From Arthrobacter sp. CAU 1506 (GTDB taxonomy: Bacteria; Actinomycetota; Actinomycetes; Actinomycetales; Micrococcaceae), in the NCBI RefSeq assembly GCF_005047635.1, contig NZ_SUKC01000011.1:62001-126000 (forward strand): a stretch of DNA of 64,000 bases, given 5' to 3'. The notes beneath the pieces were generated by a model. That model saw only the letters and a program-made list of their open reading frames with translations, was not told the origin of the DNA and made no database searches. A program made the position numbers and the translations under genes. Shown here piece by piece: positions 1-64,000 of the stretch (position 1 is its first letter; every line of letters begins with the position of its first letter).

Positions 1-928
1 GCAGCAGCGCCACGGACAGGATGGCTGCCGTGGGATCGGCCTTCTGCTGGCCGGCGATGTCCGGGGCCGAGCCGTGCACCGGTTCGAACATCGACGGGGC
101 GGTGCGGTCCATGTTGATATTGCCGGACGCCGCCAACCCGATGCCGCCGGTGATCGCCGCGGCCAGGTCGGTGATGATGTCGCCGAACAGGTTGTCGGTG
201 ACGATCACGTCGAAGCGCGCCGGGTCGGTGACCATGAAGATGGTGGCCGCGTCGATGTGCAGGTAGTCGACGGTGACGTCCGGGAACTCCGCGCCGACGG
301 TCTCCACGGTGCGGCGCCACAGGTGGCCGGCATAGACCAGCACGTTGTGCTTGTGCACCAGCGTCAGCTTGTTGCGGCGGGCGGAGGCGCGGCGGAAGGC
401 ATCGCGGACCACGCGTTCCACGCCGTGCGCGGTATTGACCGAAACCTCGGTGGCGATCTCGTGCGGCGTGCCCACCCGCAGCGCTCCGCCGTTGCCCACA
501 TACGGACCTTCGGTGCCTTCGCGGACGACGACGAAGTCCACCTCGCCGGGGTTCGCCAGCGGGCTGGCCACGCCGGGCAGCAGCTTGGCCGGGCGCAGGT
601 TCACGTAGTGGTCCAGCGAGAAGCGCAGCTTGAGCAGCATCTCCCGTTCGATGATGCCGGACGGGATGCGGGTGTCGCCGGGGGCTGCACCGACGGCGCC
701 GAACAGGATGGCGTCATGCTTGCGCAGCTGCTCCAGCGTCTCCTCGGGCAAGGTCTCGCCCGTGGCCAGCCAGTGTTCGGCGCCCAGCGGGTACTCGGTC
801 AGCTCGAACGTGGCATCGCCGCCGGCTGTTGCCGCTTCAAGGACCTTCACCGCCTCGGCCACGACCTCCGGACCGATGCCGTCGCCGGGAATGACTGCCA
901 GGGAGAATGCCTTCGTTGCTGCGCTCAT
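1..928 (-). CDS. leuB: 3-isopropylmalate dehydrogenase, 3' end cut by the window
   Basis: NAD-dependent oxidative decarboxylation of 3-isopropylmalate in leucine synthesis (cytoplasm). The minus strand reads from ATG at 928 as [20 protein letters not shown], the Rossmann-like start of LeuB. Further on come FGAVGAAP, the substrate/cofactor region [20 protein letters not shown], the conserved [14 protein letters not shown] and [13 protein letters not shown]. About 309 of an expected ~350 codons are present; the rest lies left of base 1. A -10-like TAAAAT at 940-935 lies 6 nt before the ATG, so the mRNA is probably leaderless. In many actinobacteria leuB lies close to serA/ilv; here about 17 kb of other genes separate them. 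Confidence 0.95.
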
Positions 929-1135
929 GGATATATTTTAGGGAGGGGGTCCACATTCTGGGCAAACCGTCCCAATATGTGAAACATTAAGGTGGGGTGC
1001 TGGTCGGTGTGCTGGCGGGCGTTCCAGCGCTCGTCCCCGGGCAGTCGGCCGGGGTTACGCGACAGTCACCCGTCCACTAATCTCAGACCGCGGAATGACG
1101 CGGCCGTCCGCGCCGACATCCTAGAGTTGTGGATC

Positions 1136-2317
1136 ATGGGCGTGCACCACAAAATCTACCGCTGGCTCCAGGCCAACACCGGCAAAGTAGATCTGATCCT
1201 GATGCTGGCGGCGGTAGTGGCGTTTGTCTTGCCGTACCTGGCGATGGCCCACCTGCCGGCGTTCGTGATGTCGGCGTTGCTGGTTGTCCCGCTCGCATGG
1301 CGGCGGACGTATCCCTGGCAGTCCGGGGTGGCTATGGCGGCTGCGGCCCTGATGAACGTGGCTGTCATCGGCGAGCCGCTGCCCGCGCATGTGTTTGTGC
1401 TGGTCACCGTCTACTCGTTGGCGGCGTACGGCCCCCGTTGGAGCAGCCTGGGCGGCCTGGTGCTGGCTCTGCTCGGCGGGGCGATGTACGTGATCCGCTA
1501 CGGCATCACGGATCCCTTCACCGGCGGCACTGCGCCGTTCTACCTGGTTGCCCTGGTAGCAGTCGATGCCTTGGTACTCGCCTGCTGGATGTTCGGCGAC
1601 TTGGTCCGCAACCGGCGGCTAACGGTCCAAGCGCTGGAGGACCGAGCCCGCAGGCTTGAAGTGGAACGCCAGCAGGAGCGCGATCTGGCCGCCGCGGATG
1701 AACGCAGCCACATCGCGCGCGAAATGCATGACATCGTGGCGCATTCGCTCTCCGTCATCATTACGCAGGCCGACGGCGCCCGGTACGCCAGCGTGCAGGA
1801 CCCGGCCATTGCCACCGGAACCCTGGCAACCATCGCGGAAACCGGCCGCAATTCGCTGCAGGACATGCGCCGGTTGCTGGGCGTGCTGCGCGGAGACGAG
1901 ATTGCCTCAACCCGCCCGTTGCCGACGCTGGCCGACGTGGAAACTCTGGTTGACACCGTCCGCCGCTCCGGGCTGGTCGTGCAGCTGGAGCAGTTCGGCG
2001 GGCCGAGGCGGTCGATGCCAGCGGGCGCCGAGCTGACGGCTTACCGGGTGGTGCAGGAAGGCCTGACCAACGTCCTCAAGCACGCGGGGCCGGAGGCCTC
2101 GGCGCAGGTGCGTCTGGAATGGACTGTCCGCGGCCTGGAACTGCAGATTAACGACGACGGCCGGGGCGCCGCCGCCGACCCGGCCACCGCGGGGAGCCAG
2201 CAGGGCCTCACCGGGATGGCGGAACGGCTGGCGCTCTACGATGGAACGGTTCAGGCCGGACCGCGTGCCGGCGGCGGATTCCGCGTCTCGGCCTTCATCC
2301 CCTACACCGAAGCCTGA
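1136..2317 (+). CDS. Sensor histidine kinase, DesK/NarX-like (HisKA_3)
   Basis: Membrane sensor kinase of a two-component system, 393 residues from ATG 1136. About four hydrophobic segments lie in residues 18-155, followed by a cytoplasmic helix. The HisKA_3 dimerisation motif REMHDIVAHSLS has phospho-acceptor His198. The ATPase domain follows, with the N-box YRVVQEGLTNVLKHA and the G-boxes NDDGRG and GLTGMAERL. An in-frame extension back to 992 lacks a ribosome site. TAGAGT at 1122-1127 sits 8 nt before the ATG, suggesting leaderless initiation there. The response regulator gene follows after a 234-nt spacer. The signal sensed cannot be read from the sequence. Confidence 0.9.
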   Translation: MGVHHKIYRWLQANTGKVDLILMLAAVVAFVLPYLAMAHLPAFVMSALLVVPLAWRRTYPWQSGVAMAAAALMNVAVIGEPLPAHVFVLVTVYSLAAYGPRWSSLGGLVLALLGGAMYVIRYGITDPFTGGTAPFYLVALVAVDALVLACWMFGDLVRNRRLTVQALEDRARRLEVERQQERDLAAADERSHIAREMHDIVAHSLSVIITQADGARYASVQDPAIATGTLATIAETGRNSLQDMRRLLGVLRGDEIASTRPLPTLADVETLVDTVRRSGLVVQLEQFGGPRRSMPAGAELTAYRVVQEGLTNVLKHAGPEASAQVRLEWTVRGLELQINDDGRGAAADPATAGSQQGLTGMAERLALYDGTVQAGPRAGGGFRVSAFIPYTEA

Positions 2318-2385
2318 CGCCGATGTCGGCAACCTTCCCTGACGGTTGAGTAGCTTCGGTGTGGGCCGATTCCAGCCTGACGAGC

Positions 2386-2545
2386 TCTGAACCCCCGACC
2401 TGCCCGCCCAGCCCCAACCGCTTCCTACGTGTCCTCCAATCCCCGAACCCAACCGAACGCATTCAGCCCCAACCGACCCCAACTCCAGCGTGTTCCGCAG
2501 CCCCGAACCGCCCCAACCCCAACGCGTTCCAGCCGACCCAGAAAG
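2386..2545 (+). other. C-rich spacer (G-rich on minus strand) between kinase and regulator
   Basis: This spacer is strikingly poor in G on the plus strand, with repeated CCCCAACC, CCCCGAACC and CCCAACCG words. The minus strand has GGGGTTGGGG, then GGGG six bases later, then another GGGG about 20 nt away, which fits a G-quadruplex (i-motif on the plus strand). An open frame from 2429 runs through it into the regulator, but its translation is a Pro/Arg/Asn-rich low-complexity stretch, so it was not taken as coding. Confidence 0.55.
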
Positions 2546-2551
2546 ATCCCG

Positions 2552-3253
2552 ATGACCGACTCCCCTATCCGCGTAGCTCTCGTCGACGACCAGCAGCTGG
2601 TCCGCGGCGGCTTCAAGATGCTGATCAATTCCCAACCGGACCTGGAGGTTGTGGCCGAAGCTGGCGATGGGCGCGAAGCCGTGAGCGCGCTCGGAAAGGT
2701 GCGCGCCGACGTCGTGCTCATGGATGTTCGCATGCCGGGCATGGACGGCATTGAGGCGACTACCAGGCTGCTGGACACCGCCGCCGCGCAGCCCGCCGGT
2801 TCGGACCGGGCGGACCTGAAGGTCGTGGTGCTGACAACGTTCGACCTCGACGAGTACGCGCTGGCCGCCATCCAGGCCGGAGCCAGCGGCTTCCTGCTCA
2901 AGGACGCGCCGCCGGAGGAACTGCTGGGCGCCATCCGCACGGTGCACCGGGGAGATGCGGTGATTGCGCCGTCCACCACGCGGCGGCTGCTGGACCACGT
3001 GGCACCGATGCTGCGCACACCGGGCCCGGCGGCCAGCCGCAGCCATGCGGCCGTCGAAACGCTGACGGCCCGGGAACGCGAAGTGTTCACGCTGATTGCC
3101 CAAGGTCTCTCTAACCCGGAAATTGCCGCCCAGCTGTTCCTGTCCGAGGCAACCGTGAAGACCCACGTGGGCCATATCCTGGCCAAACTCAACGCGCGCG
3201 ACCGGGTGCAGGCCGTGCTGATCGCCTACGAAACCGGGGTCGTTACGCCGTAG
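2552..3253 (+). CDS. NarL/LuxR-family response regulator
   Basis: DNA-binding response regulator, 233 residues, partner of the histidine kinase just upstream. The receiver domain starts VALVDDQQLV with acidic residues 12-13, phospho-acceptor Asp58 in VVLMDVRMPGMDG, the switch Thr in VVLTTFDLDEY and the conserved Lys in FLLKDAPPEELL. The C-terminal LuxR-type HTH reads LTAREREVFTLIAQGLSN through ATVKTHVGHILAKL. ATG 2552 is chosen because homology begins right after it and the 41 upstream in-frame residues are low-complexity. The ribosome site (GAAAG) is weak. The ABC exporter at 5.3-8.6 kb is a possible but unproven target. Confidence 0.92.
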   Translation: MTDSPIRVALVDDQQLVRGGFKMLINSQPDLEVVAEAGDGREAVSALGKVRADVVLMDVRMPGMDGIEATTRLLDTAAAQPAGSDRADLKVVVLTTFDLDEYALAAIQAGASGFLLKDAPPEELLGAIRTVHRGDAVIAPSTTRRLLDHVAPMLRTPGPAASRSHAAVETLTAREREVFTLIAQGLSNPEIAAQLFLSEATVKTHVGHILAKLNARDRVQAVLIAYETGVVTP

Positions 3254-3350
3254 AGCGGCGTGCGCGCGGGATCAAGGGGCAGCCGGCTGCCGCCGTGCTA
3301 CTAGATGTCGCCGGCTCCCCGGATGCGCGGCCATACTGCGGCCAGCGCAG

Positions 3351-3423
3351 CCGCCGAACTACAGGTTGCCGTCGACTCTCAGGCGCCCGGCAGCCGCTGC
3401 CGCCGGAACTACAGGTTGCCGTC
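3351..3423 (-). repeat. Duplicated 3' tail of the LCP gene
   Basis: The plus-strand word GAACTACAGGTTGCCGTC occurs at 3406-3423, where it encodes the last residues and TAG of the LCP gene, and in nearly the same form at 3356-3373, 50 bp beyond the stop. Similarity fades outside about 20 bp. It looks like a partial tandem duplication of the gene end. Confidence 0.6.
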
Positions 3424-4539
3424 CGCGAAGGAATCGAAAATCTTGCGGGTCGGCGCATCCAGATGCAGCATGAACTGGCCGTCTGAGCTGTACCCGAATG
3501 GGGGCTCGGGCACTTCGCCGCCGACCTTGCGCGGATCCGCCTTGTACGCCCAGGCTCCGAGCGTCAGCGCCTGCTCCGCGGTCAGGTTGGTCTCCACAAG
3601 CGGATCGGCGGCGGAGAGCAGGTCGACGAGCCCGGCCGGACCGTTCATCTTCGCCAGTGCGGCGAAGCCGAGCAGCAGGACGCCCTGGTGTGCTGAACGA
3701 TCGAAGTCGCCACCCGGCAGGGTCTTTCGTTCCCGGGCGAAGTCCAGCGCCGTCTCGCCGTCGAGCTTGCTCTTTCCCGCCTTGACGTCGAGCACCGGGA
3801 CGGGGGCGTCGACGGTCACTCCGCCTATGTCATCGACCAAGTTTTCGAACCCCTTGAAACCGGTGAGGATGTAGCCCTCCACCTTCAGGCCCGTCACGTC
3901 CGTTACGACCTCCTGCTGAGCTTTAGGTCCACCCTGCATCATGGCCGCATTGATTTTCGCCTGCCCGCCGCCCGGCATTTTCACCCAGAGGTCGCGCGGA
4001 ATGCCCAGGATTCCGCCGCCGCCCTTGCCGTCCACACCGACCACCTGAAGGGCATCGGCTCGTGCTTCCCGAACCTTCTCGCCCTTACTCTTCTGGGCGT
4101 CGGAGCCGATGACCAGGACGTGACGCTTGCCGCCCAGCACGGGTTTCTTGACGCCGAGCGACGGCCACCAACCACCGACCGCGGTCCAGGTGCCGTCCTT
4201 TTCGACGGCGAGGGTCACGTCCTTGTCCGACGTCAGCACGGCCATCTTCTGCTTGTTCCATTTGCCGGTGGACGCCTTCACGGTGATCTTGGTATCCACC
4301 GGTTTGCGGTCCGCGAGAGCGGTCGCCGTCCGCTTGTTGGCCTTGAGCTCGCCGCCCTCGTAGATGGCGGTAGCCAGTTTGGCCAGCGCGGCCGGCATGT
4401 CCCCTGTTTCCACACTTGACGTCGGTGTTGGCGTCGCCGTGGCCGACGTCAGCGGGCGGGCGGGCTGTTCCTTCGGGGCACAGCCGGTCAAAACGAGCAG
4501 GGAGACAAGGGGCAGTGCGGCGAGGCGCGTAAGCTTCAT
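3409..4539 (-). CDS. LCP (LytR-CpsA-Psr) family lipoprotein
   Basis: LCP enzymes transfer undecaprenyl-phosphate-linked glycopolymers to the cell wall outside the membrane. The 376-residue protein begins with a lipoprotein signal ending in lipobox LTGC (Cys20). A spacer and an extra domain follow, and the LCP domain starts near residue 140. Its signatures are present: VLVIGSDAQ, ALQVVGVD, GIPRDLWVKMPGG followed by KINAAMMQGG, and LDGETALDFARER with FDRSAHQ. Most LCP proteins are held by an N-terminal membrane helix; lipid anchoring is less common. Start ATG 4539 has a GGGAGAG ribosome site. Monocistronic, with a long repeat-filled spacer upstream. Confidence 0.85.
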   Translation of the reverse strand: MKLTRLAALPLVSLLVLTGCAPKEQPARPLTSATATPTPTSSVETGDMPAALAKLATAIYEGGELKANKRTATALADRKPVDTKITVKASTGKWNKQKMAVLTSDKDVTLAVEKDGTWTAVGGWWPSLGVKKPVLGGKRHVLVIGSDAQKSKGEKVREARADALQVVGVDGKGGGGILGIPRDLWVKMPGGGQAKINAAMMQGGPKAQQEVVTDVTGLKVEGYILTGFKGFENLVDDIGGVTVDAPVPVLDVKAGKSKLDGETALDFARERKTLPGGDFDRSAHQGVLLLGFAALAKMNGPAGLVDLLSAADPLVETNLTAEQALTLGAWAYKADPRKVGGEVPEPPFGYSSDGQFMLHLDAPTRKIFDSFADGNL

Positions 4540-4680
4540 GGCTCAATGTTCCACTCTCCCGCGCCCGTAGCCCAAAGGTTTCACCACCGCGGCGTGTCCC
4601 GCAGTGTTCCGCCTCCGTGGCGGGGAGGGCTTCGGGGCCGGCGCGGTCTCTGGGCGGGTCTCTGCCCGGGTTTCCGCTCG

Positions 4681-4785
4681 GGTCTCCACGCGCTCGCTGG
4701 CACTCGCTTGGTCGGCCACCGGGGCAGCGTCACCTCGCGCTCGCTGGCGCTCGTTTGGTCGACCCCCGGGGTGGCGTCCCCACGC
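4681..4785 (+). repeat. Intergenic repeat family A, copies 1 and 2
   Basis: Two degenerate copies of a ~40-bp unit, GGTCTCCACGC-RCTCGCTGGCRCTCG-YTTGGTCGRCC-CCGGGG, at 4681-4724 and about 4732-4774. Similar GTCGACC/ACCGG intergenic units are common in Arthrobacter and related genomes. No gene is recognised in the 720-bp spacer 4540-5260; the open frames there are translations of these repeats. Confidence 0.7.
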
Positions 4786-4892
4786 TTGGTCCGCACCGAG
4801 GGCAGCCTCACTCCGAACTCGCCGGCGCACGCCTTGCGCCATCGTGCCCCGTCCGGTCTAGCCACCGAGGCTGCTTCGGCCGCTCGTTCGGC

Positions 4893-4957
4893 CGAGGGCG
4901 GGGTAAATCGGTGAGGGCACCCTCCATGGACGGTGCCCTCACCGATTTACCCTGCCC
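4893..4957. repeat. Dispersed palindromic element, copy 1
   Basis: A 21-bp perfect inverted repeat: left arm 4901-4921 starting GGGTAAATCGGTGAGGGC, right arm 4932-4952, with a 10-nt loop CTCCATGGAC. A second copy at 26311-26374 matches through the arms, the flank CGAGGGCG and the CTCCATGG loop core, so this is a repeated element and not a chance hairpin. There is no T tract. Confidence 0.85.
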
Positions 4958-5060
4958 TGACGGTTGCTGACGTGCGCTGCCGGCGCGCGGACGGCCGCGG
5001 TGCCAGCGCTGCCGCGGTGCCGGGTTCGGCAACCGTGGTCGAGGCGCGCCGTCCGGGCTC

Positions 5061-5170
5061 GGTCTCTACGCACTCGCTGGCGCTCGTTTGGTCGACCACC
5101 GGGGGCGCGTCTCCACGCACTCGGGTCTCCACGCACTCGCTGGCGCTCGTTTGGTCGACCGCCGGGGGCC
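5061..5170 (+). repeat. Intergenic repeat family A, copies 3 and 4
   Basis: Two near-identical ~43-bp copies at 5061-5105 and 5124-5167, each containing CACTCGCTGGCGCTCGTTTG followed by GTCGACC and a CCGGGGG end, separated by a partial unit. They match copies 1 and 2 about 350 bp upstream. Confidence 0.8.
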
Positions 5171-5260
5171 GCTTCTCCACCCTGGGTATGAGCGCGGCGG
5201 CGCCGAATACCAGCCCGGCGGCGGATCCGGACCGGGGCACCGGTTCCCTACCGTAGGAGT

Positions 5261-6034
5261 ATGACCACTAAAACTGAGCAATCACTCGTCGGCGCCGCCC
5301 CCGGACGCGCCGCCTCGGCCGCTGCCACCCGCGGCCTGAACAAGATCTACGGCACCGGCGATACCCGTGTGCACGCCCTCAAGAATGTGGACGCGAACTT
5401 CGACGCAGGCAAGTTCACCGCGATCATGGGCCCGTCCGGATCCGGCAAGTCCACGTTGATGCATTGCCTGGCCGGGCTGGACACCGCCGACTCGGGCAAC
5501 ATCTGGATCGGCGGCACGGAGATCACCGGACTCAACGACTCCCAGCTGACCAAGCTGCGCCGCGAGCGCGTGGGCTTCGTCTTCCAGGCCTTCAACCTGG
5601 TGCCCACGCTGACCGCGGAGCAGAACATCACGCTGCCCATCTCGCTGGCCAACGGGACGGTGGACAAGGAGTGGTTCGGCTACGTCACCAAGACGCTCGG
5701 CCTGACCGACCGCCTGGCGCACCGCCCGCACGAGCTGTCCGGCGGACAGCAGCAGCGGGTGGCCGTGGCCCGGGCACTGCTGACGCGCCCCGATGTGGTG
5801 TTCGGCGACGAGCCCACCGGCAACCTTGATTCGAAAGTGGGAGCCGAGGTGCTTTCGCTGTTGCGCCGGTCCTGCCAGGAGATGGGGCAGTCCATCATCA
5901 TGGTCACGCACGATCCGGTGGCCGCCTCCTACGCGGACCGCGTGGTGCTGATGAACGACGGCGCGCTGGTCGGCGAACTGGACCGCCCGGACACCGACAC
6001 GATTCTGGCTTCGCTGGCCAAGCTGGGGGCCTAA
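5261..6034 (+). CDS. ABC transporter ATPase, MacB/LolD type
   Basis: ATPase of an FtsX-type exporter or mechanotransmission system, 257 residues at the inner face of the membrane. Walker A GPSGSGKST is at residues 57-65, signature LSGGQQQR at 159-166, Walker B VVFGDEPTGNLD at 179-190 and switch His in MVTHDP. The insert FVFQAFNLVPTLTAEQNI is typical of the MacB/LolD/FtsE clade. The permease starts 3 nt after the stop, so they are translated together. TAGGAGT lies only about 2 nt before the ATG and a TACCGT -10-like box lies 6 nt before that, so initiation may be leaderless. Substrate unknown. Confidence 0.93.
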   Translation: MTTKTEQSLVGAAPGRAASAAATRGLNKIYGTGDTRVHALKNVDANFDAGKFTAIMGPSGSGKSTLMHCLAGLDTADSGNIWIGGTEITGLNDSQLTKLRRERVGFVFQAFNLVPTLTAEQNITLPISLANGTVDKEWFGYVTKTLGLTDRLAHRPHELSGGQQQRVAVARALLTRPDVVFGDEPTGNLDSKVGAEVLSLLRRSCQEMGQSIIMVTHDPVAASYADRVVLMNDGALVGELDRPDTDTILASLAKLGA

Positions 6035-6037
6035 GCC

Positions 6038-8554
6038 ATGCTGCAAGTAGCACTCGCACAGGTGAGGCAGCACGCGCGGCGGTTCATCGCCGTCGGGCTT
6101 GCCGTGATGATGGCGGTGGGTTTCCTGACCGCCACGCTCATGGTCAATGCCTCCACGGAAGCGTCGCTGGGCAACAGCATCGGCGCCGGTTTCCGGAACG
6201 CGGACCTGGTGGTAACGGAGGGACCCGAGGCTCCGCTGGATTCACCGGCCGTTGACGCCGTCAAGAGCACCGACGGCGTGGGCGCGGTGTACGCGCAGGA
6301 GATGGGGTGGATCGCGTTCGGCACGTCGACCGAATCAGGTTACGGCGCGCTGCAGAACACGGCGCCCGCCGGGCTGGACAACCTGGAACTGCTCAGCGGC
6401 AAACTGCCGGGCGACGGCGAGGTGGCCCTGGACGCCGGCACCGCGGAAAAACGTGGACTGGCCGCCGGCGACACCATAGAGCTGGCCCCGGCCGGCGGTC
6501 TGGTTGCGGCCGAGGACCTCGCCGCCGCGGGCACCGGGCTGACAGTTTCCGGCATCGTGAAGGCCTCCAAGGATCCGTTCATGATGGGCCAACCGCAGTT
6601 CTTTACTGGCGGCGAACTGGTCCAGCACCTGGCTGGCGAAGGCGGACCGCAGCTGCGCTCCATCCAGTTGGATCTGGCGGCCGGCGGCGACGCGACCGCG
6701 GTGAAAAGCGCTTTGGCCGGCGCGCTGGCCGATGCCGGTTTCGCCGATGCGACCGTGAACACCGCCGAAGAGCAGACCAAGGCAGTGGTGGCGAGCTTCA
6801 CCGGCGGCACCGACCAGCTCACCGTGGTGCTGCTGGCGTTCGCGCTGGTGGCGCTGCTGGTCTCCGCCCTGGTGGTGGCCAATACGTTCTCCGTGCTGAT
6901 CGCCCAGCGCACCCGTGAGCTGGCGCTGCTGCGCTGCATCGGCGCGGACCGCAAGCAGATCCGCAACTCCGTGCTGGCCGAAGCGCTGCTGGTGGGCGTG
7001 GGCGCGTCCATCGTGGGCGTGCTGGGCGCGGTAGGCCTGATGGCCGGCATCGTCGCCGTGCTGCAGGCGCAGCCGGACACCGAGTTCGCCGCGCTGGCCG
7101 TGCCGCCGGTGGCCGTCGCCGTCGGGCTGGTGGTGGGGATCCTGCTCACCGTGCTGGCCGCGCTGGCCCCGGCCCGTGCCGCGACCCGGGTTGCTCCGCT
7201 GGCTGCGCTGCGGCCGGCCGACGAGGCCCGCGCCGGGAACGCCAAAGGCAAGGTCAGGCTCGCGGTGGGCGTCGCACTCACGGTCGGCGGCGCCGTCGTG
7301 CTCGCGCTGGGCGCGGTCTCCGCAAACCTGTTGATTGCCCTGCCCGGCGGCATGCTGTCCTTTATCGGACTGCTGCTGTGCGCCACACTGTTCGTGCCGC
7401 CGCTGGTGACGGCGGTGGGCGCGCTGGCGAAGCCGGCCGGCGTCCCGGGCAAACTGGCGGCAGTCAACGCCGTCCGCAACCCCGGCCGCACCTCCGCGAC
7501 CGCCACGGCGCTGCTGATCGGCGTGACCCTGGTGGCGATGATGATGACCGGCGCGCAGACCTCGCGCACCGCCTTCGACGGCCAGTTGGGCGCGGAGTAC
7601 CCGGTGGACCTGTCCGTCGGCGACCTCACCTTGGAGGGGCAGCCGCTGGATGTATCGGCGGCGGCCACCGCTATGAATTACGACGGCATTGCGGCCGCCG
7701 GTTTGATCACGAACGGCGGTCATGCCGAGGTCCACGGGGCGCGCACCGGCGTGTACCAGCTGGCGCCGGAGCAGCTGGACCTGCTGCAGGACAAGACCCT
7801 GGTGCTGGACGGGAACACCGTGCTGATGCCGCAGGGCTCCGAGCTGAAGACCCTGACCGTGACCGGCAGCAAGGGCTCCAAGGAACTGACCGTGGTGGAG
7901 GCCGACAGCCGGACCCTGCCGCCGCTGATCTCCTCCGCCGTGGCCGCGGAAATCGGCGTGCCGAAGCTGCCCGCCGCCGAGAGCGAGGACTACTACACGT
8001 CCTTGCCGCAGCTGTGGGTCTCGGTGGACCGCGATCTGGACGCCTGGGCGCTGCTTGACCTGCGCAGCCAGCTGGCAGCCGGACTGGACGTGAACGAATA
8101 CCAGATCTCCGGCGCCGCCGTGGAGCGGGCCGCGTTCAACCAGGTGATTGACGTGCTGCTGCTGGTGGTCACCGGGCTGCTGGCCGTGGCGGTTCTGATC
8201 GCGCTGGTGGGCGTGGCGAACACGCTCTCGCTCTCGGTGCTGGAACGCACGCAGGAGTCCTCGCTGCTCAGGGCGCTGGGGCTCACCAAATCGCAGCTGC
8301 GCGGCATGCTGGCTCTGGAGGCAGTGCTGATCGCCGGCGTGGCCGCGCTGATCGGCGCGGTGCTGGGCGCGGTGTACGGCTGGCTCGGCGCGCAGTCCGC
8401 GCTGGGGGCCTTCGCCGCCGTGGTGCCGGACGTTCCGTGGCTGCAACTGCTGGCCGTGCTGGCCGTCGCCGTGGTGGCCGGGCTGCTGGCCTCGGTGATG
8501 CCGGCCCGCCGCGCCGCGCGCCTCTCCCCTGTGGAGGGCCTGGCAACGGTCTAG
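6038..8554 (+). CDS. FtsX-like permease, tandem MacB-type
   Basis: Membrane partner of the ATPase encoded just upstream, 838 residues. It begins with a membrane helix (VGLAVMMAVGFLTATLMV) and an extracytoplasmic MacB-like periplasmic-core domain. A first FtsX bundle follows at about residues 265-385, with VVANTFSVLIAQRTRELALL and the cytoplasmic LRCIGADRKQIR loop. Then come helices near 405-460, a second external domain, and a second FtsX bundle at the C-terminus with VANTLSLSVLERTQESSLL and ALGLTKSQLRGML. Two half-permeases fused in one chain is usual for actinobacterial and Firmicute members. The substrate may be a lipid, peptide or drug; the sequence does not say. Confidence 0.92.
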   Translation: MLQVALAQVRQHARRFIAVGLAVMMAVGFLTATLMVNASTEASLGNSIGAGFRNADLVVTEGPEAPLDSPAVDAVKSTDGVGAVYAQEMGWIAFGTSTESGYGALQNTAPAGLDNLELLSGKLPGDGEVALDAGTAEKRGLAAGDTIELAPAGGLVAAEDLAAAGTGLTVSGIVKASKDPFMMGQPQFFTGGELVQHLAGEGGPQLRSIQLDLAAGGDATAVKSALAGALADAGFADATVNTAEEQTKAVVASFTGGTDQLTVVLLAFALVALLVSALVVANTFSVLIAQRTRELALLRCIGADRKQIRNSVLAEALLVGVGASIVGVLGAVGLMAGIVAVLQAQPDTEFAALAVPPVAVAVGLVVGILLTVLAALAPARAATRVAPLAALRPADEARAGNAKGKVRLAVGVALTVGGAVVLALGAVSANLLIALPGGMLSFIGLLLCATLFVPPLVTAVGALAKPAGVPGKLAAVNAVRNPGRTSATATALLIGVTLVAMMMTGAQTSRTAFDGQLGAEYPVDLSVGDLTLEGQPLDVSAAATAMNYDGIAAAGLITNGGHAEVHGARTGVYQLAPEQLDLLQDKTLVLDGNTVLMPQGSELKTLTVTGSKGSKELTVVEADSRTLPPLISSAVAAEIGVPKLPAAESEDYYTSLPQLWVSVDRDLDAWALLDLRSQLAAGLDVNEYQISGAAVERAAFNQVIDVLLLVVTGLLAVAVLIALVGVANTLSLSVLERTQESSLLRALGLTKSQLRGMLALEAVLIAGVAALIGAVLGAVYGWLGAQSALGAFAAVVPDVPWLQLLAVLAVAVVAGLLASVMPARRAARLSPVEGLATV

Positions 8555-8656
8555 CCGGGATGTGGGCGCCGGCGAGGGCGGGCTAGGAGGTTGCAGGCCA
8601 CGCGAGGCCACGCCGTCGTCGTCCCCCTCCCCCGCAATCCCCCTCATCGAGGAATC

Positions 8657-8694
8657 AGCAGGTGCCCTTCTCAGGCTTGGGAAGGGCACCTGCT
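8657..8694 (+). terminator. Hairpin after the FtsX exporter operon
   Basis: Perfect 14-bp stem AGCAGGTGCCCTTC / GAAGGGCACCTGCT with a 10-nt loop, about 100 bp after the permease stop and before a convergent gene. There is no T tract, so termination is inferred from position and strength. Confidence 0.55.
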
Positions 8695-8713
8695 CAATAG
8701 TGGTTGAGGGCCG

Positions 8714-8824
8714 GATGACCGCGTCTGAGGGATGCGTGCGTTCCGCCGTGGCCAGCGGGTCAGGCCCCGTGGGCAGCGCCCGGCGGGGGCGTTCCGCCGT
8801 GGCCGGAGGGCCGATGACCGCGTC
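8714..8824 (+). repeat. Nested direct repeats between FtsX and cupin genes
   Basis: GATGACCGCGTC occurs at 8714-8725 and 8813-8824, and between them GCGTTCCGCCGTGGCC occurs at 8738-8753 and 8789-8804. Nothing coding is seen in 8555-8843. Confidence 0.5.
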
Positions 8825-8843
8825 CGCCCGACGCGGCCCGGGG

Positions 8844-9170
8844 TCATCTAGCCCATTCGGTCTGCATCTGCGCGACCGGATGGATGTTGACCATCTTCAC
8901 GCCGTCGGCGCTGGTCGCCGTGAACTCGTGCCAGGTATGTGCCGGGATAACGATCACGGTCTCGGAGGCTGCATGGCCGGACTCGCCGTCGATAATGAAG
9001 TCGATCTCGCCGTCGAGCAGTACAAAGATCTCTTCATACGGGTGGCGGTGGCGCTCGGCGCCGCGGGAATTGACGAAGAAGGACGCATGCGCACCGTGTT
9101 CGGAGCCGTGGAAGACGGCGGCGCCTGAGGCAGGACGCAGACTGTCGAAGGACATGGTCTGGTAGGTCAT
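8844..9170 (-). CDS. Small cupin-domain protein
   Basis: Single-domain cupin of 108 residues. The metal-binding motifs are clear: RHRHPYEEIFVLLDGEIDF (motif 1: two His and a Glu) and IPAHTWHEF (motif 2 His). The fold serves many roles, so the reaction is unknown; it may bind a small ligand or be an isomerase or dioxygenase. ATG 9170 is chosen for the strong GGAAGGA ribosome site 7 nt upstream; a longer in-frame extension to 9266 lacks this. Divergent from the permease at 9353, with a shared ~180-bp promoter region. Confidence 0.85.
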   Translation of the reverse strand: MTYQTMSFDSLRPASGAAVFHGSEHGAHASFFVNSRGAERHRHPYEEIFVLLDGEIDFIIDGESGHAASETVIVIPAHTWHEFTATSADGVKMVNIHPVAQMQTEWAR

Positions 9171-9352
9171 CGGAGCATCCTTCCGCGTCGCAAGTAGCCG
9201 ATACTCTACCGATCGGGCCCCCGGAGGCCTAGGGAAAAGCAATCTGGGTGGGTGTCTCCCCCGCACGCGTCCGTGCCGCAGACATCGTCCGTGGCGGGTG
9301 CTACGTTGGCCGGATAGACCAACGGCGGGTACCGCGTGGACGGAGGTCGATC

Positions 9353-10759
9353 GTGAGCGAATCCACCGAAACCAAGAAGCATCCGGAGCTGAAGCGGGCC
9401 ATCGGCACCAAGCTCCTGCTGCTTTTCATCGTGGGCGACATCCTGGGAACCGGCGTTTATGCCCTCACCGGGCAGGTGGCCGGTGAGGTGGGCGGCGCGG
9501 CGTGGGCTCCCCTGCTGCTGGCGTTTGTCGTGGCCACCATCACCGCCTTCTCCTACCTGGAGTTGGTGACAAAGTACCCGCAAGCTGCGGGCGCCGCGCT
9601 GTACACACACAAGGCCTTCGGGATCCATTTTCTGACCTTTTTGGTGACCTTCGCCGTCCTCAGTTCCGGCATTACCTCGGCTTCCACCGCCGCCAAGTTC
9701 CTGGGCGAGAACTTCATTGCCGGCTTCAACCTGGACTGGAACCAGACCGGGGTGACCTGGGTAGCCATCATTTTCATGGCCGTCCTTGCGGCGATCAACT
9801 TCCGCGGCGTCAGCGAATCGGTGAAGTTCAACGTGGTCCTGACCCTGGTGGAGTTCACCGGACTGCTGATCGTGATCCTCATAGGATTCTGGGCGATGAG
9901 CCAGGGCAATGTGGACTTCAGCCGGGTGATGGTGTTCGAAACCTCGAATGACAAGAGCGTTTTCCTGGCCATCACGGCGGCCACCTCTTTGGCCTTCTTC
10001 TCCTTCGTAGGCTTCGAAGATTCGGTCAACATGGCCGAGGAAACCAAGGACCCGTCTCGGATCTTCCCCAAAGTCATGCTCACCGGCCTCGGCATCACCA
10101 TGATTGTGTACCTGTTGGTGTCGATCACCGCGGTGGCAATTGTCCCGATCGGGCAGTTGTCGGAGAGCCCTACTCCGCTGCTGGAAGTCGTGCAGATTGG
10201 AGCGCCGGGCCTGCCGGTGGATGTCATCTACCCGTTCCTGTCCATGTTCGCGGTGGCCAATACCGCGCTGATCAACATGCTGATGGCCAGCAGGCTGCTC
10301 TACGGCATGGCGCGCCAGGACGTGCTGCCGCATTTCCTGGGCAAGGTGCACTCGAACCGCCGCTCCCCCTGGGCCTCGATCATCTTCACCACCCTCATTG
10401 CCTTCGTACTGATCTTCGTGGTCACCAACGTGATGGGCGCCGAGACCGTTACCGCACTTGGCGGCACCACCGCGCTGCTGCTGCTGGGCGTCTTCACCAT
10501 CGTGAACCTGGCGGTGCTGGTGCTGCGCCGGAAACCGGTGGACCGCAAGCACTTCCGGACCCCCACGGTGCTGCCCTACCTGGGCATGTTCACCTGCCTC
10601 TTCCTGGTGGGGCCGTGGGCGCAGGATCCGATTGAGTACCAGATTGCCGGCATGATGATCGGCCTCGGTTTGGTGCTGTGGCTGTTCACCTGGATGTGGA
10701 ATCGGGGCGCCTACGGCAGGAGAACCAAGTTCCGCCACCCGGAGGAATTGGGTGAATGA
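9353..10759 (+). CDS. APC-superfamily amino acid permease
   Basis: Inner-membrane amino acid or polyamine transporter of 468 residues with about 12 membrane segments. The first helix carries the APC substrate motif GDILGTGVYALTG. Later features include YPQAAGAALY, FFSFVGFEDSVNMAEETKDP (the conserved helix 6 to loop 7 motif) and NRRSPWASI. It resembles the YfnA/CAT-like subgroup. GTG 9353 is chosen because GGAGG lies 7 nt upstream; the earlier in-frame ATG has no such site. Divergent from the cupin gene; substrate unknown. Confidence 0.88.
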   Translation: MSESTETKKHPELKRAIGTKLLLLFIVGDILGTGVYALTGQVAGEVGGAAWAPLLLAFVVATITAFSYLELVTKYPQAAGAALYTHKAFGIHFLTFLVTFAVLSSGITSASTAAKFLGENFIAGFNLDWNQTGVTWVAIIFMAVLAAINFRGVSESVKFNVVLTLVEFTGLLIVILIGFWAMSQGNVDFSRVMVFETSNDKSVFLAITAATSLAFFSFVGFEDSVNMAEETKDPSRIFPKVMLTGLGITMIVYLLVSITAVAIVPIGQLSESPTPLLEVVQIGAPGLPVDVIYPFLSMFAVANTALINMLMASRLLYGMARQDVLPHFLGKVHSNRRSPWASIIFTTLIAFVLIFVVTNVMGAETVTALGGTTALLLLGVFTIVNLAVLVLRRKPVDRKHFRTPTVLPYLGMFTCLFLVGPWAQDPIEYQIAGMMIGLGLVLWLFTWMWNRGAYGRRTKFRHPEELGE

Positions 10760-10844
10760 GTGCGCGCTCTTGTGGGTAAGGACAGTCATGACGACGACGG
10801 CGGAATCCGTCCGCTTGAGATGACGGGCAGTAGAAAGGAAGGCC

Positions 10845-11363
10845 ATGGCCGCTGACAAACTGTCGACAGGCACGCTGAATCACAAGGACATCGCGTCCTA
10901 TCTGGACTACCACCTGTTGGGCTCGGCCGCAGGTGTGCAGCTGTTCGACGCCGTCCGCCAGGTTTGGGCGGGCACGCCTCAGGAAGCCGAGCTCCGGAGG
11001 TTGCGGGAGGAACTGTCCGCGGAGCGCAAGGAGCTGAAGGCGCTGCACCGCAGCTTCGGCCACCGGCGCAGCACGCTCAAGCGGCTCGCAGCCGCTGCCG
11101 GTGCCGTCATCAGCAAGGTGAACCCGCTCAATCCGACCCGTGCTTCCGGCGGCGTGGGGACCCAACTGGAGCTGGAATCGATGCTGTCCGCGCTGCGCGG
11201 CAAGCAGTGCATGTGGCAAATCCTGGCTGAGCTGGCCCCCAGCGACCCCCGCCTGGATGCCCTCCGCTTCCAGGAACTGGAGGCACAGGCGGTGGCCCAG
11301 CAGAAACGCGTGGAACGGATGATGAACGCCACCGCACCGCAGCGTTTCCTGGCTTCGCCCTGA
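10845..11363 (+). CDS. Conserved-looking protein of unknown function, coiled coil
   Basis: 172-residue soluble protein with no family that I recognise. It has a strong ribosome site (AGAAAGGAAGG) before ATG 10845. Residues ~42-72 (about EAELRRLREELSAERKELKA) form a likely charged coiled coil, followed by a basic stretch and an alanine-rich helix, then a helical C-terminal half with QKRVERMMNA. No signal peptide or membrane segment. It lies 85 nt after the permease and may share its transcript. Confidence 0.65.
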   Translation: MAADKLSTGTLNHKDIASYLDYHLLGSAAGVQLFDAVRQVWAGTPQEAELRRLREELSAERKELKALHRSFGHRRSTLKRLAAAAGAVISKVNPLNPTRASGGVGTQLELESMLSALRGKQCMWQILAELAPSDPRLDALRFQELEAQAVAQQKRVERMMNATAPQRFLASP

Positions 11364-11566
11364 GCTGAGGCGCCACGTTTTGCTCCTGGGCGCTTGGTCG
11401 TGGGCTAAGACGCTTCGTTCTGAGCCGAGGCGAACCTCGTAGTGAGTTGCCGCCTTCCATCCTGAGCTAAGGCGAACGCCGTCGTCGGCTAAGCGCTTCG
11501 TCCTGGGCAGATGAGCTTCGGCTACAGCAAAGACCGCCGCCGGCGCTTCCTGGCTGCAGCCGAGCG
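11364..11566 (+). repeat. Spacer of imperfect CTGAGC-AAGGCG repeats
   Basis: The spacer between this gene and convergent metG holds several degenerate copies of a ~30-nt unit built on CTGAGCTRAGGCG and GGCTAAGCGCTTCGTYCTGGGC (near 11361, 11403, 11430, 11463 and 11487). No gene is seen. Confidence 0.5.
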
Positions 11567-13129
11567 TTAGTCGGCGGCCGGTTCCTCGTACTTCGGGAAG
11601 ATCGGCGTCGGCGCCGGCAACGAGGTTCCCGGCACCAAGGCTGAGCCGATGGCAGCGAAGTCGCGGGCGCCGTCGTCGTGCTGTCCCAGCACGTCCAGCA
11701 GCTTGCCCGCAGACGTGGGCATGACCGGCTGGATGAGGATGGAGACAATGCGCAGCACTTCCAGCGTCACGTAGAGCACGGTGTTCATCCGCTCCACGTC
11801 CGTTTTGCGCAGCACCCACGGAGCCTGTTCCGCGAAGTAGGCGTTGGTGTCGCCAAGCACGGTCCAGATGGCCTCGAGCGAACCGTGGAAGTCCTGCACT
11901 TCGTAGGCTGCGCGCGACTTCTCCAGGAGACGTTCGGCGCGGGCCAACAGTTCGTGGTCCTCGGGCGCCAAGGTGCCGGGCTGCGGGACCTTGCCCTCAC
12001 AGTTCTTCGCCACCATGGACAGCGAACGCTGGGCCAGGTTGCCCAGGTTATTCGCCAGATCCGCGTTCATCCGGCCCACCACCGCGTCATGGCTGTACGA
12101 ACCGTCGGCGCCGAAGGGAACCTCGCGCAGCAGGAAGAAACGCACCTGGTCCAGGCCGTACTGGGCAACCCACTCGTCCGGGGCCACCACGTTGCCCAGC
12201 GACTTGGACATCTTGACGCCGTTGTTGTTCAGGAAACCGTGGATCATCACGCGCTGGGGCAGTTCCAGCCCTGCGGACATCAGGAAGGCCGGCCAGTACA
12301 CCGCGTGGAAGCGGGAGATGTCCTTGCCGATCACGTGGACATCGGCCGGCCAGTACTTCTTGAAGGACTCGGCCTCTATGTCCGGATACCCGACGCCGGT
12401 GAGGTAGTTGGTCAGCGCGTCCACCCACACGTACATGACGTGCTTGTCATTGCCTGGAACCGGGACGCCCCAATCGAACGTGGTGCGGGAGATGGACAGG
12501 TCCTCCAGGCCACCCTTGACGAAGCTGATCACTTCGTTGAAGCGACTGCGGGGCGCGCCGAAGTTGGGCTGCTCCTCATAAAGCTTGAGCAGCTTGTCCT
12601 GGTACTGGGACAGCCGGAAGAAGTAGCTCTCCTCCTCCGTCCAGGTCAGCTCGGTATCCGTCTGGATGGAATAGCGCTTGCCGTCCTCGCGGAGCTCGGT
12701 CTCATCCTCGGCGTAGTAGGCCTCGTCGCGGACCGAATACCAGCCCTCGTACTTGCCCAGGTAGATGTCCCCGGCCTCTTCCATCTTCTTCCAGATGGCT
12801 TGGGAAGCCTGGTAATGATCCGCATCAGTGGTGCGGATGAACCGGTCGTAGGAGATCTCCAAGACCTGGTGCGCCGACTTGTAGACCGCGGTGTTCCGGT
12901 CCACCAGTTCCTTGGGCGTAATGCCCTCCTTGGCTGCCGTCTGCGCGATCTTCATGCCGTGCTCGTCGGTGCCGGTCAGGAACATCACATCGTAGCCGTC
13001 CAACCGCTTGAAACGGGCCATCGCGTCCGTGGCAATGTACTCGTAGGCGTGGCCGATGTGCGGCACGCCGTTAGGGTACGTGATGGCCGTGGTGATGTAG
13101 TACGGGGTCTTGGGCTCAGAGGAGGTCAC
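11567..13129 (-). CDS. metG: Methionyl-tRNA synthetase
   Basis: Charges tRNA-Met with methionine in the cytoplasm. The class I signatures are present: HIGH within [15 protein letters not shown] and KMSKS within [13 protein letters not shown], plus tRNA anticodon-domain features such as [14 protein letters not shown]. At 520 residues it is the short form seen in mycobacteria and related actinobacteria, without the C-terminal dimerisation domain. The start is GTG 13129, with a -10-like TAATTT 6 nt upstream and no ribosome site, suggesting a leaderless mRNA. No T-box leader fits in the 115-bp spacer upstream. Confidence 0.96.
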
Positions 13130-13244
13130 TCTATGAAATTACCCTCTGCGTTCGGCGGTTGTCGAAATGCGCAGGAGAGTTCAGTTCTCCACAGCTCCGG
13201 AGCGGCCGTGGACTGCGTCGCCGATCCACGGGCACATTGGTGCC

Positions 13245-14195
13245 ATGCATACTTCTTCCGCTCCCCGTCCGGTGGATATCCCCCACGCCCGGCTGATGAC
13301 CTATGCGGAGTTACGACGATCAAACTATGAGGAAACCGAGATAGCTGCTGCCCTCCGGGCGCGGAACATCGTGAGAGTGCGGCACGGTGTTTACGCCTCG
13401 GCAGAGTTCTGGCGGACGCTGAAGCCGTGGGATCGCGATGTGTGGGCCGTTCGAGCCCATCATCTCAGTTCGCGATCGCACCTGATCTATACCCATGTCT
13501 CAGCTGCGCGCCTGTGGGGCATGGACGTCTGGAACGCGACGAATGAGATCCACGTGACCCAAGGGACGCGGCATGGGGACAATTCTGCTGGCGTGGTGCG
13601 GCACGCATTGATGATTCCCGATGGACAGGTGGTGATGCAGGGAGGCCTCCGTTTGACCAACAGGGAACGCACCGTCGTCGACTGTGCCAAGCTCCTGCCA
13701 CATGAGCTGGCAACGGTGATTGCAGATTCGGCCCTTCACCGCGGCGCCAGCCGCCAAGGGGTCAGCGCGATCCTTGAAGAACAGACAGGGTACGCGCATA
13801 TCAGCAAGGCTCGGCGAGTGCTGGCCGCAGCGAACGCGCTCAGCGAATCCGCCGGCGAAACGAGGCTCCGGCTCAAAGTATTGGAATGGGGGTTCCCGCC
13901 TCCGGTCTTGCAGTACGAAATTGATACTACTGAAGGCCGATATCGGGCAGACTTGGCATGGCCCGAGCTGATGCTGATCTTGGAGTTCGACGGCGATATC
14001 AAGTACAACGGCAAGGCGCCGACTGACTTTGTTCTCTTGGATGAACGGAAACGCGAAACTGCGCTGATGGAACGCGGCTGGAGCATTGTGCGCGTGCGCT
14101 GGCCGCAACTCGATCACGAGGCCAGTCTGCGGAGCCGCATTCTCCGGGCGTATAACAACGCCGTGTATGCACATGGCCGCCCGCCAGCTGCTTAG
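13245..14195 (+). CDS. AbiEi-type antitoxin domain / DUF559-like nuclease-fold protein
   Basis: 316 residues. The N-terminal part (MTYAELRRSNYEETEIAAAL, then VRVRHGVYAS) matches the winged-helix start of the AbiEi antitoxin family. The C-terminal ~110 residues resemble DUF559/Vsr-like nuclease folds: RADLAWPELMLILEFDGD, then a basic region and ERGWSIVRVRW. The AbiEi family is linked to type IV toxin-antitoxin and phage-abortive systems, but no AbiEii toxin gene lies beside it, so defence or DNA repair roles are guesses. Such solo genes recur in Arthrobacter relatives. The coding stretch appears less GC-rich than its neighbours, which could mean transfer. ATG 13245 was chosen where homology begins. 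Confidence 0.72.
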   Translation: MHTSSAPRPVDIPHARLMTYAELRRSNYEETEIAAALRARNIVRVRHGVYASAEFWRTLKPWDRDVWAVRAHHLSSRSHLIYTHVSAARLWGMDVWNATNEIHVTQGTRHGDNSAGVVRHALMIPDGQVVMQGGLRLTNRERTVVDCAKLLPHELATVIADSALHRGASRQGVSAILEEQTGYAHISKARRVLAAANALSESAGETRLRLKVLEWGFPPPVLQYEIDTTEGRYRADLAWPELMLILEFDGDIKYNGKAPTDFVLLDERKRETALMERGWSIVRVRWPQLDHEASLRSRILRAYNNAVYAHGRPPAA

Positions 14196-14221
14196 CAGCA
14201 AGGACTTTCCGCTGTCGGTGC

Positions 14222-14278
14222 AGGGTTGATCGGTCGGGGTAGGGACCGTGGATACTGCAGTGACAGATTTACCCTGCA
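14222..14278. repeat. Possible decayed copy of the dispersed palindromic element
   Basis: GGGTTGATCGGTCGGGGT at 14223-14240 and TGACAGATTTACCCTG at 14261-14276 resemble the left and right arms of the elements at 4893 and 26311, with several mismatches and a different centre. Resemblance was judged by eye. Confidence 0.4.
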
Positions 14279-14327
14279 ACAGCAGGGTGGAACTTGGATC
14301 CGGGTTAGCAGCAGAGCCGGCAGGACC

Positions 14328-14410
14328 GGGTCCCGGAGGGAACTGGTCCCGGAGGGAACTGGTCCCGGCGGGACCCTGAACCTGCCGGGACCCTGCACCT
14401 GCCGCGTCCG
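14328..14410 (+). repeat. Short GGTCCCGG tandem repeats
   Basis: GGTCCCGGAGGGAACT occurs twice in tandem (about 14328-14360), then GGTCCCGGCGGGACC, a 6-bp stem with a 3-nt loop, and a further CCTGCCGGGACCCTG. It lies between two convergent genes and may help terminate both. No gene is seen in 14196-14455. Confidence 0.5.
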
Positions 14411-14455
14411 CTCCGCCGACGGAGGCCGACCCCGCCCCAGCTAGGTAGGCCTTCG

Positions 14456-15157
14456 CTAGTTCATCTTGGTGCTGCTGTCAGCGGCCTTGATGAGCTCCTG
14501 GTCGTGGGAGGCCACGAGCACGGCGATGCCGTCCTGGGTGGTGTCCTTCAGGATGTGGATGATCTTGTTGGCCTGTTCGCGGTCCAGGTTGGCGGTGGGC
14601 TCATCCACCACCAGGACTTTGGTGCCCAGGATCAGGGCGCGGGCGATCGCGACGCGCTGGCGTTCGCCGCCGGAGAGCTGGCCGGGGCGGTGCCGCATGC
14701 GGCGGCCCAGACCGACCAGGTCCAGCAGGTCCTTGGCCATCTCGGTGCGCTCTTCAACCTGGCCGTCGGGTACGGCCGGCAGCAGCACGTTCTCCAGAGC
14801 GCTCATGCCGTCGATCAGCGCGCCGCCCTGGTCCACGTAGCCGATCAGCGCACGGCGGCGGTCGGAGATCTGGTCGTCGTCCATGGTGCTGAGCGCATCG
14901 CCCTGCCAGAACACCTCGCCGGCAGTGGGCTCCTGGAGACCGGCAGCCACGGTAAGGATGCTGGTCTTGCCGGAGCCGCTGCGGCCGGCCAGGCAGTGCA
15001 TGGTCCCGGCTTCGAGGCCGAGGTCGAAGTCCTCGGCGATCACCAGAGGTTCGGCCCCGCCGTCGTACCGGATGGTGATGCCGCGCAGCTCCACCGGCAT
15101 GGCGTGGTCCTCGGTGCGCTCCTTGATGGCAGCGCGGGTCAGGCGTTCTTCAATCAT
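14456..15157 (-). CDS. ABC transporter ATPase (FtsX-permease partner)
   Basis: Cytoplasmic ATPase of 233 residues paired with the large permease encoded just upstream on the same strand. Walker A GRSGSGKT is at residues 58-65, with signature LSGGERQRVAIARAL, Walker B VLVVDEPTANLD and switch His in VASHDQ. The MacB-like Q-loop region is altered, reading IGYVDQGGALIDGMSALENV. ATG 15157 overlaps the permease stop as ATGA, so the two are translationally coupled; a longer frame to 15223 would run into the permease. The convergent gene ends 260 bp away. Substrate unknown. Confidence 0.92.
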   Translation of the reverse strand: MIEERLTRAAIKERTEDHAMPVELRGITIRYDGGAEPLVIAEDFDLGLEAGTMHCLAGRSGSGKTSILTVAAGLQEPTAGEVFWQGDALSTMDDDQISDRRRALIGYVDQGGALIDGMSALENVLLPAVPDGQVEERTEMAKDLLDLVGLGRRMRHRPGQLSGGERQRVAIARALILGTKVLVVDEPTANLDREQANKIIHILKDTTQDGIAVLVASHDQELIKAADSSTKMN

Positions 15158-17967
15158 TTCCGGGTCCTTGTCATCAAAACAAACCAGAGGAGCACGGCCA
15201 CGATGCCAGCGGCAGCGGCCCACACCGCAGCGTGCGGTGCAATAAACAGGGCAGTTACGACGGCGCCGATGACCGCCAGCGGCAGGGCGACGGCCGCGGT
15301 GATGCCGGCCTCGCCGCGGCGGGCCTGCAGCAGCAGCGTGGGCGTCCAGCCCATGGCGCCGAGGATGGCGAACTGTTCGCGCTTCCGCTGGGCTTCAAAC
15401 CGGGTGGTCATCAGCGCCAACAGCAGCGCGGTCACGACGCCGAGCAGCGCCAGCGCGATGTTGAGTCCGCTGAGCTGCGAGGCGGCCAGCGAACCGAGCG
15501 CGGTACTGCCGGCGGCGCGTGGAATGTCCGCCAGCACGGCCACCAGGGCTCCGGCCGCGGCGCCGAGCACGGCCACCGCCAAGGCAATCGCCACGGTGTT
15601 GAACCGGTTGGTGCTCAGTTGCCTCGCGGCGAACTGGAGGGGCGTCTTCACGGACGGCACACCGGCAGCACCGGACGGTTCGGTATCCCTCTTCGGATGC
15701 GGCTTGAGCATGGCCGCAGAGATGAAGGAGGAGGCACCGTAGACCACCAGCGCGATGAGCGATACCCACAACGTCACGGCGCTGCGGCTGATGGCACTGG
15801 CAATGATCGCCACCGCCAGCACAGCCACGCCGCCGACCAGCAGCTCGTTCAGGAACCAGGACCGGATGCGGCGCCGGTTCCAGCCCATGGCCCGCAGCGT
15901 CACGGCTTCGGTCCGGCGGGAACGGGTGAAGGCCACGGCGCTGGCTGCGGTCAACAGGGCCGCACCGCCGACGGTCAGGGCCAACAGCGCAGCGCTGGAT
16001 TCGCTCAGGGCACCGTGGACTTCGCCGGCTGCGCCCTGACGGACCCAGGACTGCTGCACAGTGCCGAGATCGCTGACCGTGCCGGAAGCGTCCTTGTGGT
16101 AATCGGGAACGTAGATGGAAACGTCTTCGCGGGCCGAACCGGCAACGACCTGAGTCTGCAGGCCAAGGTCCTCGATGGCGGCAGCAACGGTGTTGATCTG
16201 GTCCTCGGCGTCAGCCCATGAACCGCCGGCGTCCACCCGGACCCGGACGGCGTCGATCACGGCGTCGTCCGCGCTGGTGCCACGGACCGCGGCAAGCCCG
16301 GCGAAGTCGGTGATCGCACCGGCGGACTGCACGGACAGGCCAGCACCGCTAAGCCCCGGCTTCATCACCGTTTCGTCGATCTTTTTGCCCTCGGCATCGT
16401 GGGTGATGGTCACCGGCGTCGGGTCATAGCCGCCCAACGGCAGGTAGTTCACATCGCCGGCAGCCTCCCGCACCGCGGCGGCGTCAAAGGTGCCGTACAC
16501 GAACGGCAGCGGTGTGGCGGATTCGGTGCCGGAATCCACGGTGCTGCGGTAGGACTGCTCCTCCACCGGTGCGCGCTGGCTCTGGTCCGGTTCCAGCTGC
16601 CACTGGAGGGTCTTCTCCGGCAGCTTGTTGACCTGGATCCAGCCCTGCGGCGTGGCGGTCTGCTCGGAGCTGCCATCGCTGGCGGCGTCGCCGAGCGCGT
16701 AATCCGGGTTGGACATGAAGTCAGTGGTCCACACCGGCGGCTGGTGCAGGCCGGCGACCATTTGGACGCCGCCGGAGCCGAGCAGGTAGTTGTAGTCCTC
16801 GCCGCCCGGCCAGCGCAGCTGGAACGGCTTGCTGGATGCGAAGGGCAGGTAGCCCTCCCCCAGTTCCTTGCTGACGGTGCCGACTTCCTTGACGGTGTTG
16901 CCGGCGTCGTCCAATTCTTCGATCTTGACCGAGTAGGTCAGGTCCAGGTCGGTGCCGGAGCGGACCACCATGGGGATGACCTGCGACTCGTCGTCGAGCG
17001 TGCCGGCTTCAACCGCGTTCTGGTACTGGACGAAGAACGGGCTCCAGAACTGGAACGGGTGCCCGTCGATCGCGGCGCCTTCGCCGCCCTCGGAGAACAT
17101 GCCCATGCCGAACTGCGAGGAGAAGTACTGGCCCAGTTCCTGGGCGTTGCGGTCCGTGGCTTCCGGCGCCTGCTTGAGCGGGGCCAGGAAGTCGCCGGCC
17201 TCGCCGAGCAACGCGGATTCGGCCGCCGGATCCACGGCGACCACGGTCTCGGTGATCTGCGGGAGCATCGGCAGCGCAATGGTGGTGTCAAAATCGCCGT
17301 GCATGCTGCCACCGGCGGGGTCCGGGAACTTGATGCCGGTCTCGTCTTCGGGAGCCACGGTGCGCAGGCTGGTGCCGCCGGGAACGTCCAGTTCCTCCAG
17401 CTTCGCCTGGCCCAGCGAGCCCTCGGCGGCGGTTTCGAACAGAACGGTGTCGCTCAAGCCATCGTTGCTGACGGCCTTGGCGGTGATCCGGTAGTTGGTC
17501 GGTTCTTCGTTGAACACGGAAGCAGGCTCGGGCCACTCACCTTCCGGCACGGCGTCCTGGATGCCCTGCGACTTCAGGTACTGCTCGATGTTCGCGTTGT
17601 AGCCGACGTAGTCCGTCGCCTTCAGTTGCGGGAACTCGATGTCCTGGACCACCTTGGAGACCAGCGAAATCGGTGCTGCGACGGACACACCGTCGATCCC
17701 GCGGACCTGGTCCAGGTCAGTGGCGGCGATTCCGCCGTTGCCGGACAGGAAGTCGGGCTGGCGCAGTTCATCCCCGCCGGCGCCGCCGGGCAGGACCAGG
17801 ATGTCGTACACGCCGCGGCTGTTTTCGTCCACCACACGGGTCAGCGCCGCCTGTGCCCGGCCCTGGACGAAAATCGAGAGAACCATCGCCGCGATGAGGA
17901 CGGCAACCGTGACCACGAGCGACCGGCTGCGCATGAAGCGCGACGCGGCGTTGAACCGGATTTCCAA
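15154..17967 (-). CDS. Large FtsX-like ABC permease
   Basis: 937-residue membrane protein with a single N-terminal helix (VVTVAVLIAAMVLSIFV), then an external region of about 600 residues. A four-helix FtsX module follows near residues 650-760 (SSAALLALTVGGAALLTAAS, RTEAVTLRAMGWNRRRIRSW) and a second near 785-930 (RFEAQRKREQFAILGAMGW). The external region is unusually long and has no repeat or enzyme motif that I recognise. The start is TTG 17967, set by GGAG 8 nt upstream and by the membrane helix that follows. It forms an operon with the ATPase at 14456-15157. Function unknown; export or cell-envelope remodelling are the usual roles of the family. Confidence 0.88.
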   Translation of the reverse strand: MEIRFNAASRFMRSRSLVVTVAVLIAAMVLSIFVQGRAQAALTRVVDENSRGVYDILVLPGGAGGDELRQPDFLSGNGGIAATDLDQVRGIDGVSVAAPISLVSKVVQDIEFPQLKATDYVGYNANIEQYLKSQGIQDAVPEGEWPEPASVFNEEPTNYRITAKAVSNDGLSDTVLFETAAEGSLGQAKLEELDVPGGTSLRTVAPEDETGIKFPDPAGGSMHGDFDTTIALPMLPQITETVVAVDPAAESALLGEAGDFLAPLKQAPEATDRNAQELGQYFSSQFGMGMFSEGGEGAAIDGHPFQFWSPFFVQYQNAVEAGTLDDESQVIPMVVRSGTDLDLTYSVKIEELDDAGNTVKEVGTVSKELGEGYLPFASSKPFQLRWPGGEDYNYLLGSGGVQMVAGLHQPPVWTTDFMSNPDYALGDAASDGSSEQTATPQGWIQVNKLPEKTLQWQLEPDQSQRAPVEEQSYRSTVDSGTESATPLPFVYGTFDAAAVREAAGDVNYLPLGGYDPTPVTITHDAEGKKIDETVMKPGLSGAGLSVQSAGAITDFAGLAAVRGTSADDAVIDAVRVRVDAGGSWADAEDQINTVAAAIEDLGLQTQVVAGSAREDVSIYVPDYHKDASGTVSDLGTVQQSWVRQGAAGEVHGALSESSAALLALTVGGAALLTAASAVAFTRSRRTEAVTLRAMGWNRRRIRSWFLNELLVGGVAVLAVAIIASAISRSAVTLWVSLIALVVYGASSFISAAMLKPHPKRDTEPSGAAGVPSVKTPLQFAARQLSTNRFNTVAIALAVAVLGAAAGALVAVLADIPRAAGSTALGSLAASQLSGLNIALALLGVVTALLLALMTTRFEAQRKREQFAILGAMGWTPTLLLQARRGEAGITAAVALPLAVIGAVVTALFIAPHAAVWAAAAGIVAVLLWFVLMTRTRK

Positions 17968-18071
17968 AAAATCACTCCATACGGCGGCAATGAGGTCAAA
18001 GGTCGCATTGACCCGGCATTAAGGTTCTCATGAGGTGCGCGCAGTCGAGGAATCGACCCGCGCGTCGGGCC

Positions 18072-18118
18072 AAAGCCCGCCCGTGTCCTGCGAGTGCAGC
18101 GAGGACCGGGCGGGCTTT
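18072..18118 (-). terminator. Hairpin after serA
   Basis: 12-bp perfect stem AAAGCCCGCCCG / CGGGCGGGCTTT with a loop that itself holds a GTCCT/AGGAC pair, 16 nt after the serA stop. It ends in only three T on the minus strand. Confidence 0.75.
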
Positions 18119-18133
18119 ACTGCGGCTGGAGCG

Positions 18134-19723
18134 TTAGTCCTGCAGGTCCACTTCGCGCGCGACGACGGCGCCGATTTCCACGGTCAGCTGGTCCAGCAGG
18201 TCCTGCGGGAGTGCGCTGTCCACGGTCAGCACAGCCAGCGCCTGCTTGCTGTCCTCATTGCGGGCGACCTGCATGCCGGCGATGTTGATGTCCTGCTCGC
18301 CCAGCAACCGGCCGAGCGTGCCGATCACACCGGGACGATCCTCGTAGAGGAACACGATGACGTGCTCGCTGATCGGCATTTCCACCTCGTAGCCGTTGAT
18401 GGCCACGATCTTCTGGATCTGCTTGGGGCCGGTCAGCGTTCCGGAGACCGAGATCTGGGAGCCGTCCGACAGTGCGCCGCGGATGGTGAGCACGTTGCGG
18501 TACTCTTCGGACTCGGTGGTGGTGATCAGGCGGGTGTTGATGCCGCGCTGTTCGGCCAGTACCGGGGCGTTGACGTATGAAACCTGCTCCGAGACCACAT
18601 CCTTGAACACGCCCTTGAGCGCGGCCAGCTCCAGGGCCTTGACGTCCAGCTCGGCGATTTCGCCGGCGACCTCGACGTCGATCTGGGTCACCGAATCGTG
18701 GGTCAACGCGGTGAAGATGCGGCCGAGCTTTTCGATCAGCGGGATGCCCGGGCGGACGTCCGGGGCGATCACGCCGCCGGCCACATTCACGGCATCGGGC
18801 ACCAGCTCGCCGGCAAGCGCCAGGCGCACCGACTTGGCCACCGAGATGCCGGCCTTTTCCTGGGCTTCAGCGGTGGAGGCGCCCAGGTGCGGGGTGACCA
18901 CAACGTTGTCCAGTTCGAAGAACGGCAGGTCGGTGCTGGGCTCGTTGACGAAGACGTCGACGGCGGCGCCGGCGATCTTGCCTTCCTTCAGCGCGTCGTA
19001 CAGGTCGGATTCGTCAATCAGGCCGCCGCGGGCCACGTTGACCACGTAGGCGGTGTCCTTCATCTTGTCGAAGGCGTCGGCGCCGATCATGCCGACCGTC
19101 TCCGGGGTCTTGGGCATGTGGATGGTGATGAAGTCCGACTGCTCCAGCAGTTCGTCCAGGCTGACCAACTGCACGCCCAGCTGGGCGGCGCGGGCGCTGG
19201 TCACGTACGGGTCAAAGGCCAGGATCTGCGTCTCGAACGCCTGCATGCGGGCAGCGATCAGGGCGCCGATGCGGCCGAGGCCGATGATGCCGATCTTCTT
19301 TTCGTAGAGCTCGGTGCCGGTGTACTTGGAGCGCTTCCACTCGCCGCCCTTGAGCGAGGCGTTGGCGGCCGGGATGTGGCGCGCCAGGCCCAGGATGTGC
19401 CCGACGGTCAGTTCCGCGGCGGAGATGATGTTGGAGGTCGGTGCGTTCACGACCATGACACCGGCCTGCGTGGCGGCCTTGATGTCCACGTTGTCCAGGC
19501 CCACGCCGGCGCGCGCGATGATCTTCAGGTTCTTTGCCGCGGCAATGGCTTCGGCGTCCACCTTGGTGGCGGAGCGGACCAGGATGGCGTCGACGTCGGC
19601 AATCGCGGTCAGCAGCTGGGACCTGTCGGCTCCATCGGTCTGGCGGATCTCGAAGTCAGGCCCGAGGGCTTCGACGGTAGCTGGGGAGAGTTCCTCGGCA
19701 AGGAGAACTACTGGTTTTTCCAC
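18134..19723 (-). CDS. serA: D-3-phosphoglycerate dehydrogenase
   Basis: First step of serine synthesis: NAD-dependent oxidation of 3-phosphoglycerate. The 529-residue protein has the long actinobacterial layout: a catalytic/NAD domain with GIIGLGRIGALIA, NVARGGLIDESDL and the catalytic-His region TPHLGASTAEAQ, then the intervening allosteric domain and a C-terminal ACT domain (DRPGVIGTLGRLLGEQDINI) that usually binds serine for feedback. GTG 19723 has GAAGGA about 9 nt upstream. It follows ilvC after a 190-nt gap with a possible TATAGA promoter, so it may be transcribed both alone and with ilvBNC. Confidence 0.97.
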   Translation of the reverse strand: MEKPVVLLAEELSPATVEALGPDFEIRQTDGADRSQLLTAIADVDAILVRSATKVDAEAIAAAKNLKIIARAGVGLDNVDIKAATQAGVMVVNAPTSNIISAAELTVGHILGLARHIPAANASLKGGEWKRSKYTGTELYEKKIGIIGLGRIGALIAARMQAFETQILAFDPYVTSARAAQLGVQLVSLDELLEQSDFITIHMPKTPETVGMIGADAFDKMKDTAYVVNVARGGLIDESDLYDALKEGKIAGAAVDVFVNEPSTDLPFFELDNVVVTPHLGASTAEAQEKAGISVAKSVRLALAGELVPDAVNVAGGVIAPDVRPGIPLIEKLGRIFTALTHDSVTQIDVEVAGEIAELDVKALELAALKGVFKDVVSEQVSYVNAPVLAEQRGINTRLITTTESEEYRNVLTIRGALSDGSQISVSGTLTGPKQIQKIVAINGYEVEMPISEHVIVFLYEDRPGVIGTLGRLLGEQDINIAGMQVARNEDSKQALAVLTVDSALPQDLLDQLTVEIGAVVAREVDLQD

Positions 19724-19913
19724 AGGGGTTGTTCCTTCGCTGCATGCATGGTGATGGCCGTGCGTCTATAAGTGGGGGTGGGTCCAGTCTAGAACGGCTG
19801 CCGCCCGGTCCCCCAGTTGTTACCGAACCGGCGGGCCCGGCGCCTCCGCCGGAACGACAGTGAGGCAGAAAGTGACGGCCGGCGCCCGCCGTGGGCGCCG
19901 GCCGTAGCACGGA

Positions 19914-21489
<1,576 letters not shown>

Positions 21490-21491
21490 GC

Positions 21492-23393
21492 CTAGTCCTC
21501 CTCTTCCCATACGGGGGTCATGTCGCGGGCAATCTGGATGAGGTCGTTGCTCACGCCGGAGGGGACCATCGGCCACACCATCGCGTTGGGGCTGACCACG
21601 AAGTCGATCACTACCGGACGGTCGTTGATCGCCAGCGCCTGCTGGATGGTGGCGTCGATGTCCTCGACCCGTTCGCAGCGCAGGCCCACGCAGTCGTAAG
21701 CATCGGCCATCTTGACGAAGTCCGGCACGCGCACGGTGTCGTGGCCGGTGTTCAGGTCGGTATTGGAGTACCGGCCGTCGTAGAACAGGGTCTGCCACTG
21801 GCGGACCATGCCCAGCGAGGAGTTGTTGATCACCGCCACCTTGATGGGGATGTTGTTCAGCCGGCAGGTGGCCAGTTCCTGGTTGGTCATCTGGAAGCAG
21901 CCGTCGCCGTCGATCGCCCAGACCACGCGGTCCGGGTTGCCCACCTTGGCGCCCATCGCGGCCGGCACCGAGTAGCCCATGGTGCCCAAGCCGCCCGAGT
22001 TCAGCCAGGCGTGCGGGCGCTCGTACTTGATGAACTGCGCGCTCCACATCTGGTGCTGGCCCACGCCGGCAACGTAGACGGCTTCCGGCCCGGTCAGCTC
22101 GCCGATCCGCTGGATCACCTGCTGCGGGGCCACCAGGCCGTCGTCGGGTTCGGAGAAGCCCAGCGGGTAGGTCTCGCGGAGCCGGTCCAGCATGGCCCAC
22201 CAGGCGGAGAGGTCGGGCGTGCCTTCCGCAGCGAATCGCTCGCGGCAGGCGTCGGCCAGTTCCGGAATGATTTCCTTGACGGAGCCCACGATCGGCACAT
22301 CGGCCGTGCGGTTCTTGGAGATCTCCGCCGGGTCGATGTCGGCGTGGATCACCTTGGCACCCGGGGCAAAAGTGCTCAGCACGCCGGTGACGCGGTCATC
22401 GAAGCGGGCGCCCAGCGTGATCAGCAGGTCTGCCTGCTGCAGCGCGGTCACCGCGGAGACGGAGCCGTGCATGCCCGGCATGCCAACATGCTGCGGATGC
22501 GAATCCGGGAACACGCCGCGGGCCATCAGCGTGGTGACCACCGGGGCGCCCACCAGCTCGGCCAGCTCGCGCAACTCCTGGGACGCGTGGGCCTTGATCA
22601 CGCCACCGCCCACGTAGAACACCGGGCGTTCGGCCGCGGCGATCAGTTTGGCCGCCTCACGGACCTGCTTGGAATGCCCGCGCACCACCGTGCGGTAGCC
22701 GGGGATGTCGATCTTCGGCGGCCAGGAGAAGCTCATCATGGACTGCTGGGCGTCCTTGGTGATGTCCACCAGCACCGGGCCGGGGCGGCCGGTGGTGGCA
22801 ATGTGGAACGCCTCGGCCAGCACGCGCGGAATCTCCTGCGCCTTGGTGACCAGATAGGAGTGCTTGGTGACCGGCATGGTGATGCCGACGATGTCCGCTT
22901 CCTGGAACGCGTCCGAGCCGATCACGGCCGAGGACACCTGCCCGGTGATCGCCACCATCGGCACCGAATCCATGTGCGCGTCGGCAATGGCGGTGACCAG
23001 GTTGGTGGCGCCTGGCCCGGAGGTGGCAATGCAGACGCCGGCGCGGCCGGTCACCATGGCATAACCCTGTGCGGCGTGGCCTGCACCCTGTTCATGACGG
23101 ACCAAGACATGGTTGATCTTGGCCGAATCCATGAGCGGGTCGTAGGTGGGGAGGATAGCCCCGCCTGGCAACCCGAAGACGTCATCGACGCCCAGTTCTT
23201 CCAGCGAACGGACAACGGCTTGTGAGCCGGTCATTTCCGTGGGCGGCACGATGTTGTTCGGCCCGATGACCGGGCTGAGGCCGTCCACGACGGAAGAGAC
23301 AGAGGCAGCTACATCTTTGGTTTTGACGGCGTCGGCCGCGGCCGGCGCCTTGTGAGCCATCAGCGAGGGGCTGATTGGCGATCCCTTAGTCAT
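21492..23393 (-). CDS. ilvB: Acetolactate synthase large (catalytic) subunit
   Basis: Thiamine-diphosphate and FAD enzyme that condenses pyruvate to acetolactate, or with 2-oxobutyrate to acetohydroxybutyrate. The 633-residue chain has a 50-residue N-terminal tail, then [19 protein letters not shown], the catalytic Glu in [20 protein letters not shown]-domain features, and the ThDP motif beginning [17 protein letters not shown] and ending [16 protein letters not shown] 23393 has AAAGGA upstream. Transcription is probably controlled by the attenuator and leader peptide at 23476-23592. Confidence 0.98.
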
Positions 23394-23475
23394 CGGATTT
23401 TCCTTTGCGGATCTTACGTTTCTTTGATGTGCTTGCCGTCCTCCGCGAGCGGAAGAAGGCCCTGTGCTCTTCTGC

Positions 23476-23517
23476 AAATAAAAAAACCCCGTCGAGCCGG
23501 TTGGCTCCGATGGGGTT
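23476..23517 (-). terminator. ilvBNC attenuator terminator
   Basis: On the minus strand AACCCC... GAGCC-AACC-GGCTC ...GGGGTT forms a stem (outer arms 23512-23517 and 23485-23490) followed by TTTTTTTATTT. It lies between the leader peptide and ilvB, exactly where an attenuation terminator belongs. A competing pairing, GCGCGTG 23519-23525 with CACGCGC 23554-23560, overlaps the end of the leader peptide and may act as the pause hairpin. Confidence 0.9.
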
Positions 23518-23547
23518 AGCGCGTGACGTGGTCGAACCAGACGGGCG

Positions 23548-23592
23548 TTACGCCACGCGCTTGATAAGGACGACCACGGATACGCTTTGCAT
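23548..23592 (-). CDS. ilvBNC leader peptide (14 residues)
   Basis: A 15-codon frame on the minus strand reads [14 protein letters not shown] then TAA. Eight of its 14 residues are Val, Leu, Ile or Ala, with consecutive Val-Val-Val-Leu-Ile codons. These are the products of this pathway plus leucine, so ribosome stalling when charged Val/Leu/Ile tRNAs are scarce would favour read-through of the downstream terminator. Attenuation of ilvBNC by such peptides is known in Corynebacterium and other actinobacteria. The start ATG at 23592 has only a weak ribosome site (CTGAAG). Confidence 0.88.
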
Positions 23593-23734
23593 GGCTTCAG
23601 TTTCGTGCCACGCGCTTACCAGTGTCAACCTGAGACATCTGTGTCTCACTATTTGGGCAATTGAGTCCAAAACATGGACGCCGTGCCCTCCGGGCGGTCC
23701 CGGCCACTCCCCTGCGGAAATACGACGGGGAGGT

Positions 23735-23779
23735 ACGACGGCGGTGCGCGGCCCGCGCGGGGCGCGCACCCGCCGTCGT
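23735..23779 (-). terminator. Strong hairpin after ilvD
   Basis: A 16-bp stem with one bulged base, ACGACGGCGGTGCGCG at 23735-23750 against 23763-23779, and a 12-nt loop, 35 nt after the ilvD stop. It has no T tract but is very GC-rich. Confidence 0.7.
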
Positions 23780-23814
23780 GGTTCAGCCGTTACGGCTGCC
23801 GAACCTTGCCGTGC

Positions 23815-25518
<1,704 letters not shown>

Positions 25519-25525
25519 GGGTTTG

Positions 25526-25531
25526 ATTCTA
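25526..25531 (-). promoter_or_regulatory. -10 box of ilvD, leaderless start
   Basis: TAGAAT on the minus strand ends 7 nt before the ilvD ATG, placing the expected transcription start at or next to the start codon. Confidence 0.6.
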
Positions 25532-25651
25532 TGACCCGCGCCGCAGTCTTCAGGGCATATTACGACGGCGGTGCCTTGCCGCGGGTGCCGAGGCGGCACC
25601 GACGCGCCCGCATCTGTGGTGTTGGCCACGCTTGCCTGTTAGTCTGCGCCC

Positions 25652-26128
25652 ATGAATGCCGGAAACAACGAGTACTTGGCCCGGGCCGTTGAAATCGCCG
25701 TGGAGAACGTCGGCAAGTCCGGCGGACCTTTTGGCGCCACGGTGGTCACCCGGGACGGACAGATCTTCGACGGGGTCAATCGTGTGACCGCGACGAATGA
25801 TCCGACCGCGCACGCCGAAGTGGTGGCGATCCGCCGGGCCGCCGCGGAGACCGGGTTCAACCTGTCCGGCGCGGTGCTGTATTCCAGCTGCGAGCCATGT
25901 CCCATGTGCCTGGCCGCGGCGCTCTGGGCGCGGATTGACCGGGTTGTCTATGCCGCGGACCGCGACGACGCCGCCAGCTCCGGTTTCGACGACGCCTTGT
26001 TCTACGACTACTTCGGCCCCGAGGGCGATAAGCAACTCATGCCCGTGGTCCGCGACGGCTACGAAACCACCGACTACCTGGCACCGTTCCGGCTTTGGGA
26101 CCGGCTGCCGGACAAAGTGGAATACTGA
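25652..26128 (+). CDS. CMP/dCMP-type nucleoside or guanine deaminase
   Basis: Zinc-dependent deaminase of 158 residues, probably acting on a purine or pyrimidine base or nucleoside. The catalytic zinc motifs are complete: TAHAEVVAI (zinc His and proton-shuttle Glu) and SSCEPCPMCLAAALWARI (two zinc Cys). SGGPFGATVV is the substrate loop. The C-terminal sequence FFDALFYDYF-like (DDALFYDYFGP) and overall length resemble bacterial guanine deaminase (GuaD) more than TadA, but I cannot fix the substrate. TAGTCT at 25640-25645 lies 6 nt before the ATG, suggesting a leaderless mRNA. Confidence 0.88.
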   Translation: MNAGNNEYLARAVEIAVENVGKSGGPFGATVVTRDGQIFDGVNRVTATNDPTAHAEVVAIRRAAAETGFNLSGAVLYSSCEPCPMCLAAALWARIDRVVYAADRDDAASSGFDDALFYDYFGPEGDKQLMPVVRDGYETTDYLAPFRLWDRLPDKVEY

Positions 26129-26145
26129 CCGGCCTTTGTCTGCAT

Positions 26146-26260
26146 CCCCGGGTGATCGAATAAGGCCGCTTCCGCCCGCCACCCCGGTGATCGAGCACCG
26201 CCGGGCCGCCGGGCAACTAAACCCCCTGCCCGCTAACCCGGTGATCGAGTAAGGCCGCTT
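26146..26260 (+). repeat. Intergenic repeat family B (GTGATCGAGTAAGGCCGC)
   Basis: Three copies of a ~24-bp unit CCCCGGTGATCGAGTAAGG followed by CCGCTT: 26146-26171, 26181-26203 (truncated) and 26236-26260. No gene is seen in 26129-26410. It looks related to the GTCGACC-ACCGG family read in the other direction. Confidence 0.65.
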
Positions 26261-26310
26261 GCGGCCGCACCGAGATCCGGCCCAGGGCAGGCGACCCGTA
26301 CTCCCAACAG

Positions 26311-26374
26311 CGAGGGCGGGGTAAATCGGTGAGGGCGGCCTCCATGGCCCCTGCCCTGACCGATTTACCCCGCC
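26311..26374. repeat. Dispersed palindromic element, copy 2
   Basis: 22-bp inverted repeat with one mismatch: 26315-26336 (GGCGGGGTAAATCGGTGAGG then GC) and 26353-26374, with a 16-nt centre that includes CTCCATGG. Flank, arms and loop core match the copy at 4893-4957, more than 21 kb away. Confidence 0.85.
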
Positions 26375-26410
26375 TTCACGAAAAGGCTGCCAGCCCACCA
26401 CCGCCGGGCG

Positions 26411-27010
26411 CTACCGGAGCCGGCCGAGGTCCGCTGGCGTATCGATGTCGCCGCCATCGGAGAGGTCCGAGCAGTCCACAAGTTCCACCAGTTCGGGGTG
26501 CGCCGACAAGAACGGGCGCGCACCGGCGTCGCCCGTGGCCTGCTCTGCTGCCCGGGCTGCCAAACTAGGCGCAAACAGGACCGGATGCCCGCGGCGCAGC
26601 TTGCCCTCCGGGCTGCGGTAGCCGGCCGCGATGATCCGCCCCGGCTGGGCAGCGTCGATCAGCCGGGCCACCAGCTCGGGGCTGATCCCAGGCTGGTCCA
26701 CCAGCGCAATGAGCACCGCCTGGTCGGGCAGGGCGCTCTGCACGCCGAGGCGGAGCGATCCGGCCATTCCTTCGCTCCATTGCTCATTGACCAGCACCGA
26801 GCAGCCTGCCAGATCAGCAGCCACGTGCACTTCGGCCGCGCCGGCGCCCAGGACCACCGCCACGCTGGCGCAGCCGCCGTGCCGGAGCACCTCCGCGGCC
26901 TTCCGGACCAGCGGAACCCCATCCGCACCGGCCAGCAGCGCTTTCGGCCCGAGACCCAGCCGCCGCCCGGCACCGGCCGCCAGCAGCACACCGTGGACAG
27001 GGGTCTTCAT
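26411..27010 (-). CDS. MobA/MocA-like nucleotidyltransferase
   Basis: 199-residue NTP_transf_3 protein. VLLAAGAGRRLGLGPKALL is the nucleotide-binding loop with the conserved Lys, and LIALVDQPGISPELV holds the metal-binding Asp. RGHPVLFAPSL and DIDTPADL complete the MocA pattern. MocA cytidylates molybdopterin for xanthine-dehydrogenase-type enzymes, but no molybdenum enzyme gene is in the window, so the substrate is open. It starts 13 nt after the LysR gene on the same strand and is probably co-transcribed and controlled by it. Confidence 0.83.
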   Translation of the reverse strand: MKTPVHGVLLAAGAGRRLGLGPKALLAGADGVPLVRKAAEVLRHGGCASVAVVLGAGAAEVHVAADLAGCSVLVNEQWSEGMAGSLRLGVQSALPDQAVLIALVDQPGISPELVARLIDAAQPGRIIAAGYRSPEGKLRRGHPVLFAPSLAARAAEQATGDAGARPFLSAHPELVELVDCSDLSDGGDIDTPADLGRLR

Positions 27011-27023
27011 CGGGCCCGTCCCC

Positions 27024-27941
27024 TCAACCCTGCTGGCTTGCGATCGCCACAGCTTCCTGCTGCAGCATCCCGATGACCCTGTGCACGCTGCTGCGTTCGG
27101 CTACATCGCTGCGGGCCAACACCACAATGCTGCGGCTGGCACGGATCCCTTCGAGCGGCCGCATCACGAAACCGCGGGCCGTCTGCGCCTTGCGCGAGGT
27201 GAAGCGCGGCACGATCGCCAGGCCGTGCCCGGCGGCCACCATCGCTTCCATGACCCGCAGGTCGGCGTAGCGCGTGGTCCGCTTGGCCAGCCGGCCGGTG
27301 CGTGCTTCGATCTGCCGCAGCACTTGTTCAAAAGGGAAGCCCGGAGGCACACCGATCCATGGGAAGCCCACCACGTCCTCGGGCTTGAGAGCGTCGAATT
27401 CGGCCAACGGGTGCCCGGCCGGCATAGCCACATCCAGTGGCTCGTCCAGCAAGGGCAGCACGGTGATGCCGCTCCGCGCAAAGGCCTCCACGCCCTGCTG
27501 GCTATGTGCCAGCACCAAGTCGTAGTCGGCGGCCAACCGCAGGAAGCCGTCCACGGAGGGGTCCTCCATACAGGGTTCGAAGTGCAGCCCCTCGATCTCC
27601 TGCAGCCGGTACATCAAGCCCGGCAGGAACATCTCCGCCGCGCTGGGAAAGAATGCGGCACGGATCTGGTTCTGCCAGCCGCTGCGGTACCCGTCCACCG
27701 TGGCCTGCGCGCGCTCCATGGCGGCAGACACGTCCGAGGCAGCTGCTGCCATCGCGAGCCCAGCCTCGGTCAGGCGCACTCCCCTGCCGGCTTTCTCCAC
27801 CAGGGTGACGCCGACTTCCTCCTGCAGCACTTTCAGCTGCTGGGATACCGCTGAGGCTGTGACCTTCATCGCAGCCGCCGTCGCGACGACGGACCCCCGG
27901 TCGCCGAGTTCCCGCAGAATTTGGAGCCGCCTGATGTCCAT
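27024..27941 (-). CDS. LysR-family transcription regulator
   Basis: 305 residues. The N-terminal winged helix reads LQILRELGDRGSVVATAAAM then TASAVSQQLKVLQEE, followed by the coiled linker and a periplasmic-binding-like effector domain (QIRAAFFPSAAEMFLPGL, AIVPRFTSRK). The MocA-like gene lies downstream in the same direction and a small membrane protein gene is divergent at 28014, so either may be a target. TAGGAT at 27953-27948 lies 6 nt before the ATG, indicating a leaderless start. Confidence 0.9.
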   Translation of the reverse strand: MDIRRLQILRELGDRGSVVATAAAMKVTASAVSQQLKVLQEEVGVTLVEKAGRGVRLTEAGLAMAAAASDVSAAMERAQATVDGYRSGWQNQIRAAFFPSAAEMFLPGLMYRLQEIEGLHFEPCMEDPSVDGFLRLAADYDLVLAHSQQGVEAFARSGITVLPLLDEPLDVAMPAGHPLAEFDALKPEDVVGFPWIGVPPGFPFEQVLRQIEARTGRLAKRTTRYADLRVMEAMVAAGHGLAIVPRFTSRKAQTARGFVMRPLEGIRASRSIVVLARSDVAERSSVHRVIGMLQQEAVAIASQQG

Positions 27942-28013
27942 AAAGCGATCCTACATAGTGTGGTTAGCAACGTTAGATTGAACTTGAAGGTCCGAGCAGT
28001 TGACAATGTAGGC

Positions 28014-28169
28014 ATGACAGTCTCAGTAGCCCTGACCGTAGTGGGGATGGCCGCCGTCCTGGCGCGCCTCGCCGTCGTTGTTCGCCGTGACCATGGTCCG
28101 GTGCCGCGCAGCCACGCGTGGGAGACCGACCACTCGGCCATGCCGGTGAAAGCGGTCGACGCCGTCTGA
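28014..28169 (+). CDS. 51-residue membrane microprotein
   Basis: Short protein starting MTVSVALTVVGMAAVLARLA, with one hydrophobic segment (residues ~3-23) and a polar tail VVVRRDHGPVPRSHAWETDH. I do not recognise the family. Support for a real gene: TTGAAC (27979-27984) and GACAAT (28002-28007) give a plausible promoter 6 nt before the ATG, and a rho-independent terminator begins 20 nt after the stop. It is divergent from the LysR gene. Confidence 0.6.
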   Translation: MTVSVALTVVGMAAVLARLAVVVRRDHGPVPRSHAWETDHSAMPVKAVDAV

Positions 28170-28189
28170 CCTTTCCACCACCGCAATCG

Positions 28190-28223
28190 AGCGCCGGGCA
28201 CCACAAGGGCCAGGCGCTTTTTT
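28190..28223 (+). terminator. Rho-independent terminator after the microprotein gene
   Basis: Stem AGCGCC (28190-28195) / GGCGCT (28213-28218), with extra GG/CC pairs in the loop side, followed by six T. Confidence 0.75.
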
Positions 28224-28318
28224 GTGGGTCCGGCCCCCTAGGCTGACCGGGAGCAATGCCCGCTTCCGCCACCGCACGCGCCGTCCGCCCAGCCCACCCC
28301 GCAGATTCAAAGGTCACG

Positions 28319-28747
28319 ATGCCCACCAGCGACGAACTCAAGGACGCGCTCAGCGCCATCTTTGACTCCCAGATTCCCAACTACGGCGACTACAACCTGG
28401 TTTTCGGCAGTAGCCGCCAGGACAACATCCACGGAGCGCCGGGCGGCGATACCGGGCACTGCTACGTGATCGGCTACCGCTGGCGGCCTCAGGAACTGGT
28501 CGTCGCGCCGTTCGACGGCACCAGCCTGACGGCCGGCGGGGTCCCCGTTGCCATCAACATGACCAACCTCTCGCACGCGGTCCAGCTGGGCGGCGGTGAA
28601 TACGAAGTGGGCACCAGCACGGGTAGGACGTTCCGCTTCGGCGTGCAGGCCGAAGGGAAGCTGCCCGGCGAGGGGCGCACCATCGACCAGTCCGAGGACC
28701 AGCCCGACTTCCACAGCTTCATGGCGGAGCTGATCTTCCGGGCCTAG
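28319..28747 (+). CDS. Protein of unknown function
   Basis: 142-residue soluble protein, no recognised domain. ATG 28319 is preferred because AAAGG lies 7 nt upstream; an earlier in-frame ATG at 28256 has GGGAG only 2 nt away, and a TAGGCT -10 box at 28239-28244 would serve either. The sequence is a mix of acidic and glycine-rich beta-like stretches (ALSAIFDSQIPNYGDYNLV, QELVVAPFDG, NMTNLSHAVQLGGGEYEV). Stop at 28747, then a spacer without an obvious gene. Confidence 0.7.
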   Translation: MPTSDELKDALSAIFDSQIPNYGDYNLVFGSSRQDNIHGAPGGDTGHCYVIGYRWRPQELVVAPFDGTSLTAGGVPVAINMTNLSHAVQLGGGEYEVGTSTGRTFRFGVQAEGKLPGEGRTIDQSEDQPDFHSFMAELIFRA

Positions 28748-28773
28748 GCTGCCGAGCCGGCCTACACAGCCGC

Positions 28774-28792
28774 CCTGGCTTCCCGGGCCAGG
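28774..28792 (+). terminator. Small hairpin 27 nt after the preceding gene
   Basis: CCTGGC (28774-28779) pairs with GCCAGG (28787-28792). It is short and has no T tract; the rest of 28748-28990 is GC-rich with CGCAGCCGCC-like words and no gene. Confidence 0.35.
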
Positions 28793-28990
28793 TGCCCGCC
28801 CTGTGCACGCCGCCGCCCTGGATATCCGGGCCCAGGCGCACGCCCCGGCCTGCGCAGCCGCCTTTGTTTTCCGCGCTCAGCCGCCCGTAAGCCCCTTGCT
28901 GACCGGGCCGCCGGTTCTATGGACACTGTTCTCCCCCGGACGTAACGTCGGGACCAGTGCACCATAACCATCAACTGGAAGGTGAAGGCC

Positions 28991-29632
28991 ATGGACTGGA
29001 TGTGGGTCGTCGGGATCGTTGTGGTGATGATCGTTGTTGCCCTGCTGTGGTGGCTCTTCTCCCGCAACTCCGGATCCTCCGACGCCGGAGCCACAGCCCA
29101 AGCTCCGGGCAACCTCACTCGCGGCCCTTCCGACGGCGGGGCCGAAGCCGCCGCTGCCAACGCACCTCCCATGCCGGAGGACACGCCCGCCGGTACCGCG
29201 GCTGTGAGCCAGCCACCGCCGTCGCGCCCTTCCGACCCTCCGGCAGATCCCGCAGACGCAGCCCGCGACCAGGAGCGGCAGGCCCGCGACACAGACGCCG
29301 ACCGGCCGCTCGGTGACTCGGGTAACCGGCAGGAGCACGTCGCCGACGCCATGTACGAGGAAGAGGTCCTCACTGCGGCTGCCGACGAAGACATGGTGGT
29401 CGAGGAGACGATGCCGGAGTCCCCGGGGGCAACCGGCACCACCACCGCGCAGGGCGCCGGGGCGGAGGAACCGCCTCCTGCCGACGTCGAAGATGCGGCA
29501 GCCGAGCAGTCGCCGCACACCACCCAACCCCTCTACGATGAAACCGAATGGCTCGGCTATGCGGGCGAGGCAGTCATCGAATCGTCCGTCGCAGCTGAGA
29601 ACGGAGACGGGCCGGACCGGCGAAGGGGATAA
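28991..29632 (+). CDS. Single-pass membrane protein with acidic, disordered tail
   Basis: 213 residues from ATG 28991 (GGAAGG about 8 nt upstream). The N-terminus MDWMWVVGIVVVMIVVALLW is a membrane segment, and RNSGSS begins a long Pro/Ala/Asp/Glu-rich region with no folded domain that I can recognise. The tail is strongly acidic. It lies 3 nt before the sugar dehydrogenase gene and is probably co-transcribed. An envelope tether or scaffold is a guess. Confidence 0.75.
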   Translation: MDWMWVVGIVVVMIVVALLWWLFSRNSGSSDAGATAQAPGNLTRGPSDGGAEAAAANAPPMPEDTPAGTAAVSQPPPSRPSDPPADPADAARDQERQARDTDADRPLGDSGNRQEHVADAMYEEEVLTAAADEDMVVEETMPESPGATGTTTAQGAGAEEPPPADVEDAAAEQSPHTTQPLYDETEWLGYAGEAVIESSVAAENGDGPDRRRG

Positions 29633-29635
29633 CGC

Positions 29636-30715
29636 GTGGACGCCGAGAGCAAAGACCGCGTCAAACAGCTGCGCAATGCCGACCTGGGCCTGGCGGTGGT
29701 GCTGGCCACCGTCCTGACCGGATGCACCGGCGGTGTCAGCGGCGCGCCGAACAGCGGCGGCAGCGCCGGGGCCAACCAGGAGGTGGGCACCGCGGCTTCC
29801 GGGCTGGACGAGCCGTGGTCCATCGCGGTACTGCCCGACGGCAGCGCCCTCATTTCGGAGAACAACACCGGCCTGATCAAACACGTTGTGGACGGCGAAA
29901 CAGTGGCCGCGGTCCCGGTGGAGTCCCCACTGGAAACCACCGGAGAGGGAGGATTGCTGGGGCTGGAGCTCAGCCCCAATTTCGACGCCGATGCCCGTCT
30001 TTACGTCTACCTCACCTCGCCAGAGGACAACCGCGTGGTCAGCTACCGCTGGAAAGACGGCCAGCTCAGCGACGGGCGGGAGATTGTCACCGGAATCCCC
30101 AAAGCCGGGAACCACAACGGGGGCAGGATCAAGTTCGGCCCGGATGACTACCTCTACATCGCCACCGGTGATGCAGCGGTGTCCTCCCGGTCCCAGGACC
30201 GCTCCTCGTTGGGTGGCAAGATCCTTCGCGTCACTGCCGACGGCGATCCCGCGCCTGGCAACCCGTTCGGCGACAGCCCGGTGTACAGCTACGGCCACCG
30301 CAACGTGCAGGGACTTGCCTGGGACGCGGACGGCCGCCTCTGGGCCACGGAGTTCGGCCCGGACCGGGACGACGAGCTGAACCTGATCGAAGCCGGCGGC
30401 AACTACGGCTGGCCGGAGGTGACCGGTGCCCCCGGCGACGATCGGTTCATCGACGCCAAAGTGGTCTGGCCCTCCACCGCGGATGCTTCACCGAGCGGCA
30501 TGGCCCTGGTGGACGGCACGGCATGGATTGCCGCGCTGCGCGGCCAGCGGCTATGGAAGGTGGAACTGGACGGCACGTCAGCCGGAGAGCCCGAGGCCTT
30601 TTATGAGGGCGAATTCGGCCGGCTGCGCGACGTCGTCGCTGCTCCGGGCGGAGGACTCTGGGTGCTCACCAACGGCACTGACAATGACCGGATGCTGGCC
30701 GTTCCTGTGAAGTAG
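29636..30715 (+). CDS. PQQ-dependent sugar dehydrogenase-like lipoprotein
   Basis: 359 residues, GTG start. Signal sequence ending in lipobox LTGC (Cys30) predicts lipid anchoring outside the membrane. The body is a soluble glucose/sorbosone dehydrogenase (GSDH) beta-propeller: LDEPWSIAVLPDGSALISEN, EGGLLGLELSPNF, NHNGGRIKFGPDDYLYIATG, YSYGHRNVQGLAWD, WATEFGPDRDDELN and GGNYGWPEV, which include the catalytic His and Ca/PQQ site region. It would oxidise sugars with PQQ; whether this organism makes PQQ is not shown here. Paired with the membrane protein upstream. Confidence 0.87.
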   Translation: MDAESKDRVKQLRNADLGLAVVLATVLTGCTGGVSGAPNSGGSAGANQEVGTAASGLDEPWSIAVLPDGSALISENNTGLIKHVVDGETVAAVPVESPLETTGEGGLLGLELSPNFDADARLYVYLTSPEDNRVVSYRWKDGQLSDGREIVTGIPKAGNHNGGRIKFGPDDYLYIATGDAAVSSRSQDRSSLGGKILRVTADGDPAPGNPFGDSPVYSYGHRNVQGLAWDADGRLWATEFGPDRDDELNLIEAGGNYGWPEVTGAPGDDRFIDAKVVWPSTADASPSGMALVDGTAWIAALRGQRLWKVELDGTSAGEPEAFYEGEFGRLRDVVAAPGGGLWVLTNGTDNDRMLAVPVK

Positions 30716-30826
30716 GCTACAAAAGCCCTCTCGATTTCACTTTCGCAGAAATGTCCTGCTAGAGTTACATGTCGTTGCGAGGGAAAAAACAGAGGGAAAC
30801 CGCTGCTGAGACCTTCAGGAACAGAT

Positions 30827-30899
30827 GCACCTCTAGCTCAACTGGCAGAGCAATTGACTCTTAATCAATGGGTTCCGGGTTCGAGTCCCGGGGGGTGCA
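30827..30899 (+). tRNA. tRNA-Lys (anticodon CTT)
   Basis: Cloverleaf drawn by eye: acceptor GCACCTC / GGGGTGC with one G-T pair, anticodon stem ATTGA / TCAAT around loop CTCTTAA (anticodon CTT), T-arm CCGGG-TTCGAGT-CCCGG, discriminator A30899. CCA is not encoded. The sugar dehydrogenase stop is 112 nt upstream. Confidence 0.95.
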
Positions 30900-30904
30900 C
30901 AGAC

Positions 30905-30954
30905 AAACCCCGTCTGGCAAAGCGAAAAGCTTCGCCGGGCGGGGTTTCTTTTTT
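30905..30954 (+). terminator. Rho-independent terminator after tRNA-Lys
   Basis: Stem AAACCCCG (30905-30912) / CGGGGTTT (30940-30947) with a nested AAGC/GCTT, followed by TTTCTTTTTT. Confidence 0.92.
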
Positions 30955-31144
30955 GCCCTGATCGGCCTGGGCTGTTGGCATGGACTCCTAGGGCTTGCCA
31001 ACACCTTGCCGGCCGGCACGGCCACCTGGTTTGCCGGCCGCTGAGGACCCCTGCCGGACCTCTTGCCGGAACGTAGTCCTGCCATTCAATAAGCTGCGCA
31101 TCGTCAGTAGGATGAAGGCCCAGCCTGCGTTTGAGGAGTCCGTC

Positions 31145-32206
31145 ATGAAAGCTGCGCGCTACTACGACCAGAGGGACATCAGGATCGAGGACATTCCGGA
31201 GCCGGAACTCAAACCCGGAACGGTCGCCATCGACGTGGCGTGGTGCGGCATCTGCGGCACCGATCTGCACGAGTACCTGGAAGGACCAATCTTCATTCCG
31301 CCCAAGGGCTCGCCACACCCCATCTCGGGCGAAGAGGCACCGGTGACCATGGGACATGAGTTCTCCGGGACGATTTCCGCCCTGGGCGACGGAGTCACCG
31401 ACCTGGAAGTCGGCCAGAACGTGGTGGTTGAGCCCTACATCATCCACAGCGACGTCGAGACCGGCCCCGGCCATGCCTATCAGCTGTCCAAGGACATGAA
31501 CTTCATCGGGCTGGGCGGACGCGGCGGCGGGCTGTCCGAGAAGATCGTGGTGGAGCGCCGCTGGGTCCACGCGATCGGGGACATTCCGCTGGACCAGGCG
31601 GCGCTGATCGAACCGCTCTCGGTGGGACACCACGCTTTTGTGCGCAGCCAGGCGAAGTCCGGCGATACCGCCATTGTCGGAGGGGCTGGGCCCATTGGCT
31701 TGCTGACCGCGGCCGTACTCAAGGCCTCCGGCTTGACCGTCTATATCTCGGAACTCAGCGAGGCGCGCAAGAAAATGGCCCGGGACACCGGCGTCGCGGA
31801 TCAAGTATTCGACCCGAGGGACGGCGATGTTGCCCAGCGCGTCCGTGACCTGACGGGCGGCAAGGGCGCCGACGTCGGTTTCGAGTGCAGCTCGGTCCCG
31901 GTTGTCCTGAACATGCTGATGGATGCCGTCCGGCCGGGTGGCGTCATTGTCAACGTCTCCATCTGGGGCCACAAGCCCGAAGTGGATATGCCTTCCTTGG
32001 TGCTCAAAGAGATCGACCTGCGCGGGACAATCGGCTACGCGAACGACCATCCCAGCACCATTAAGCTGGTGCAGGAGGGCAAGCTGGATTTGGCCCCGTT
32101 CATCACCGCGAAGATCCCGCTGGACGACCTCGTCTCCGGCGGCTTCGACCAGCTGATTAACAACAATGAGGAGCACGTAAAGATCTTGGTGAATCCGACG
32201 GCATGA
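31145..32206 (+). CDS. Zn-dependent (R,R)-butanediol dehydrogenase-like enzyme
   Basis: Medium-chain alcohol dehydrogenase, 353 residues, likely interconverting 2,3-butanediol and acetoin with NAD. Catalytic zinc residues are present: Cys37 in WCGICGTD, His71 and Glu72 in MGHEF. The Rossmann region is GGAGPIGLLTAAVL. The usual structural-zinc loop with four Cys is missing: between VVVEPYI and FIGLGGRGGG (roughly residues 95-125) no Cys occurs. ATG 31145 has GAGGAG 7 nt upstream. The next gene overlaps it by 4 nt. Confidence 0.87.
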   Translation: MKAARYYDQRDIRIEDIPEPELKPGTVAIDVAWCGICGTDLHEYLEGPIFIPPKGSPHPISGEEAPVTMGHEFSGTISALGDGVTDLEVGQNVVVEPYIIHSDVETGPGHAYQLSKDMNFIGLGGRGGGLSEKIVVERRWVHAIGDIPLDQAALIEPLSVGHHAFVRSQAKSGDTAIVGGAGPIGLLTAAVLKASGLTVYISELSEARKKMARDTGVADQVFDPRDGDVAQRVRDLTGGKGADVGFECSSVPVVLNMLMDAVRPGGVIVNVSIWGHKPEVDMPSLVLKEIDLRGTIGYANDHPSTIKLVQEGKLDLAPFITAKIPLDDLVSGGFDQLINNNEEHVKILVNPTA

Positions 32207-33186
32207 GTTTCTCCCCAGCCTCCGATGACCTCTGCGGCCGCCTTGGCCTGACCCAGCCGATCTTCAACGCCCCGATGGCCGGGGCTGCCGGCGGCCGCTT
32301 GGCTGCGGCGGTTTCGTCTGCCGGCGGACTGGGCATGGTGGGCATCGGCGGCGGAGTCGCCACGGATTGGCTGCAGCGCGAGCTGGCGTTGGCTGCATCC
32401 TCGGGCAAGCCGTGGGGCGCGGGGCTAATGGCGTGGGTGCTGAGCGAGTCCTTGGAGCCACTGCGGGTGGTGCTGGAACACCGTCCGAACCTGGTCGGCA
32501 TCAGCTTCGGCGATCCCAGTGCGGCAGCTTCGATGGCCCGCGACGCCGGCGCGTTGGTGGCCATGCAAGTGGGGAACCACGCGGACCTTCAGCGTGCGCT
32601 GGAAGATGACATCGACGTCGTCGTGGTCCGTGGCAGCGAAGGTGGCGGCCACGGTCGTAACGAAGTGGCCACCTTGCCACTGCTGCAGTTGGCGCTGGAC
32701 CAGACGGAGAAACCGGTCCTGGCTGCCGGCGGGATCGCGACGGCACGGGGTGTGGCAGCTGTACTGGCGGCCGGGGCGCAGGGTGCGTGGATCGGGACCC
32801 GGTTCGCGGCCTGCACTGAATCCACCAGCCCCGCCAGGGCCAAAGAGGCCATCGCCGGTGCCGGTACGGACGACACGGTCTACACCCGTGCCTTCGACAT
32901 CGCCCAGCAGGTACCCTGGCCCGCCGAGTTCGGCGGCCGCGCGCTGCGCAACCAGTTCAGCGACCGTTGGGCGGACGACCTTGAGGCACTGCAGGCCGAA
33001 GTGGCTTCAGCTCCGCGGATCACGGAGGCAATTGATGCAGCACGCCGCGATGCGGACGTAGCCCAAGCACCCGTTTATGCCGGCCAGTCTGCGGGCATCA
33101 CGCACGGAGGGGAAACTGCTGCCGAAGTGGTGGCTGATCTTGCCGGGTTCCGCGCGCATTTGAGGGCGTCGGCATCCCGCTGGTGA
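32203..33186 (+). CDS. Nitronate monooxygenase / 2-nitropropane dioxygenase family
   Basis: FMN enzyme of 327 residues, TIM barrel. Signatures: LTQPIFNAPMAGAAGGRLAA (N-terminal), VVRGSEGGGHGRNEVATLPL (FMN-binding loop with the catalytic-type His), AAGGIATARGVAAVLAAGAQ and GTRFAACTES. Members oxidise nitronates, but many are enoyl-reductase-like, so the substrate is unsure. ATG 32203 overlaps the butanediol dehydrogenase stop as ATGA, a tight operon that may point to a shared pathway. Convergent with the MarR gene. Confidence 0.88.
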   Translation: MSFSPASDDLCGRLGLTQPIFNAPMAGAAGGRLAAAVSSAGGLGMVGIGGGVATDWLQRELALAASSGKPWGAGLMAWVLSESLEPLRVVLEHRPNLVGISFGDPSAAASMARDAGALVAMQVGNHADLQRALEDDIDVVVVRGSEGGGHGRNEVATLPLLQLALDQTEKPVLAAGGIATARGVAAVLAAGAQGAWIGTRFAACTESTSPARAKEAIAGAGTDDTVYTRAFDIAQQVPWPAEFGGRALRNQFSDRWADDLEALQAEVASAPRITEAIDAARRDADVAQAPVYAGQSAGITHGGETAAEVVADLAGFRAHLRASASRW

Positions 33187-33321
33187 AGCCTGGCCTTCCG
33201 GTGATAGAGGCCCGGCATCCCTTAACGAGCAGGCGCGAGGCTCGCGAAGTTCGCGTGGTGAAGACCTAGACTCCGCCGGTGGAGAGACAAGGCCGGCAAA
33301 AAACGGCGCTGGAAAGGCGGG

Positions 33322-33813
33322 TCAGTCGCCGTCTTCGAGGTTCTCGAGGTTTTCGAGCTCGACGACGTCGATGGGTTCGGCCCCGCCGATGCCAAAACGG
33401 GTGTTGCCGAGCCTGCGGATGATGACGGTCAGGCGTTCCTTGAGCTCGTCCATCTGGTCGCCATTGCCGCTGCTGAGCAGCCGCTCCAACTCCGCGGCCT
33501 TCTTAAGCGCCAACTGGCCTTCGTCGCTGATCTGTACGATCTGCCGACGTCGGTCCACCTCGCTACGGGCCCGGACAATGTGCCCGTGCACTTCAAGCCG
33601 GCCCAGCGTCTTACCCATGGTCTGGGCCTGCACACGCACCCGGTTCGCCAATTGCGCTTGGGTCATCTCGCCATCGGCGGCCAACACTTCCAGGGCGATA
33701 ACGCCGGCGTGTGTCAGTCCGAGGCCGGCTAATTTGTCGTTCCACTCATGCTCCACCAACCGCGCGGCGGTGGAGAGCAACCGTGGCATCGGCCAATTTT
33801 TCAAATCCGGCAT
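33322..33813 (-). CDS. MarR-family regulator
   Basis: 163 residues with the MarR winged helix: LTHAGVIALEVLAADGEMTQ, ANRVRVQAQTMGKTLGRLEVHG and the wing ARSEVDRRRQIVQIS. The C-terminal helices end in an acidic tail rich in Glu and Asn. Divergent from the Bcp gene with a 90-nt shared promoter region, so it may control a peroxide response; this is inference. TATACT at 33826-33821 ends 7 nt before the ATG, giving a probable leaderless start. Confidence 0.88.
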   Translation of the reverse strand: MPDLKNWPMPRLLSTAARLVEHEWNDKLAGLGLTHAGVIALEVLAADGEMTQAQLANRVRVQAQTMGKTLGRLEVHGHIVRARSEVDRRRQIVQISDEGQLALKKAAELERLLSSGNGDQMDELKERLTVIIRRLGNTRFGIGGAEPIDVVELENLENLEDGD

Positions 33814-33903
33814 GCCCTCAAGTATACGTATGTTGCCCCGGCTGTCAGGGGGCCGACTTGGCTATGCTGGTGCTGAAACCCGAAATCGCGAAGGAGCTGC
33901 CCC

Positions 33904-34377
33904 ATGGCCGAACGACTTTCAACTGGCGACATCGCGCCGGAATTTACGCTCCCGGACTCAGCCGGCAACACCGTTTCACTGGCCGACTATCGTGGCCAAA
34001 ACGTTGTGGTCTACTTCTATCCTGCCGCCTCGACACCGGGCTGCACGAAGGAAGCTTGCGATTTCCGTGACAACCTCGCCTCACTCAAGGGAGCCGGTTA
34101 CGCAGTGCTGGGCATCTCCCCCGACCCGCTCCCCAAGCTGGTGAAATTCGCCGAGAACGAGCAGCTGAATTTCCCCCTGCTCTCCGATGAAGACCACGCC
34201 GTGGCCGAGGCCTACGCCGCCTGGGGAGAAAAGAAGAACTACGGCAAGGTCTACGAGGGCCTGATCCGCTCCACCATCGTGGTGGACCCCGCGGGAAAGG
34301 TGGCCCTGGCCCAGTACAACGTCCGCGCCACCGGGCACGTGGCCAAACTGCGGCGCGACCTGGGCCTGGACAACTAG
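33904..34377 (+). CDS. bcp: Thioredoxin-dependent thiol peroxidase, Bcp/PrxQ
   Basis: Peroxiredoxin of 157 residues that reduces hydrogen peroxide and organic peroxides with thioredoxin. The peroxidatic Cys47 and resolving Cys52 occur in TPGCTKEACDFRD, the atypical 2-Cys PrxQ pattern. DIAPEFTLPD and VLGISPDPLPKLVKF are also diagnostic. ATG 33904 has GAAGGAG upstream and a TATGCT -10 lies at about 33862-33867. Divergent from the MarR gene. Confidence 0.95.
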   Translation: MAERLSTGDIAPEFTLPDSAGNTVSLADYRGQNVVVYFYPAASTPGCTKEACDFRDNLASLKGAGYAVLGISPDPLPKLVKFAENEQLNFPLLSDEDHAVAEAYAAWGEKKNYGKVYEGLIRSTIVVDPAGKVALAQYNVRATGHVAKLRRDLGLDN

Positions 34378-34487
34378 GTCCCGACAGGGGTCCTGCCGGC
34401 GGCCGGCAGGACCCGCCGGAGACTTGCCCCGGTTGCCGGTAGACTAATTGCTGTTCCTCAACGGCCGCAGTCCGGCCCGGAGCACAT

Positions 34488-34572
<85 letters not shown>

Positions 34573-34578
34573 CCAACA

Positions 34579-34612
34579 AGAGCCCTGCAGCCCAGAAGCT
34601 GCGGGGCTCTTT
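34579..34612 (+). terminator. Terminator after tRNA-Leu
   Basis: 13-bp stem AGAGCCCTGCAGC / GCTGCGGGGCTCT with one T-G pair, followed by TT only. Its right arm is the first copy of the tandem repeat that follows. Confidence 0.75.
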
Positions 34613-34756
34613 GCGTTAAGCCACGGCCTCCCGGTCCCGCTCCGCGACAACCGCGGGGCTCTTCGGGATGAGCCCCGGCCTCCCGGCACCGCCCGCGGCA
34701 ACCGCGGGGCTCTTCGCGTTAAGCCACGGCCTCCCGGTCCCGCTCCGCGACAGCGG
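34601..34756 (+). repeat. Three tandem ~52-bp repeats after tRNA-Leu
   Basis: Units begin at 34601, 34653 and 34704 with GCGGGGCTCTT and continue with AAGCCACGGCCTCCCGGTCC (units 1 and 3 nearly the same; unit 2 diverged). Each unit repeats the right arm of the tRNA terminator. No gene is seen in 34613-34975. Confidence 0.85.
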
Positions 34757-34894
34757 CGCCCCGCCCCGCCCCGCGGCAGAGGCGCACCGCCGTCGTGCTG
34801 GATGCGGTGCTGTCACCAAATTGTGATGCTTTTGTCCCACGCCAGAACGTGAAACCGATGCTTTCGATCTTTCATGTGACTAAGCTCTCATCAA

Positions 34895-34922
34895 GCGGAG
34901 CCGTGCCATAGCGCGGCTCCGC
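34895..34922 (+). promoter_or_regulatory. Hairpin in the leader of the peptide-binding protein gene
   Basis: 9-bp perfect stem GCGGAGCCG / CGGCTCCGC with a 10-nt loop, 53 nt before the start of the binding-protein gene. It could stabilise the mRNA or affect its start; no riboswitch family is recognised. Confidence 0.45.
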
Positions 34923-34975
34923 CGGTCGCCGCACACACGGTCGGCGCCCCACCTCACGTCCACGAGGAGCAGTCC

Positions 34976-36670
34976 ATGTCATTCACTGGAACCACTTCAG
35001 GTGGCCCGCGCCGAGGCCGGCGCACCGCAGCCGCTATAGCCGGCCTGGCCGCCGGCGCACTCATCCTGTCCGGCTGTGCCCAAAGCGAGCGCGGCGGCGG
35101 AACGGACGCCGAAAGCGAAGGCGGCGTCAACTCGACCTTCGTTTTCGCCGCCTCTTCCGATCCGAAATCGCTGGATCCGGCCTACGCGAGCGACGGCGAA
35201 TCCTTCCGCGTGAGCCGCCAGATCTTCGAGGGCCTGGTGGGCGTGGAACCCGGAACGGCTGATCCGGCCCCGTTGCTGGCCGAGTCCTGGGAAGCGTCCG
35301 ACGACGGCCTGTCCTACACCTTCAAGCTGAAGGAAGGCGTGAAGTTCCACGACGACACCGACTTCAACGCCGAAGCGGTGTGCTTCAACTTCGACCGCTG
35401 GTACAACTTCACCGGCGTCCAGCAGTCACAGGCCGTGAGCTACTACTACGGCTCGCTCTTCAAGGGCTACTCCGACTCCCCCGAAACCGCCGTCTACGAC
35501 TCTTGCGAAGCCGCCAGCGACACCGAAGTCACGGTCAAGCTGGCCAAGCCGTTCGCCGGTTTCATCGCCGCACTGTCGCTGCCCGCCTTCGCGATGCAGA
35601 GCCCGAAAGCGATGGAAGAGTTCAAGGCAGACGAGGTCGGCGGCTCGGCCGAAGCTCCGGTGTTGAGCGAATACGCCGAGGGACACCCGGTGGGCACCGG
35701 GCCGTTCAAGTTCGACAGCTGGGAGGCCGGCCAGTCGCTGGAGCTGTCCTACTTCGACGGCTACTGGGGCGACCGCGGACAGATCGACAAGATCATCTTC
35801 CGAATCATCGACGACCCGAACGCCCGCCGCCAGGCCCTGGAAGCCGGACAGATCGACGGCTACGACCTGGTAGCCCCGGCGGACACCCAGGCACTGGCGG
35901 ACGCGGGCTTCAAGATCGTGCCGCGCGATCCGTTCACCATTCTCTATCTGGGGCTCAACCAGAAGGTGAAGCCGCTCTCCGACCTGAAGGTGCGCCAGGC
36001 GCTCTCCTACGCGATCGATAAGGACGCGCTGGTCAAGCAGACGCTGCCCGAGGGAACCAAGGTCGCCTCGCAGTTCGTCCCGGACATGGTCAACGGCTAC
36101 AACGACGACGTGACGACCTATGCGTACGATCCGGCGAAGGCCAAGGAACTGCTGGCCGAGGCCGGCTACGCGGATGGACTGGAGCTGCAGTTCAACTACC
36201 CCACCGGCGTCTCCCGGCCGTACATGCCGACGCCGGAGCAGGTGTTCACCAATTTGAGCGCCCAGCTGGAAGAAGTGGGCATCACCATCAAGGCGCAGCC
36301 GGACAAGTGGGCTCCGGACTACTTGGACCGGGTCCAAGCCAGCGAGGACCATGGCATCCACCTGCTGGGCTGGACCGGCGACTACAACGACACTGACAAC
36401 TTTGTCGGCGTGTTCTTCGGACAGGAGAAGCCGGAATTCGGCTTCGACAACAAGGAACTGTTCGACAAGCTGGCCGAGGCCCGTGGCACCAGCAAGGTCG
36501 AAGAGCAGACGCCGCTGTACGAGGAGATCAACGCTGACATCGCCGACTACGTCCCGGCCATCCCGCTGGCGCATCCGGCCCCGTCGCTGGCCTTCGCGCC
36601 CCGGGTGGAGTCCTACCCGGCCAGCCCGGTGAACGACGAGGTCTTCAACACGATCAAACTGACCGAGTAG
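34976..36670 (+). CDS. ABC transporter substrate-binding lipoprotein (SBP family 5)
   Basis: Extracytoplasmic binding protein for peptides, nickel or sugars, 564 residues. Lipobox LSGC (Cys34) after an RRGRR-basic signal. Family 5 motifs follow: SLDPAYASDGESFRVSRQIF, YTFKLKEGVKFHDDTDFNAE, GTGPFKFDSWE and QALSYAIDKDALVKQ. RBS GAGGAG 6 nt before ATG 34976. First gene of the importer operon; a strong intra-operon hairpin follows it. A paralogue (~40998) shares the whole architecture. Confidence 0.93.
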   Translation: MSFTGTTSGGPRRGRRTAAAIAGLAAGALILSGCAQSERGGGTDAESEGGVNSTFVFAASSDPKSLDPAYASDGESFRVSRQIFEGLVGVEPGTADPAPLLAESWEASDDGLSYTFKLKEGVKFHDDTDFNAEAVCFNFDRWYNFTGVQQSQAVSYYYGSLFKGYSDSPETAVYDSCEAASDTEVTVKLAKPFAGFIAALSLPAFAMQSPKAMEEFKADEVGGSAEAPVLSEYAEGHPVGTGPFKFDSWEAGQSLELSYFDGYWGDRGQIDKIIFRIIDDPNARRQALEAGQIDGYDLVAPADTQALADAGFKIVPRDPFTILYLGLNQKVKPLSDLKVRQALSYAIDKDALVKQTLPEGTKVASQFVPDMVNGYNDDVTTYAYDPAKAKELLAEAGYADGLELQFNYPTGVSRPYMPTPEQVFTNLSAQLEEVGITIKAQPDKWAPDYLDRVQASEDHGIHLLGWTGDYNDTDNFVGVFFGQEKPEFGFDNKELFDKLAEARGTSKVEEQTPLYEEINADIADYVPAIPLAHPAPSLAFAPRVESYPASPVNDEVFNTIKLTE

Positions 36671-36676
36671 TCCCGC

Positions 36677-36707
36677 CGCCGGGACCCGCCACGTGCGGGT
36701 CCCGGCG
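36677..36707 (+). other. Hairpin between binding-protein and permease genes
   Basis: 13-bp perfect stem 36677-36689 / 36695-36707 (CGCCGGGACCCGC and complement) with loop CACGT, in the 90-nt gap before the first permease. It has no T tract. Such hairpins often protect the upstream mRNA, giving more binding protein than permease. Confidence 0.7.
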
Positions 36708-36760
36708 TTACCACCCCACGGCAACAGGACGAGGCGCCCACCAGGCGCCGGAAGGATACT

Positions 36761-37762
36761 GTGCTAAGAGTTATCGGCAAACGCATCGCGTTGCTCATCC
36801 CCACACTCATCGGGCTCTCGCTGCTGCTCTTCCTGTGGGTGCGCAGCCTGCCCGGCGGCCCGGCCACCGCATTGCTGGGCGACCGTGCCACTCCCGACGC
36901 GGTGGCACGGATCAACGAGCTCTACGGCTTCGACCGGCCGCTGATCGAGCAGTACTTCGTCTACATGGGGAAGCTGCTTCAAGGCGATTTCGGCACCTCG
37001 ATCCTGACCGGCCGGCCGGTGCTTGAAGAATTCGGCACCCGGTTCCCGGCGACCCTTGAACTGACCATCGTGGCCTTGATCTTCGCCGTCGGCATCGGCA
37101 TTCCGCTCGGGTATCAGGCAGCCAAGAACTACGGGAAGTGGCCGGACCATTCGTCGGTGGTCCTGTCGCTGATCGGCATCACCGTCCCGGTCTTCTTCCT
37201 GGCCTTCATCCTCAAATGGCTCTTCGCCATCAAGCTGCCCTGGTTCCCCACCGACGGCCGGCAGAATCCGCGCATCGACGCCACCCACGTGACCGACTTC
37301 TACGTGCTGGACGGCATCCTCACCCGGGAGTGGGACGCGGCCTGGGACGCGTTCATGCATCTGGTCCTGCCCGGCATCGCGCTGGGCACCATCCCGCTGG
37401 CCATCATTGTCCGCATCACCAGGGCCTCCGTGCTGGAGGTCCAGAATGCCGACTACGTCCGCACGGCCAGGGCCAAAGGGCTGCAGGAAAAAACCATCCG
37501 CAACCGTTTTGTGCTCCGCAATGCCATGCTGCCGGTGACCACCACCATTGGCCTGCAACTGGGGCTGTTGGTCTCCGGCGCGGTGCTGACCGAGACGGTC
37601 TTCGCGTTCAGCGGGATCGGCAGGTTCCTGCGCGACGCCATCTTCAATCTGGACTATCCGGTACTGCAGGGGTTCATTATTTTCATTGCCGTGATCTATT
37701 CACTGATTAATCTGCTGGTGGACGTGTCCTACAGCGTCATCGACCCGAGGGTGCGTGTCTGA
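36761..37762 (+). CDS. ABC importer permease, DppB/OppB type
   Basis: 333-residue inner-membrane permease with about six helices. N-terminal LIPTLIGLSLLLFLWVRSLP, periplasmic loop, and the EAA-like cytoplasmic motif with KNYGKW, ADYVRTARAKGLQEKTIRNRF and NAMLPVTTTIG. GTG 36761 has GGAAGG 5 nt upstream. The next permease overlaps by 1 nt. Substrate is inferred from the SBP family only. Confidence 0.92.
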   Translation: MLRVIGKRIALLIPTLIGLSLLLFLWVRSLPGGPATALLGDRATPDAVARINELYGFDRPLIEQYFVYMGKLLQGDFGTSILTGRPVLEEFGTRFPATLELTIVALIFAVGIGIPLGYQAAKNYGKWPDHSSVVLSLIGITVPVFFLAFILKWLFAIKLPWFPTDGRQNPRIDATHVTDFYVLDGILTREWDAAWDAFMHLVLPGIALGTIPLAIIVRITRASVLEVQNADYVRTARAKGLQEKTIRNRFVLRNAMLPVTTTIGLQLGLLVSGAVLTETVFAFSGIGRFLRDAIFNLDYPVLQGFIIFIAVIYSLINLLVDVSYSVIDPRVRV

Positions 37763-38709
37763 TGAGCACAACTCTTCCTCCCCAGCCCGGCGGCGATACC
37801 GACGTCGCCGCACCCGTGCCCGTCGTCCGGGACACGGGCGGCACCAGCCTGTGGAAGGACGCCTTCCGCCGGCTGCGCAAGAACCCGCAAGCCATCGCCG
37901 GCGCCGTCATCGTGGGGCTGTTCCTGCTGGTGGCGGTCCTGGCCCCGGTGCTGGCCCGTTACGGCGGCGAAGAGCTGCCCGGCCGCACCTACATTACGCC
38001 CACCCACATCCCGGGCTTCGGTGTAGTGGAAGGCTTCCCGCTGGGGCTGGACCGCTTCGGCGGCGACCTGCTGAGCAAACTGATCTGGGGCGCGCAGGCG
38101 TCGCTGGTCATCGGTGTCATGTCCACGGCCATCGGCCTGGCCGGCGGCATGCTCTTGGGCATCATCGCCGGCGGCATCGGCGGCAAGGTCGACAACGTGA
38201 TCATGCGTGCCGTGGACATCCTGCTCTCCGTGCCGAACCTGCTCCTGGCAGTGTCCATTGCGGCCATCCTGGGCCAGGGTGCCTTCGCCGTGATGATTGC
38301 CATCGGCGTGGCGCAGGTGCCGATCTTCGCCCGGCTGCTGCGCTCATCGATGATTTCGCAGCGCAGCGCCGAATACATGCTGGCGGCGCAGACGCTGGGC
38401 CTCAGCCGCGGCGCCATCATCATGAACCACCAGCTGCCCAACAGCCTGGGGCCGGTAATCGTCCAGGCCACGCTGACGCTGGCCACCGCGGTGATCGACG
38501 CCGCTGCCCTTTCCTTCCTGGGTTTGGGCGGCGGGCGGCCACAAACCGCTGAATGGGGCCGGATGCTCACCTACGCCCAGGCCGAACTCGGCATCGCACC
38601 GCAGCTGGCTTTCCTGCCCGGACTCTGCATCGCCATCACGGCGCTGGGCTTCACGCTGCTGGGCGAGTCGTTGCGCGAGGCACTGGATCCGAAAACGCGG
38701 TCCAAGTAA
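37762..38709 (+). CDS. ABC importer permease, DppC/OppC type
   Basis: 315 residues. The N-terminal cytoplasmic segment is typical of OppC (AFRRLRKNPQAIAGAVIVGL), followed by a membrane domain with the EAA loop AEYMLAAQTLGLSRGAIIMNHQ and PNSLGPVIVQATL. ATG 37762 overlaps the stop of the first permease as TGATG. The importer's only ATPase gene in the window is on the opposite strand at 39049-40869. Confidence 0.93.
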   Translation: MSTTLPPQPGGDTDVAAPVPVVRDTGGTSLWKDAFRRLRKNPQAIAGAVIVGLFLLVAVLAPVLARYGGEELPGRTYITPTHIPGFGVVEGFPLGLDRFGGDLLSKLIWGAQASLVIGVMSTAIGLAGGMLLGIIAGGIGGKVDNVIMRAVDILLSVPNLLLAVSIAAILGQGAFAVMIAIGVAQVPIFARLLRSSMISQRSAEYMLAAQTLGLSRGAIIMNHQLPNSLGPVIVQATLTLATAVIDAAALSFLGLGGGRPQTAEWGRMLTYAQAELGIAPQLAFLPGLCIAITALGFTLLGESLREALDPKTRSK

Positions 38710-38750
38710 CCGGCACGGGGACAGCGCCGGCGCCGCGGCCCGCTAGGGAT

Positions 38751-39059
38751 TCAGCCAGGCAGCGCCGCCGGCGGCTTTCCTCCGTTGCGGCGCCGCTGGC
38801 GGGCCATATGCAACATGGCTGCAAAGCCCGCGATAAAGAACAGTTCCAGCACCACCAGCAGCCAGACCGCGCCCCACTGGCCCTCGCCCGCGAAGATGAT
38901 CGCGCCGAAAGCCACCAGCACCGTGCCGATCACCAGCACGAAGACGGCGAAACCGGTGGCGACGGCGGCGCTCCTCACACCGGTCCGGAAGCCAAAACCC
39001 TCCGGGCGGTGATTTTCCGGCTCCGGGCTGGAACCGGGTCCGGCTGGCTTAGGAGGCAA
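38751..39059 (-). CDS. Small two-helix membrane protein
   Basis: 102 residues by the TTG at 39059; the start is uncertain because GGAG lies directly next to it. Two hydrophobic segments (GFAVFVLVIGTVLVAFGAI and AVWLLVVLELFFIAGFAAML) with a basic C-terminus. It overlaps the end of the ATPase gene by 11 nt and is read in the same direction, so it is probably translated with it. No recognised family. Confidence 0.6.
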   Translation of the reverse strand: MPPKPAGPGSSPEPENHRPEGFGFRTGVRSAAVATGFAVFVLVIGTVLVAFGAIIFAGEGQWGAVWLLVVLELFFIAGFAAMLHMARQRRRNGGKPPAALPG

Positions 39060-40869
39060 TCTCCGGGTCCTCCACGTCGATGTCCAGTTCGTTGCTCGGG
39101 ATGGAGGCCAGCAGCCGCCGGGTATACGGGTGCCGCGGATTGGTAAAGACTTCCTCCGAGCTGGCCGCCTCCACGAGTTCGCCGTCCTTCATCACGCAAA
39201 CGTAGTCGGAGATCAGGCGAACCACGGCCAGATCATGCGAGATGAAGAGATAGCTCAGCCCCAGTTCGGACTGCAGGTCACCGAGCAGTTTCAGGATCTG
39301 CGCTTGGACCAGCACGTCCAGGGCCGACACCGGCTCGTCGCAGACAATCAGGTCCGGCTTCAACGCCAACGCCCGGGCAATCGCAACGCGCTGGCGCTGT
39401 CCCCCGGAGAGCTCGGACGGGTAGCGGCGCAGCATGCTCTGCGGCAGGGCCACCTGGTCCATCAGTTCGCGGACCCGGGCGGAGCGTTCCCTGGCGTTGC
39501 CGCGCTTATAAGTGGACAGCGGCTCGTCCACGATCCGTTCAACCGTGAACATCGGGTTCAACGATGAATAGGGATCCTGGAACACCGGCTGCACCCGCTG
39601 CCGGAACTCCCGCAGTTGCGGCTTGGACAGGGTGGCCACGTCCATGCCGTCGAAGGTCATCGTGCCGCTGGTCGGTTCGATCAGCTTCAGGAGCATCCGT
39701 GCCGTGGTGGTCTTACCGGAGCCCGATTCGCCCACGATCGCGACCGTCTGTCCGCGTGGAACATCCAAGGTCACGTTCTTCGCCGCGTAGAAGTCCTCGG
39801 CCTGGCCGCGGATCTTGTACACCTTCGTCAGGTCGCGCAACTCCACTATGTTGTCCACGGCCCGGGCTCCGGCGGCAGCGCCAGTGGCCAGTCCGGCGGA
39901 CGAATCCGCGACCGCTCCGGCACCGAGCCGATCGGCGGCGCGCATCCCGAGTGGAGCCGCCCCCGCCGAGGCCGCTCCGGCGTCGTGGTTCTGGAACACC
40001 TTCTCTGCGCGGTCAGGCCGCGACTCCGGGCCGGGGACAAACGCGCCCGGCAACAGGCGCACGGCCGCCACGCTGGGTGCCGCCCTGACCAACGACTGGG
40101 TGTACGGATGCTGCGGGTCCTCCAGCAGCTGCCGAGCCGGACCGGCCTCCACCACGGTGCCGCGGTGCATCACCACCAGCTCGGCGGCGCGTTCGGCGGC
40201 CAGCCCCAAATCATGGGTAATCAGGAGCACGGCAGTGCCCAACTCCTGCGTCATCGAGTCGATCTGGTCCAGGATGGTGCGCTGCACGGTCACATCCAGG
40301 GCCGACGTCGGCTCATCGGCGATCAGCAGCCGCGGCCGGCAAGCCAGGCCGATGGCGATCAGGGCACGCTGGCGCATGCCGCCGGAGAACTCGTGCGGGT
40401 ACTGTTTGGCGCGCTCCTTGGCGTTGGGCAGTCCCGCGGCTTCCAGCACCTCGATGACCTTACGGTCCACATCGCGCTTGGTCGCCATGCCATGCACCAG
40501 CAGCGTTTCGGCCACCTGCGAGCCGATCTTGGTAACCGGATTCAGGTTGGACATCGGATCCTGCGGAACCAGTCCGATCTGTCGGCCGCGGATGGCCCGC
40601 ATCCGCTGCTCCGGCAGCCCCACCAGTTCCTGGCCGTCGAAGCGGATACTCCCGCCGGTCACTCGGCCGTTGCCGGGCAGCAAGCCAATCAAGGACATCG
40701 CCGTGGTGGACTTGCCGGAACCGGATTCGCCCACGATCGCCAGCGTCTGGCCCTGTTCCAAGCGCAACGACGCGCCCTCCACTGCTGCGACTTCGCCGTA
40801 GGTCGTGCGGAACGTAACGGCCAGGTCCCTGACCTCGAGCAGCGCTGTGGCGTCGGCTTGTTCGATCAT
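39049..40869 (-). CDS. Fused dual-ATPase of a peptide/nickel ABC importer (DppD-DppF type)
   Basis: 606 residues holding two complete nucleotide-binding domains. Domain 1 has Walker A GESGSGKSTTAM, the DppD-type insert, and LIADEPTSALDVT. Domain 2 (from about residue 320) has GESGSGKTTTARML, LSGGQRQRVAIARALAL and LIVCDEPVSALDVL. A ~65-residue linker rich in Ala, Gly and Arg joins them (GAGAVADSSAGLATG-like). It should energise the permeases at 36.8-38.7 kb, but is encoded on the opposite strand, converging with them. Divergent from a second binding protein gene. ATG 40869. Confidence 0.93.
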   Translation of the reverse strand: MIEQADATALLEVRDLAVTFRTTYGEVAAVEGASLRLEQGQTLAIVGESGSGKSTTAMSLIGLLPGNGRVTGGSIRFDGQELVGLPEQRMRAIRGRQIGLVPQDPMSNLNPVTKIGSQVAETLLVHGMATKRDVDRKVIEVLEAAGLPNAKERAKQYPHEFSGGMRQRALIAIGLACRPRLLIADEPTSALDVTVQRTILDQIDSMTQELGTAVLLITHDLGLAAERAAELVVMHRGTVVEAGPARQLLEDPQHPYTQSLVRAAPSVAAVRLLPGAFVPGPESRPDRAEKVFQNHDAGAASAGAAPLGMRAADRLGAGAVADSSAGLATGAAAGARAVDNIVELRDLTKVYKIRGQAEDFYAAKNVTLDVPRGQTVAIVGESGSGKTTTARMLLKLIEPTSGTMTFDGMDVATLSKPQLREFRQRVQPVFQDPYSSLNPMFTVERIVDEPLSTYKRGNARERSARVRELMDQVALPQSMLRRYPSELSGGQRQRVAIARALALKPDLIVCDEPVSALDVLVQAQILKLLGDLQSELGLSYLFISHDLAVVRLISDYVCVMKDGELVEAASSEEVFTNPRHPYTRRLLASIPSNELDIDVEDPEIAS

Positions 40870-40997
40870 GAGTCCATCCTGCCCCATTCGACGCCGGATG
40901 TGGCCTACCTCTCATCGGGAATTCGCCGCAGGGGGTGCGGGATCGGCGTCGATTAGACTGAAGGATCATTCCTGCCCGCCCCGAAGGAGCCCGAAGC

Positions 40998-42674
40998 GTG
41001 ACACCACTTCCCGCGCGCCGCACCGTGCTGAAAGCCGGTGCCGCGGCAGCGGCTGTGTTGCTCGCCGGTTGCACTTCGGATCCCGGCCGGCCCGCGCCCT
41101 CAGCAACGACGGCCGCCCCGCCGACGGCATCGCCTGAGGACACCACCTTCACGATGGGCATCGCCGCCACTCCGGTAACCCTGGACCCCGCGCTGGCCCT
41201 GGACACCGAGTCGTACCGGGTGACCCGGCAAATGCTGGAGACCCTGATTGGCGTGGATCCGGCGACCGGCGTGCCGGCGCCTCGGCTGGCCGTCGAATGG
41301 AACGAGGTGAATGACGGCCGCTCCTATCGCTTCCGGCTGCGCGAAGGTGTCACCTTCCACGACGGCACTCCATTCGACGCCGAAGCGGTCCACACCAACT
41401 TCGAACGCTGGTACCACCTCCCGGAGGACTCCCAGCCGGTGGAAGGCGGACTGGCTTTCCGATCGGTCTTCGGCGCGCTGGCCTCCGACGAGGGCGAATC
41501 GCTCTACGAAAGCTGCGAGGTGGTGGGCCCGCTGGAGGTCCAGCTGAACCTGACGCGCCGGTTCACCGGGCTGGTGGCATCGCTGGCGATGCCGGCCTTC
41601 GCCATCGCTTCGCCCGCCGCGCTCAAGGCCGGCAAGGCCGACCGGTTGACGGAGGAACGCAACGGCAACAAGGTCTCCCGCTACGGACTGGCTCCGGTGG
41701 GCACCGGCCCCTTTGCCTTCGCCAACTGGGATCAGGACCGCGTGGCGCTCTCCGCCTACGACGGGTACTGGGGCGCGGCCGGCGACGTGCGCACCGTGGT
41801 GTTCAAGACGCTGCCGCATCCGTCCGCCCGGTTGCGCGCTCTGGCCGCCGGGGACATCGACGGCTACGACCTGGTCACCCCGGACACGTACGCGGACCTG
41901 GTCCGGGCCGGCATGCAGGTCCTCCAGCGCGACCCGTTCTCGGTGGCGTACCTGGGTATGAACCAGGCTGCCGACGGGCTGAAAGACATTCGAATGCGCC
42001 AGGCCATCGCGCACGCCGTCGACCGGAAGACGCTGATCGACAGTTTCTACCTGCAGGGCACCACCGAGGCCAAGCAATTCATCCCGCGCAGCCTGGGCGT
42101 GAACAACGAGACCATCCCGTATTACGAGTACAACCCGGATCGTGCCCGCGAGCTGCTGGCAGCGGCAGGGTACGACGGCGGGGAACTCACCTTCTACTAT
42201 CCGCTCGACGTGACGCGGGCTTACCTGCCCACTCCCGAAAAGGTGTACGCGGAGCTGAGCCGCCAGCTCACCGCCGTCGGAATCAATATCAAGCCGATGC
42301 CGGTTCCGTGGGACGAGGGCTATCTGGAAGCGGTCCAAGGCACTGACGACCATGCCCTGCACCTGGCCGGCATCAGCGGCAGCTACCGCGATCCCGACAA
42401 CTTCGTGGGACCGCTTTTCGGCAGCAAAACGCCTGAATTCGGCTACGACAGCGCGCAGATCCGCAGCAAGATTGCCCGGGCGAAGACCTTGCCCGAGGGC
42501 GAAGACCGCGTGGACGCGTACCTCAGCATCAATGAGCAACTGGCCCGCGCCGTCCCGGCCGTGCCGCTGGCCTTCCCGATCTCGGCGCTGGCCATGGGCG
42601 CACGCGTGGAGAGTTACCCGGCCAGCCCGATGCTGGACGAGGTCTACAACCTGATTCAGCTGGGCCCGGCCTAA
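40998..42674 (+). CDS. ABC transporter substrate-binding lipoprotein, paralogue of the first
   Basis: 558-residue SBP family 5 protein. Signal PARRTVLKAGAAAAAVLLAG with lipobox LAGC (Cys25) and a twin-Arg pattern that could use the Tat route. It aligns end to end with the protein at 34976: TLDPALALDTESYRVTRQML, YRFRLREGVTFHDGTPFDAE, GTGPFAFANWD, QAIAHAVDRKTLIDS, and the same C-terminal ARVESYPASPMLDEVYN. GTG 40998 has AAGGAG upstream; a TAGACT -10 lies at about 40953. Divergent from the fused ATPase, so both may serve the same importer with different ligand ranges. Confidence 0.93.
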   Translation: MTPLPARRTVLKAGAAAAAVLLAGCTSDPGRPAPSATTAAPPTASPEDTTFTMGIAATPVTLDPALALDTESYRVTRQMLETLIGVDPATGVPAPRLAVEWNEVNDGRSYRFRLREGVTFHDGTPFDAEAVHTNFERWYHLPEDSQPVEGGLAFRSVFGALASDEGESLYESCEVVGPLEVQLNLTRRFTGLVASLAMPAFAIASPAALKAGKADRLTEERNGNKVSRYGLAPVGTGPFAFANWDQDRVALSAYDGYWGAAGDVRTVVFKTLPHPSARLRALAAGDIDGYDLVTPDTYADLVRAGMQVLQRDPFSVAYLGMNQAADGLKDIRMRQAIAHAVDRKTLIDSFYLQGTTEAKQFIPRSLGVNNETIPYYEYNPDRARELLAAAGYDGGELTFYYPLDVTRAYLPTPEKVYAELSRQLTAVGINIKPMPVPWDEGYLEAVQGTDDHALHLAGISGSYRDPDNFVGPLFGSKTPEFGYDSAQIRSKIARAKTLPEGEDRVDAYLSINEQLARAVPAVPLAFPISALAMGARVESYPASPMLDEVYNLIQLGPA

Positions 42675-42836
42675 ACTGGCATCGGCTGCCGCCGCGGCAG
42701 TGTGTCACGCTGCATTACTACGAAACCCCCTGCTGCGTCTGTCTATTGGGTCACAACGGAGACGGCAAATTTTAGTCTCGCTGTGGCATAGCGCTAGGCT
42801 TCTCAATGCTGGCAAAGCTGCTATTGGAGATTGAAG

Positions 42837-44330
42837 TTGACTGCAAATACCCCCTCGGGATCATCCAACAACGTCGACGTCGCGCTGATTGGCGGCGGCA
42901 TCATGAGCACCACCCTCGGCTCCTTCATCAAGCAGCTGCAGCCGGACTGGAGCATCAGCCTGTTCGAGAACCTGGACGAGGTGGGCATGGAGGCCTCGGA
43001 TCCCTGGAACAACGCCGGCACCGGACACGCCGCGCTCTGCGAGCTGAACTACACCCCCGCCGCCGCTGACGGGTCCGTGGCGACCGCCAAGGCCGTGGGC
43101 ATCAACGAGAAGTTCCACGTGTCGCGCCAGTTCTGGTCGCACATGATCCGCGAGGGCCACATCTCCTCGCCGAAGGAATTCGTCAACCCGCTGCCGCACA
43201 TGAGCTTTGTCTGGGGCAACGACCACGCGGATTACCTCAAGCGCCGCTATGAAGCGCTGAAAAACGAACCGCTGTTTGAACAGATCGAGTTCACCGAAGA
43301 CCACGCCACCATTAACGAGTGGACCCCGCTGATCATGGGTGGCCGCGACGCACAGCAGCGTGTGGCAGCATCCCGCGTCACCGGCGGCACCGACGTGGAC
43401 TTCGGCTCGCTGAGCCGCAAGCTGGCCGGCTACCTGACCGCCAACGGCGTCGAACTGAACTACGGCCACCGCGTGCTGGACGTCTCCCGCAATACGGACG
43501 GCCGCTGGACGCTGGACGTGAAGAACAATGGCACCGGCGAAAAGACCAAGGTCAACGCCCGCTTCGTGTTCATCGGCGCAGGCGGCGGCGCCCTGCACCT
43601 GCTGCAGCGCTCCGGCATCCCCGAGTCCAAGGGCTTCGGCGGCTTCCCGGTCTCCGGCCAGTTCCTGCGCTGCACCGACGAAACCGTCATTGCCGCCCAC
43701 AACGCCAAGGTGTACGGGCAGGCTTCCGTGGGCGCACCGCCCATGTCCGTGCCGCACCTGGACACCCGCTTCGTCAACGGCAAGCGCTCCCTGCTCTTCG
43801 GCCCGTACGGCGGATTCTCGCCGAAGTTCCTCAAGACCGGATCGCTGCTGGACCTGCCGCTATCCGTCCGCCCGTCCAACCTGATCCCGATGCTGGCCGT
43901 CGCCAAGGACAACTTTGGCCTGGTCAAGTACCTGGTCACCGAGGTGCTCAAGACCCGCGAAGGCAAGAACAAGGCCCTGCGTGCTTTCCACCCGGAGGTT
44001 GAAGGCGACCAGTGGGAACTGATCACCGCCGGCCAGCGCGTCCAGGTCATCAAGAAGGACCCGAAGAAGGGCGGCGCCCTGCAGTTCGGCACCGAGATGA
44101 TCGCCTCCGCCGACGGCAGCATTTCCGCCCTGCTGGGAGCCTCCCCCGGGGCGTCCACCGCGGCCCCGATCATGATCAGCCTGCTGGAACGCTGCTTCCC
44201 GCTGGAGTTCAAGGGCTGGGAGCCCAAGCTGAAGGAAATGATCCCCGGCTACGGCGCCAACCTGAACGAGAACCCGTCCCTGCTGGCCGAGATCACCGCC
44301 GATACCAACAAGGTGCTCGAACTGGCCTGA
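42837..44330 (+). CDS. mqo: Malate:quinone oxidoreductase
   Basis: FAD enzyme of the TCA cycle that oxidises malate and passes electrons to menaquinone at the membrane; common in actinobacteria. 497 residues, with the FAD motif [20 protein letters not shown], then [31 protein letters not shown] and [17 protein letters not shown]. Two TTG codons compete: 42831 has GGAG touching it, whereas 42837 has GGAG 7 nt upstream, so 42837 is chosen. The malate dehydrogenase gene is not in this window. Confidence 0.96.
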
Positions 44331-44378
44331 CAGCGGTCCGTTTCAGCGGTCCAGCCCTGACAAACTAAGCTTCAACCC

Positions 44379-47300
44379 ATGCACAAGCTGGCAACGCTGT
44401 CCCTGGCTAACCGGGCGCTGATCGCGCTGATTACGGTCTTCGTGGCCGTTTTCGGCGTGATCACCATGGGATCGCTGAAACAGGAGCTGATCCCTTCGCT
44501 GGAGTTTCCGCGGGTCACCGTGGTCAGCTCCATGCCCGGCGCGTCCCCGGAAGTAGTGGACAAGCAGGTCAGCGAACCGTTGGAGCGTACGCTCACCGCC
44601 GTGGAGGGCCTCGAATCGTCCTCGGCGGTGTCGCGCACCGGGTTCTCCACCGTGAACCTCACGTTCGTCTACGGCACCAACCTGGACCGCGCACGCAGCC
44701 AGGTGGACCGCGCCATTTCCAACGTCCGCCAGCAGCTGCCCGACGACGTTGCGCCGCTGTCCCTCGCGGGCAGCATCGATGATATCCCGATCGTCTTCAT
44801 GGCGGTCTCATCCGACGTCGACTTGAGCGAGCTGAGCACCGAGCTGAACCGGCTCACCGTGCCCCGGCTGCAGAACATCGCCGGCGTCCGCGGCGCCGAA
44901 GTCTCCGGCGGCCCCGGCCGGCACATCGCCATCCTGCCCGACGAGGATGCCATGGCCGAGGCCGGCGTCGGGGTATCCGCCCTGGTGGACAGTCTGGCCA
45001 GTAGCGGCGGGCTGGTTCCTGCCGGGGCGGTGCAGCAGGACGGCCAGAGCCTCTCGGTGCAGATCGGCAGTCCGTTGGACAGCCTGAAGGCCATCGAGAA
45101 CCTGCCGCTCTCCCCCGCTGACACAACGACGGCGGAGCAGCCCACCGATACTTCCTCGCCAGGGGCGGCGGGGCAGGCACCGGGACAGTTCCCGGGCCGG
45201 GGCCAGCCCGCTCCGCCGGGCGGCTCGGCGGACCAGGGCCAGGTTCCGGTCCCGGACACCGTGCCGGGACAGTCACAGCCCGGCCAGCAGCCGGAGGCCG
45301 CGTCGGCAGATCCCGCCACCATTGGGGATGTGGCCAAAGTTTCCATTGCGGACGACGAGCGGACCTCGATCACGCGAACCAACGGAGAGCTGACGCTGGC
45401 GCTGGCCGTCACGAAGACTCCGGACGGCGACACGGTGGCCATCTCGCACGCCGTCAAGGAGATGGTGCCGGAGCTGGAGGCCGAACTGGGCAACGGCGCC
45501 CAGATCACCACCGTGTTTGACCAGGCCCCGTTCATTGAAAAGTCCATCAAGGACCTCACCACCGAGGGACTGCTGGGGCTGGGCTTCGCGGTGTTGATCA
45601 TCCTGGTCTTCCTACTGTCCGTGCGCGCCACGCTGATCACCGCGATTTCCATCCCGCTGTCATTGCTGGCCACCTTCATCGGCCTGAACGCGCTCGGCTA
45701 CTCGCTGAACATCCTCACCCTGGGCGCGCTGACCATCGCGATCGGCCGCGTGGTGGACGACTCGATCGTGGTGGTCGAGAACATCCGGCGGCATCTGAAC
45801 TACGGCGAGGCCAAGCGCGACGCCATCATGGCGGCGGTGCGCGAAGTCGCCGGCGCGATCACCGCGTCCACGCTGACTACCGTGGCGGTCTTCCTGCCGA
45901 TCGCGTTCGTCGGCGATCTGGCCGGTGAGCTGTTCCGGCCCTTCGCCGTCACCACGGCACTGGCGTTGCTCGCCTCGCTGGCGGTGTCGCTGACGATTGT
46001 GCCGGTGCTGGCGTACTGGTTTGTGAAGTCGCCGCAGCCGCAGTCACGCCCGGACGCGCTGGCGGTCCGCGAAGCGGCGTCGGAGAAAGAACGGCGCTCC
46101 CTGCTGCAGCGCGGCTATCTGCCGGTGCTCGCCGGCACCCAGCGGCACCCGGTAGTGACCACCGTGGCCGCCCTGCTGGTCCTGGCCGGCACCGCCGCGA
46201 TGGTCCCGCTGATGCAGACCAACCTGCTGGGCGACAGCGGCCAGAACAGCTTCAGCCTTCGGATGCAGATGCCGGCCGGGAGCAGTCTGGAATCCACCGA
46301 CGAGGCATCGGTTCCCGTCGAGGAACTGCTGGCCGGCATGGACGGCATTCAGGACGTCCAGGTCACCATGGGCAATGCCGGCGGCGGCGTCGGCACGTTC
46401 CTGTCCGCGGGCGCCTCGGTGGCCCAGTACACCGTCATCACGGAGGAAGGCATCGACCAGGCGGCGTTGCGCGACAAGGTGCGCGCCGCCGTCGAGGATC
46501 TGCCCGGTGACGCGACGTTCACGCTGGGCACGCAGGGCGGCGGTTTCGGCACCTCCAGCACCGTGGATGTGGAGATCTCCGCCAGCGAGCCGGAGCAGTT
46601 GCAGGATGTTTCCGACCGGCTGGTGGACCGGCTGCGGGACCTGCCGGGAGCCGCGGAGGCATCCAGCAACCTGTCGGCCGCCGAACCCGTGGTGCAGGTG
46701 TCCGTGGACCGCGCCAAGGCCGTGGCTGCCGGCCTGGACGAGGAACAGGTCGCGGGCCTGCTGGCGTCAACGCTCAGCCCGCTGCCCGGCGGCACGGTGC
46801 GGATCGGCACCACCGACTTCCCCGTGCTCATCGGCGAGGGCAGCGACTTCTCCAGCGTCGACGAGCTGCGCGACGTCGAACTGCCGACCGCCGCCGGGCC
46901 GCTCCCGCTGACCGATCTGGCCACGGTGAAAGAAACCGACGTGCCGACGTCGATCAGCGCCAGCGGCGGCGAACGCACCGCCGTCGTCTCCGTCACCCCG
47001 GAGGGGGACAACCTGGGTGCGCTCAGCGGCGAGGTGGCGGCGGTCCTGGACGGCACCGAGTTGCCGGCGGGCGTCACCGCGAGCCTGGGCGGCGCGGCCA
47101 CCCAGCAGGCCGAATCCTTCACGCAGCTGGGCTGGGCGCTGCTGGCCGCCGTCGCCATTGTCTACGTGATCATGGTGGCGACCTTCAAATCCTTGGTGCA
47201 GCCGCTGATCCTGCTGGTCTCCATTCCGTTCGCGGCCACCGGAGCCATCGGGCTGCTGGTCCTCACGCAGATTCCGCTGGGGCTGCCGTCGCTGATCGGC

Positions 47301-47684
47301 ATGCTGATGCTGGTGGGCATCGTGGTGACGAACGCGATTGTGCTGATCGACCTGATCAACCAGTACCGGCGTCCGCATGACGGGCAGCCCGGCATGAACG
47401 TGGCGGATGCCATTACACACGGCGCGCGGCGCCGCCTGCGGCCCATCCTGATGACCGCGCTGGCCACCATCTTTGCGCTCACGCCCATGGCGCTGGGACT
47501 GACCGGCGAGGGCGGCTTCATTTCGCAGCCGCTGGCCGTGGTGGTGATCGGCGGCCTGGTTTCCTCCACCGCGTTGACGCTGGTGCTGGTGCCGGTGCTG
47601 TACCGGTTGGTGGAGGGACGGCACGAGCGCCGGGAGATCAAGCGCAATACACTCGAGGCAGAGCTGGTCCCGGCCGGGCGCTGA
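44379..47684 (+). CDS. RND-family efflux pump (AcrB/SwrC-like)
   Basis: 1101-residue proton-driven exporter. Membrane helix 1, then a large external domain with the porter signature, the TM4 proton-relay pair in GRVVDDSIVVVENIRR, and the second half (TM7-12) starting near residue 590. A ~75-residue insert near residues 245-320 is very rich in Pro, Gly and Gln. RND pumps exist in Gram-positive bacteria (for example SwrC/YerP) but without outer-membrane partners; the export substrate is unknown. TAAGCT at 44366-44371 ends 7 nt before ATG 44379, so the mRNA is probably leaderless. FUSC-type gene 37 nt downstream. Confidence 0.92.
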   Translation: MHKLATLSLANRALIALITVFVAVFGVITMGSLKQELIPSLEFPRVTVVSSMPGASPEVVDKQVSEPLERTLTAVEGLESSSAVSRTGFSTVNLTFVYGTNLDRARSQVDRAISNVRQQLPDDVAPLSLAGSIDDIPIVFMAVSSDVDLSELSTELNRLTVPRLQNIAGVRGAEVSGGPGRHIAILPDEDAMAEAGVGVSALVDSLASSGGLVPAGAVQQDGQSLSVQIGSPLDSLKAIENLPLSPADTTTAEQPTDTSSPGAAGQAPGQFPGRGQPAPPGGSADQGQVPVPDTVPGQSQPGQQPEAASADPATIGDVAKVSIADDERTSITRTNGELTLALAVTKTPDGDTVAISHAVKEMVPELEAELGNGAQITTVFDQAPFIEKSIKDLTTEGLLGLGFAVLIILVFLLSVRATLITAISIPLSLLATFIGLNALGYSLNILTLGALTIAIGRVVDDSIVVVENIRRHLNYGEAKRDAIMAAVREVAGAITASTLTTVAVFLPIAFVGDLAGELFRPFAVTTALALLASLAVSLTIVPVLAYWFVKSPQPQSRPDALAVREAASEKERRSLLQRGYLPVLAGTQRHPVVTTVAALLVLAGTAAMVPLMQTNLLGDSGQNSFSLRMQMPAGSSLESTDEASVPVEELLAGMDGIQDVQVTMGNAGGGVGTFLSAGASVAQYTVITEEGIDQAALRDKVRAAVEDLPGDATFTLGTQGGGFGTSSTVDVEISASEPEQLQDVSDRLVDRLRDLPGAAEASSNLSAAEPVVQVSVDRAKAVAAGLDEEQVAGLLASTLSPLPGGTVRIGTTDFPVLIGEGSDFSSVDELRDVELPTAAGPLPLTDLATVKETDVPTSISASGGERTAVVSVTPEGDNLGALSGEVAAVLDGTELPAGVTASLGGAATQQAESFTQLGWALLAAVAIVYVIMVATFKSLVQPLILLVSIPFAATGAIGLLVLTQIPLGLPSLIGMLMLVGIVVTNAIVLIDLINQYRRPHDGQPGMNVADAITHGARRRLRPILMTALATIFALTPMALGLTGEGGFISQPLAVVVIGGLVSSTALTLVLVPVLYRLVEGRHERREIKRNTLEAELVPAGR

Positions 47685-47721
47685 CCTCCGGCGGGTCCCT
47701 TTACCCCGGGAGGTGCAGCGC

Positions 47722-48873
47722 ATGCCAGAACCTGAAACCGCACCAGCCGGCACGCCCGGCCGGCTGGCCAGGTCCATCAGCCGGTTCGTGGACCGGCTTC
47801 CAGCGCCGATGCGGAGATACGGCCAACAGATCGGCGGCTGGCAGCGGATCCAGCTGGCGTTCAAGACGGCCCTGGCGTGTGGCATCGCCTGGATCATCGC
47901 CCGGCAACTGCCCGGCGAGGTGGCCGACTACCCCTATTACGCCCCGCTCGGTGCGCTGATCAGCATGTATTCCACCGTTGCTGATTCCGTCAAGACGTCT
48001 TTGCAGACGCTGGCGGGACTGCTGCTGGGGATCGGACTGGCCTGGCTCCTGCTGCTGACGGTCGGGCTGCACGTGCTGACCGTGAGCCTGCTGGTGTTCC
48101 TGGGTGTTCTGGTGGCCGGGCTGCCCCGCCTCGGCGCCGGCAGGGACTGGGTCCCGATGGCCGCGCTGTTCGTCCTGCTGGTGGGCGGCTCCGATGCCGG
48201 CGACTACTCGCTGGGCTATGCGGTGCAGATGGCGGTGGGAGTCCTTGTGGGCATTACGGTGAACTTCCTGTTGATCCCGCCGCTGAACTTCAGCGCGGTG
48301 GGCCGCAGCCTGCAGCAATTACAGTCCGACCTTGCGGGCCAGTTGGAGGAGATCGCCGAGGCGCTGCTGGAGGACTGGCCGCCGGAGCGCGACGAGTGGG
48401 CTTCCAACGGAGAAAACATCGTCCGGCTGAGCGAACAGGTGCGCCAGGCCGTGGCGACCGCCGACCGCAGCCGCAAAGCGAACCCGCGGCGCAGGTTCCA
48501 AGACCGGGATCTTCAGGCCGACTGGAGTAATTTGCGCACGCTGGAACGCGCAGCGTTTAACACCCAGGACATCACCGAGGTGCTCGGTGCGGTGATCTGG
48601 GACGATCACCTGCACATCCCCACGCGGGTGCTGGAGCCCATGTCCGAGGCACTGAAGGCCACGGCAGCCGCGGTCAGAAGCCTGGCCGCCGAGGACCTGC
48701 AGGAAAAACTGGACGCCGCCAGCGCGGCACAGCAGCAACTGACAACAGAGCTGGCCGGCTCAGTCACCACGGAGACCCCGGGCACGGCAGGTGGCTACGT
48801 TGCGGTCAGCCTGGACCGCATCCTGTCCGCTTTGCGCCGCCAGCTGGACGATTCCACGAACCAGCAGCGGTGA
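47722..48873 (+). CDS. FUSC / aromatic acid exporter-like membrane protein
   Basis: 383 residues. About six hydrophobic segments lie in the first 200 residues (RIQLAFKTALACGIAWII, LGALISMYSTVADSVKTSLQ, LAGLLLGIGLAWLLLLTVG), followed by a helical cytoplasmic C-terminal half. This matches the FUSC/ArAE family, which exports aromatic acids or similar anions, although some members have other roles. ATG 47722 is preferred over the GTG at 47713 because GGGAGG lies 8 nt upstream. It follows the RND pump gene by 37 nt, suggesting co-transcription. Confidence 0.8.
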   Translation: MPEPETAPAGTPGRLARSISRFVDRLPAPMRRYGQQIGGWQRIQLAFKTALACGIAWIIARQLPGEVADYPYYAPLGALISMYSTVADSVKTSLQTLAGLLLGIGLAWLLLLTVGLHVLTVSLLVFLGVLVAGLPRLGAGRDWVPMAALFVLLVGGSDAGDYSLGYAVQMAVGVLVGITVNFLLIPPLNFSAVGRSLQQLQSDLAGQLEEIAEALLEDWPPERDEWASNGENIVRLSEQVRQAVATADRSRKANPRRRFQDRDLQADWSNLRTLERAAFNTQDITEVLGAVIWDDHLHIPTRVLEPMSEALKATAAAVRSLAAEDLQEKLDAASAAQQQLTTELAGSVTTETPGTAGGYVAVSLDRILSALRRQLDDSTNQQR

Positions 48874-48988
48874 TAGCGGACCGGTGCCATCTGCGCGCAC
48901 GATCGGAAAAATCTATACTCCGACGGTGACCAGCCGCGTGAGAACCCCAAGGGAATACCTGGCCCTTGCCGCCCGTTGGAGACAGTGA

Positions 48989-49000
48989 ATGCAAATGCAT
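48989..49000. promoter_or_regulatory. Candidate operator for the downstream MarR regulator
   Basis: Perfect inverted repeat ATGCA-AA-TGCAT just before TAAACT (49002-49007), a likely -10 box, with GAGACA as a possible -35 about 17 nt upstream. The monooxygenase gene starts at 49041 and the MarR gene is its partner, so autoregulation is plausible. No binding motif is known for this protein. Confidence 0.45.
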
Positions 49001-49040
49001 GTAAACTGATCTCCGACAAGCACTACAGAAGAGGCAAACC

Positions 49041-50150
49041 ATGGAACTCGGCGTATTCAGCGTCAGCGACGTCACCCTGGACCCGACCACCAACCGCATG
49101 CCCACCGAACGCGAACGGATCAAGGCGTCGGTGGCCATCGCCAAAAAGGTCGAAGAGATCGGCATGGACGTGTATGCCATCGGCGAGCACCACAACCCGC
49201 CGTTCTTCTCCTCCTCCCCCACCACCCTGCTGGCCTACATCGCCGCGCAGACCGAGCGGATTACGCTGTCCACCGCCACCACGCTGATCACCACCAACGA
49301 TCCAGTGAAGATCGCCGAAGACTTCGCCATGCTCCAGCACCTGGCCGACGGACGCGTGGACCTGGTCCTGGGCCGCGGCAACACTGCCCCGGTGTACCCC
49401 TGGTTCGGCAAGAACATCCAGGACTCGCTCGAGCTGACCGTGGAGAACTACGCCTTGCTGCGCAAGCTCTGGGATGAAGAAGTAGTCAACTGGCAGGGTA
49501 AGCACCGCACGCCGCTGCACAACTACACCTCCACGCCGCAGCCGCTGGACGGCGTCGCACCCTTCGTCTGGCACGGCTCCATCCGCACCCCGCAGGTGGC
49601 TGAACTGGCCGCTTACTACGGCGACGGTTTCTTCGCGAACAACATCTTCTGGCCGAAGGAGCACTACATGCAGCTCATCGGCCTGTACCGGGAACGCTAC
49701 GAGCACTACGGCCACGGCACCGCCGACCAGGCCATTGTGGGCCTGGGCGGCCAGTTCTTCATGCGCAAGAACTCGCAGGATGCGGTCAACGAATTCCGCC
49801 CGTACTTCGACAACGCCCCGGTCTACGGCCACGGCCCGTCGCTGGAGGACTTCACAGCGCAGACCCCGCTGACCGTGGGCAGCCCGGAGCAGGTCATCGA
49901 AAAAACTCTGGCCTTCGCCGACTACTTTGGCGACTACCAGCGCCAGCTGTTCCTGATCGACCACGCCGGCCTGCCGTTGAAGACCGTGCTGGAGCAGCTG
50001 GACCTGTTCGGCGAAGAGGTGCTGCCGGTGCTGAAGAAGGAATTCGCCGCCCGCAAGCCGGCGCATGTGCCGGACGCCCCGACGCACGCCAGCCGCAAGG
50101 CAGCTCGCGACGCCAAGCAGCTGGCCAGCGAGTCGGTGACCAATGGCTGA
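49041..50150 (+). CDS. LLM-class flavin-dependent monooxygenase
   Basis: Luciferase-like monooxygenase, 369 residues, that uses FMNH2 (or F420) and oxygen. TIM-barrel signatures: ELGVFSVSDVTLDP (N-terminal strand), MDVYAIGEHHNPPF, EDFAMLQHLADGRVDLVLGR, YGDGFFANNIFWP and the C-terminal KKEFAARK. The substrate cannot be inferred. ATG 49041 has AGAGGC upstream. The MarR gene overlaps its end by 8 nt (ATGGCTGA), so the two are translated together. Confidence 0.9.
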   Translation: MELGVFSVSDVTLDPTTNRMPTERERIKASVAIAKKVEEIGMDVYAIGEHHNPPFFSSSPTTLLAYIAAQTERITLSTATTLITTNDPVKIAEDFAMLQHLADGRVDLVLGRGNTAPVYPWFGKNIQDSLELTVENYALLRKLWDEEVVNWQGKHRTPLHNYTSTPQPLDGVAPFVWHGSIRTPQVAELAAYYGDGFFANNIFWPKEHYMQLIGLYRERYEHYGHGTADQAIVGLGGQFFMRKNSQDAVNEFRPYFDNAPVYGHGPSLEDFTAQTPLTVGSPEQVIEKTLAFADYFGDYQRQLFLIDHAGLPLKTVLEQLDLFGEEVLPVLKKEFAARKPAHVPDAPTHASRKAARDAKQLASESVTNG

Positions 50151-50601
50151 ATCCTCTACTCCTGATATCAGGACGACGGCGGAGGCCTGGGAATCGCTGT
50201 TCCGCACCCAGGTGGCGGTGATGCGCCGGATGCAGCAACTGCCCGAGTTCAAAAAGCTCGCGATGCGGGAGTACGACGTGCTCTTCAATCTGAGCTTGTG
50301 CCCGGGCGGCTGGAGCCGGTTGAACGAGCTGAATGAAGCGCTGCTGATCAGCCAGCCGAGCCTCAGCCGGATGGTGGACCGACTGGAAAAGAAGGGTCTG
50401 GTGCTCCGGCGCACGGCCCAGAACGACCAGCGGGGCATCGAGATCTCGCTGACCGAGGAAGGCCGCGCGCTGCAGAAGGAAATTGGCCGGGAGCACGTTA
50501 AGCACCTGCACTCCATGCTCGCGCCGCTGCTCACCGAGGATGAATTCGGCCAGCTCCGAGGGCTGACCAAGAAACTGCATGCCGGCCTGAAGAACGACTG
50601 A
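50143..50601 (+). CDS. MarR-family regulator paired with the monooxygenase
   Basis: 152 residues. Winged-helix motif REYDVLFNLSLCPGGWSRLN, recognition region LNEALLISQPSLSRMVDRLE and wing GLVLRRTAQNDQRGIEISLT. MarR proteins often repress the enzyme gene beside them and respond to its substrate; the operator candidate at 48989-49000 supports that here. Followed by a strong hairpin at 50620. Confidence 0.9.
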   Translation: MAESSTPDIRTTAEAWESLFRTQVAVMRRMQQLPEFKKLAMREYDVLFNLSLCPGGWSRLNELNEALLISQPSLSRMVDRLEKKGLVLRRTAQNDQRGIEISLTEEGRALQKEIGREHVKHLHSMLAPLLTEDEFGQLRGLTKKLHAGLKND

Positions 50602-50619
50602 CGCCGCCGCGGTCCACAG

Positions 50620-50657
50620 GGCCCGGTTGCTTCCGCGAATGCGGCAGCAACCGGGCC
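50620..50657 (+). terminator. Bidirectional terminator between convergent genes
   Basis: 12-bp perfect stem GGCCCGGTTGCT (50620-50631) / AGCAACCGGGCC (50646-50657) with nested CCGC/GCGG, followed by TTAT. It separates the MarR gene from the convergent lipoprotein gene. Confidence 0.8.
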
Positions 50658-50775
50658 TTATGCCCGCCCATGTGGCGGCCGGATGTGCGCGAACCGACTG
50701 GCCGCAACGGTTTAGCTGGCAAGACCACGCGGCAGGCCGCCGGTGCCGCCTCCGCCTCACGTCGCCGGTGCCGCC

Positions 50776-51552
50776 TCAGGCGGGGGCGTCGCCGGAGATC
50801 TGCAGCGTCATGATGACCTGCTGCACCGTCTTGAAGTGCTTGGTGGTGAGGAAGCGCTCCGCCTCCGCGATCAGCCCGTACTTGTCCAGCAGGCCGGTCT
50901 TTTCGCCCGGGGCCGGCGTACCATTGCGCACGGCCGTGCCAAAGGAGTAGGTACCCACGGACTTCGGGCCGTTGACGGTGTTTTCCACCGTGCAGGCCTG
51001 GAAGCCGTTGCCGGCCGGCTTGTCGGTCAGCCCGTAGGAGCCGAAGTACTTGTAGCCCAGCAGGGTCCGGTAAACGAAGACGGGATCGACAGTGTCGGCG
51101 GACGCCACGGCTGGCACCTTCGCCGGTTCGCTGAGCAGCACCCGCAGTTCGGTGACGCCGCCCGCACTGCAGGTGTCCTTCGGCAGTTTCAACCGGGTGT
51201 GCAGTTCGGCGGCCAGCTTGCCGGACGAGTCACGGATGTCCAGATGCAGTCCGTTGTCCGAGGGTTGGCTGGGCTTGACCTGCCGCTGCACCACCCAATC
51301 GGCGGGTATCTCGAAGCTGAGCACACGGTCGGGGTCGGTGTACACCTTCCAGCCGTCGATGGTGGCTTGACGGACCGGCCCTTTTGCTGCGCCGGGCCCG
51401 GGCGAAGCGTCGCCGCCCGCCGCCACCGCAGGTGACGCGCCCGCGCTGGGCGAGGCACCGGCGTCGTTGGTTGGCAGCAGCCCGCACCCGGAAACCAGTG
51501 CCAAACACAGGGCGGCAGCGGCACCACGGCCCAGTACGTTCCCTGCCTTCAT
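50776..51552 (-). CDS. Predicted lipoprotein of unknown function
   Basis: 258 residues from ATG 51552, chosen for GGAGGGGGAGC upstream; an extension to 51699 has no signal character. Lipobox VSGC at Cys23, then a low-complexity Ala/Ser/Pro/Gly spacer (about residues 30-60) and a folded beta-rich domain (WKVYTDPDRVLSFEIPADWV is typical of PsbP/DUF-like small beta-domains). Its two Cys (TCSAGG and FQACTVE) could form a disulfide. No closer family recognised. Confidence 0.8.
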   Translation of the reverse strand: MKAGNVLGRGAAAALCLALVSGCGLLPTNDAGASPSAGASPAVAAGGDASPGPGAAKGPVRQATIDGWKVYTDPDRVLSFEIPADWVVQRQVKPSQPSDNGLHLDIRDSSGKLAAELHTRLKLPKDTCSAGGVTELRVLLSEPAKVPAVASADTVDPVFVYRTLLGYKYFGSYGLTDKPAGNGFQACTVENTVNGPKSVGTYSFGTAVRNGTPAPGEKTGLLDKYGLIAEAERFLTTKHFKTVQQVIMTLQISGDAPA

Positions 51553-51797
51553 GGCCTGCTCCCCCTCCGTCAGGTTCCTACCGTAGCCACTGTGCCGACC
51601 CGTTCGGAAGAGCCGCGCGCACCGTGTCCCACCCGGCACCCATCTGTGTACCCTCCGGGCCTCCGCCCGAGCAGCACATGCGGCCCGCCCCGCGCCCACC
51701 AGAGGCCCATGCGGAGCCGTGACAGGAGCTTACCCGCACCTGACCGGACAGCGATATCCGGATCGGCGGGTCAATTCCCCCGTACTCCGAAACCGTC

Positions 51798-52940
51798 TCA
51801 GCGCCGCAGCGACTGGACCTCTTTGACCGCCGCAACCACGGATCGGGCTGCCAGCGCGATCTCGGATTCCTTCACGCCGGCGGTAAAGGTCAGCCGCACC
51901 GCGGTTTGCGCCACGGTTCGGTCGATGCCCATTGCCAGCAGCACCGGTGAGGCCTCGTCGGACCCGGTTGCGCAGGCGGAACCGCTGGAGCAGACCACGC
52001 CGCGGCGCTCCAATTCCAGCAGCACCGCTTCGCCGGAGGTTCCGGGGAAGCAGAAGGAGGCGCTGGCCGGCAGCCGCTCGGTCCGGTGTCCGGTCAGCAC
52101 CGTGCCGGGCAGCTCGCGCAGCACGGTGTCGATCAGGTAATCGCGGTAGCCGGTGAGCCGCTCGACGTCGGCCACACGGTCACCGGCGGCCAGCGACAAG
52201 GCCGTGGCGACCGCCACCGCGCCGGCGACGTTCTCGGTGCCGGAACGCCGGCCGCGTTCCTGTCCCCCGCCGTGAAGCACCGGCTCCAGCGGAACCCGGC
52301 CGGCAACGTAGAGCAGGCCGCAGCCCTTTGGTGCGCCCAGCTTGTGCCCGGACACGCTGAGCGCGTCCACGCCCAGGGCCGAGACGTCCAAGTCCAGCCA
52401 GCCGGCGGCCTGTACGGCGTCGGTGTGGAACGGCACGCCCGCGGCCCGGCAGAGTCCGCCGATCCGTGCCACCGGCTGGATGGTGCCCACCTCGTTGTTG
52501 GCGTACATCACCGTGCACAGCGTGGTGTCCTCGCGCAGCGCTGCGCCCAGCGCGTCCAGCCGCACGGCGCCCTCGGCGTCCACCGGCACCCGGGTGGCCT
52601 CGAAGCCGTGGAACCGGACCAGGTAGTCCACCGCTTCCAGCACGGACGGATGCTCCACCGCACTGGTGACAATGTGCCTGCCCCGCGGGGCAGCGAGCGC
52701 GATCCCCTTGATGGCCAGGTTGTTGGATTCGGTCCCGCCGGACGTGAAGATGATCTCCCCGGGCCGGCAGCCCAGCACCTCCGCCGCCTTGCCGCGGGCA
52801 TAGTCCAGCGCCCGCAGCGCCGCCTCTCCCACGGTGTGGTGGCTGGACGGGTTGCCGAAGTCCTGCGTTAGCGCCGGCCACATGGCCTCCAGCACCTCGC
52901 GGCGCACCGGCGCGGTGGCCGCGGCATCCAGATAAATCAC
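51798..52940 (-). CDS. NifS-like cysteine desulfurase (NAD-cluster type)
   Basis: PLP enzyme of 380 residues that removes sulfur from cysteine. Signatures: MIYLDAAATAPVRREVLEAM, FTSGGTESNNLAIKG, PLP Lys in SVSGHKLGAPKG, GGGQERGRRSGTENVAG and the active Cys loop CSSGSACATGSDEASPV. It overlaps nadC by 4 nt, the last gene of the NAD operon. NadA has an oxygen-sensitive 4Fe-4S cluster, so local sulfur supply is the likely job, as is known for NifS-like genes in nad operons of other bacteria. Confidence 0.92.
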   Translation of the reverse strand: MIYLDAAATAPVRREVLEAMWPALTQDFGNPSSHHTVGEAALRALDYARGKAAEVLGCRPGEIIFTSGGTESNNLAIKGIALAAPRGRHIVTSAVEHPSVLEAVDYLVRFHGFEATRVPVDAEGAVRLDALGAALREDTTLCTVMYANNEVGTIQPVARIGGLCRAAGVPFHTDAVQAAGWLDLDVSALGVDALSVSGHKLGAPKGCGLLYVAGRVPLEPVLHGGGQERGRRSGTENVAGAVAVATALSLAAGDRVADVERLTGYRDYLIDTVLRELPGTVLTGHRTERLPASASFCFPGTSGEAVLLELERRGVVCSSGSACATGSDEASPVLLAMGIDRTVAQTAVRLTFTAGVKESEIALAARSVVAAVKEVQSLRR

Positions 52941-53863
52941 GACGACGCCGCTTCCCCGCCCGCCGCGGGAGCTGCCACTCGCTCCGCGAACTCGGCGGAA
53001 ATACGGATGTCCAGGCCCAGGTCCAGCGACCGGACGCTGTGCGTCAGCGCGCCGGAGGAGATGATGTCCACCCCGGTCCGCGCGATCGCGCCCACGGTTT
53101 CCAGCCGGACATTGCCGCTGGCTTCCACCAGGGCCCGGCCGTCCACCTGCTGGACGCCGGCGCGGAGCTCGTCCAGGCCGAAGTTGTCCAGCATGATGGT
53201 GTCCACGCCCGCGGCAAGCACCGGCTCGATCTGCTCGGCCCGGTCCACTTCCACTTCGAAGTGCACGGTGTGCGGCAGCTTGGCCTTGGCTTCGCGCAGC
53301 GCCTCGGTCAGGTCGCGGGTGCCGTCCGCGGTGACTACGGCCAGATGGTTGTCCTTGGCCATCACTGCGTCGGAGAGCGAATAGCGGTGGTTGTGCCCGC
53401 CGCCGCAGCGCACCGCGTAGCGCTCCAGCGCCCGCAGTCCCGGCGTGGTCTTGCGCGTGTCCACCAGCCGGGCACCGGTGCCGGCGGCTTCGGCGACGAA
53501 GGCCGCGGTCTGGGTGGCGATCGCGCTCAGCCGCTGCACCAAATTCAGCGCCACGCGCTCGCCCAGCAGGATCGCCCGGGCGTTGCCGGACAGCACTGCC
53601 AGCACGTCTCCGGCGGCGAAGGCGGCGCCGTCCTCAACCTTCAGGTCCACCTGCACGGACGGGTCCACTTGACGGAAGACCTCGGCTAACACCGGGCCGC
53701 CGGAGAAGAAGCCGGGCTCGCGGGCGGCCAGCTCCGCGGTGGCGCTGGCGTCGGCTGGGATCAGCGTGTTGGACGTGATGTCGCCCCACGGCGCATCCTC
53801 GGTGAGCGCCCCGGCGACGATCCGTTCCAGGGCGGTGCCGTCGATCGGCTGGATAGGGTTCAT
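52937..53863 (-). CDS. nadC: Quinolinate phosphoribosyltransferase
   Basis: Third step of de novo NAD synthesis: quinolinate and PRPP to nicotinic acid mononucleotide. 308 residues with EDAPWGDITSNTLI, RVALNLVQRLSAIATQTAAF, DTRKTTPGLRALERYAVRCGG, the Lys region HFEVEVDRAEQI and MLDNFGLDELR with VEASGNV. ATG 53863 overlaps the nadB stop as ATGA. Confidence 0.97.
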   Translation of the reverse strand: MNPIQPIDGTALERIVAGALTEDAPWGDITSNTLIPADASATAELAAREPGFFSGGPVLAEVFRQVDPSVQVDLKVEDGAAFAAGDVLAVLSGNARAILLGERVALNLVQRLSAIATQTAAFVAEAAGTGARLVDTRKTTPGLRALERYAVRCGGGHNHRYSLSDAVMAKDNHLAVVTADGTRDLTEALREAKAKLPHTVHFEVEVDRAEQIEPVLAAGVDTIMLDNFGLDELRAGVQQVDGRALVEASGNVRLETVGAIARTGVDIISSGALTHSVRSLDLGLDIRISAEFAERVAAPAAGGEAASS

Positions 53864-55578
53864 GGCTGCTCCTGCAGGATTCGCTGGGACGGTCTGGAAA
53901 GGGAGGCGGCTGCGTCCACCGTGCGGGCGTTCACGAAAGCCAGCCGCGCCCGGTCCGCAGGGGCCTGGGGGTGATCGCTGCGGAAGTGCGCGCCGATGCT
54001 GTTCTGCCGCGCGGCGGCGGCCGCCACGACCAGCCGGGCCAGGGTCAGCAGGGCGGCATCCTCGACCGGCGCGGTACCGGTGGCCGGCAGGTGCCGCTGC
54101 GCCAGCTGCCGGGCCGCGTCCTGCAGCGCCGCGCCGTCACGCACCACGCCGGCGGCCGCCGCCATTAGGGTCTGGATCTGTTTGCGCGTGCACGGGGTGG
54201 TTCCTTCATCCGGCCCGCTACCGGCATGCCGGGTGTCGCTCCCCGGGAAACCTGTCGGGACGCCGGTCGGGAGGCCAACATCCAGCGGCACCGCGCGGAA
54301 CTCCGGCGCAGTGGCCGGCCTGTCCAGCGCCGCGACGGCGCGGCGGGCGAAGACCAGCCCCTCCAGCAGCGAGTTCGAGGCCAGCCGGTTGGCTCCGTGT
54401 ACTCCGGTGCAGGCCACCTCGCCCACCGCGAAAAGTCCGGGCATCGAGGTCCGGCCGTCTGCGTCGGTTTGCACCCCGCCCATCCAGTAATGCGAGGCCG
54501 GGCGCACCGGCAGCGGCTGGCTGGTCCAGTCGAAGCCGAGCGAGCGGACCGTGGCATCGATCAGCGGGAACCGCGCGGCCAGGAAGCCGGGGCCCTTCTC
54601 CCGCTCCACGGCCGTGGCGTCCAGGAAGACCTGCGGCACCAGGCCACGTTCCTCCTGCAGCCGCAGCTGCTGGTGGATGCAGCGCGAGACCACGTCCCGG
54701 GGCGCCAGTTCGGCGACCGGGTGCAGTGCCGGCATGAACCGCTCCCCGGCGGCGTCCACCAGCACGGCCCCCTCGCCGCGCACCGCCTCCGAGATCATGA
54801 ACGGGCTGCCGCCGGTGGCCGCCGGGTCCAGCAGGGTGGGGTGGAACTGGATGAACTCCAGGTCGGCCAACACCGCCCCGGCGTCCCAGGCCAGCGCCAC
54901 GCCGTCGCCGGTTGCCGTGGCCGGGTTGGTGGTGGCCGGGAACAACTGCCCCGCTCCGCCGGTCGCCAGAATCACGACGTCGGCGGCCAGCTGCGCCGGC
55001 GCCGCATCCCCGGCGTTGGCGTCGGTCCGCACTTCCGTCGCTTCCACCCCGGTGACGCGGCCCCCGTCCAGCAGCAGCCGCCGCACCCGGGTGTGCTCGA
55101 GGATGTGCAGCCGCCCTTCTTCGGCCAGGCGGCGGACCACCCGGATCAGCACTTCGGCGATGCCGGCTCCGGTCCGGTCGCCGCCGGCGTGCAGGATCCG
55201 CGCCGCCGAGTGCGCTCCTTCGAGGCCGAGCGAGAATCCCTCGCCATGCCGGTCGAAGGGCACACCCCACTCTTCCAAGGTGGCGATCTCCTGCGCCGCA
55301 CCTTCGCACAACAGGCGGACGGCGCCGTCGTCGTTCAGTTGCGCGCCCGCGCTGAGCGTGTCCGCCACGTGGGCCGCCACGGAGTCCCCTGCCGAGATCC
55401 CCTGCGCGGTCACCGCGGTGATGCCGCCCTGGGCGTGCCAGGTGTTGGACTCGGCCAACTTGCCCTTGGTGATGAGGGTGACGGCGGTGTCCGGCCGATT
55501 CGCGGCAAGCGCGGCGGCGTAGAGCCCGGCGATGCCGGAGCCCACCACCGCGATGCGCCGGGCGGCGTTGCTGTTCAC
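53860..55578 (-). CDS. nadB: L-aspartate oxidase
   Basis: FAD enzyme that oxidises aspartate to iminoaspartate, the first NAD-synthesis step. 572 residues, FAD motif IAVVGSGIAGLYAAALA, SNTWHAQGGITAV, VILATGGAGQLFPATTNPA, FIQFHPT and RGEGAVLVDAAGERFM, with C-terminal helices. GTG 55578 overlaps the nadA stop (GTGA), so synthesis of the two is coupled. Confidence 0.96.
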   Translation of the reverse strand: MNSNAARRIAVVGSGIAGLYAAALAANRPDTAVTLITKGKLAESNTWHAQGGITAVTAQGISAGDSVAAHVADTLSAGAQLNDDGAVRLLCEGAAQEIATLEEWGVPFDRHGEGFSLGLEGAHSAARILHAGGDRTGAGIAEVLIRVVRRLAEEGRLHILEHTRVRRLLLDGGRVTGVEATEVRTDANAGDAAPAQLAADVVILATGGAGQLFPATTNPATATGDGVALAWDAGAVLADLEFIQFHPTLLDPAATGGSPFMISEAVRGEGAVLVDAAGERFMPALHPVAELAPRDVVSRCIHQQLRLQEERGLVPQVFLDATAVEREKGPGFLAARFPLIDATVRSLGFDWTSQPLPVRPASHYWMGGVQTDADGRTSMPGLFAVGEVACTGVHGANRLASNSLLEGLVFARRAVAALDRPATAPEFRAVPLDVGLPTGVPTGFPGSDTRHAGSGPDEGTTPCTRKQIQTLMAAAAGVVRDGAALQDAARQLAQRHLPATGTAPVEDAALLTLARLVVAAAAARQNSIGAHFRSDHPQAPADRARLAFVNARTVDAAASLSRPSQRILQEQP

Positions 55579-56903
55579 GGCTTGGCTGCCAGCATCCGTT
55601 CCAGCGCCACGCGGGCGGGGACGGCCACGGAATCGGACACGGTGATCCGGTTCAGCACTTCGCCGCCGGGCACTTCGCCGGTGCCGGCGTAGGCCTCGAG
55701 CACCCAGGCCAGGTAGCCCGGGTGGATCCGGTACATGGTGGAGCACGGGCAGATCACCGGATCCAGGCAGAAGATGGTGTGCTGCGGGTACTCGGCGGCC
55801 AGCCGGTTGACCATGTTGATCTCGGTGCCGATGGCGAAGACCGTCGGCTCGGTGGCCGCCGCCACGGCCTTGCGGATGTAGTCGGTGGAGCCGGCTTCGT
55901 CCGCGGCGTCCACCACCGGCATGGGGCATTCGGGGTGCACGATGACCCGGACGCCGGGGTAATCGGCGCGGGCCTTGTCGATCTGGTCCACCGTGAAGCG
56001 CTTGTGCACCGAGCAGAAGCCGTGCCAGAGGATCACCCGCGAGTCGAGCAGCGTGGCTTCGTCGTTGCCGCCGAGTGGTTGGCGCGGATTCCACATGGGC
56101 ATCTGTTCCAGCGGCACACCCATGGCCTTGGCGGTATTGCGGCCCAGGTGCTGGTCCGGGAAGAAGAGCACGCGGTGGGCGCGCTCGAAGGCCCATTCCA
56201 ACACGGTCTCGGCGTTCGACGAAGTGCAGACAATCCCGCCGTTCTCGCCGCAGAATCCCTTGAGCGCGGCCGACGAATTCATGTAGGTCACCGGGATGAC
56301 CGGGACCTTGCCGTCCGCGTCCGGACCGCTGCCGAGCACACCGGTGAGCTGGTCCCAGCAGGCCTGCACCGAGTCGATGTCCGCCATGTCCGCCATCGAG
56401 CAGCCGGCCGCCAGGTTCGGCAGGATCACCGCTTGGTCGGGGCCGGAGAGCATGTCAGCGGTTTCGGCCATAAAGTGCACCCCGCAGAACACGATGACCT
56501 CAGCTTCGGGCTTCTCCTTGGCGGCGCGGGCCAACTGGAAGGAATCGCCCACGAAGTCGGCGTATTTGACCACTTCGTCGCGCTGGTAGAAGTGGCCCAG
56601 GATCACCAGCTTCTCGCCGAGCTTCTGCTTGGCGGCAAGGATCCGCGCCTCCAGCTCCGCGTCGCTGGCCAGCCGGTATTCGGCCGGAATCTCGCCCTGC
56701 CGCGGGGTGGCGGCGGGCGCCGGATCGGCCAACGAGGCGCCCGGCCCGTAGGACGGCGCCCACGCTCCGCTGGCCGACGCGGTATCAAAGGTCCACGGCC
56801 CCTCGGCCAGCCCGGGTGTGCAGGTGGACGCGGGCGCACCCGCGCCGGCAGCCAGCGCTTCCTCGCGGGTGATCAGCTGGATGGTGCTGTTGACCGATGG
56901 CAT
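55575..56903 (-). CDS. nadA: Quinolinate synthase
   Basis: 4Fe-4S enzyme that condenses iminoaspartate with dihydroxyacetone phosphate to quinolinate. 442 residues; an N-terminal extension of ~90 residues is common in actinobacteria. Core motifs: LVILGHFYQRDEVVKYADFV, IVFCGVHFMAETADML, VIPVTYMNSSAALKGF, GGIVCTSSNAETVLEWA, VIVHPECPMPVVDAAD and CPCSTMYRI, with Cys ligands in the family positions. ATG 56903 has GGAGAA upstream. It follows nrtR by 62 nt and is probably co-transcribed. Confidence 0.97.
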   Translation of the reverse strand: MPSVNSTIQLITREEALAAGAGAPASTCTPGLAEGPWTFDTASASGAWAPSYGPGASLADPAPAATPRQGEIPAEYRLASDAELEARILAAKQKLGEKLVILGHFYQRDEVVKYADFVGDSFQLARAAKEKPEAEVIVFCGVHFMAETADMLSGPDQAVILPNLAAGCSMADMADIDSVQACWDQLTGVLGSGPDADGKVPVIPVTYMNSSAALKGFCGENGGIVCTSSNAETVLEWAFERAHRVLFFPDQHLGRNTAKAMGVPLEQMPMWNPRQPLGGNDEATLLDSRVILWHGFCSVHKRFTVDQIDKARADYPGVRVIVHPECPMPVVDAADEAGSTDYIRKAVAAATEPTVFAIGTEINMVNRLAAEYPQHTIFCLDPVICPCSTMYRIHPGYLAWVLEAYAGTGEVPGGEVLNRITVSDSVAVPARVALERMLAAKP

Positions 56904-56965
56904 GGTGTTCTCCGATGTTCTGGGCAGGTGGTCAAGTCTGGGTGTCCGTGGTGCGCGCAAGGCTG

Positions 56966-57673
56966 TCAGGCGGGCGGGCTGCCGCTGAGCTGGGCGGCGC
57001 CGCCGGTGTAGCGGTAGAGCCGGGGCGGCCGGTGCCGGCCGCCTTGCAGGTACTCGTCGGTCGGTTCGATGTCCGGCGTGGCGCGCAGCTGGCGGCGGAA
57101 GTTGGCGGGATCGAGCTGCCTGCCCAGCACGGCCTCGTAGACTTCGCGGACCTGCGCCAGCGTGAACGTGGAGCCCAGGAAGGCGTAAGCGATGGAACTG
57201 TATTCCACCTTGTTGCGCAGCCGCCACAGCGCGTACTCCACGATGTGGTTGTGGTCGAAGGCCAACTGTCCAAGGTCGTCGGCGCGCACCCAGCGGACGT
57301 TCTCCGTCTCGCGGGCCAGCGCCGCCTCGTCCGGCTTCACCAGGGCCCAGTAGACAATCGAGACCACCCGCTGGACCGGCGAACGGTCCAGGCCTCCGAA
57401 CGCGTAGAGCTGCTCGAGGTAGCTCGGTTGCAGTCCGGTGGTCTCCTGCAGATTCCGGGCCGCCGCATCCTGCAGCGCTTCGTCCGGGCGGAGCGGCCCG
57501 CCGGGCAGCGCCCAAAGATCACGGAAAGGCTGGCGCGTGCGCCGGACCAGCGGCAGCCACAGCGTGGGGCCGCCGGCTTCCGGGTCCGGACGCAGGGCAA
57601 AGATGACTGTGGAAATTGCCAGTTCCGGGGGCTGTTGCGCGCGCTCGGACACGTTGGCTGAATAGACCGGCAT
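56966..57673 (-). CDS. nrtR: NrtR-type NAD-biosynthesis regulator (Nudix + winged helix)
   Basis: 235 residues. The N-terminal two thirds is a Nudix domain (ALPGGPLRPDEALQDAAARN then LQETTGL). The usual REUXEE catalytic set is degraded (RNLQET), as in NrtR, which binds ADP-ribose without cleaving it. The C-terminal winged helix reads FLGSTFTLAQVREVYEAVLG, NFRRQLRATPDIEPTDEYLQ then GRHRPPRLYRY, the NrtR DNA-binding pattern. First gene of nrtR-nadA-nadB-nadC-nifS. Two palindromes upstream (57702-57750) suggest it controls its own operon. Confidence 0.9.
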   Translation of the reverse strand: MPVYSANVSERAQQPPELAISTVIFALRPDPEAGGPTLWLPLVRRTRQPFRDLWALPGGPLRPDEALQDAAARNLQETTGLQPSYLEQLYAFGGLDRSPVQRVVSIVYWALVKPDEAALARETENVRWVRADDLGQLAFDHNHIVEYALWRLRNKVEYSSIAYAFLGSTFTLAQVREVYEAVLGRQLDPANFRRQLRATPDIEPTDEYLQGGRHRPPRLYRYTGGAAQLSGSPPA

Positions 57674-57701
57674 GGCTGCCTCCTCCCGGAACCTGAGTAA
57701 A

Positions 57702-57750
57702 GGTCATGATGACTAGAACATATGGTAGCGGGTTATGGTCAGAATGACCC
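57702..57750. promoter_or_regulatory. Two candidate NrtR operators
   Basis: GTCAT-G-ATGAC at 57703-57713 and GGTCA-GAA-TGACC at 57737-57749 share a GGTCA...TGAC core and are centred 35 bp apart, just upstream of nrtR. Both are near-perfect palindromes. Confidence 0.7.
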
Positions 57751-57867
57751 CATCAGATTCCTTGGGGAGCCGATTGTGACGCCGGTGCGCTGCGGCGCAG
57801 TTATCTGCGCCGATTCCCGGAGAAGCCCGCGCCGGACATTGAGGGCTGGGACGCTAGGCTTCGGATC

Positions 57868-58425
57868 ATGCAGCCAGAGGAGCAGCGCCGCCGGTTCGAG
57901 TGGCCGGACAACGAGGAGATCCTGCGTCGTCGCTACGGTGCCAAACCGCGGCCGGCGAACCACCGCGTGGTGCTGGGCAGCCATGCGTTCTTCAAGGGCT
58001 GGCTGGTGGCCTTCGGTTCGTGGTTCGCTTTTTCCCTGACCATCAGCATCATCGACACGGTTGTATCGCCAGACTCGGCAGCCCTGAGCTTCTGGGGCCT
58101 GGCGCTGATGGTCAGCTTTTTCTTCGCCGCACTCCTGGGCGCGCCGGCTGCCCTCGCGGTGGCCGCCCTACTCCGTCCCGTGCGCCGGCAGTGGATCCAT
58201 GTCCTGGTATTCGCCGTCGGCCTGGGCGGGTTCACGTGGGCCGTTTTTGCCGGCCTCGCTCCGGAAACGGGAGCCCTGCCTGCCGTCGTCGCCGCGATCG
58301 CCGGAACCGCAGCCGGACTCGGCCGGGCGGCGGTGATTCCCGACGTCGATATTTACGACGTCGAAATTTACGACGGCGGCGACGGCCACAGTGCCGAGGT
58401 CAGCGGGGATCGGCAGCAGCTTTGA
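57868..58425 (+). CDS. Predicted four-helix membrane protein
   Basis: 185 residues. After a polar, Arg-rich N-terminus (EEQRRRFEWPDNEEILRRR) come about four hydrophobic segments (WLVAFGSWFAFSLTISIID, ALMVSFFFAALLGAPAALAV, WIHVLVFAVGLGGFTWAVF, ALPAVVAAIAGTAAGLG) and a short acidic tail. No recognised family. TAGGCT at 57855-57860 ends 7 nt before the ATG (leaderless). Its last 26 nt overlap the convergent Lrp gene. Confidence 0.72.
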   Translation: MQPEEQRRRFEWPDNEEILRRRYGAKPRPANHRVVLGSHAFFKGWLVAFGSWFAFSLTISIIDTVVSPDSAALSFWGLALMVSFFFAALLGAPAALAVAALLRPVRRQWIHVLVFAVGLGGFTWAVFAGLAPETGALPAVVAAIAGTAAGLGRAAVIPDVDIYDVEIYDGGDGHSAEVSGDRQQL

Positions 58426-58873
58426 CCAGCGGGAGCGTTCGCTCCCGAAAATGGCTGTTGAGGACGATCACCGAGGACGAGCGGAGCACCGTATTGGTCG
58501 CCATCACCTCATCGAGGACGCGCTGCAAATCCGCATTCGAACGGGCCACCACACAGGCCAGCAGGTCGCTTTCGCCGGACACGGTATGCAGTTCCAGCAC
58601 TTCCGGAATCTCGGCGAGCGCAGCGGCCACCGCGTCGTGGCCGGATTCCTGCCGGATCACGAAAGAACAATAGGCGCGCACGACGTAGCCCAGCGCTTCG
58701 GGAGATAGCCGGGGGCCCCAGCCCGACGTCACACCGGCGCGTTGCATCTTGTCCAACCGGGCCTGTACTGTGGCACGCGCTACTTTCAGTACCCGCGAGG
58801 CTTCCAGCACGGACATCCGCGGGTCCTCCGTGAACAGCGCGACGATGTCGGCATCGAGAGAGTCGATCTGCAT
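58400..58873 (-). CDS. Lrp/AsnC-family regulator
   Basis: 157 residues from ATG 58873 (AAGGAC upstream); a second in-frame ATG at 58903 lacks a ribosome site. HTH reads LDADIVALFTEDPRMSVLEA and ARATVQARLDKMQ, and the C-terminal RAM/AsnC effector domain reads VIRQESGHDAVAAALAEIPE and VSGESDLLACVVARSNADL. Divergent from an amino acid permease, with palindrome GACAAATTGTC (58926-58936) between them, so it probably regulates that transporter. Confidence 0.9.
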   Translation of the reverse strand: MQIDSLDADIVALFTEDPRMSVLEASRVLKVARATVQARLDKMQRAGVTSGWGPRLSPEALGYVVRAYCSFVIRQESGHDAVAAALAEIPEVLELHTVSGESDLLACVVARSNADLQRVLDEVMATNTVLRSSSVIVLNSHFRERTLPLVKAAADPR

Positions 58874-58925
58874 GACGCTGGGCGTCCTTTCACGTTCGGT
58901 CATCGCCGGGTGCGGGAAACCGCTA

Positions 58926-58936
58926 GACAAATTGTC
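58926..58936. promoter_or_regulatory. Candidate Lrp/AsnC operator
   Basis: Perfect palindrome GACAA-A-TTGTC in the 101-bp divergent promoter region between the Lrp-type regulator and the amino acid permease. Confidence 0.6.
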
Positions 58937-58974
58937 AGCCTTCGGGCTGCTTTCACCAAACAACAGGACAGTCG

Positions 58975-60387
58975 ATGCCACGACCGCGAGCCAATACCGC
59001 ACACCACCGCGACTCCACCGGCACGGCGCCCGGCAGGCTTGGCCACGGCATGAAACAGCGCCAGCTGATCATGATGGGTCTCGGCAGCGCGATCGGCGCC
59101 GGGCTTTTCCTCGGCTCCGGAGCGGGCATCCAGGCCGCCGGGCCCGCCGTGCTGATCTCCTACCTGTTGGCCGGCACGCTGGTGATCATCGTGATGTGGG
59201 CCCTGGGTGAAATGGCCGCGGCCAACCCCAGCAGCGGCGCCTTCTCGACGTACGCGGAGAAGGCGCTCGGCCGCACTGCCGGCGCCACCATCGGCTGGCT
59301 CTGGTGGCTGCAGTTGGTCGTGGTGATCGCGGCTGAGGCGGTCGGGGCCGCCGGCCTCTTGGCCACCATCTGGCCGTCGCTGCCTGTCTGGTTGCTCGCG
59401 CTGGTCTTCATGGTGGTCTTCACGGTGATCAACCTCTTCGGTGTGCGCAACTACGGAGAATTCGAGTTCTGGTTCGCCATCTTCAAGGTCGTCGCCATCC
59501 TGGCCTTTCTCGCCATCGGTGCGGCGCTGATCTTTGGCTGGCTGCCCGACGTGGCCTCGCCCGGACTGGGCGTGATCTTCGGCGAAGACGGTTTCGCCCC
59601 CAACGGCATCGCCGGCATCGGCGCCGGGCTGCTGGTGGTGATCTTCGCCTTCGGCGGCACCGAGATCGTGGCCGTAGCGGCAGCGGAGACCGAAAACCCG
59701 GGCACCAGCGTCGCCAAGGCCATCCGCACCGTGGTCTGGCGCATTCTGGTGTTCTACTTCGGGTCCGTGCTGGTCATCGCCTTGACCGTGCCGTGGGATT
59801 CGCCCGCCTTGGCATCCCCCTTCGCCGCGGTGCTCTCCGAGGCGAAGATTCCCGGGGCGGACACAGCCATCACCTTGGTCGCAGCCATCGCGCTGCTCTC
59901 GGCACTCAACGCCAACCTGTACGGGGCCTCGCGGATGATTTTCTCCCTCTCGGAGCGGGGCGAGGCGCCTCACGCACTGCAACGGCTCAGCCAGCGCCGG
60001 GTTCCGATGAGGGCGGTGTTCGCGTCCGTGGCCTTCGGCTTCGTGGCCACCGTGCTGGAACTGGTCTTCCCGGAGCGGGTCCTCCCTGTGTTGCTGAATA
60101 TCGTTGGGTCGACCTGCCTGGTGGTCTGGGGGATGGTGCTGCTGTCCCAGTTGGTGTTGCGCCGCCGGGCTGACCGCGAGGGCACCGAACTGCCGTTCCG
60201 GATGCGCGGCTTCCCCGCCGTCACCTTCATCGGCCTGGCCTTGCTGACCATCATCCTGGTGCTGGGTTTCTTCTCCCCGGCCACCGGCATTCAACTGCTC
60301 TCCACCCTGGGGCTCATTGCCGGCATCGCCGTAGCGGCGAAAATCAACGCCCGCAGAAACACGGCAAAAAGCCCCGTTGCCCCCTGA
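58975..60387 (+). CDS. Amino acid permease, AAT/GABA-permease family
   Basis: 470-residue APC-superfamily transporter with about 12 helices. KQRQLIMMGLGSAIGAGLFL is the signature of the first helix, followed by ALGEMAAANPSSGAFSTYAE, FGGTEIVAVAAAETENPGTS and LNANLYGASRMIFSLSERG. ATG 58975 has AGGACA upstream; an internal ATG at 59050 is also possible. Controlled, by position, by the divergent Lrp-type regulator. Substrate unknown; many relatives carry proline, GABA or aromatic amino acids. Confidence 0.92.
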   Translation: MPRPRANTAHHRDSTGTAPGRLGHGMKQRQLIMMGLGSAIGAGLFLGSGAGIQAAGPAVLISYLLAGTLVIIVMWALGEMAAANPSSGAFSTYAEKALGRTAGATIGWLWWLQLVVVIAAEAVGAAGLLATIWPSLPVWLLALVFMVVFTVINLFGVRNYGEFEFWFAIFKVVAILAFLAIGAALIFGWLPDVASPGLGVIFGEDGFAPNGIAGIGAGLLVVIFAFGGTEIVAVAAAETENPGTSVAKAIRTVVWRILVFYFGSVLVIALTVPWDSPALASPFAAVLSEAKIPGADTAITLVAAIALLSALNANLYGASRMIFSLSERGEAPHALQRLSQRRVPMRAVFASVAFGFVATVLELVFPERVLPVLLNIVGSTCLVVWGMVLLSQLVLRRRADREGTELPFRMRGFPAVTFIGLALLTIILVLGFFSPATGIQLLSTLGLIAGIAVAAKINARRNTAKSPVAP

Positions 60388-60436
60388 CTCGCTTGGCAGT
60401 TTGTCCACGCCTTCCCCCAATGGAAGCGACTAACTG

Positions 60437-60449
60437 CGCACGTTGTGCG
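60437..60449. promoter_or_regulatory. Inverted repeat in the E1-alpha promoter region
   Basis: CGCAC-GTT-GTGCG, perfect 5-bp arms with a 3-nt spacer, followed by TTGCAC (60466-60471) and GACTAT (60487-60492), a possible promoter with a short 15-nt spacer. It may be an operator for the dehydrogenase cluster. Confidence 0.4.
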
Positions 60450-60569
60450 GTAAATCAGTTGCAGATTGCACACCCCCGCCTTCGGTGACTATCGTCACGG
60501 TTAGCAACCGACGCCGTCGGCCGCCGCTTCCGGCGGGCCGCGGCACCGAAACTACGTGGAGGAGCAGGC

Positions 60570-61616
60570 ATGAGCGACACTCTTGCCCTGGACCCGTCGG
60601 CCCAGCCCGACCTGTCCGCCGAAGACCTCAAGGAGCTCTACCGGCTGATGGTGGCGGTGCGCCACCTGGACGAATCAGCCATCCGCTGGCAGCGCCAAGG
60701 GCTGATTCCCGGCTACGCGCCGGAGCTTGGCCAGGAAGCCGCGCAGGTCGGCAGCGGCTACGCACTGGATATGGAACGGGACTTCGTGTTTCCGACCTAC
60801 CGGGAAATGGGCGTGGCCCGCACCGTGGGCGTGGATATGGTCGAGTACATGTCCACCCACAAGGCCAGCTGGCACGGCGGACTGTACGATCCCCAAGCAT
60901 CCCGCTTCGCCCCGATCCAGGCCGTGGTGGCCGGCTCCGTGCTGCACGCCGTCGGCTGGGCCCACGGCCAGACGCTTTCCGGCACCCCTGCCGGCGAGCT
61001 CGGGGTGGCCATCACCTACTTCGGCGACGGCGCGAGCTCGCAGGGCGACGTGCATGAAGCCATGAACTTCGCGGCCGTCATGAAGGCCCCCGTGGTCTTC
61101 TTCATCCAGAACAACGGATTCGCCATCTCGGTGCCAACCGAGCGCCAGGTGGCCGGCGGCTCGGTGGCCGCCCGCGCCGCCGGATACGCCATGCCGTCGC
61201 TCCAGGTGGACGGTAACGACGTCGTGGCCGTGCACCAGGCCACGGCTGCCGCTCTGGCCCACGCCCGCTCCGGCAACGGCCCGGCGATCGTGGAAGCCAT
61301 GACCTACCGCCGCGGCCCGCATTCCACCAGTGACGACCCGGGCCGCTACCGCACCCTGGCCGAGGAACGGGCCGACGGCGGAGAGGATCCGCTGGCCCGG
61401 ATGCGCAGCCTGCTGCTGTCCGAGGGCGTCGCCGGCGAGGACTTTTTCGCTGAAACGCTCGAAGCCGCCCAGGCCGAAGAGGAACGGATCCGCCAGGGTG
61501 TGGGAGCACTTGGTTCCCGGCCGGGCACTGAAATGTTCGATTTTGTCTATCAGGAACCCACCCATGCCTTGAAGGCCCAGGCGCGCGCCTGGCGAGAGGA
61601 GTCCGAGCATGTCTGA
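60570..61616 (+). CDS. 2-oxoacid (BCKDH/acetoin) dehydrogenase E1-alpha
   Basis: Thiamine-diphosphate decarboxylase subunit, 348 residues. The ThDP-binding motif starts GDGASSQGDVHEAMNFAAVM and ends IQNNGFAIS (about residues 152-182). The phosphoserine-loop sequence RRGPHSTSDDPGRYR (His251) is characteristic of branched-chain oxoacid E1-alpha; acetoin AcoA is close. ATG 60570 has GGAGGAG 6 nt upstream. It overlaps E1-beta by 8 nt. Confidence 0.92.
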   Translation: MSDTLALDPSAQPDLSAEDLKELYRLMVAVRHLDESAIRWQRQGLIPGYAPELGQEAAQVGSGYALDMERDFVFPTYREMGVARTVGVDMVEYMSTHKASWHGGLYDPQASRFAPIQAVVAGSVLHAVGWAHGQTLSGTPAGELGVAITYFGDGASSQGDVHEAMNFAAVMKAPVVFFIQNNGFAISVPTERQVAGGSVAARAAGYAMPSLQVDGNDVVAVHQATAAALAHARSGNGPAIVEAMTYRRGPHSTSDDPGRYRTLAEERADGGEDPLARMRSLLLSEGVAGEDFFAETLEAAQAEEERIRQGVGALGSRPGTEMFDFVYQEPTHALKAQARAWREESEHV

Positions 61617-62709
61617 GCACACCACTCTCAGCGACCTCGAAGCCGCCATCGACAATACGTTCGGCACCGACGCCCAGCAGGCGTCCGCCGATGTGGTGGA
61701 GCCCGCCGTGGTCACCGCCGTCGAGACCCTCTCCATGCAGCAGGCGCTGAACCGCGCACTGGCCGAGGTGCTGAAGGACAACCCCAAGGCACTGGTGCTG
61801 GGCGAGGACGTCGGACAGCTCGGCGGCGTCTTCCGGATCACCGATGGCCTGCAGAAGAAGTTCGGAGAGGACCGGGTCTTCGACACTCCGCTGGCCGAAT
61901 CGGGCATTCTGGGCATGTCGGTGGGCCTGGCCATGGCCGGCTACCACCCGATCCCCGAGGTGCAGTTCGACGGCTTCGCCTACCCGGCAATCAACCAGAT
62001 TGTCTGCCAGGTGGGCCGCATGAACTACCGCAGCCGCGGCACCATGCCGATGCCGATCACGCTGCGGGTACCCAGCTTCGGCGGCATCCGCGCTCCGGAG
62101 CATCACGGCGAGTCGCTGGAATCGCTGTTCGCCCACGTACCCGGACTGAAGGTGGTCTCCCCCTCCAGCCCGAACGAGGCCTACCACTTGCTCAAGCACG
62201 CCGCGACCCGGCCGGATCCGGTGATCTTCATGGAACCGAAGTCCCGTTACTGGCAGAAGGGCCCGGTGGATACGTCGCCCGCGGCCGATGCCTACTCCCC
62301 CGAAGGTTCCCGGATTGTCCGTGAAGGCAAGCACCTGACGCTGGTGGCCTGGGGTGCCATGGTGGCCCGCTGCCTGCAGGTGGCGGAGCTCGCCGCCGAA
62401 GACGGCATCGACATCGAGGTGCTGGACCTGCGCTGGCTCAAGCCGATCGACGCCGAGGGACTGGCGGCGTCCGTGGCCAAGACGCGACGCGCCGTCGTCG
62501 TGCATGAAGCGCCGCTGACCTCCGGCCTGGGCGCAGAAGTGGCAGCGCTGATCACCGAGCGCTGCTTCGGCACCCTGCGTGCGCCCGTTGAACGGGTGAC
62601 CGGATTCGACGTACCGTACCCGTCAGGAGATCTGGAAGACGAGTACGTACCCAACATTGACCGCATCCTGTTCGGGATCCAGCGAGTATTGGAGTATCGC
62701 CGTGGCTGA
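61609..62709 (+). CDS. 2-oxoacid (BCKDH/acetoin) dehydrogenase E1-beta
   Basis: 366 residues. Transketolase-type E1-beta: MQQALNRALAEVLKDNPKAL, GEDVGQLGGVFRITDGLQKK, RVFDTPLAESGILGMSVGLA, FDGFAYPAINQI and VVHEAPLTSGLGAEVA. An N-terminal ~41-residue extension before the usual start is acidic (DLEAAIDNTFGTDAQQAS) and atypical. ATG 61609 overlaps E1-alpha by 8 nt, and the lipoyl gene overlaps its end by 8 nt. Confidence 0.93.
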   Translation: MSEHTTLSDLEAAIDNTFGTDAQQASADVVEPAVVTAVETLSMQQALNRALAEVLKDNPKALVLGEDVGQLGGVFRITDGLQKKFGEDRVFDTPLAESGILGMSVGLAMAGYHPIPEVQFDGFAYPAINQIVCQVGRMNYRSRGTMPMPITLRVPSFGGIRAPEHHGESLESLFAHVPGLKVVSPSSPNEAYHLLKHAATRPDPVIFMEPKSRYWQKGPVDTSPAADAYSPEGSRIVREGKHLTLVAWGAMVARCLQVAELAAEDGIDIEVLDLRWLKPIDAEGLAASVAKTRRAVVVHEAPLTSGLGAEVAALITERCFGTLRAPVERVTGFDVPYPSGDLEDEYVPNIDRILFGIQRVLEYRRG

Positions 62710-63034
62710 AATTTCGTTCCCCTTGCCCGACTTGGGCGAAGGCCTGATCGAAGCGACCGTGCTGGAGTGGCTGGTTGCCGAGGGCGAGCAGATCGAGCGC
62801 AACCACCCGCTGGTGGAGGTGGAGACCACCAAGTCGGCCGTCGAGCTGCCCTCGCCGCAGGCCGGCAAGGTGGTGAAAATCTACGGCGGCCCCGGTGACA
62901 TCATCAAGGTTGGCGAACCGCTGATCGTCTTCGAGGTTCCCGACGACACCGCCGGTATTGTGGGCACTGTACCGAAGGAAGAAGCGCCCAAGCGCCGCGT
63001 CCGCTTGACCGCGGCGCTCGACGACGAGGACTAA
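62702..63034 (+). CDS. Stand-alone lipoyl-domain protein (E2 without acyltransferase)
   Basis: 110 residues only. Residues 1-80 are a full lipoyl domain with Lys44 in VEVETTKSAVELP and GGPGDIIKVGEPLIVFEV. The tail (KEEAPKRRVRLTAALDDED) is a charged linker. There is no peripheral subunit-binding domain and no catalytic acyltransferase, which are standard in E2. GTG 62702 overlaps E1-beta as GTGGCTGA. The hydrolase gene starts 2 nt after the stop. Confidence 0.9.
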   Translation: MAEISFPLPDLGEGLIEATVLEWLVAEGEQIERNHPLVEVETTKSAVELPSPQAGKVVKIYGGPGDIIKVGEPLIVFEVPDDTAGIVGTVPKEEAPKRRVRLTAALDDED

Positions 63035-63036
63035 GC

Positions 63037-63843
63037 ATGGGAACCCACCGGGAGCACACCGTTGAAGGCGTTGACCCGCACCTGCACGTGCAGGTGCACG
63101 AGGCCGCCGAGGGCACCGAAGGTCCTCGCCGCCCAGTGATCCTGCTCCACGGTTTCGCCTCCTCCGCCAAGCTCAACTGGGAGGACGCCGGCTGGATCAC
63201 CGCGCTGACGCAGGCGGGTCGGCGCGTGGTCACGGTAGACCTTCCCGGCCACGGCGAAAGCACCGCCCCCGAAGAAATGGATGCCTACGCGCCCAGCCGG
63301 ATCCGTGCCGACCTGCTGCAGTTGATTCAGGACGCCAAGGTCCGGCTCTTGAAAGAGGACGACGGCGACACCGGGGTGGACCTGATCGGCTACTCCCTGG
63401 GTGCCCGGCTGGCATGGGAATTCGGCGCCACCCAGCCGGAACTGGTCCGGCGGATGGTACTCGGCGGCCCGGGCAGCGCAGACCCGCTGGCAGACTTCGA
63501 CCTGCATGCCGCTCAGCGCTTCCTGGCCGACGGGACGCCGATCGAGGACGTCAACACCGCTGAACTGCTGCGGATGGCCAAGCTGGTGCCGTCCAACGAC
63601 ATCTTCGCGCTGATGACCATGATCGAAGCGATCAAGACGGAACCGTTTGTGCCGGCCGAAGCTGTGCCAAAAATGCCCATCCTGCTGGTGGCCGGCGACA
63701 GGGACGACCTGGCGTCCACCGCTCCTGAGCTGGAGGCGCTCGCCGAGGCAGCCGAATTGGTGTGGCTGCCTGCCCGCACGCACGCCAATGCGGTGACTTC
63801 CCGCACCTTTAAGACCGCCGCCATCGAATTCCTCGCCGGATAA
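63037..63843 (+). CDS. Alpha/beta hydrolase, probable second half of a split AcoC-like E2
   Basis: 268 residues, alpha/beta hydrolase fold. Oxyanion loop LLHGF, nucleophile Ser120 in GYSLGARLAW, Asp near 221-224 in VAGDRDDLAS and His249 in ARTHANAV. Acetoin dehydrogenase AcoC of Cupriavidus and Pseudomonas carries a lipoyl domain joined to this fold, so the lipoyl gene plus this one look like its two halves. Last gene of the tight cluster. A fresh -10-like TACAAT follows before the kinase gene. Confidence 0.85.
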   Translation: MGTHREHTVEGVDPHLHVQVHEAAEGTEGPRRPVILLHGFASSAKLNWEDAGWITALTQAGRRVVTVDLPGHGESTAPEEMDAYAPSRIRADLLQLIQDAKVRLLKEDDGDTGVDLIGYSLGARLAWEFGATQPELVRRMVLGGPGSADPLADFDLHAAQRFLADGTPIEDVNTAELLRMAKLVPSNDIFALMTMIEAIKTEPFVPAEAVPKMPILLVAGDRDDLASTAPELEALAEAAELVWLPARTHANAVTSRTFKTAAIEFLAG

Positions 63844-63932
63844 CCCATTTTCGCCCCCAACTGTAGACGCCAAGCAGGCTGATCATCGCTACAATTGCCG
63901 ACGACAGCAAAATCCTGGGGCGTGGAGGCTTG

Positions 63933-64000
63933 ATGGAGACAATCCTGGGCGGGCGCTACAGGACACGGGAGCTTATCGGCACCGGTGGGGCAGCGTCTGT
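63933..64000 (+). CDS. Ser/Thr protein kinase, 5' end only
   Basis: The last 68 bases begin a frame METILGGRYRTRELIGTGGA followed by AS, the glycine-rich ATP loop (GTGGAAS) of actinobacterial PknB-type eukaryotic-like kinases. ATG 63933 has GTGGAGG upstream and TACAAT (63890-63895) is a possible -10 box. The rest lies beyond the window. Confidence 0.72.
   Translation, partial: METILGGRYRTRELIGTGGAAS

Follow-up and report, generated by a model that had tools for sequence, protein, structure and literature searches.

The 2-oxoacid dehydrogenases are normally organised around a large E2 core, which transfers acyl groups to CoA, and AcoC, in which a lipoyl domain and an alpha/beta hydrolase fold serve an E1 pair, is held to pass its acyl group to CoA. 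Free-standing lipoyl carriers are represented by the H protein of glycine cleavage and by LbpA, and in Haloferax volcanii a free, unattached lipoyl domain is encoded beside E1 genes in a 2-oxoacid dehydrogenase operon. A Sphingobium plasmid (locus L247) carries consecutive genes for E1-alpha, E1-beta and a 79-residue lipoyl-only protein. Removal of an acyl group from lipoyl has been described for the human alpha/beta hydrolase ABHD11, which cleaves glutaryl-lipoyl (PMC12643935, 2025); in that paper succinyl-lipoyl was affected slightly and without statistical significance, and therefore the breadth of ABHD11 over other acyl groups is unproven. No publication describing the gene set presented here was found among papers judged by title and the start of the abstract, a survey in which subscription papers were mostly outside coverage.

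The window, a 64,000-nucleotide stretch of DNA from the soil bacterium Arthrobacter sp. CAU 1506, contains coupled genes for E1-alpha, E1-beta, a lipoyl-only carrier and a separate hydrolase (Table 1). E1-alpha and E1-beta overlap by 8 nt, E1-beta and the carrier by a further 8 nt, and a gap of 2 nt separates the carrier stop from the hydrolase start. The Pfam matches of all four proteins lie well over the gathering score, and the coordinates, junctions and coupling of the four genes given in the original prediction agree with the ORF positions and Pfam domains. This lipoyl-only E1 set with a separate hydrolase is a conserved variant of the known 2-oxoacid dehydrogenase systems.

Table 1. Features of the locus (positions in the window).
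Feature	Position	Strand	Basis and remarks
Lrp/AsnC-family regulator	58400..59002	-	Pfam AsnC_trans_reg and HTH_AsnC-type; divergent from the operon
Amino-acid permease, optional member, start uncertain	59050..60387	+	PF00324; top NCBIfam model GABA permease, below cut-off
E1-alpha, 348 aa, branched-chain/pyruvate type	60570..61616	+	PF00676 (E1_dh), E=8e-74
E1-beta, 366 aa	61609..62709	+	Transket_pyr PF02779 and Transketolase_C PF02780; joined E1-pair tree
Lipoyl-only carrier, 110 aa, GTG start	62702..63034	+	PF00364 (Biotin_lipoyl) only
Alpha/beta hydrolase, 268 aa, proposed acyl-lipoyl deacylase or transferase	63037..63843	+	PF00561/PF12697

Pfam content also supports the proposal that a lipoyl-only protein is what is left of the E2, with a separate alpha/beta hydrolase encoded beside it. 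The E3-binding peripheral subunit-binding domain (PSBD, PF02817) was absent from the carrier in the same search that detected it in the genome's three full E2s, and the Pfam search of the carrier gave no acyltransferase core (PF00198). Lys44, the predicted lipoylation site, sits in ETTKS and is K in 83/83 aligned orthologues, and the protein has a conserved basic tail (GIVGTVP..EAPKRRVRL). The structural model of the carrier is poor (mean pLDDT 63.6), with a weakly modelled lipoyl fold and residues 84-110 below pLDDT 50, and no conclusion here draws on it. The carrier shares the free-standing logic of the glycine cleavage H protein and LbpA; unlike them, it is a lipoyl domain of the E2 type (PF00364) encoded next to E1-alpha/beta, and its score against GCV_H was 17.2 bits, under the cut-off. 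In genome G373 the carrier match crosses one stop, perhaps the carrier's own last codon.

Comparison with other genomes, suggested along with the original prediction, showed that the gene order is kept. Among the 80 named loci, which are the best 80 of the 194 relatives in the scan, E1-beta, carrier and hydrolase follow one another in all 80, with carrier and hydrolase as separate genes, a match to the Lrp/AsnC regulator occurs in 78 and the permease is present in 70. Carrier and then hydrolase are separate genes in 63 of the 65 carrier-bearing family genomes, the remaining two having a divergent hydrolase ORF after the carrier. All four genes recur in the same order in 12/12 loci read from a distant second actinobacterial family (f35; 12 of 14 matches), where the flanking genes differ from those of the window's family; an AsnC-type gene lies upstream of the set there, and the window's Lrp protein had no match to these AsnC-type genes. 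The separate carrier and hydrolase genes in all three samples led to the rejection of a fused gene broken by a frameshift, which had been put forward as an alternative. Since some genomes have the hydrolase by itself at the same nadA/nrtR locus, mere synteny inside one family was weighed as well, and was rejected on the recurrence of the four-gene set in the second family with different flanks.

The locus resembles the Bkd-type complex in its E1 kinship, HSTSDD loop and Lrp-type regulator, whereas it lacks an E2 bearing PSBD and acyltransferase core, its lipoyl domain stands alone and a hydrolase is added. E1-alpha contains a GPHSTSDD loop, whose HSTSDD we take to be a pointer to branched-chain substrates, and scores 389.8 bits against TIGR03181, below the cut-off of 411.35. 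Its identity to the E1-alpha proteins of the genome's three full sets is 42-48%, with 50-51% for E1-beta. In the trees, the E1 pair sides with the genome's own branched-chain/pyruvate-type E1s, away from the AcoC-linked reference pairs (three in one tree, two in the joined-pair tree), which come from AcoC-type plasmid loci, none with proven acetoin activity. In the sample of actinobacterial sets, nine E1 pairs from lipoyl-only sets form a single clade in the tree of joined E1 pairs (99/100), separate from the AcoC-linked pairs and from the three full-E2 sets of the genome. The Sphingobium set differs in having no adjoining hydrolase, and its E1 falls outside this clade.

The AF2 model of the hydrolase has a mean pLDDT of 94.6. 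Fold searching returned generic alpha/beta hydrolases, with TM 0.54 to 0.72 by query length among the 50 matches listed; comparison with the sequences of solved structures gave equally generic matches, and likeness to AcoC-type proteins was weak. Ser120, Asp223 and His249, a triad assigned by conserved positions and motif and not by a solved structure, are invariant in 35/35 and 36/36 hydrolase alignment rows, so that the candidate has the intact Ser-Asp-His of a serine alpha/beta hydrolase expected of an acyl-lipoyl thioesterase. A serine alpha/beta hydrolase acting on acyl-lipoyl, as ABHD11 does, is the chemistry proposed here; ABHD11 differs in stripping an adduct from a complete complex, and the likeness considered here is at superfamily level.

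The hydrolase occurs without a carrier gene in 64/127 family genomes, and the genomic context was read for 25 of these 64. A tree of 54 hydrolase sequences, in which genome G014 was entered twice, needs 13 changes of carrier label, at least seven of them forced by supported branches. An E1-beta remnant adjoins an intact hydrolase in L255, with a weaker case in L252, which points to E1 having been lost and the hydrolase kept. The carrier-less occurrence, the label changes and the remnant mean that the hydrolase has a use without this carrier; its repeated survival without E1 and carrier was unforeseen in the original prediction. The hydrolases of the two carrier families do not form one clade, and therefore hydrolase and carrier parted in several lineages or were joined twice; a split (97/91) puts those of the second family on one side with hydrolases that occur without a carrier in other families. 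This split is compatible with a less strict association as well as with partners of one kind having been joined on two separate occasions, and together with the carrier-less occurrence it counts against a hydrolase dedicated to the carrier. At 1e-4, Pfam gives no match for the G351 hydrolase ORF (L250) but does for its sister ORF in G313 (L249).

No E2 core lies on the window's contig; the genome has five, all on other contigs, and three of these each sit in a separate E1-E1-E2 operon. With the three bkd-type E2 cores of the genome as query, no match at E up to 1e-8 was obtained in the flanks of the 80 named loci (best 80 of 194 relatives; full 8 kb on both sides in 68/80), and the 12 second-family loci likewise gave no E2 core match. 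The nearby full E2 that would have spoken against a split E2 was thus not found on the contig or in these flanks. One E3 over the TIGR01350 cut-off is encoded elsewhere in the genome.

Our preferred reading, to which we assign a probability of about 0.45, is that E1 loads an E2-derived diffusible lipoyl carrier, the co-encoded hydrolase unloads the acyl group and a shared E3 re-oxidises the carrier. E1-alpha/beta with thiamine diphosphate would decarboxylate an amino-acid-derived 2-oxoacid, a substrate class suggested by the Lrp gene and the E1 kinship, and would transfer the acyl group onto lipoyl-Lys44 of the 110-residue carrier. Since the set encodes neither a subunit-binding domain nor the acyltransferase core of an E2, the hydrolase is proposed to remove the acyl group, a step for which ABHD11 and AcoC offer precedents; it would act through a Ser120 acyl-enzyme, the more likely fate being a free carboxylic acid and the less likely one transfer to CoA, as for AcoC. 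The dihydrolipoyl group would be re-oxidised by the shared E3 encoded elsewhere. This reading is favoured by the conserved gene order, the single E1 clade, the lack of an E2 core match around the loci, the invariant Ser/Asp/His, the fused AcoC-type E2s, the ABHD11 precedent and the E3; it is opposed by the carrier-less hydrolases, the split hydrolase tree, the Sphingobium set with no adjoining hydrolase, the generic hydrolase matches and the slight action of ABHD11 on succinyl-lipoyl. A stronger version is tentative and leans to the unlikely side: a CoA-independent 2-oxoacid dehydrogenase with a free carrier and a dedicated acyl-lipoyl thioesterase releasing free acid, whose E1-carrier pair would have arisen once and persisted, with such a hydrolase next to it, in two or more actinobacterial families. 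If true, a conserved lineage would operate without an E2 core through a small, probably diffusible carrier in a glycine-cleavage-like manner, its end products could be free acid and NADH and not acyl-CoA, and acyl-lipoyl hydrolysis, known from human ABHD11 (2025), would gain a bacterial setting.

The five E2 cores, three of them in operons of related E1s, leave room for a rather unlikely arrangement in which this E1 loads the carrier, the acyltransferase core of another complex unloads it to CoA and the neighbouring hydrolase is unrelated or serves housekeeping. Corynebacterium E1o/OdhA works with lipoyl domains that belong to the PDH E2 (PMC7568260), and the persistence of the hydrolase where E1 and carrier are absent, as well as its not being co-inherited with the carrier as one clade across the two families, would fit this arrangement; what it leaves unexplained is the hydrolase after the carrier in 65/65 family genomes (two divergent), in the best 80 of 194 relatives and in 12/12 second-family loci. 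The same persistence would also fit a broader lipoyl clientele, if the hydrolase were a bacterial ABHD11 counterpart that clears dead-end acyl groups from the lipoyl arms of several complexes and prevents stalling beside the carrier. For such repair ABHD11 offers a precedent (PMC12643935); however, 7c4d, the esterase used to model ABHD11, is one among many generic hydrolase matches, and repair would not account for where the acyl group goes in the forward direction. This role is unlikely.

The original prediction had also considered an AcoC-like E2 split over two proteins, as part of an acetoin dehydrogenase. Fused E2s of this type do exist, as lipoyl-PSBD-hydrolase chains beside E1 genes in other loci, and against the AcoC model NF011457 (cut-off 307) P0006 passes with 449.5 bits and P0005 misses with 299.6. 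These fusions combine the same two fold types as the window set, and a second-family hydrolase (L273) has NF011457 as its top NCBIfam match, sub-threshold at 60.6 bits. Yet the window has two proteins, no PSBD and E1s of another clade, its carrier and hydrolase reach 48.8 and 51.8 bits against the same cut-off, and 0/296 genomes of the class pass the model. An acetoin E2 identity was rejected on these grounds, acetoin as substrate is not upheld, and a split AcoC is very improbable. Decidedly unlikely, too, is an arylpyruvate route that would deliver free arylacetate (e.g. 4-hydroxyphenylacetate) to a neighbouring homoprotocatechuate pathway. In the window's genome HpaG/E/D-type genes follow downstream, and such genes also lie in the flanks (up to 8 kb) of 20/80 named loci (best 80 of 194 relatives), and HpaB-family genes occur in 34/65 carrier genomes versus 26/132 others, raw counts that ignore kinship and genome size. 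HpaD, however, is near-universal in the family (180/197), HPC genes also lie near the hydrolase-only loci L253, L254, L258, L267 and L268, no HpaB match was obtained in the window's genome, and the 12 second-family loci have no HPC genes beside the set, with one weak HpaE-like match at the edge of L280. The homoprotocatechuate link is thus a weak one.

Elsewhere in the window, position 31145, where the original prediction placed a butanediol dehydrogenase-like gene, is covered by the ORF 30995-32206. Pfam places its product among the zinc medium-chain dehydrogenases; of the 17 NCBIfam models listed at E up to 1e-8, all score below their cut-offs and none represents a butanediol dehydrogenase.

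The four genes lie where the original prediction placed them, with junctions of 8, 8 and 2 nt, and form a real, conserved 2-oxoacid dehydrogenase variant whose E2 is reduced to a carrier. Pfam searches of the four proteins returned, in gene order, E1_dh, Transket_pyr/Transketolase_C, Biotin_lipoyl alone and Abhydrolase. A domain search detected neither an E3/E1-binding domain nor an acyltransferase core in the carrier, and both in three full-length E2s of the genome searched alongside. Five E2 cores occur in this genome, all on contigs other than that of the window: three in E1-alpha, E1-beta, E2 operons, a fourth in a frame of 598 residues that also carries two lipoyl domains, and a fifth in one of 1273 residues, presumably Kgd/OdhA. 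One E3 passes TIGR01350, and four more full-length matches fall below the cut-off. Past its lipoyl domain, the carrier has a strongly conserved basic tail common to two families, which perhaps serves in docking; GIVG.VP followed by RRVRL was kept in 12/12 loci read from the second family (f35). By eye, the linkers of the genome's full E2s hold a similar (L/I)(V/I)G.G stretch with basic residues after it.

Positions of the gene set and associated features
Feature	Sequence	Position	Strand
E1-alpha	window	60570-61616	+
E1-beta	window	61609-62709	+
Carrier (basic tail, residues 84-104)	window	62702-63034	+
Hydrolase	window	63037-63843	+
NadA-like quinolinate synthase and NUDIX/NrtR-like gene, adjoining the set	window	55575-57673	-
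Lipoyl-only set, Sphingobium sp. RAC03 plasmid	L247	2484-4740	
HpaG-like fusion protein	L014	2859-4367	

The carrier was found in 13 of 297 genomes of the order sample (at least 165 bits; the next match, an E2 lipoyl domain, scored 91 bits) and in 65 of 197 genomes of the organism's own family. The hydrolase (E up to 1e-30) occurred in 127 of these 197, including 63 of the 65 carrier genomes, and in all 63 both lie on one contig and strand with 6 to 334 nt between aligned ends. In the other two, G313 and G351, gene calling placed a hydrolase ORF of divergent sequence some 2 nt past the carrier, with a Pfam match in G313, none at 1e-4 in G351, and four checked alignment positions kept in both. 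Among the loci from named genomes (the best 80 of 194 relatives, including Arthrobacter, Pseudarthrobacter, Paenarthrobacter, Sinomonas, Zhihengliuella, Psychromicrobium and others), E1-beta, carrier and hydrolase follow in order in 80/80 and E1-alpha is present in 79, the exception (L212) being cut by a contig end; carrier length is 109-110 aa. Because the separate genes keep their order across the family and these loci, a frameshift, which the original prediction had considered, or an assembly error splitting carrier from hydrolase is excluded. None of the three branched-chain-type E2s of the genome had a match in the flanks of the 80 loci, which extend 8 kb to either side in 68 of them. The nadA/nrtR-like pair has matches in 74 of the 80 and also adjoins many hydrolases without E1 and carrier.

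In a class-wide sample, 16 of 296 genomes carried the carrier: 14 of f35, the window's own and one of family f19. The f35 carriers are 57-64% identical to that of the window and the hydrolases 37-41%, and E1-alpha, E1-beta, carrier and hydrolase kept the window's order in all 12 loci read in context (12 of the 14 genomes), among quite different neighbour genes. Upstream in all 12 stands, judged by eye, the same kind of small divergent gene; Pfam assigned the one that was searched to the AsnC type, and the window's Lrp gave no match to this upstream gene. A tree built from 14 E1 pairs united the nine actinobacterial lipoyl-only pairs in one clade (support 99/100), apart from the genome's three full-E2 pairs and two AcoC-linked pairs. 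From this tree of few rows and one long branch, we infer that the actinobacterial form arose once, when a branched-chain-type E2 system was truncated. The Sphingobium plasmid set consists of E1-alpha, E1-beta and a 79-residue lipoyl-only protein, then a PQQ-dependent dehydrogenase, with no hydrolase beside it. Since a separate, earlier tree placed its E1 pair, on a long branch, with AcoC-linked pairs, this set is apparently independent of the actinobacterial ones.

Ser120, Asp223 and His249 of the hydrolase are unvaried in two alignments (35 and 36 rows), and its AF2 model is confident; fold and sequence matches are generic. The hydrolase occurs without the carrier in 64 of the 127 hydrolase-bearing family genomes. 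A tree of 54 hydrolases needed 13 changes of label, at least 7 of them forced. Another hydrolase tree did not unite those of the two families in one clade; the f35 hydrolases group with carrier-less hydrolases of other families (split 97/91). In both families the carrier was thus seen beside such a hydrolase in every case, but the hydrolase can do without the carrier, and their partnership was either broken often or made twice. At locus L258 regulator, permease and hydrolase are left, with E1 and carrier missing. An E1-beta remnant (E = 6.6e-5) lies directly 5' of an intact hydrolase at L255, and weak remnants of E1-beta and carrier lie beside another at L252; both, L252 less clearly, look like traces of E1/carrier loss.

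The hydrolase's part in the set is the testable question. E1 chemistry and loading of the carrier follow established knowledge of the family. For unloading, the co-encoded hydrolase is the best candidate by analogy with two precedents, AcoC-type E2s and ABHD11. The former combine lipoyl domain, PSBD and alpha/beta hydrolase in one chain, whereas here lipoyl domain and hydrolase are two proteins. ABHD11 hydrolyses glutaryl-lipoyl and had no specificity for glutaryl-CoA, and its effect on succinyl-lipoyl was only slight and non-significant (PMC12643935). The main rival is that the E2 core of another complex unloads the carrier in trans, a precedent being E1o of Corynebacterium, which shares E2 lipoyl domains (PMC7568260). 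An AcoC-like E2 within an apparent sugar operon was found at L244, L245 and L246 (Shinella, Rhizobium and Nitratireductor plasmids), where a sugar ABC transporter, E1-alpha, E1-beta and AcoC-type E2 (domains checked in L244 and L246) occur with a carboxymuconolactone decarboxylase-like protein and FGGY kinase.

The Lrp gene and E1 kinship suggest an amino-acid-derived 2-oxoacid as the substrate. HpaG-, HpaE- and HpaD-type homoprotocatechuate genes downstream of the window, with a kinase-like gene named by eye, might point to an arylpyruvate, but this link is weak because HpaD occurs in 180/197 family genomes, carrier-less genomes have the same neighbourhood, such genes flank only 20 of the 80 named loci (the best 80 of 194 relatives), and HpaB had no match in the window's genome. 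At locus L014, a protein beside HpaE and HpaD joins an HpaG-like isomerase/decarboxylase and an RraA/aldolase-like domain in one fusion (NF009399, 819 bits). Two sampled genomes, G001 and G003, each hold two equal-scoring HpaD copies far apart on one contig, suggesting a duplicated homoprotocatechuate cluster.
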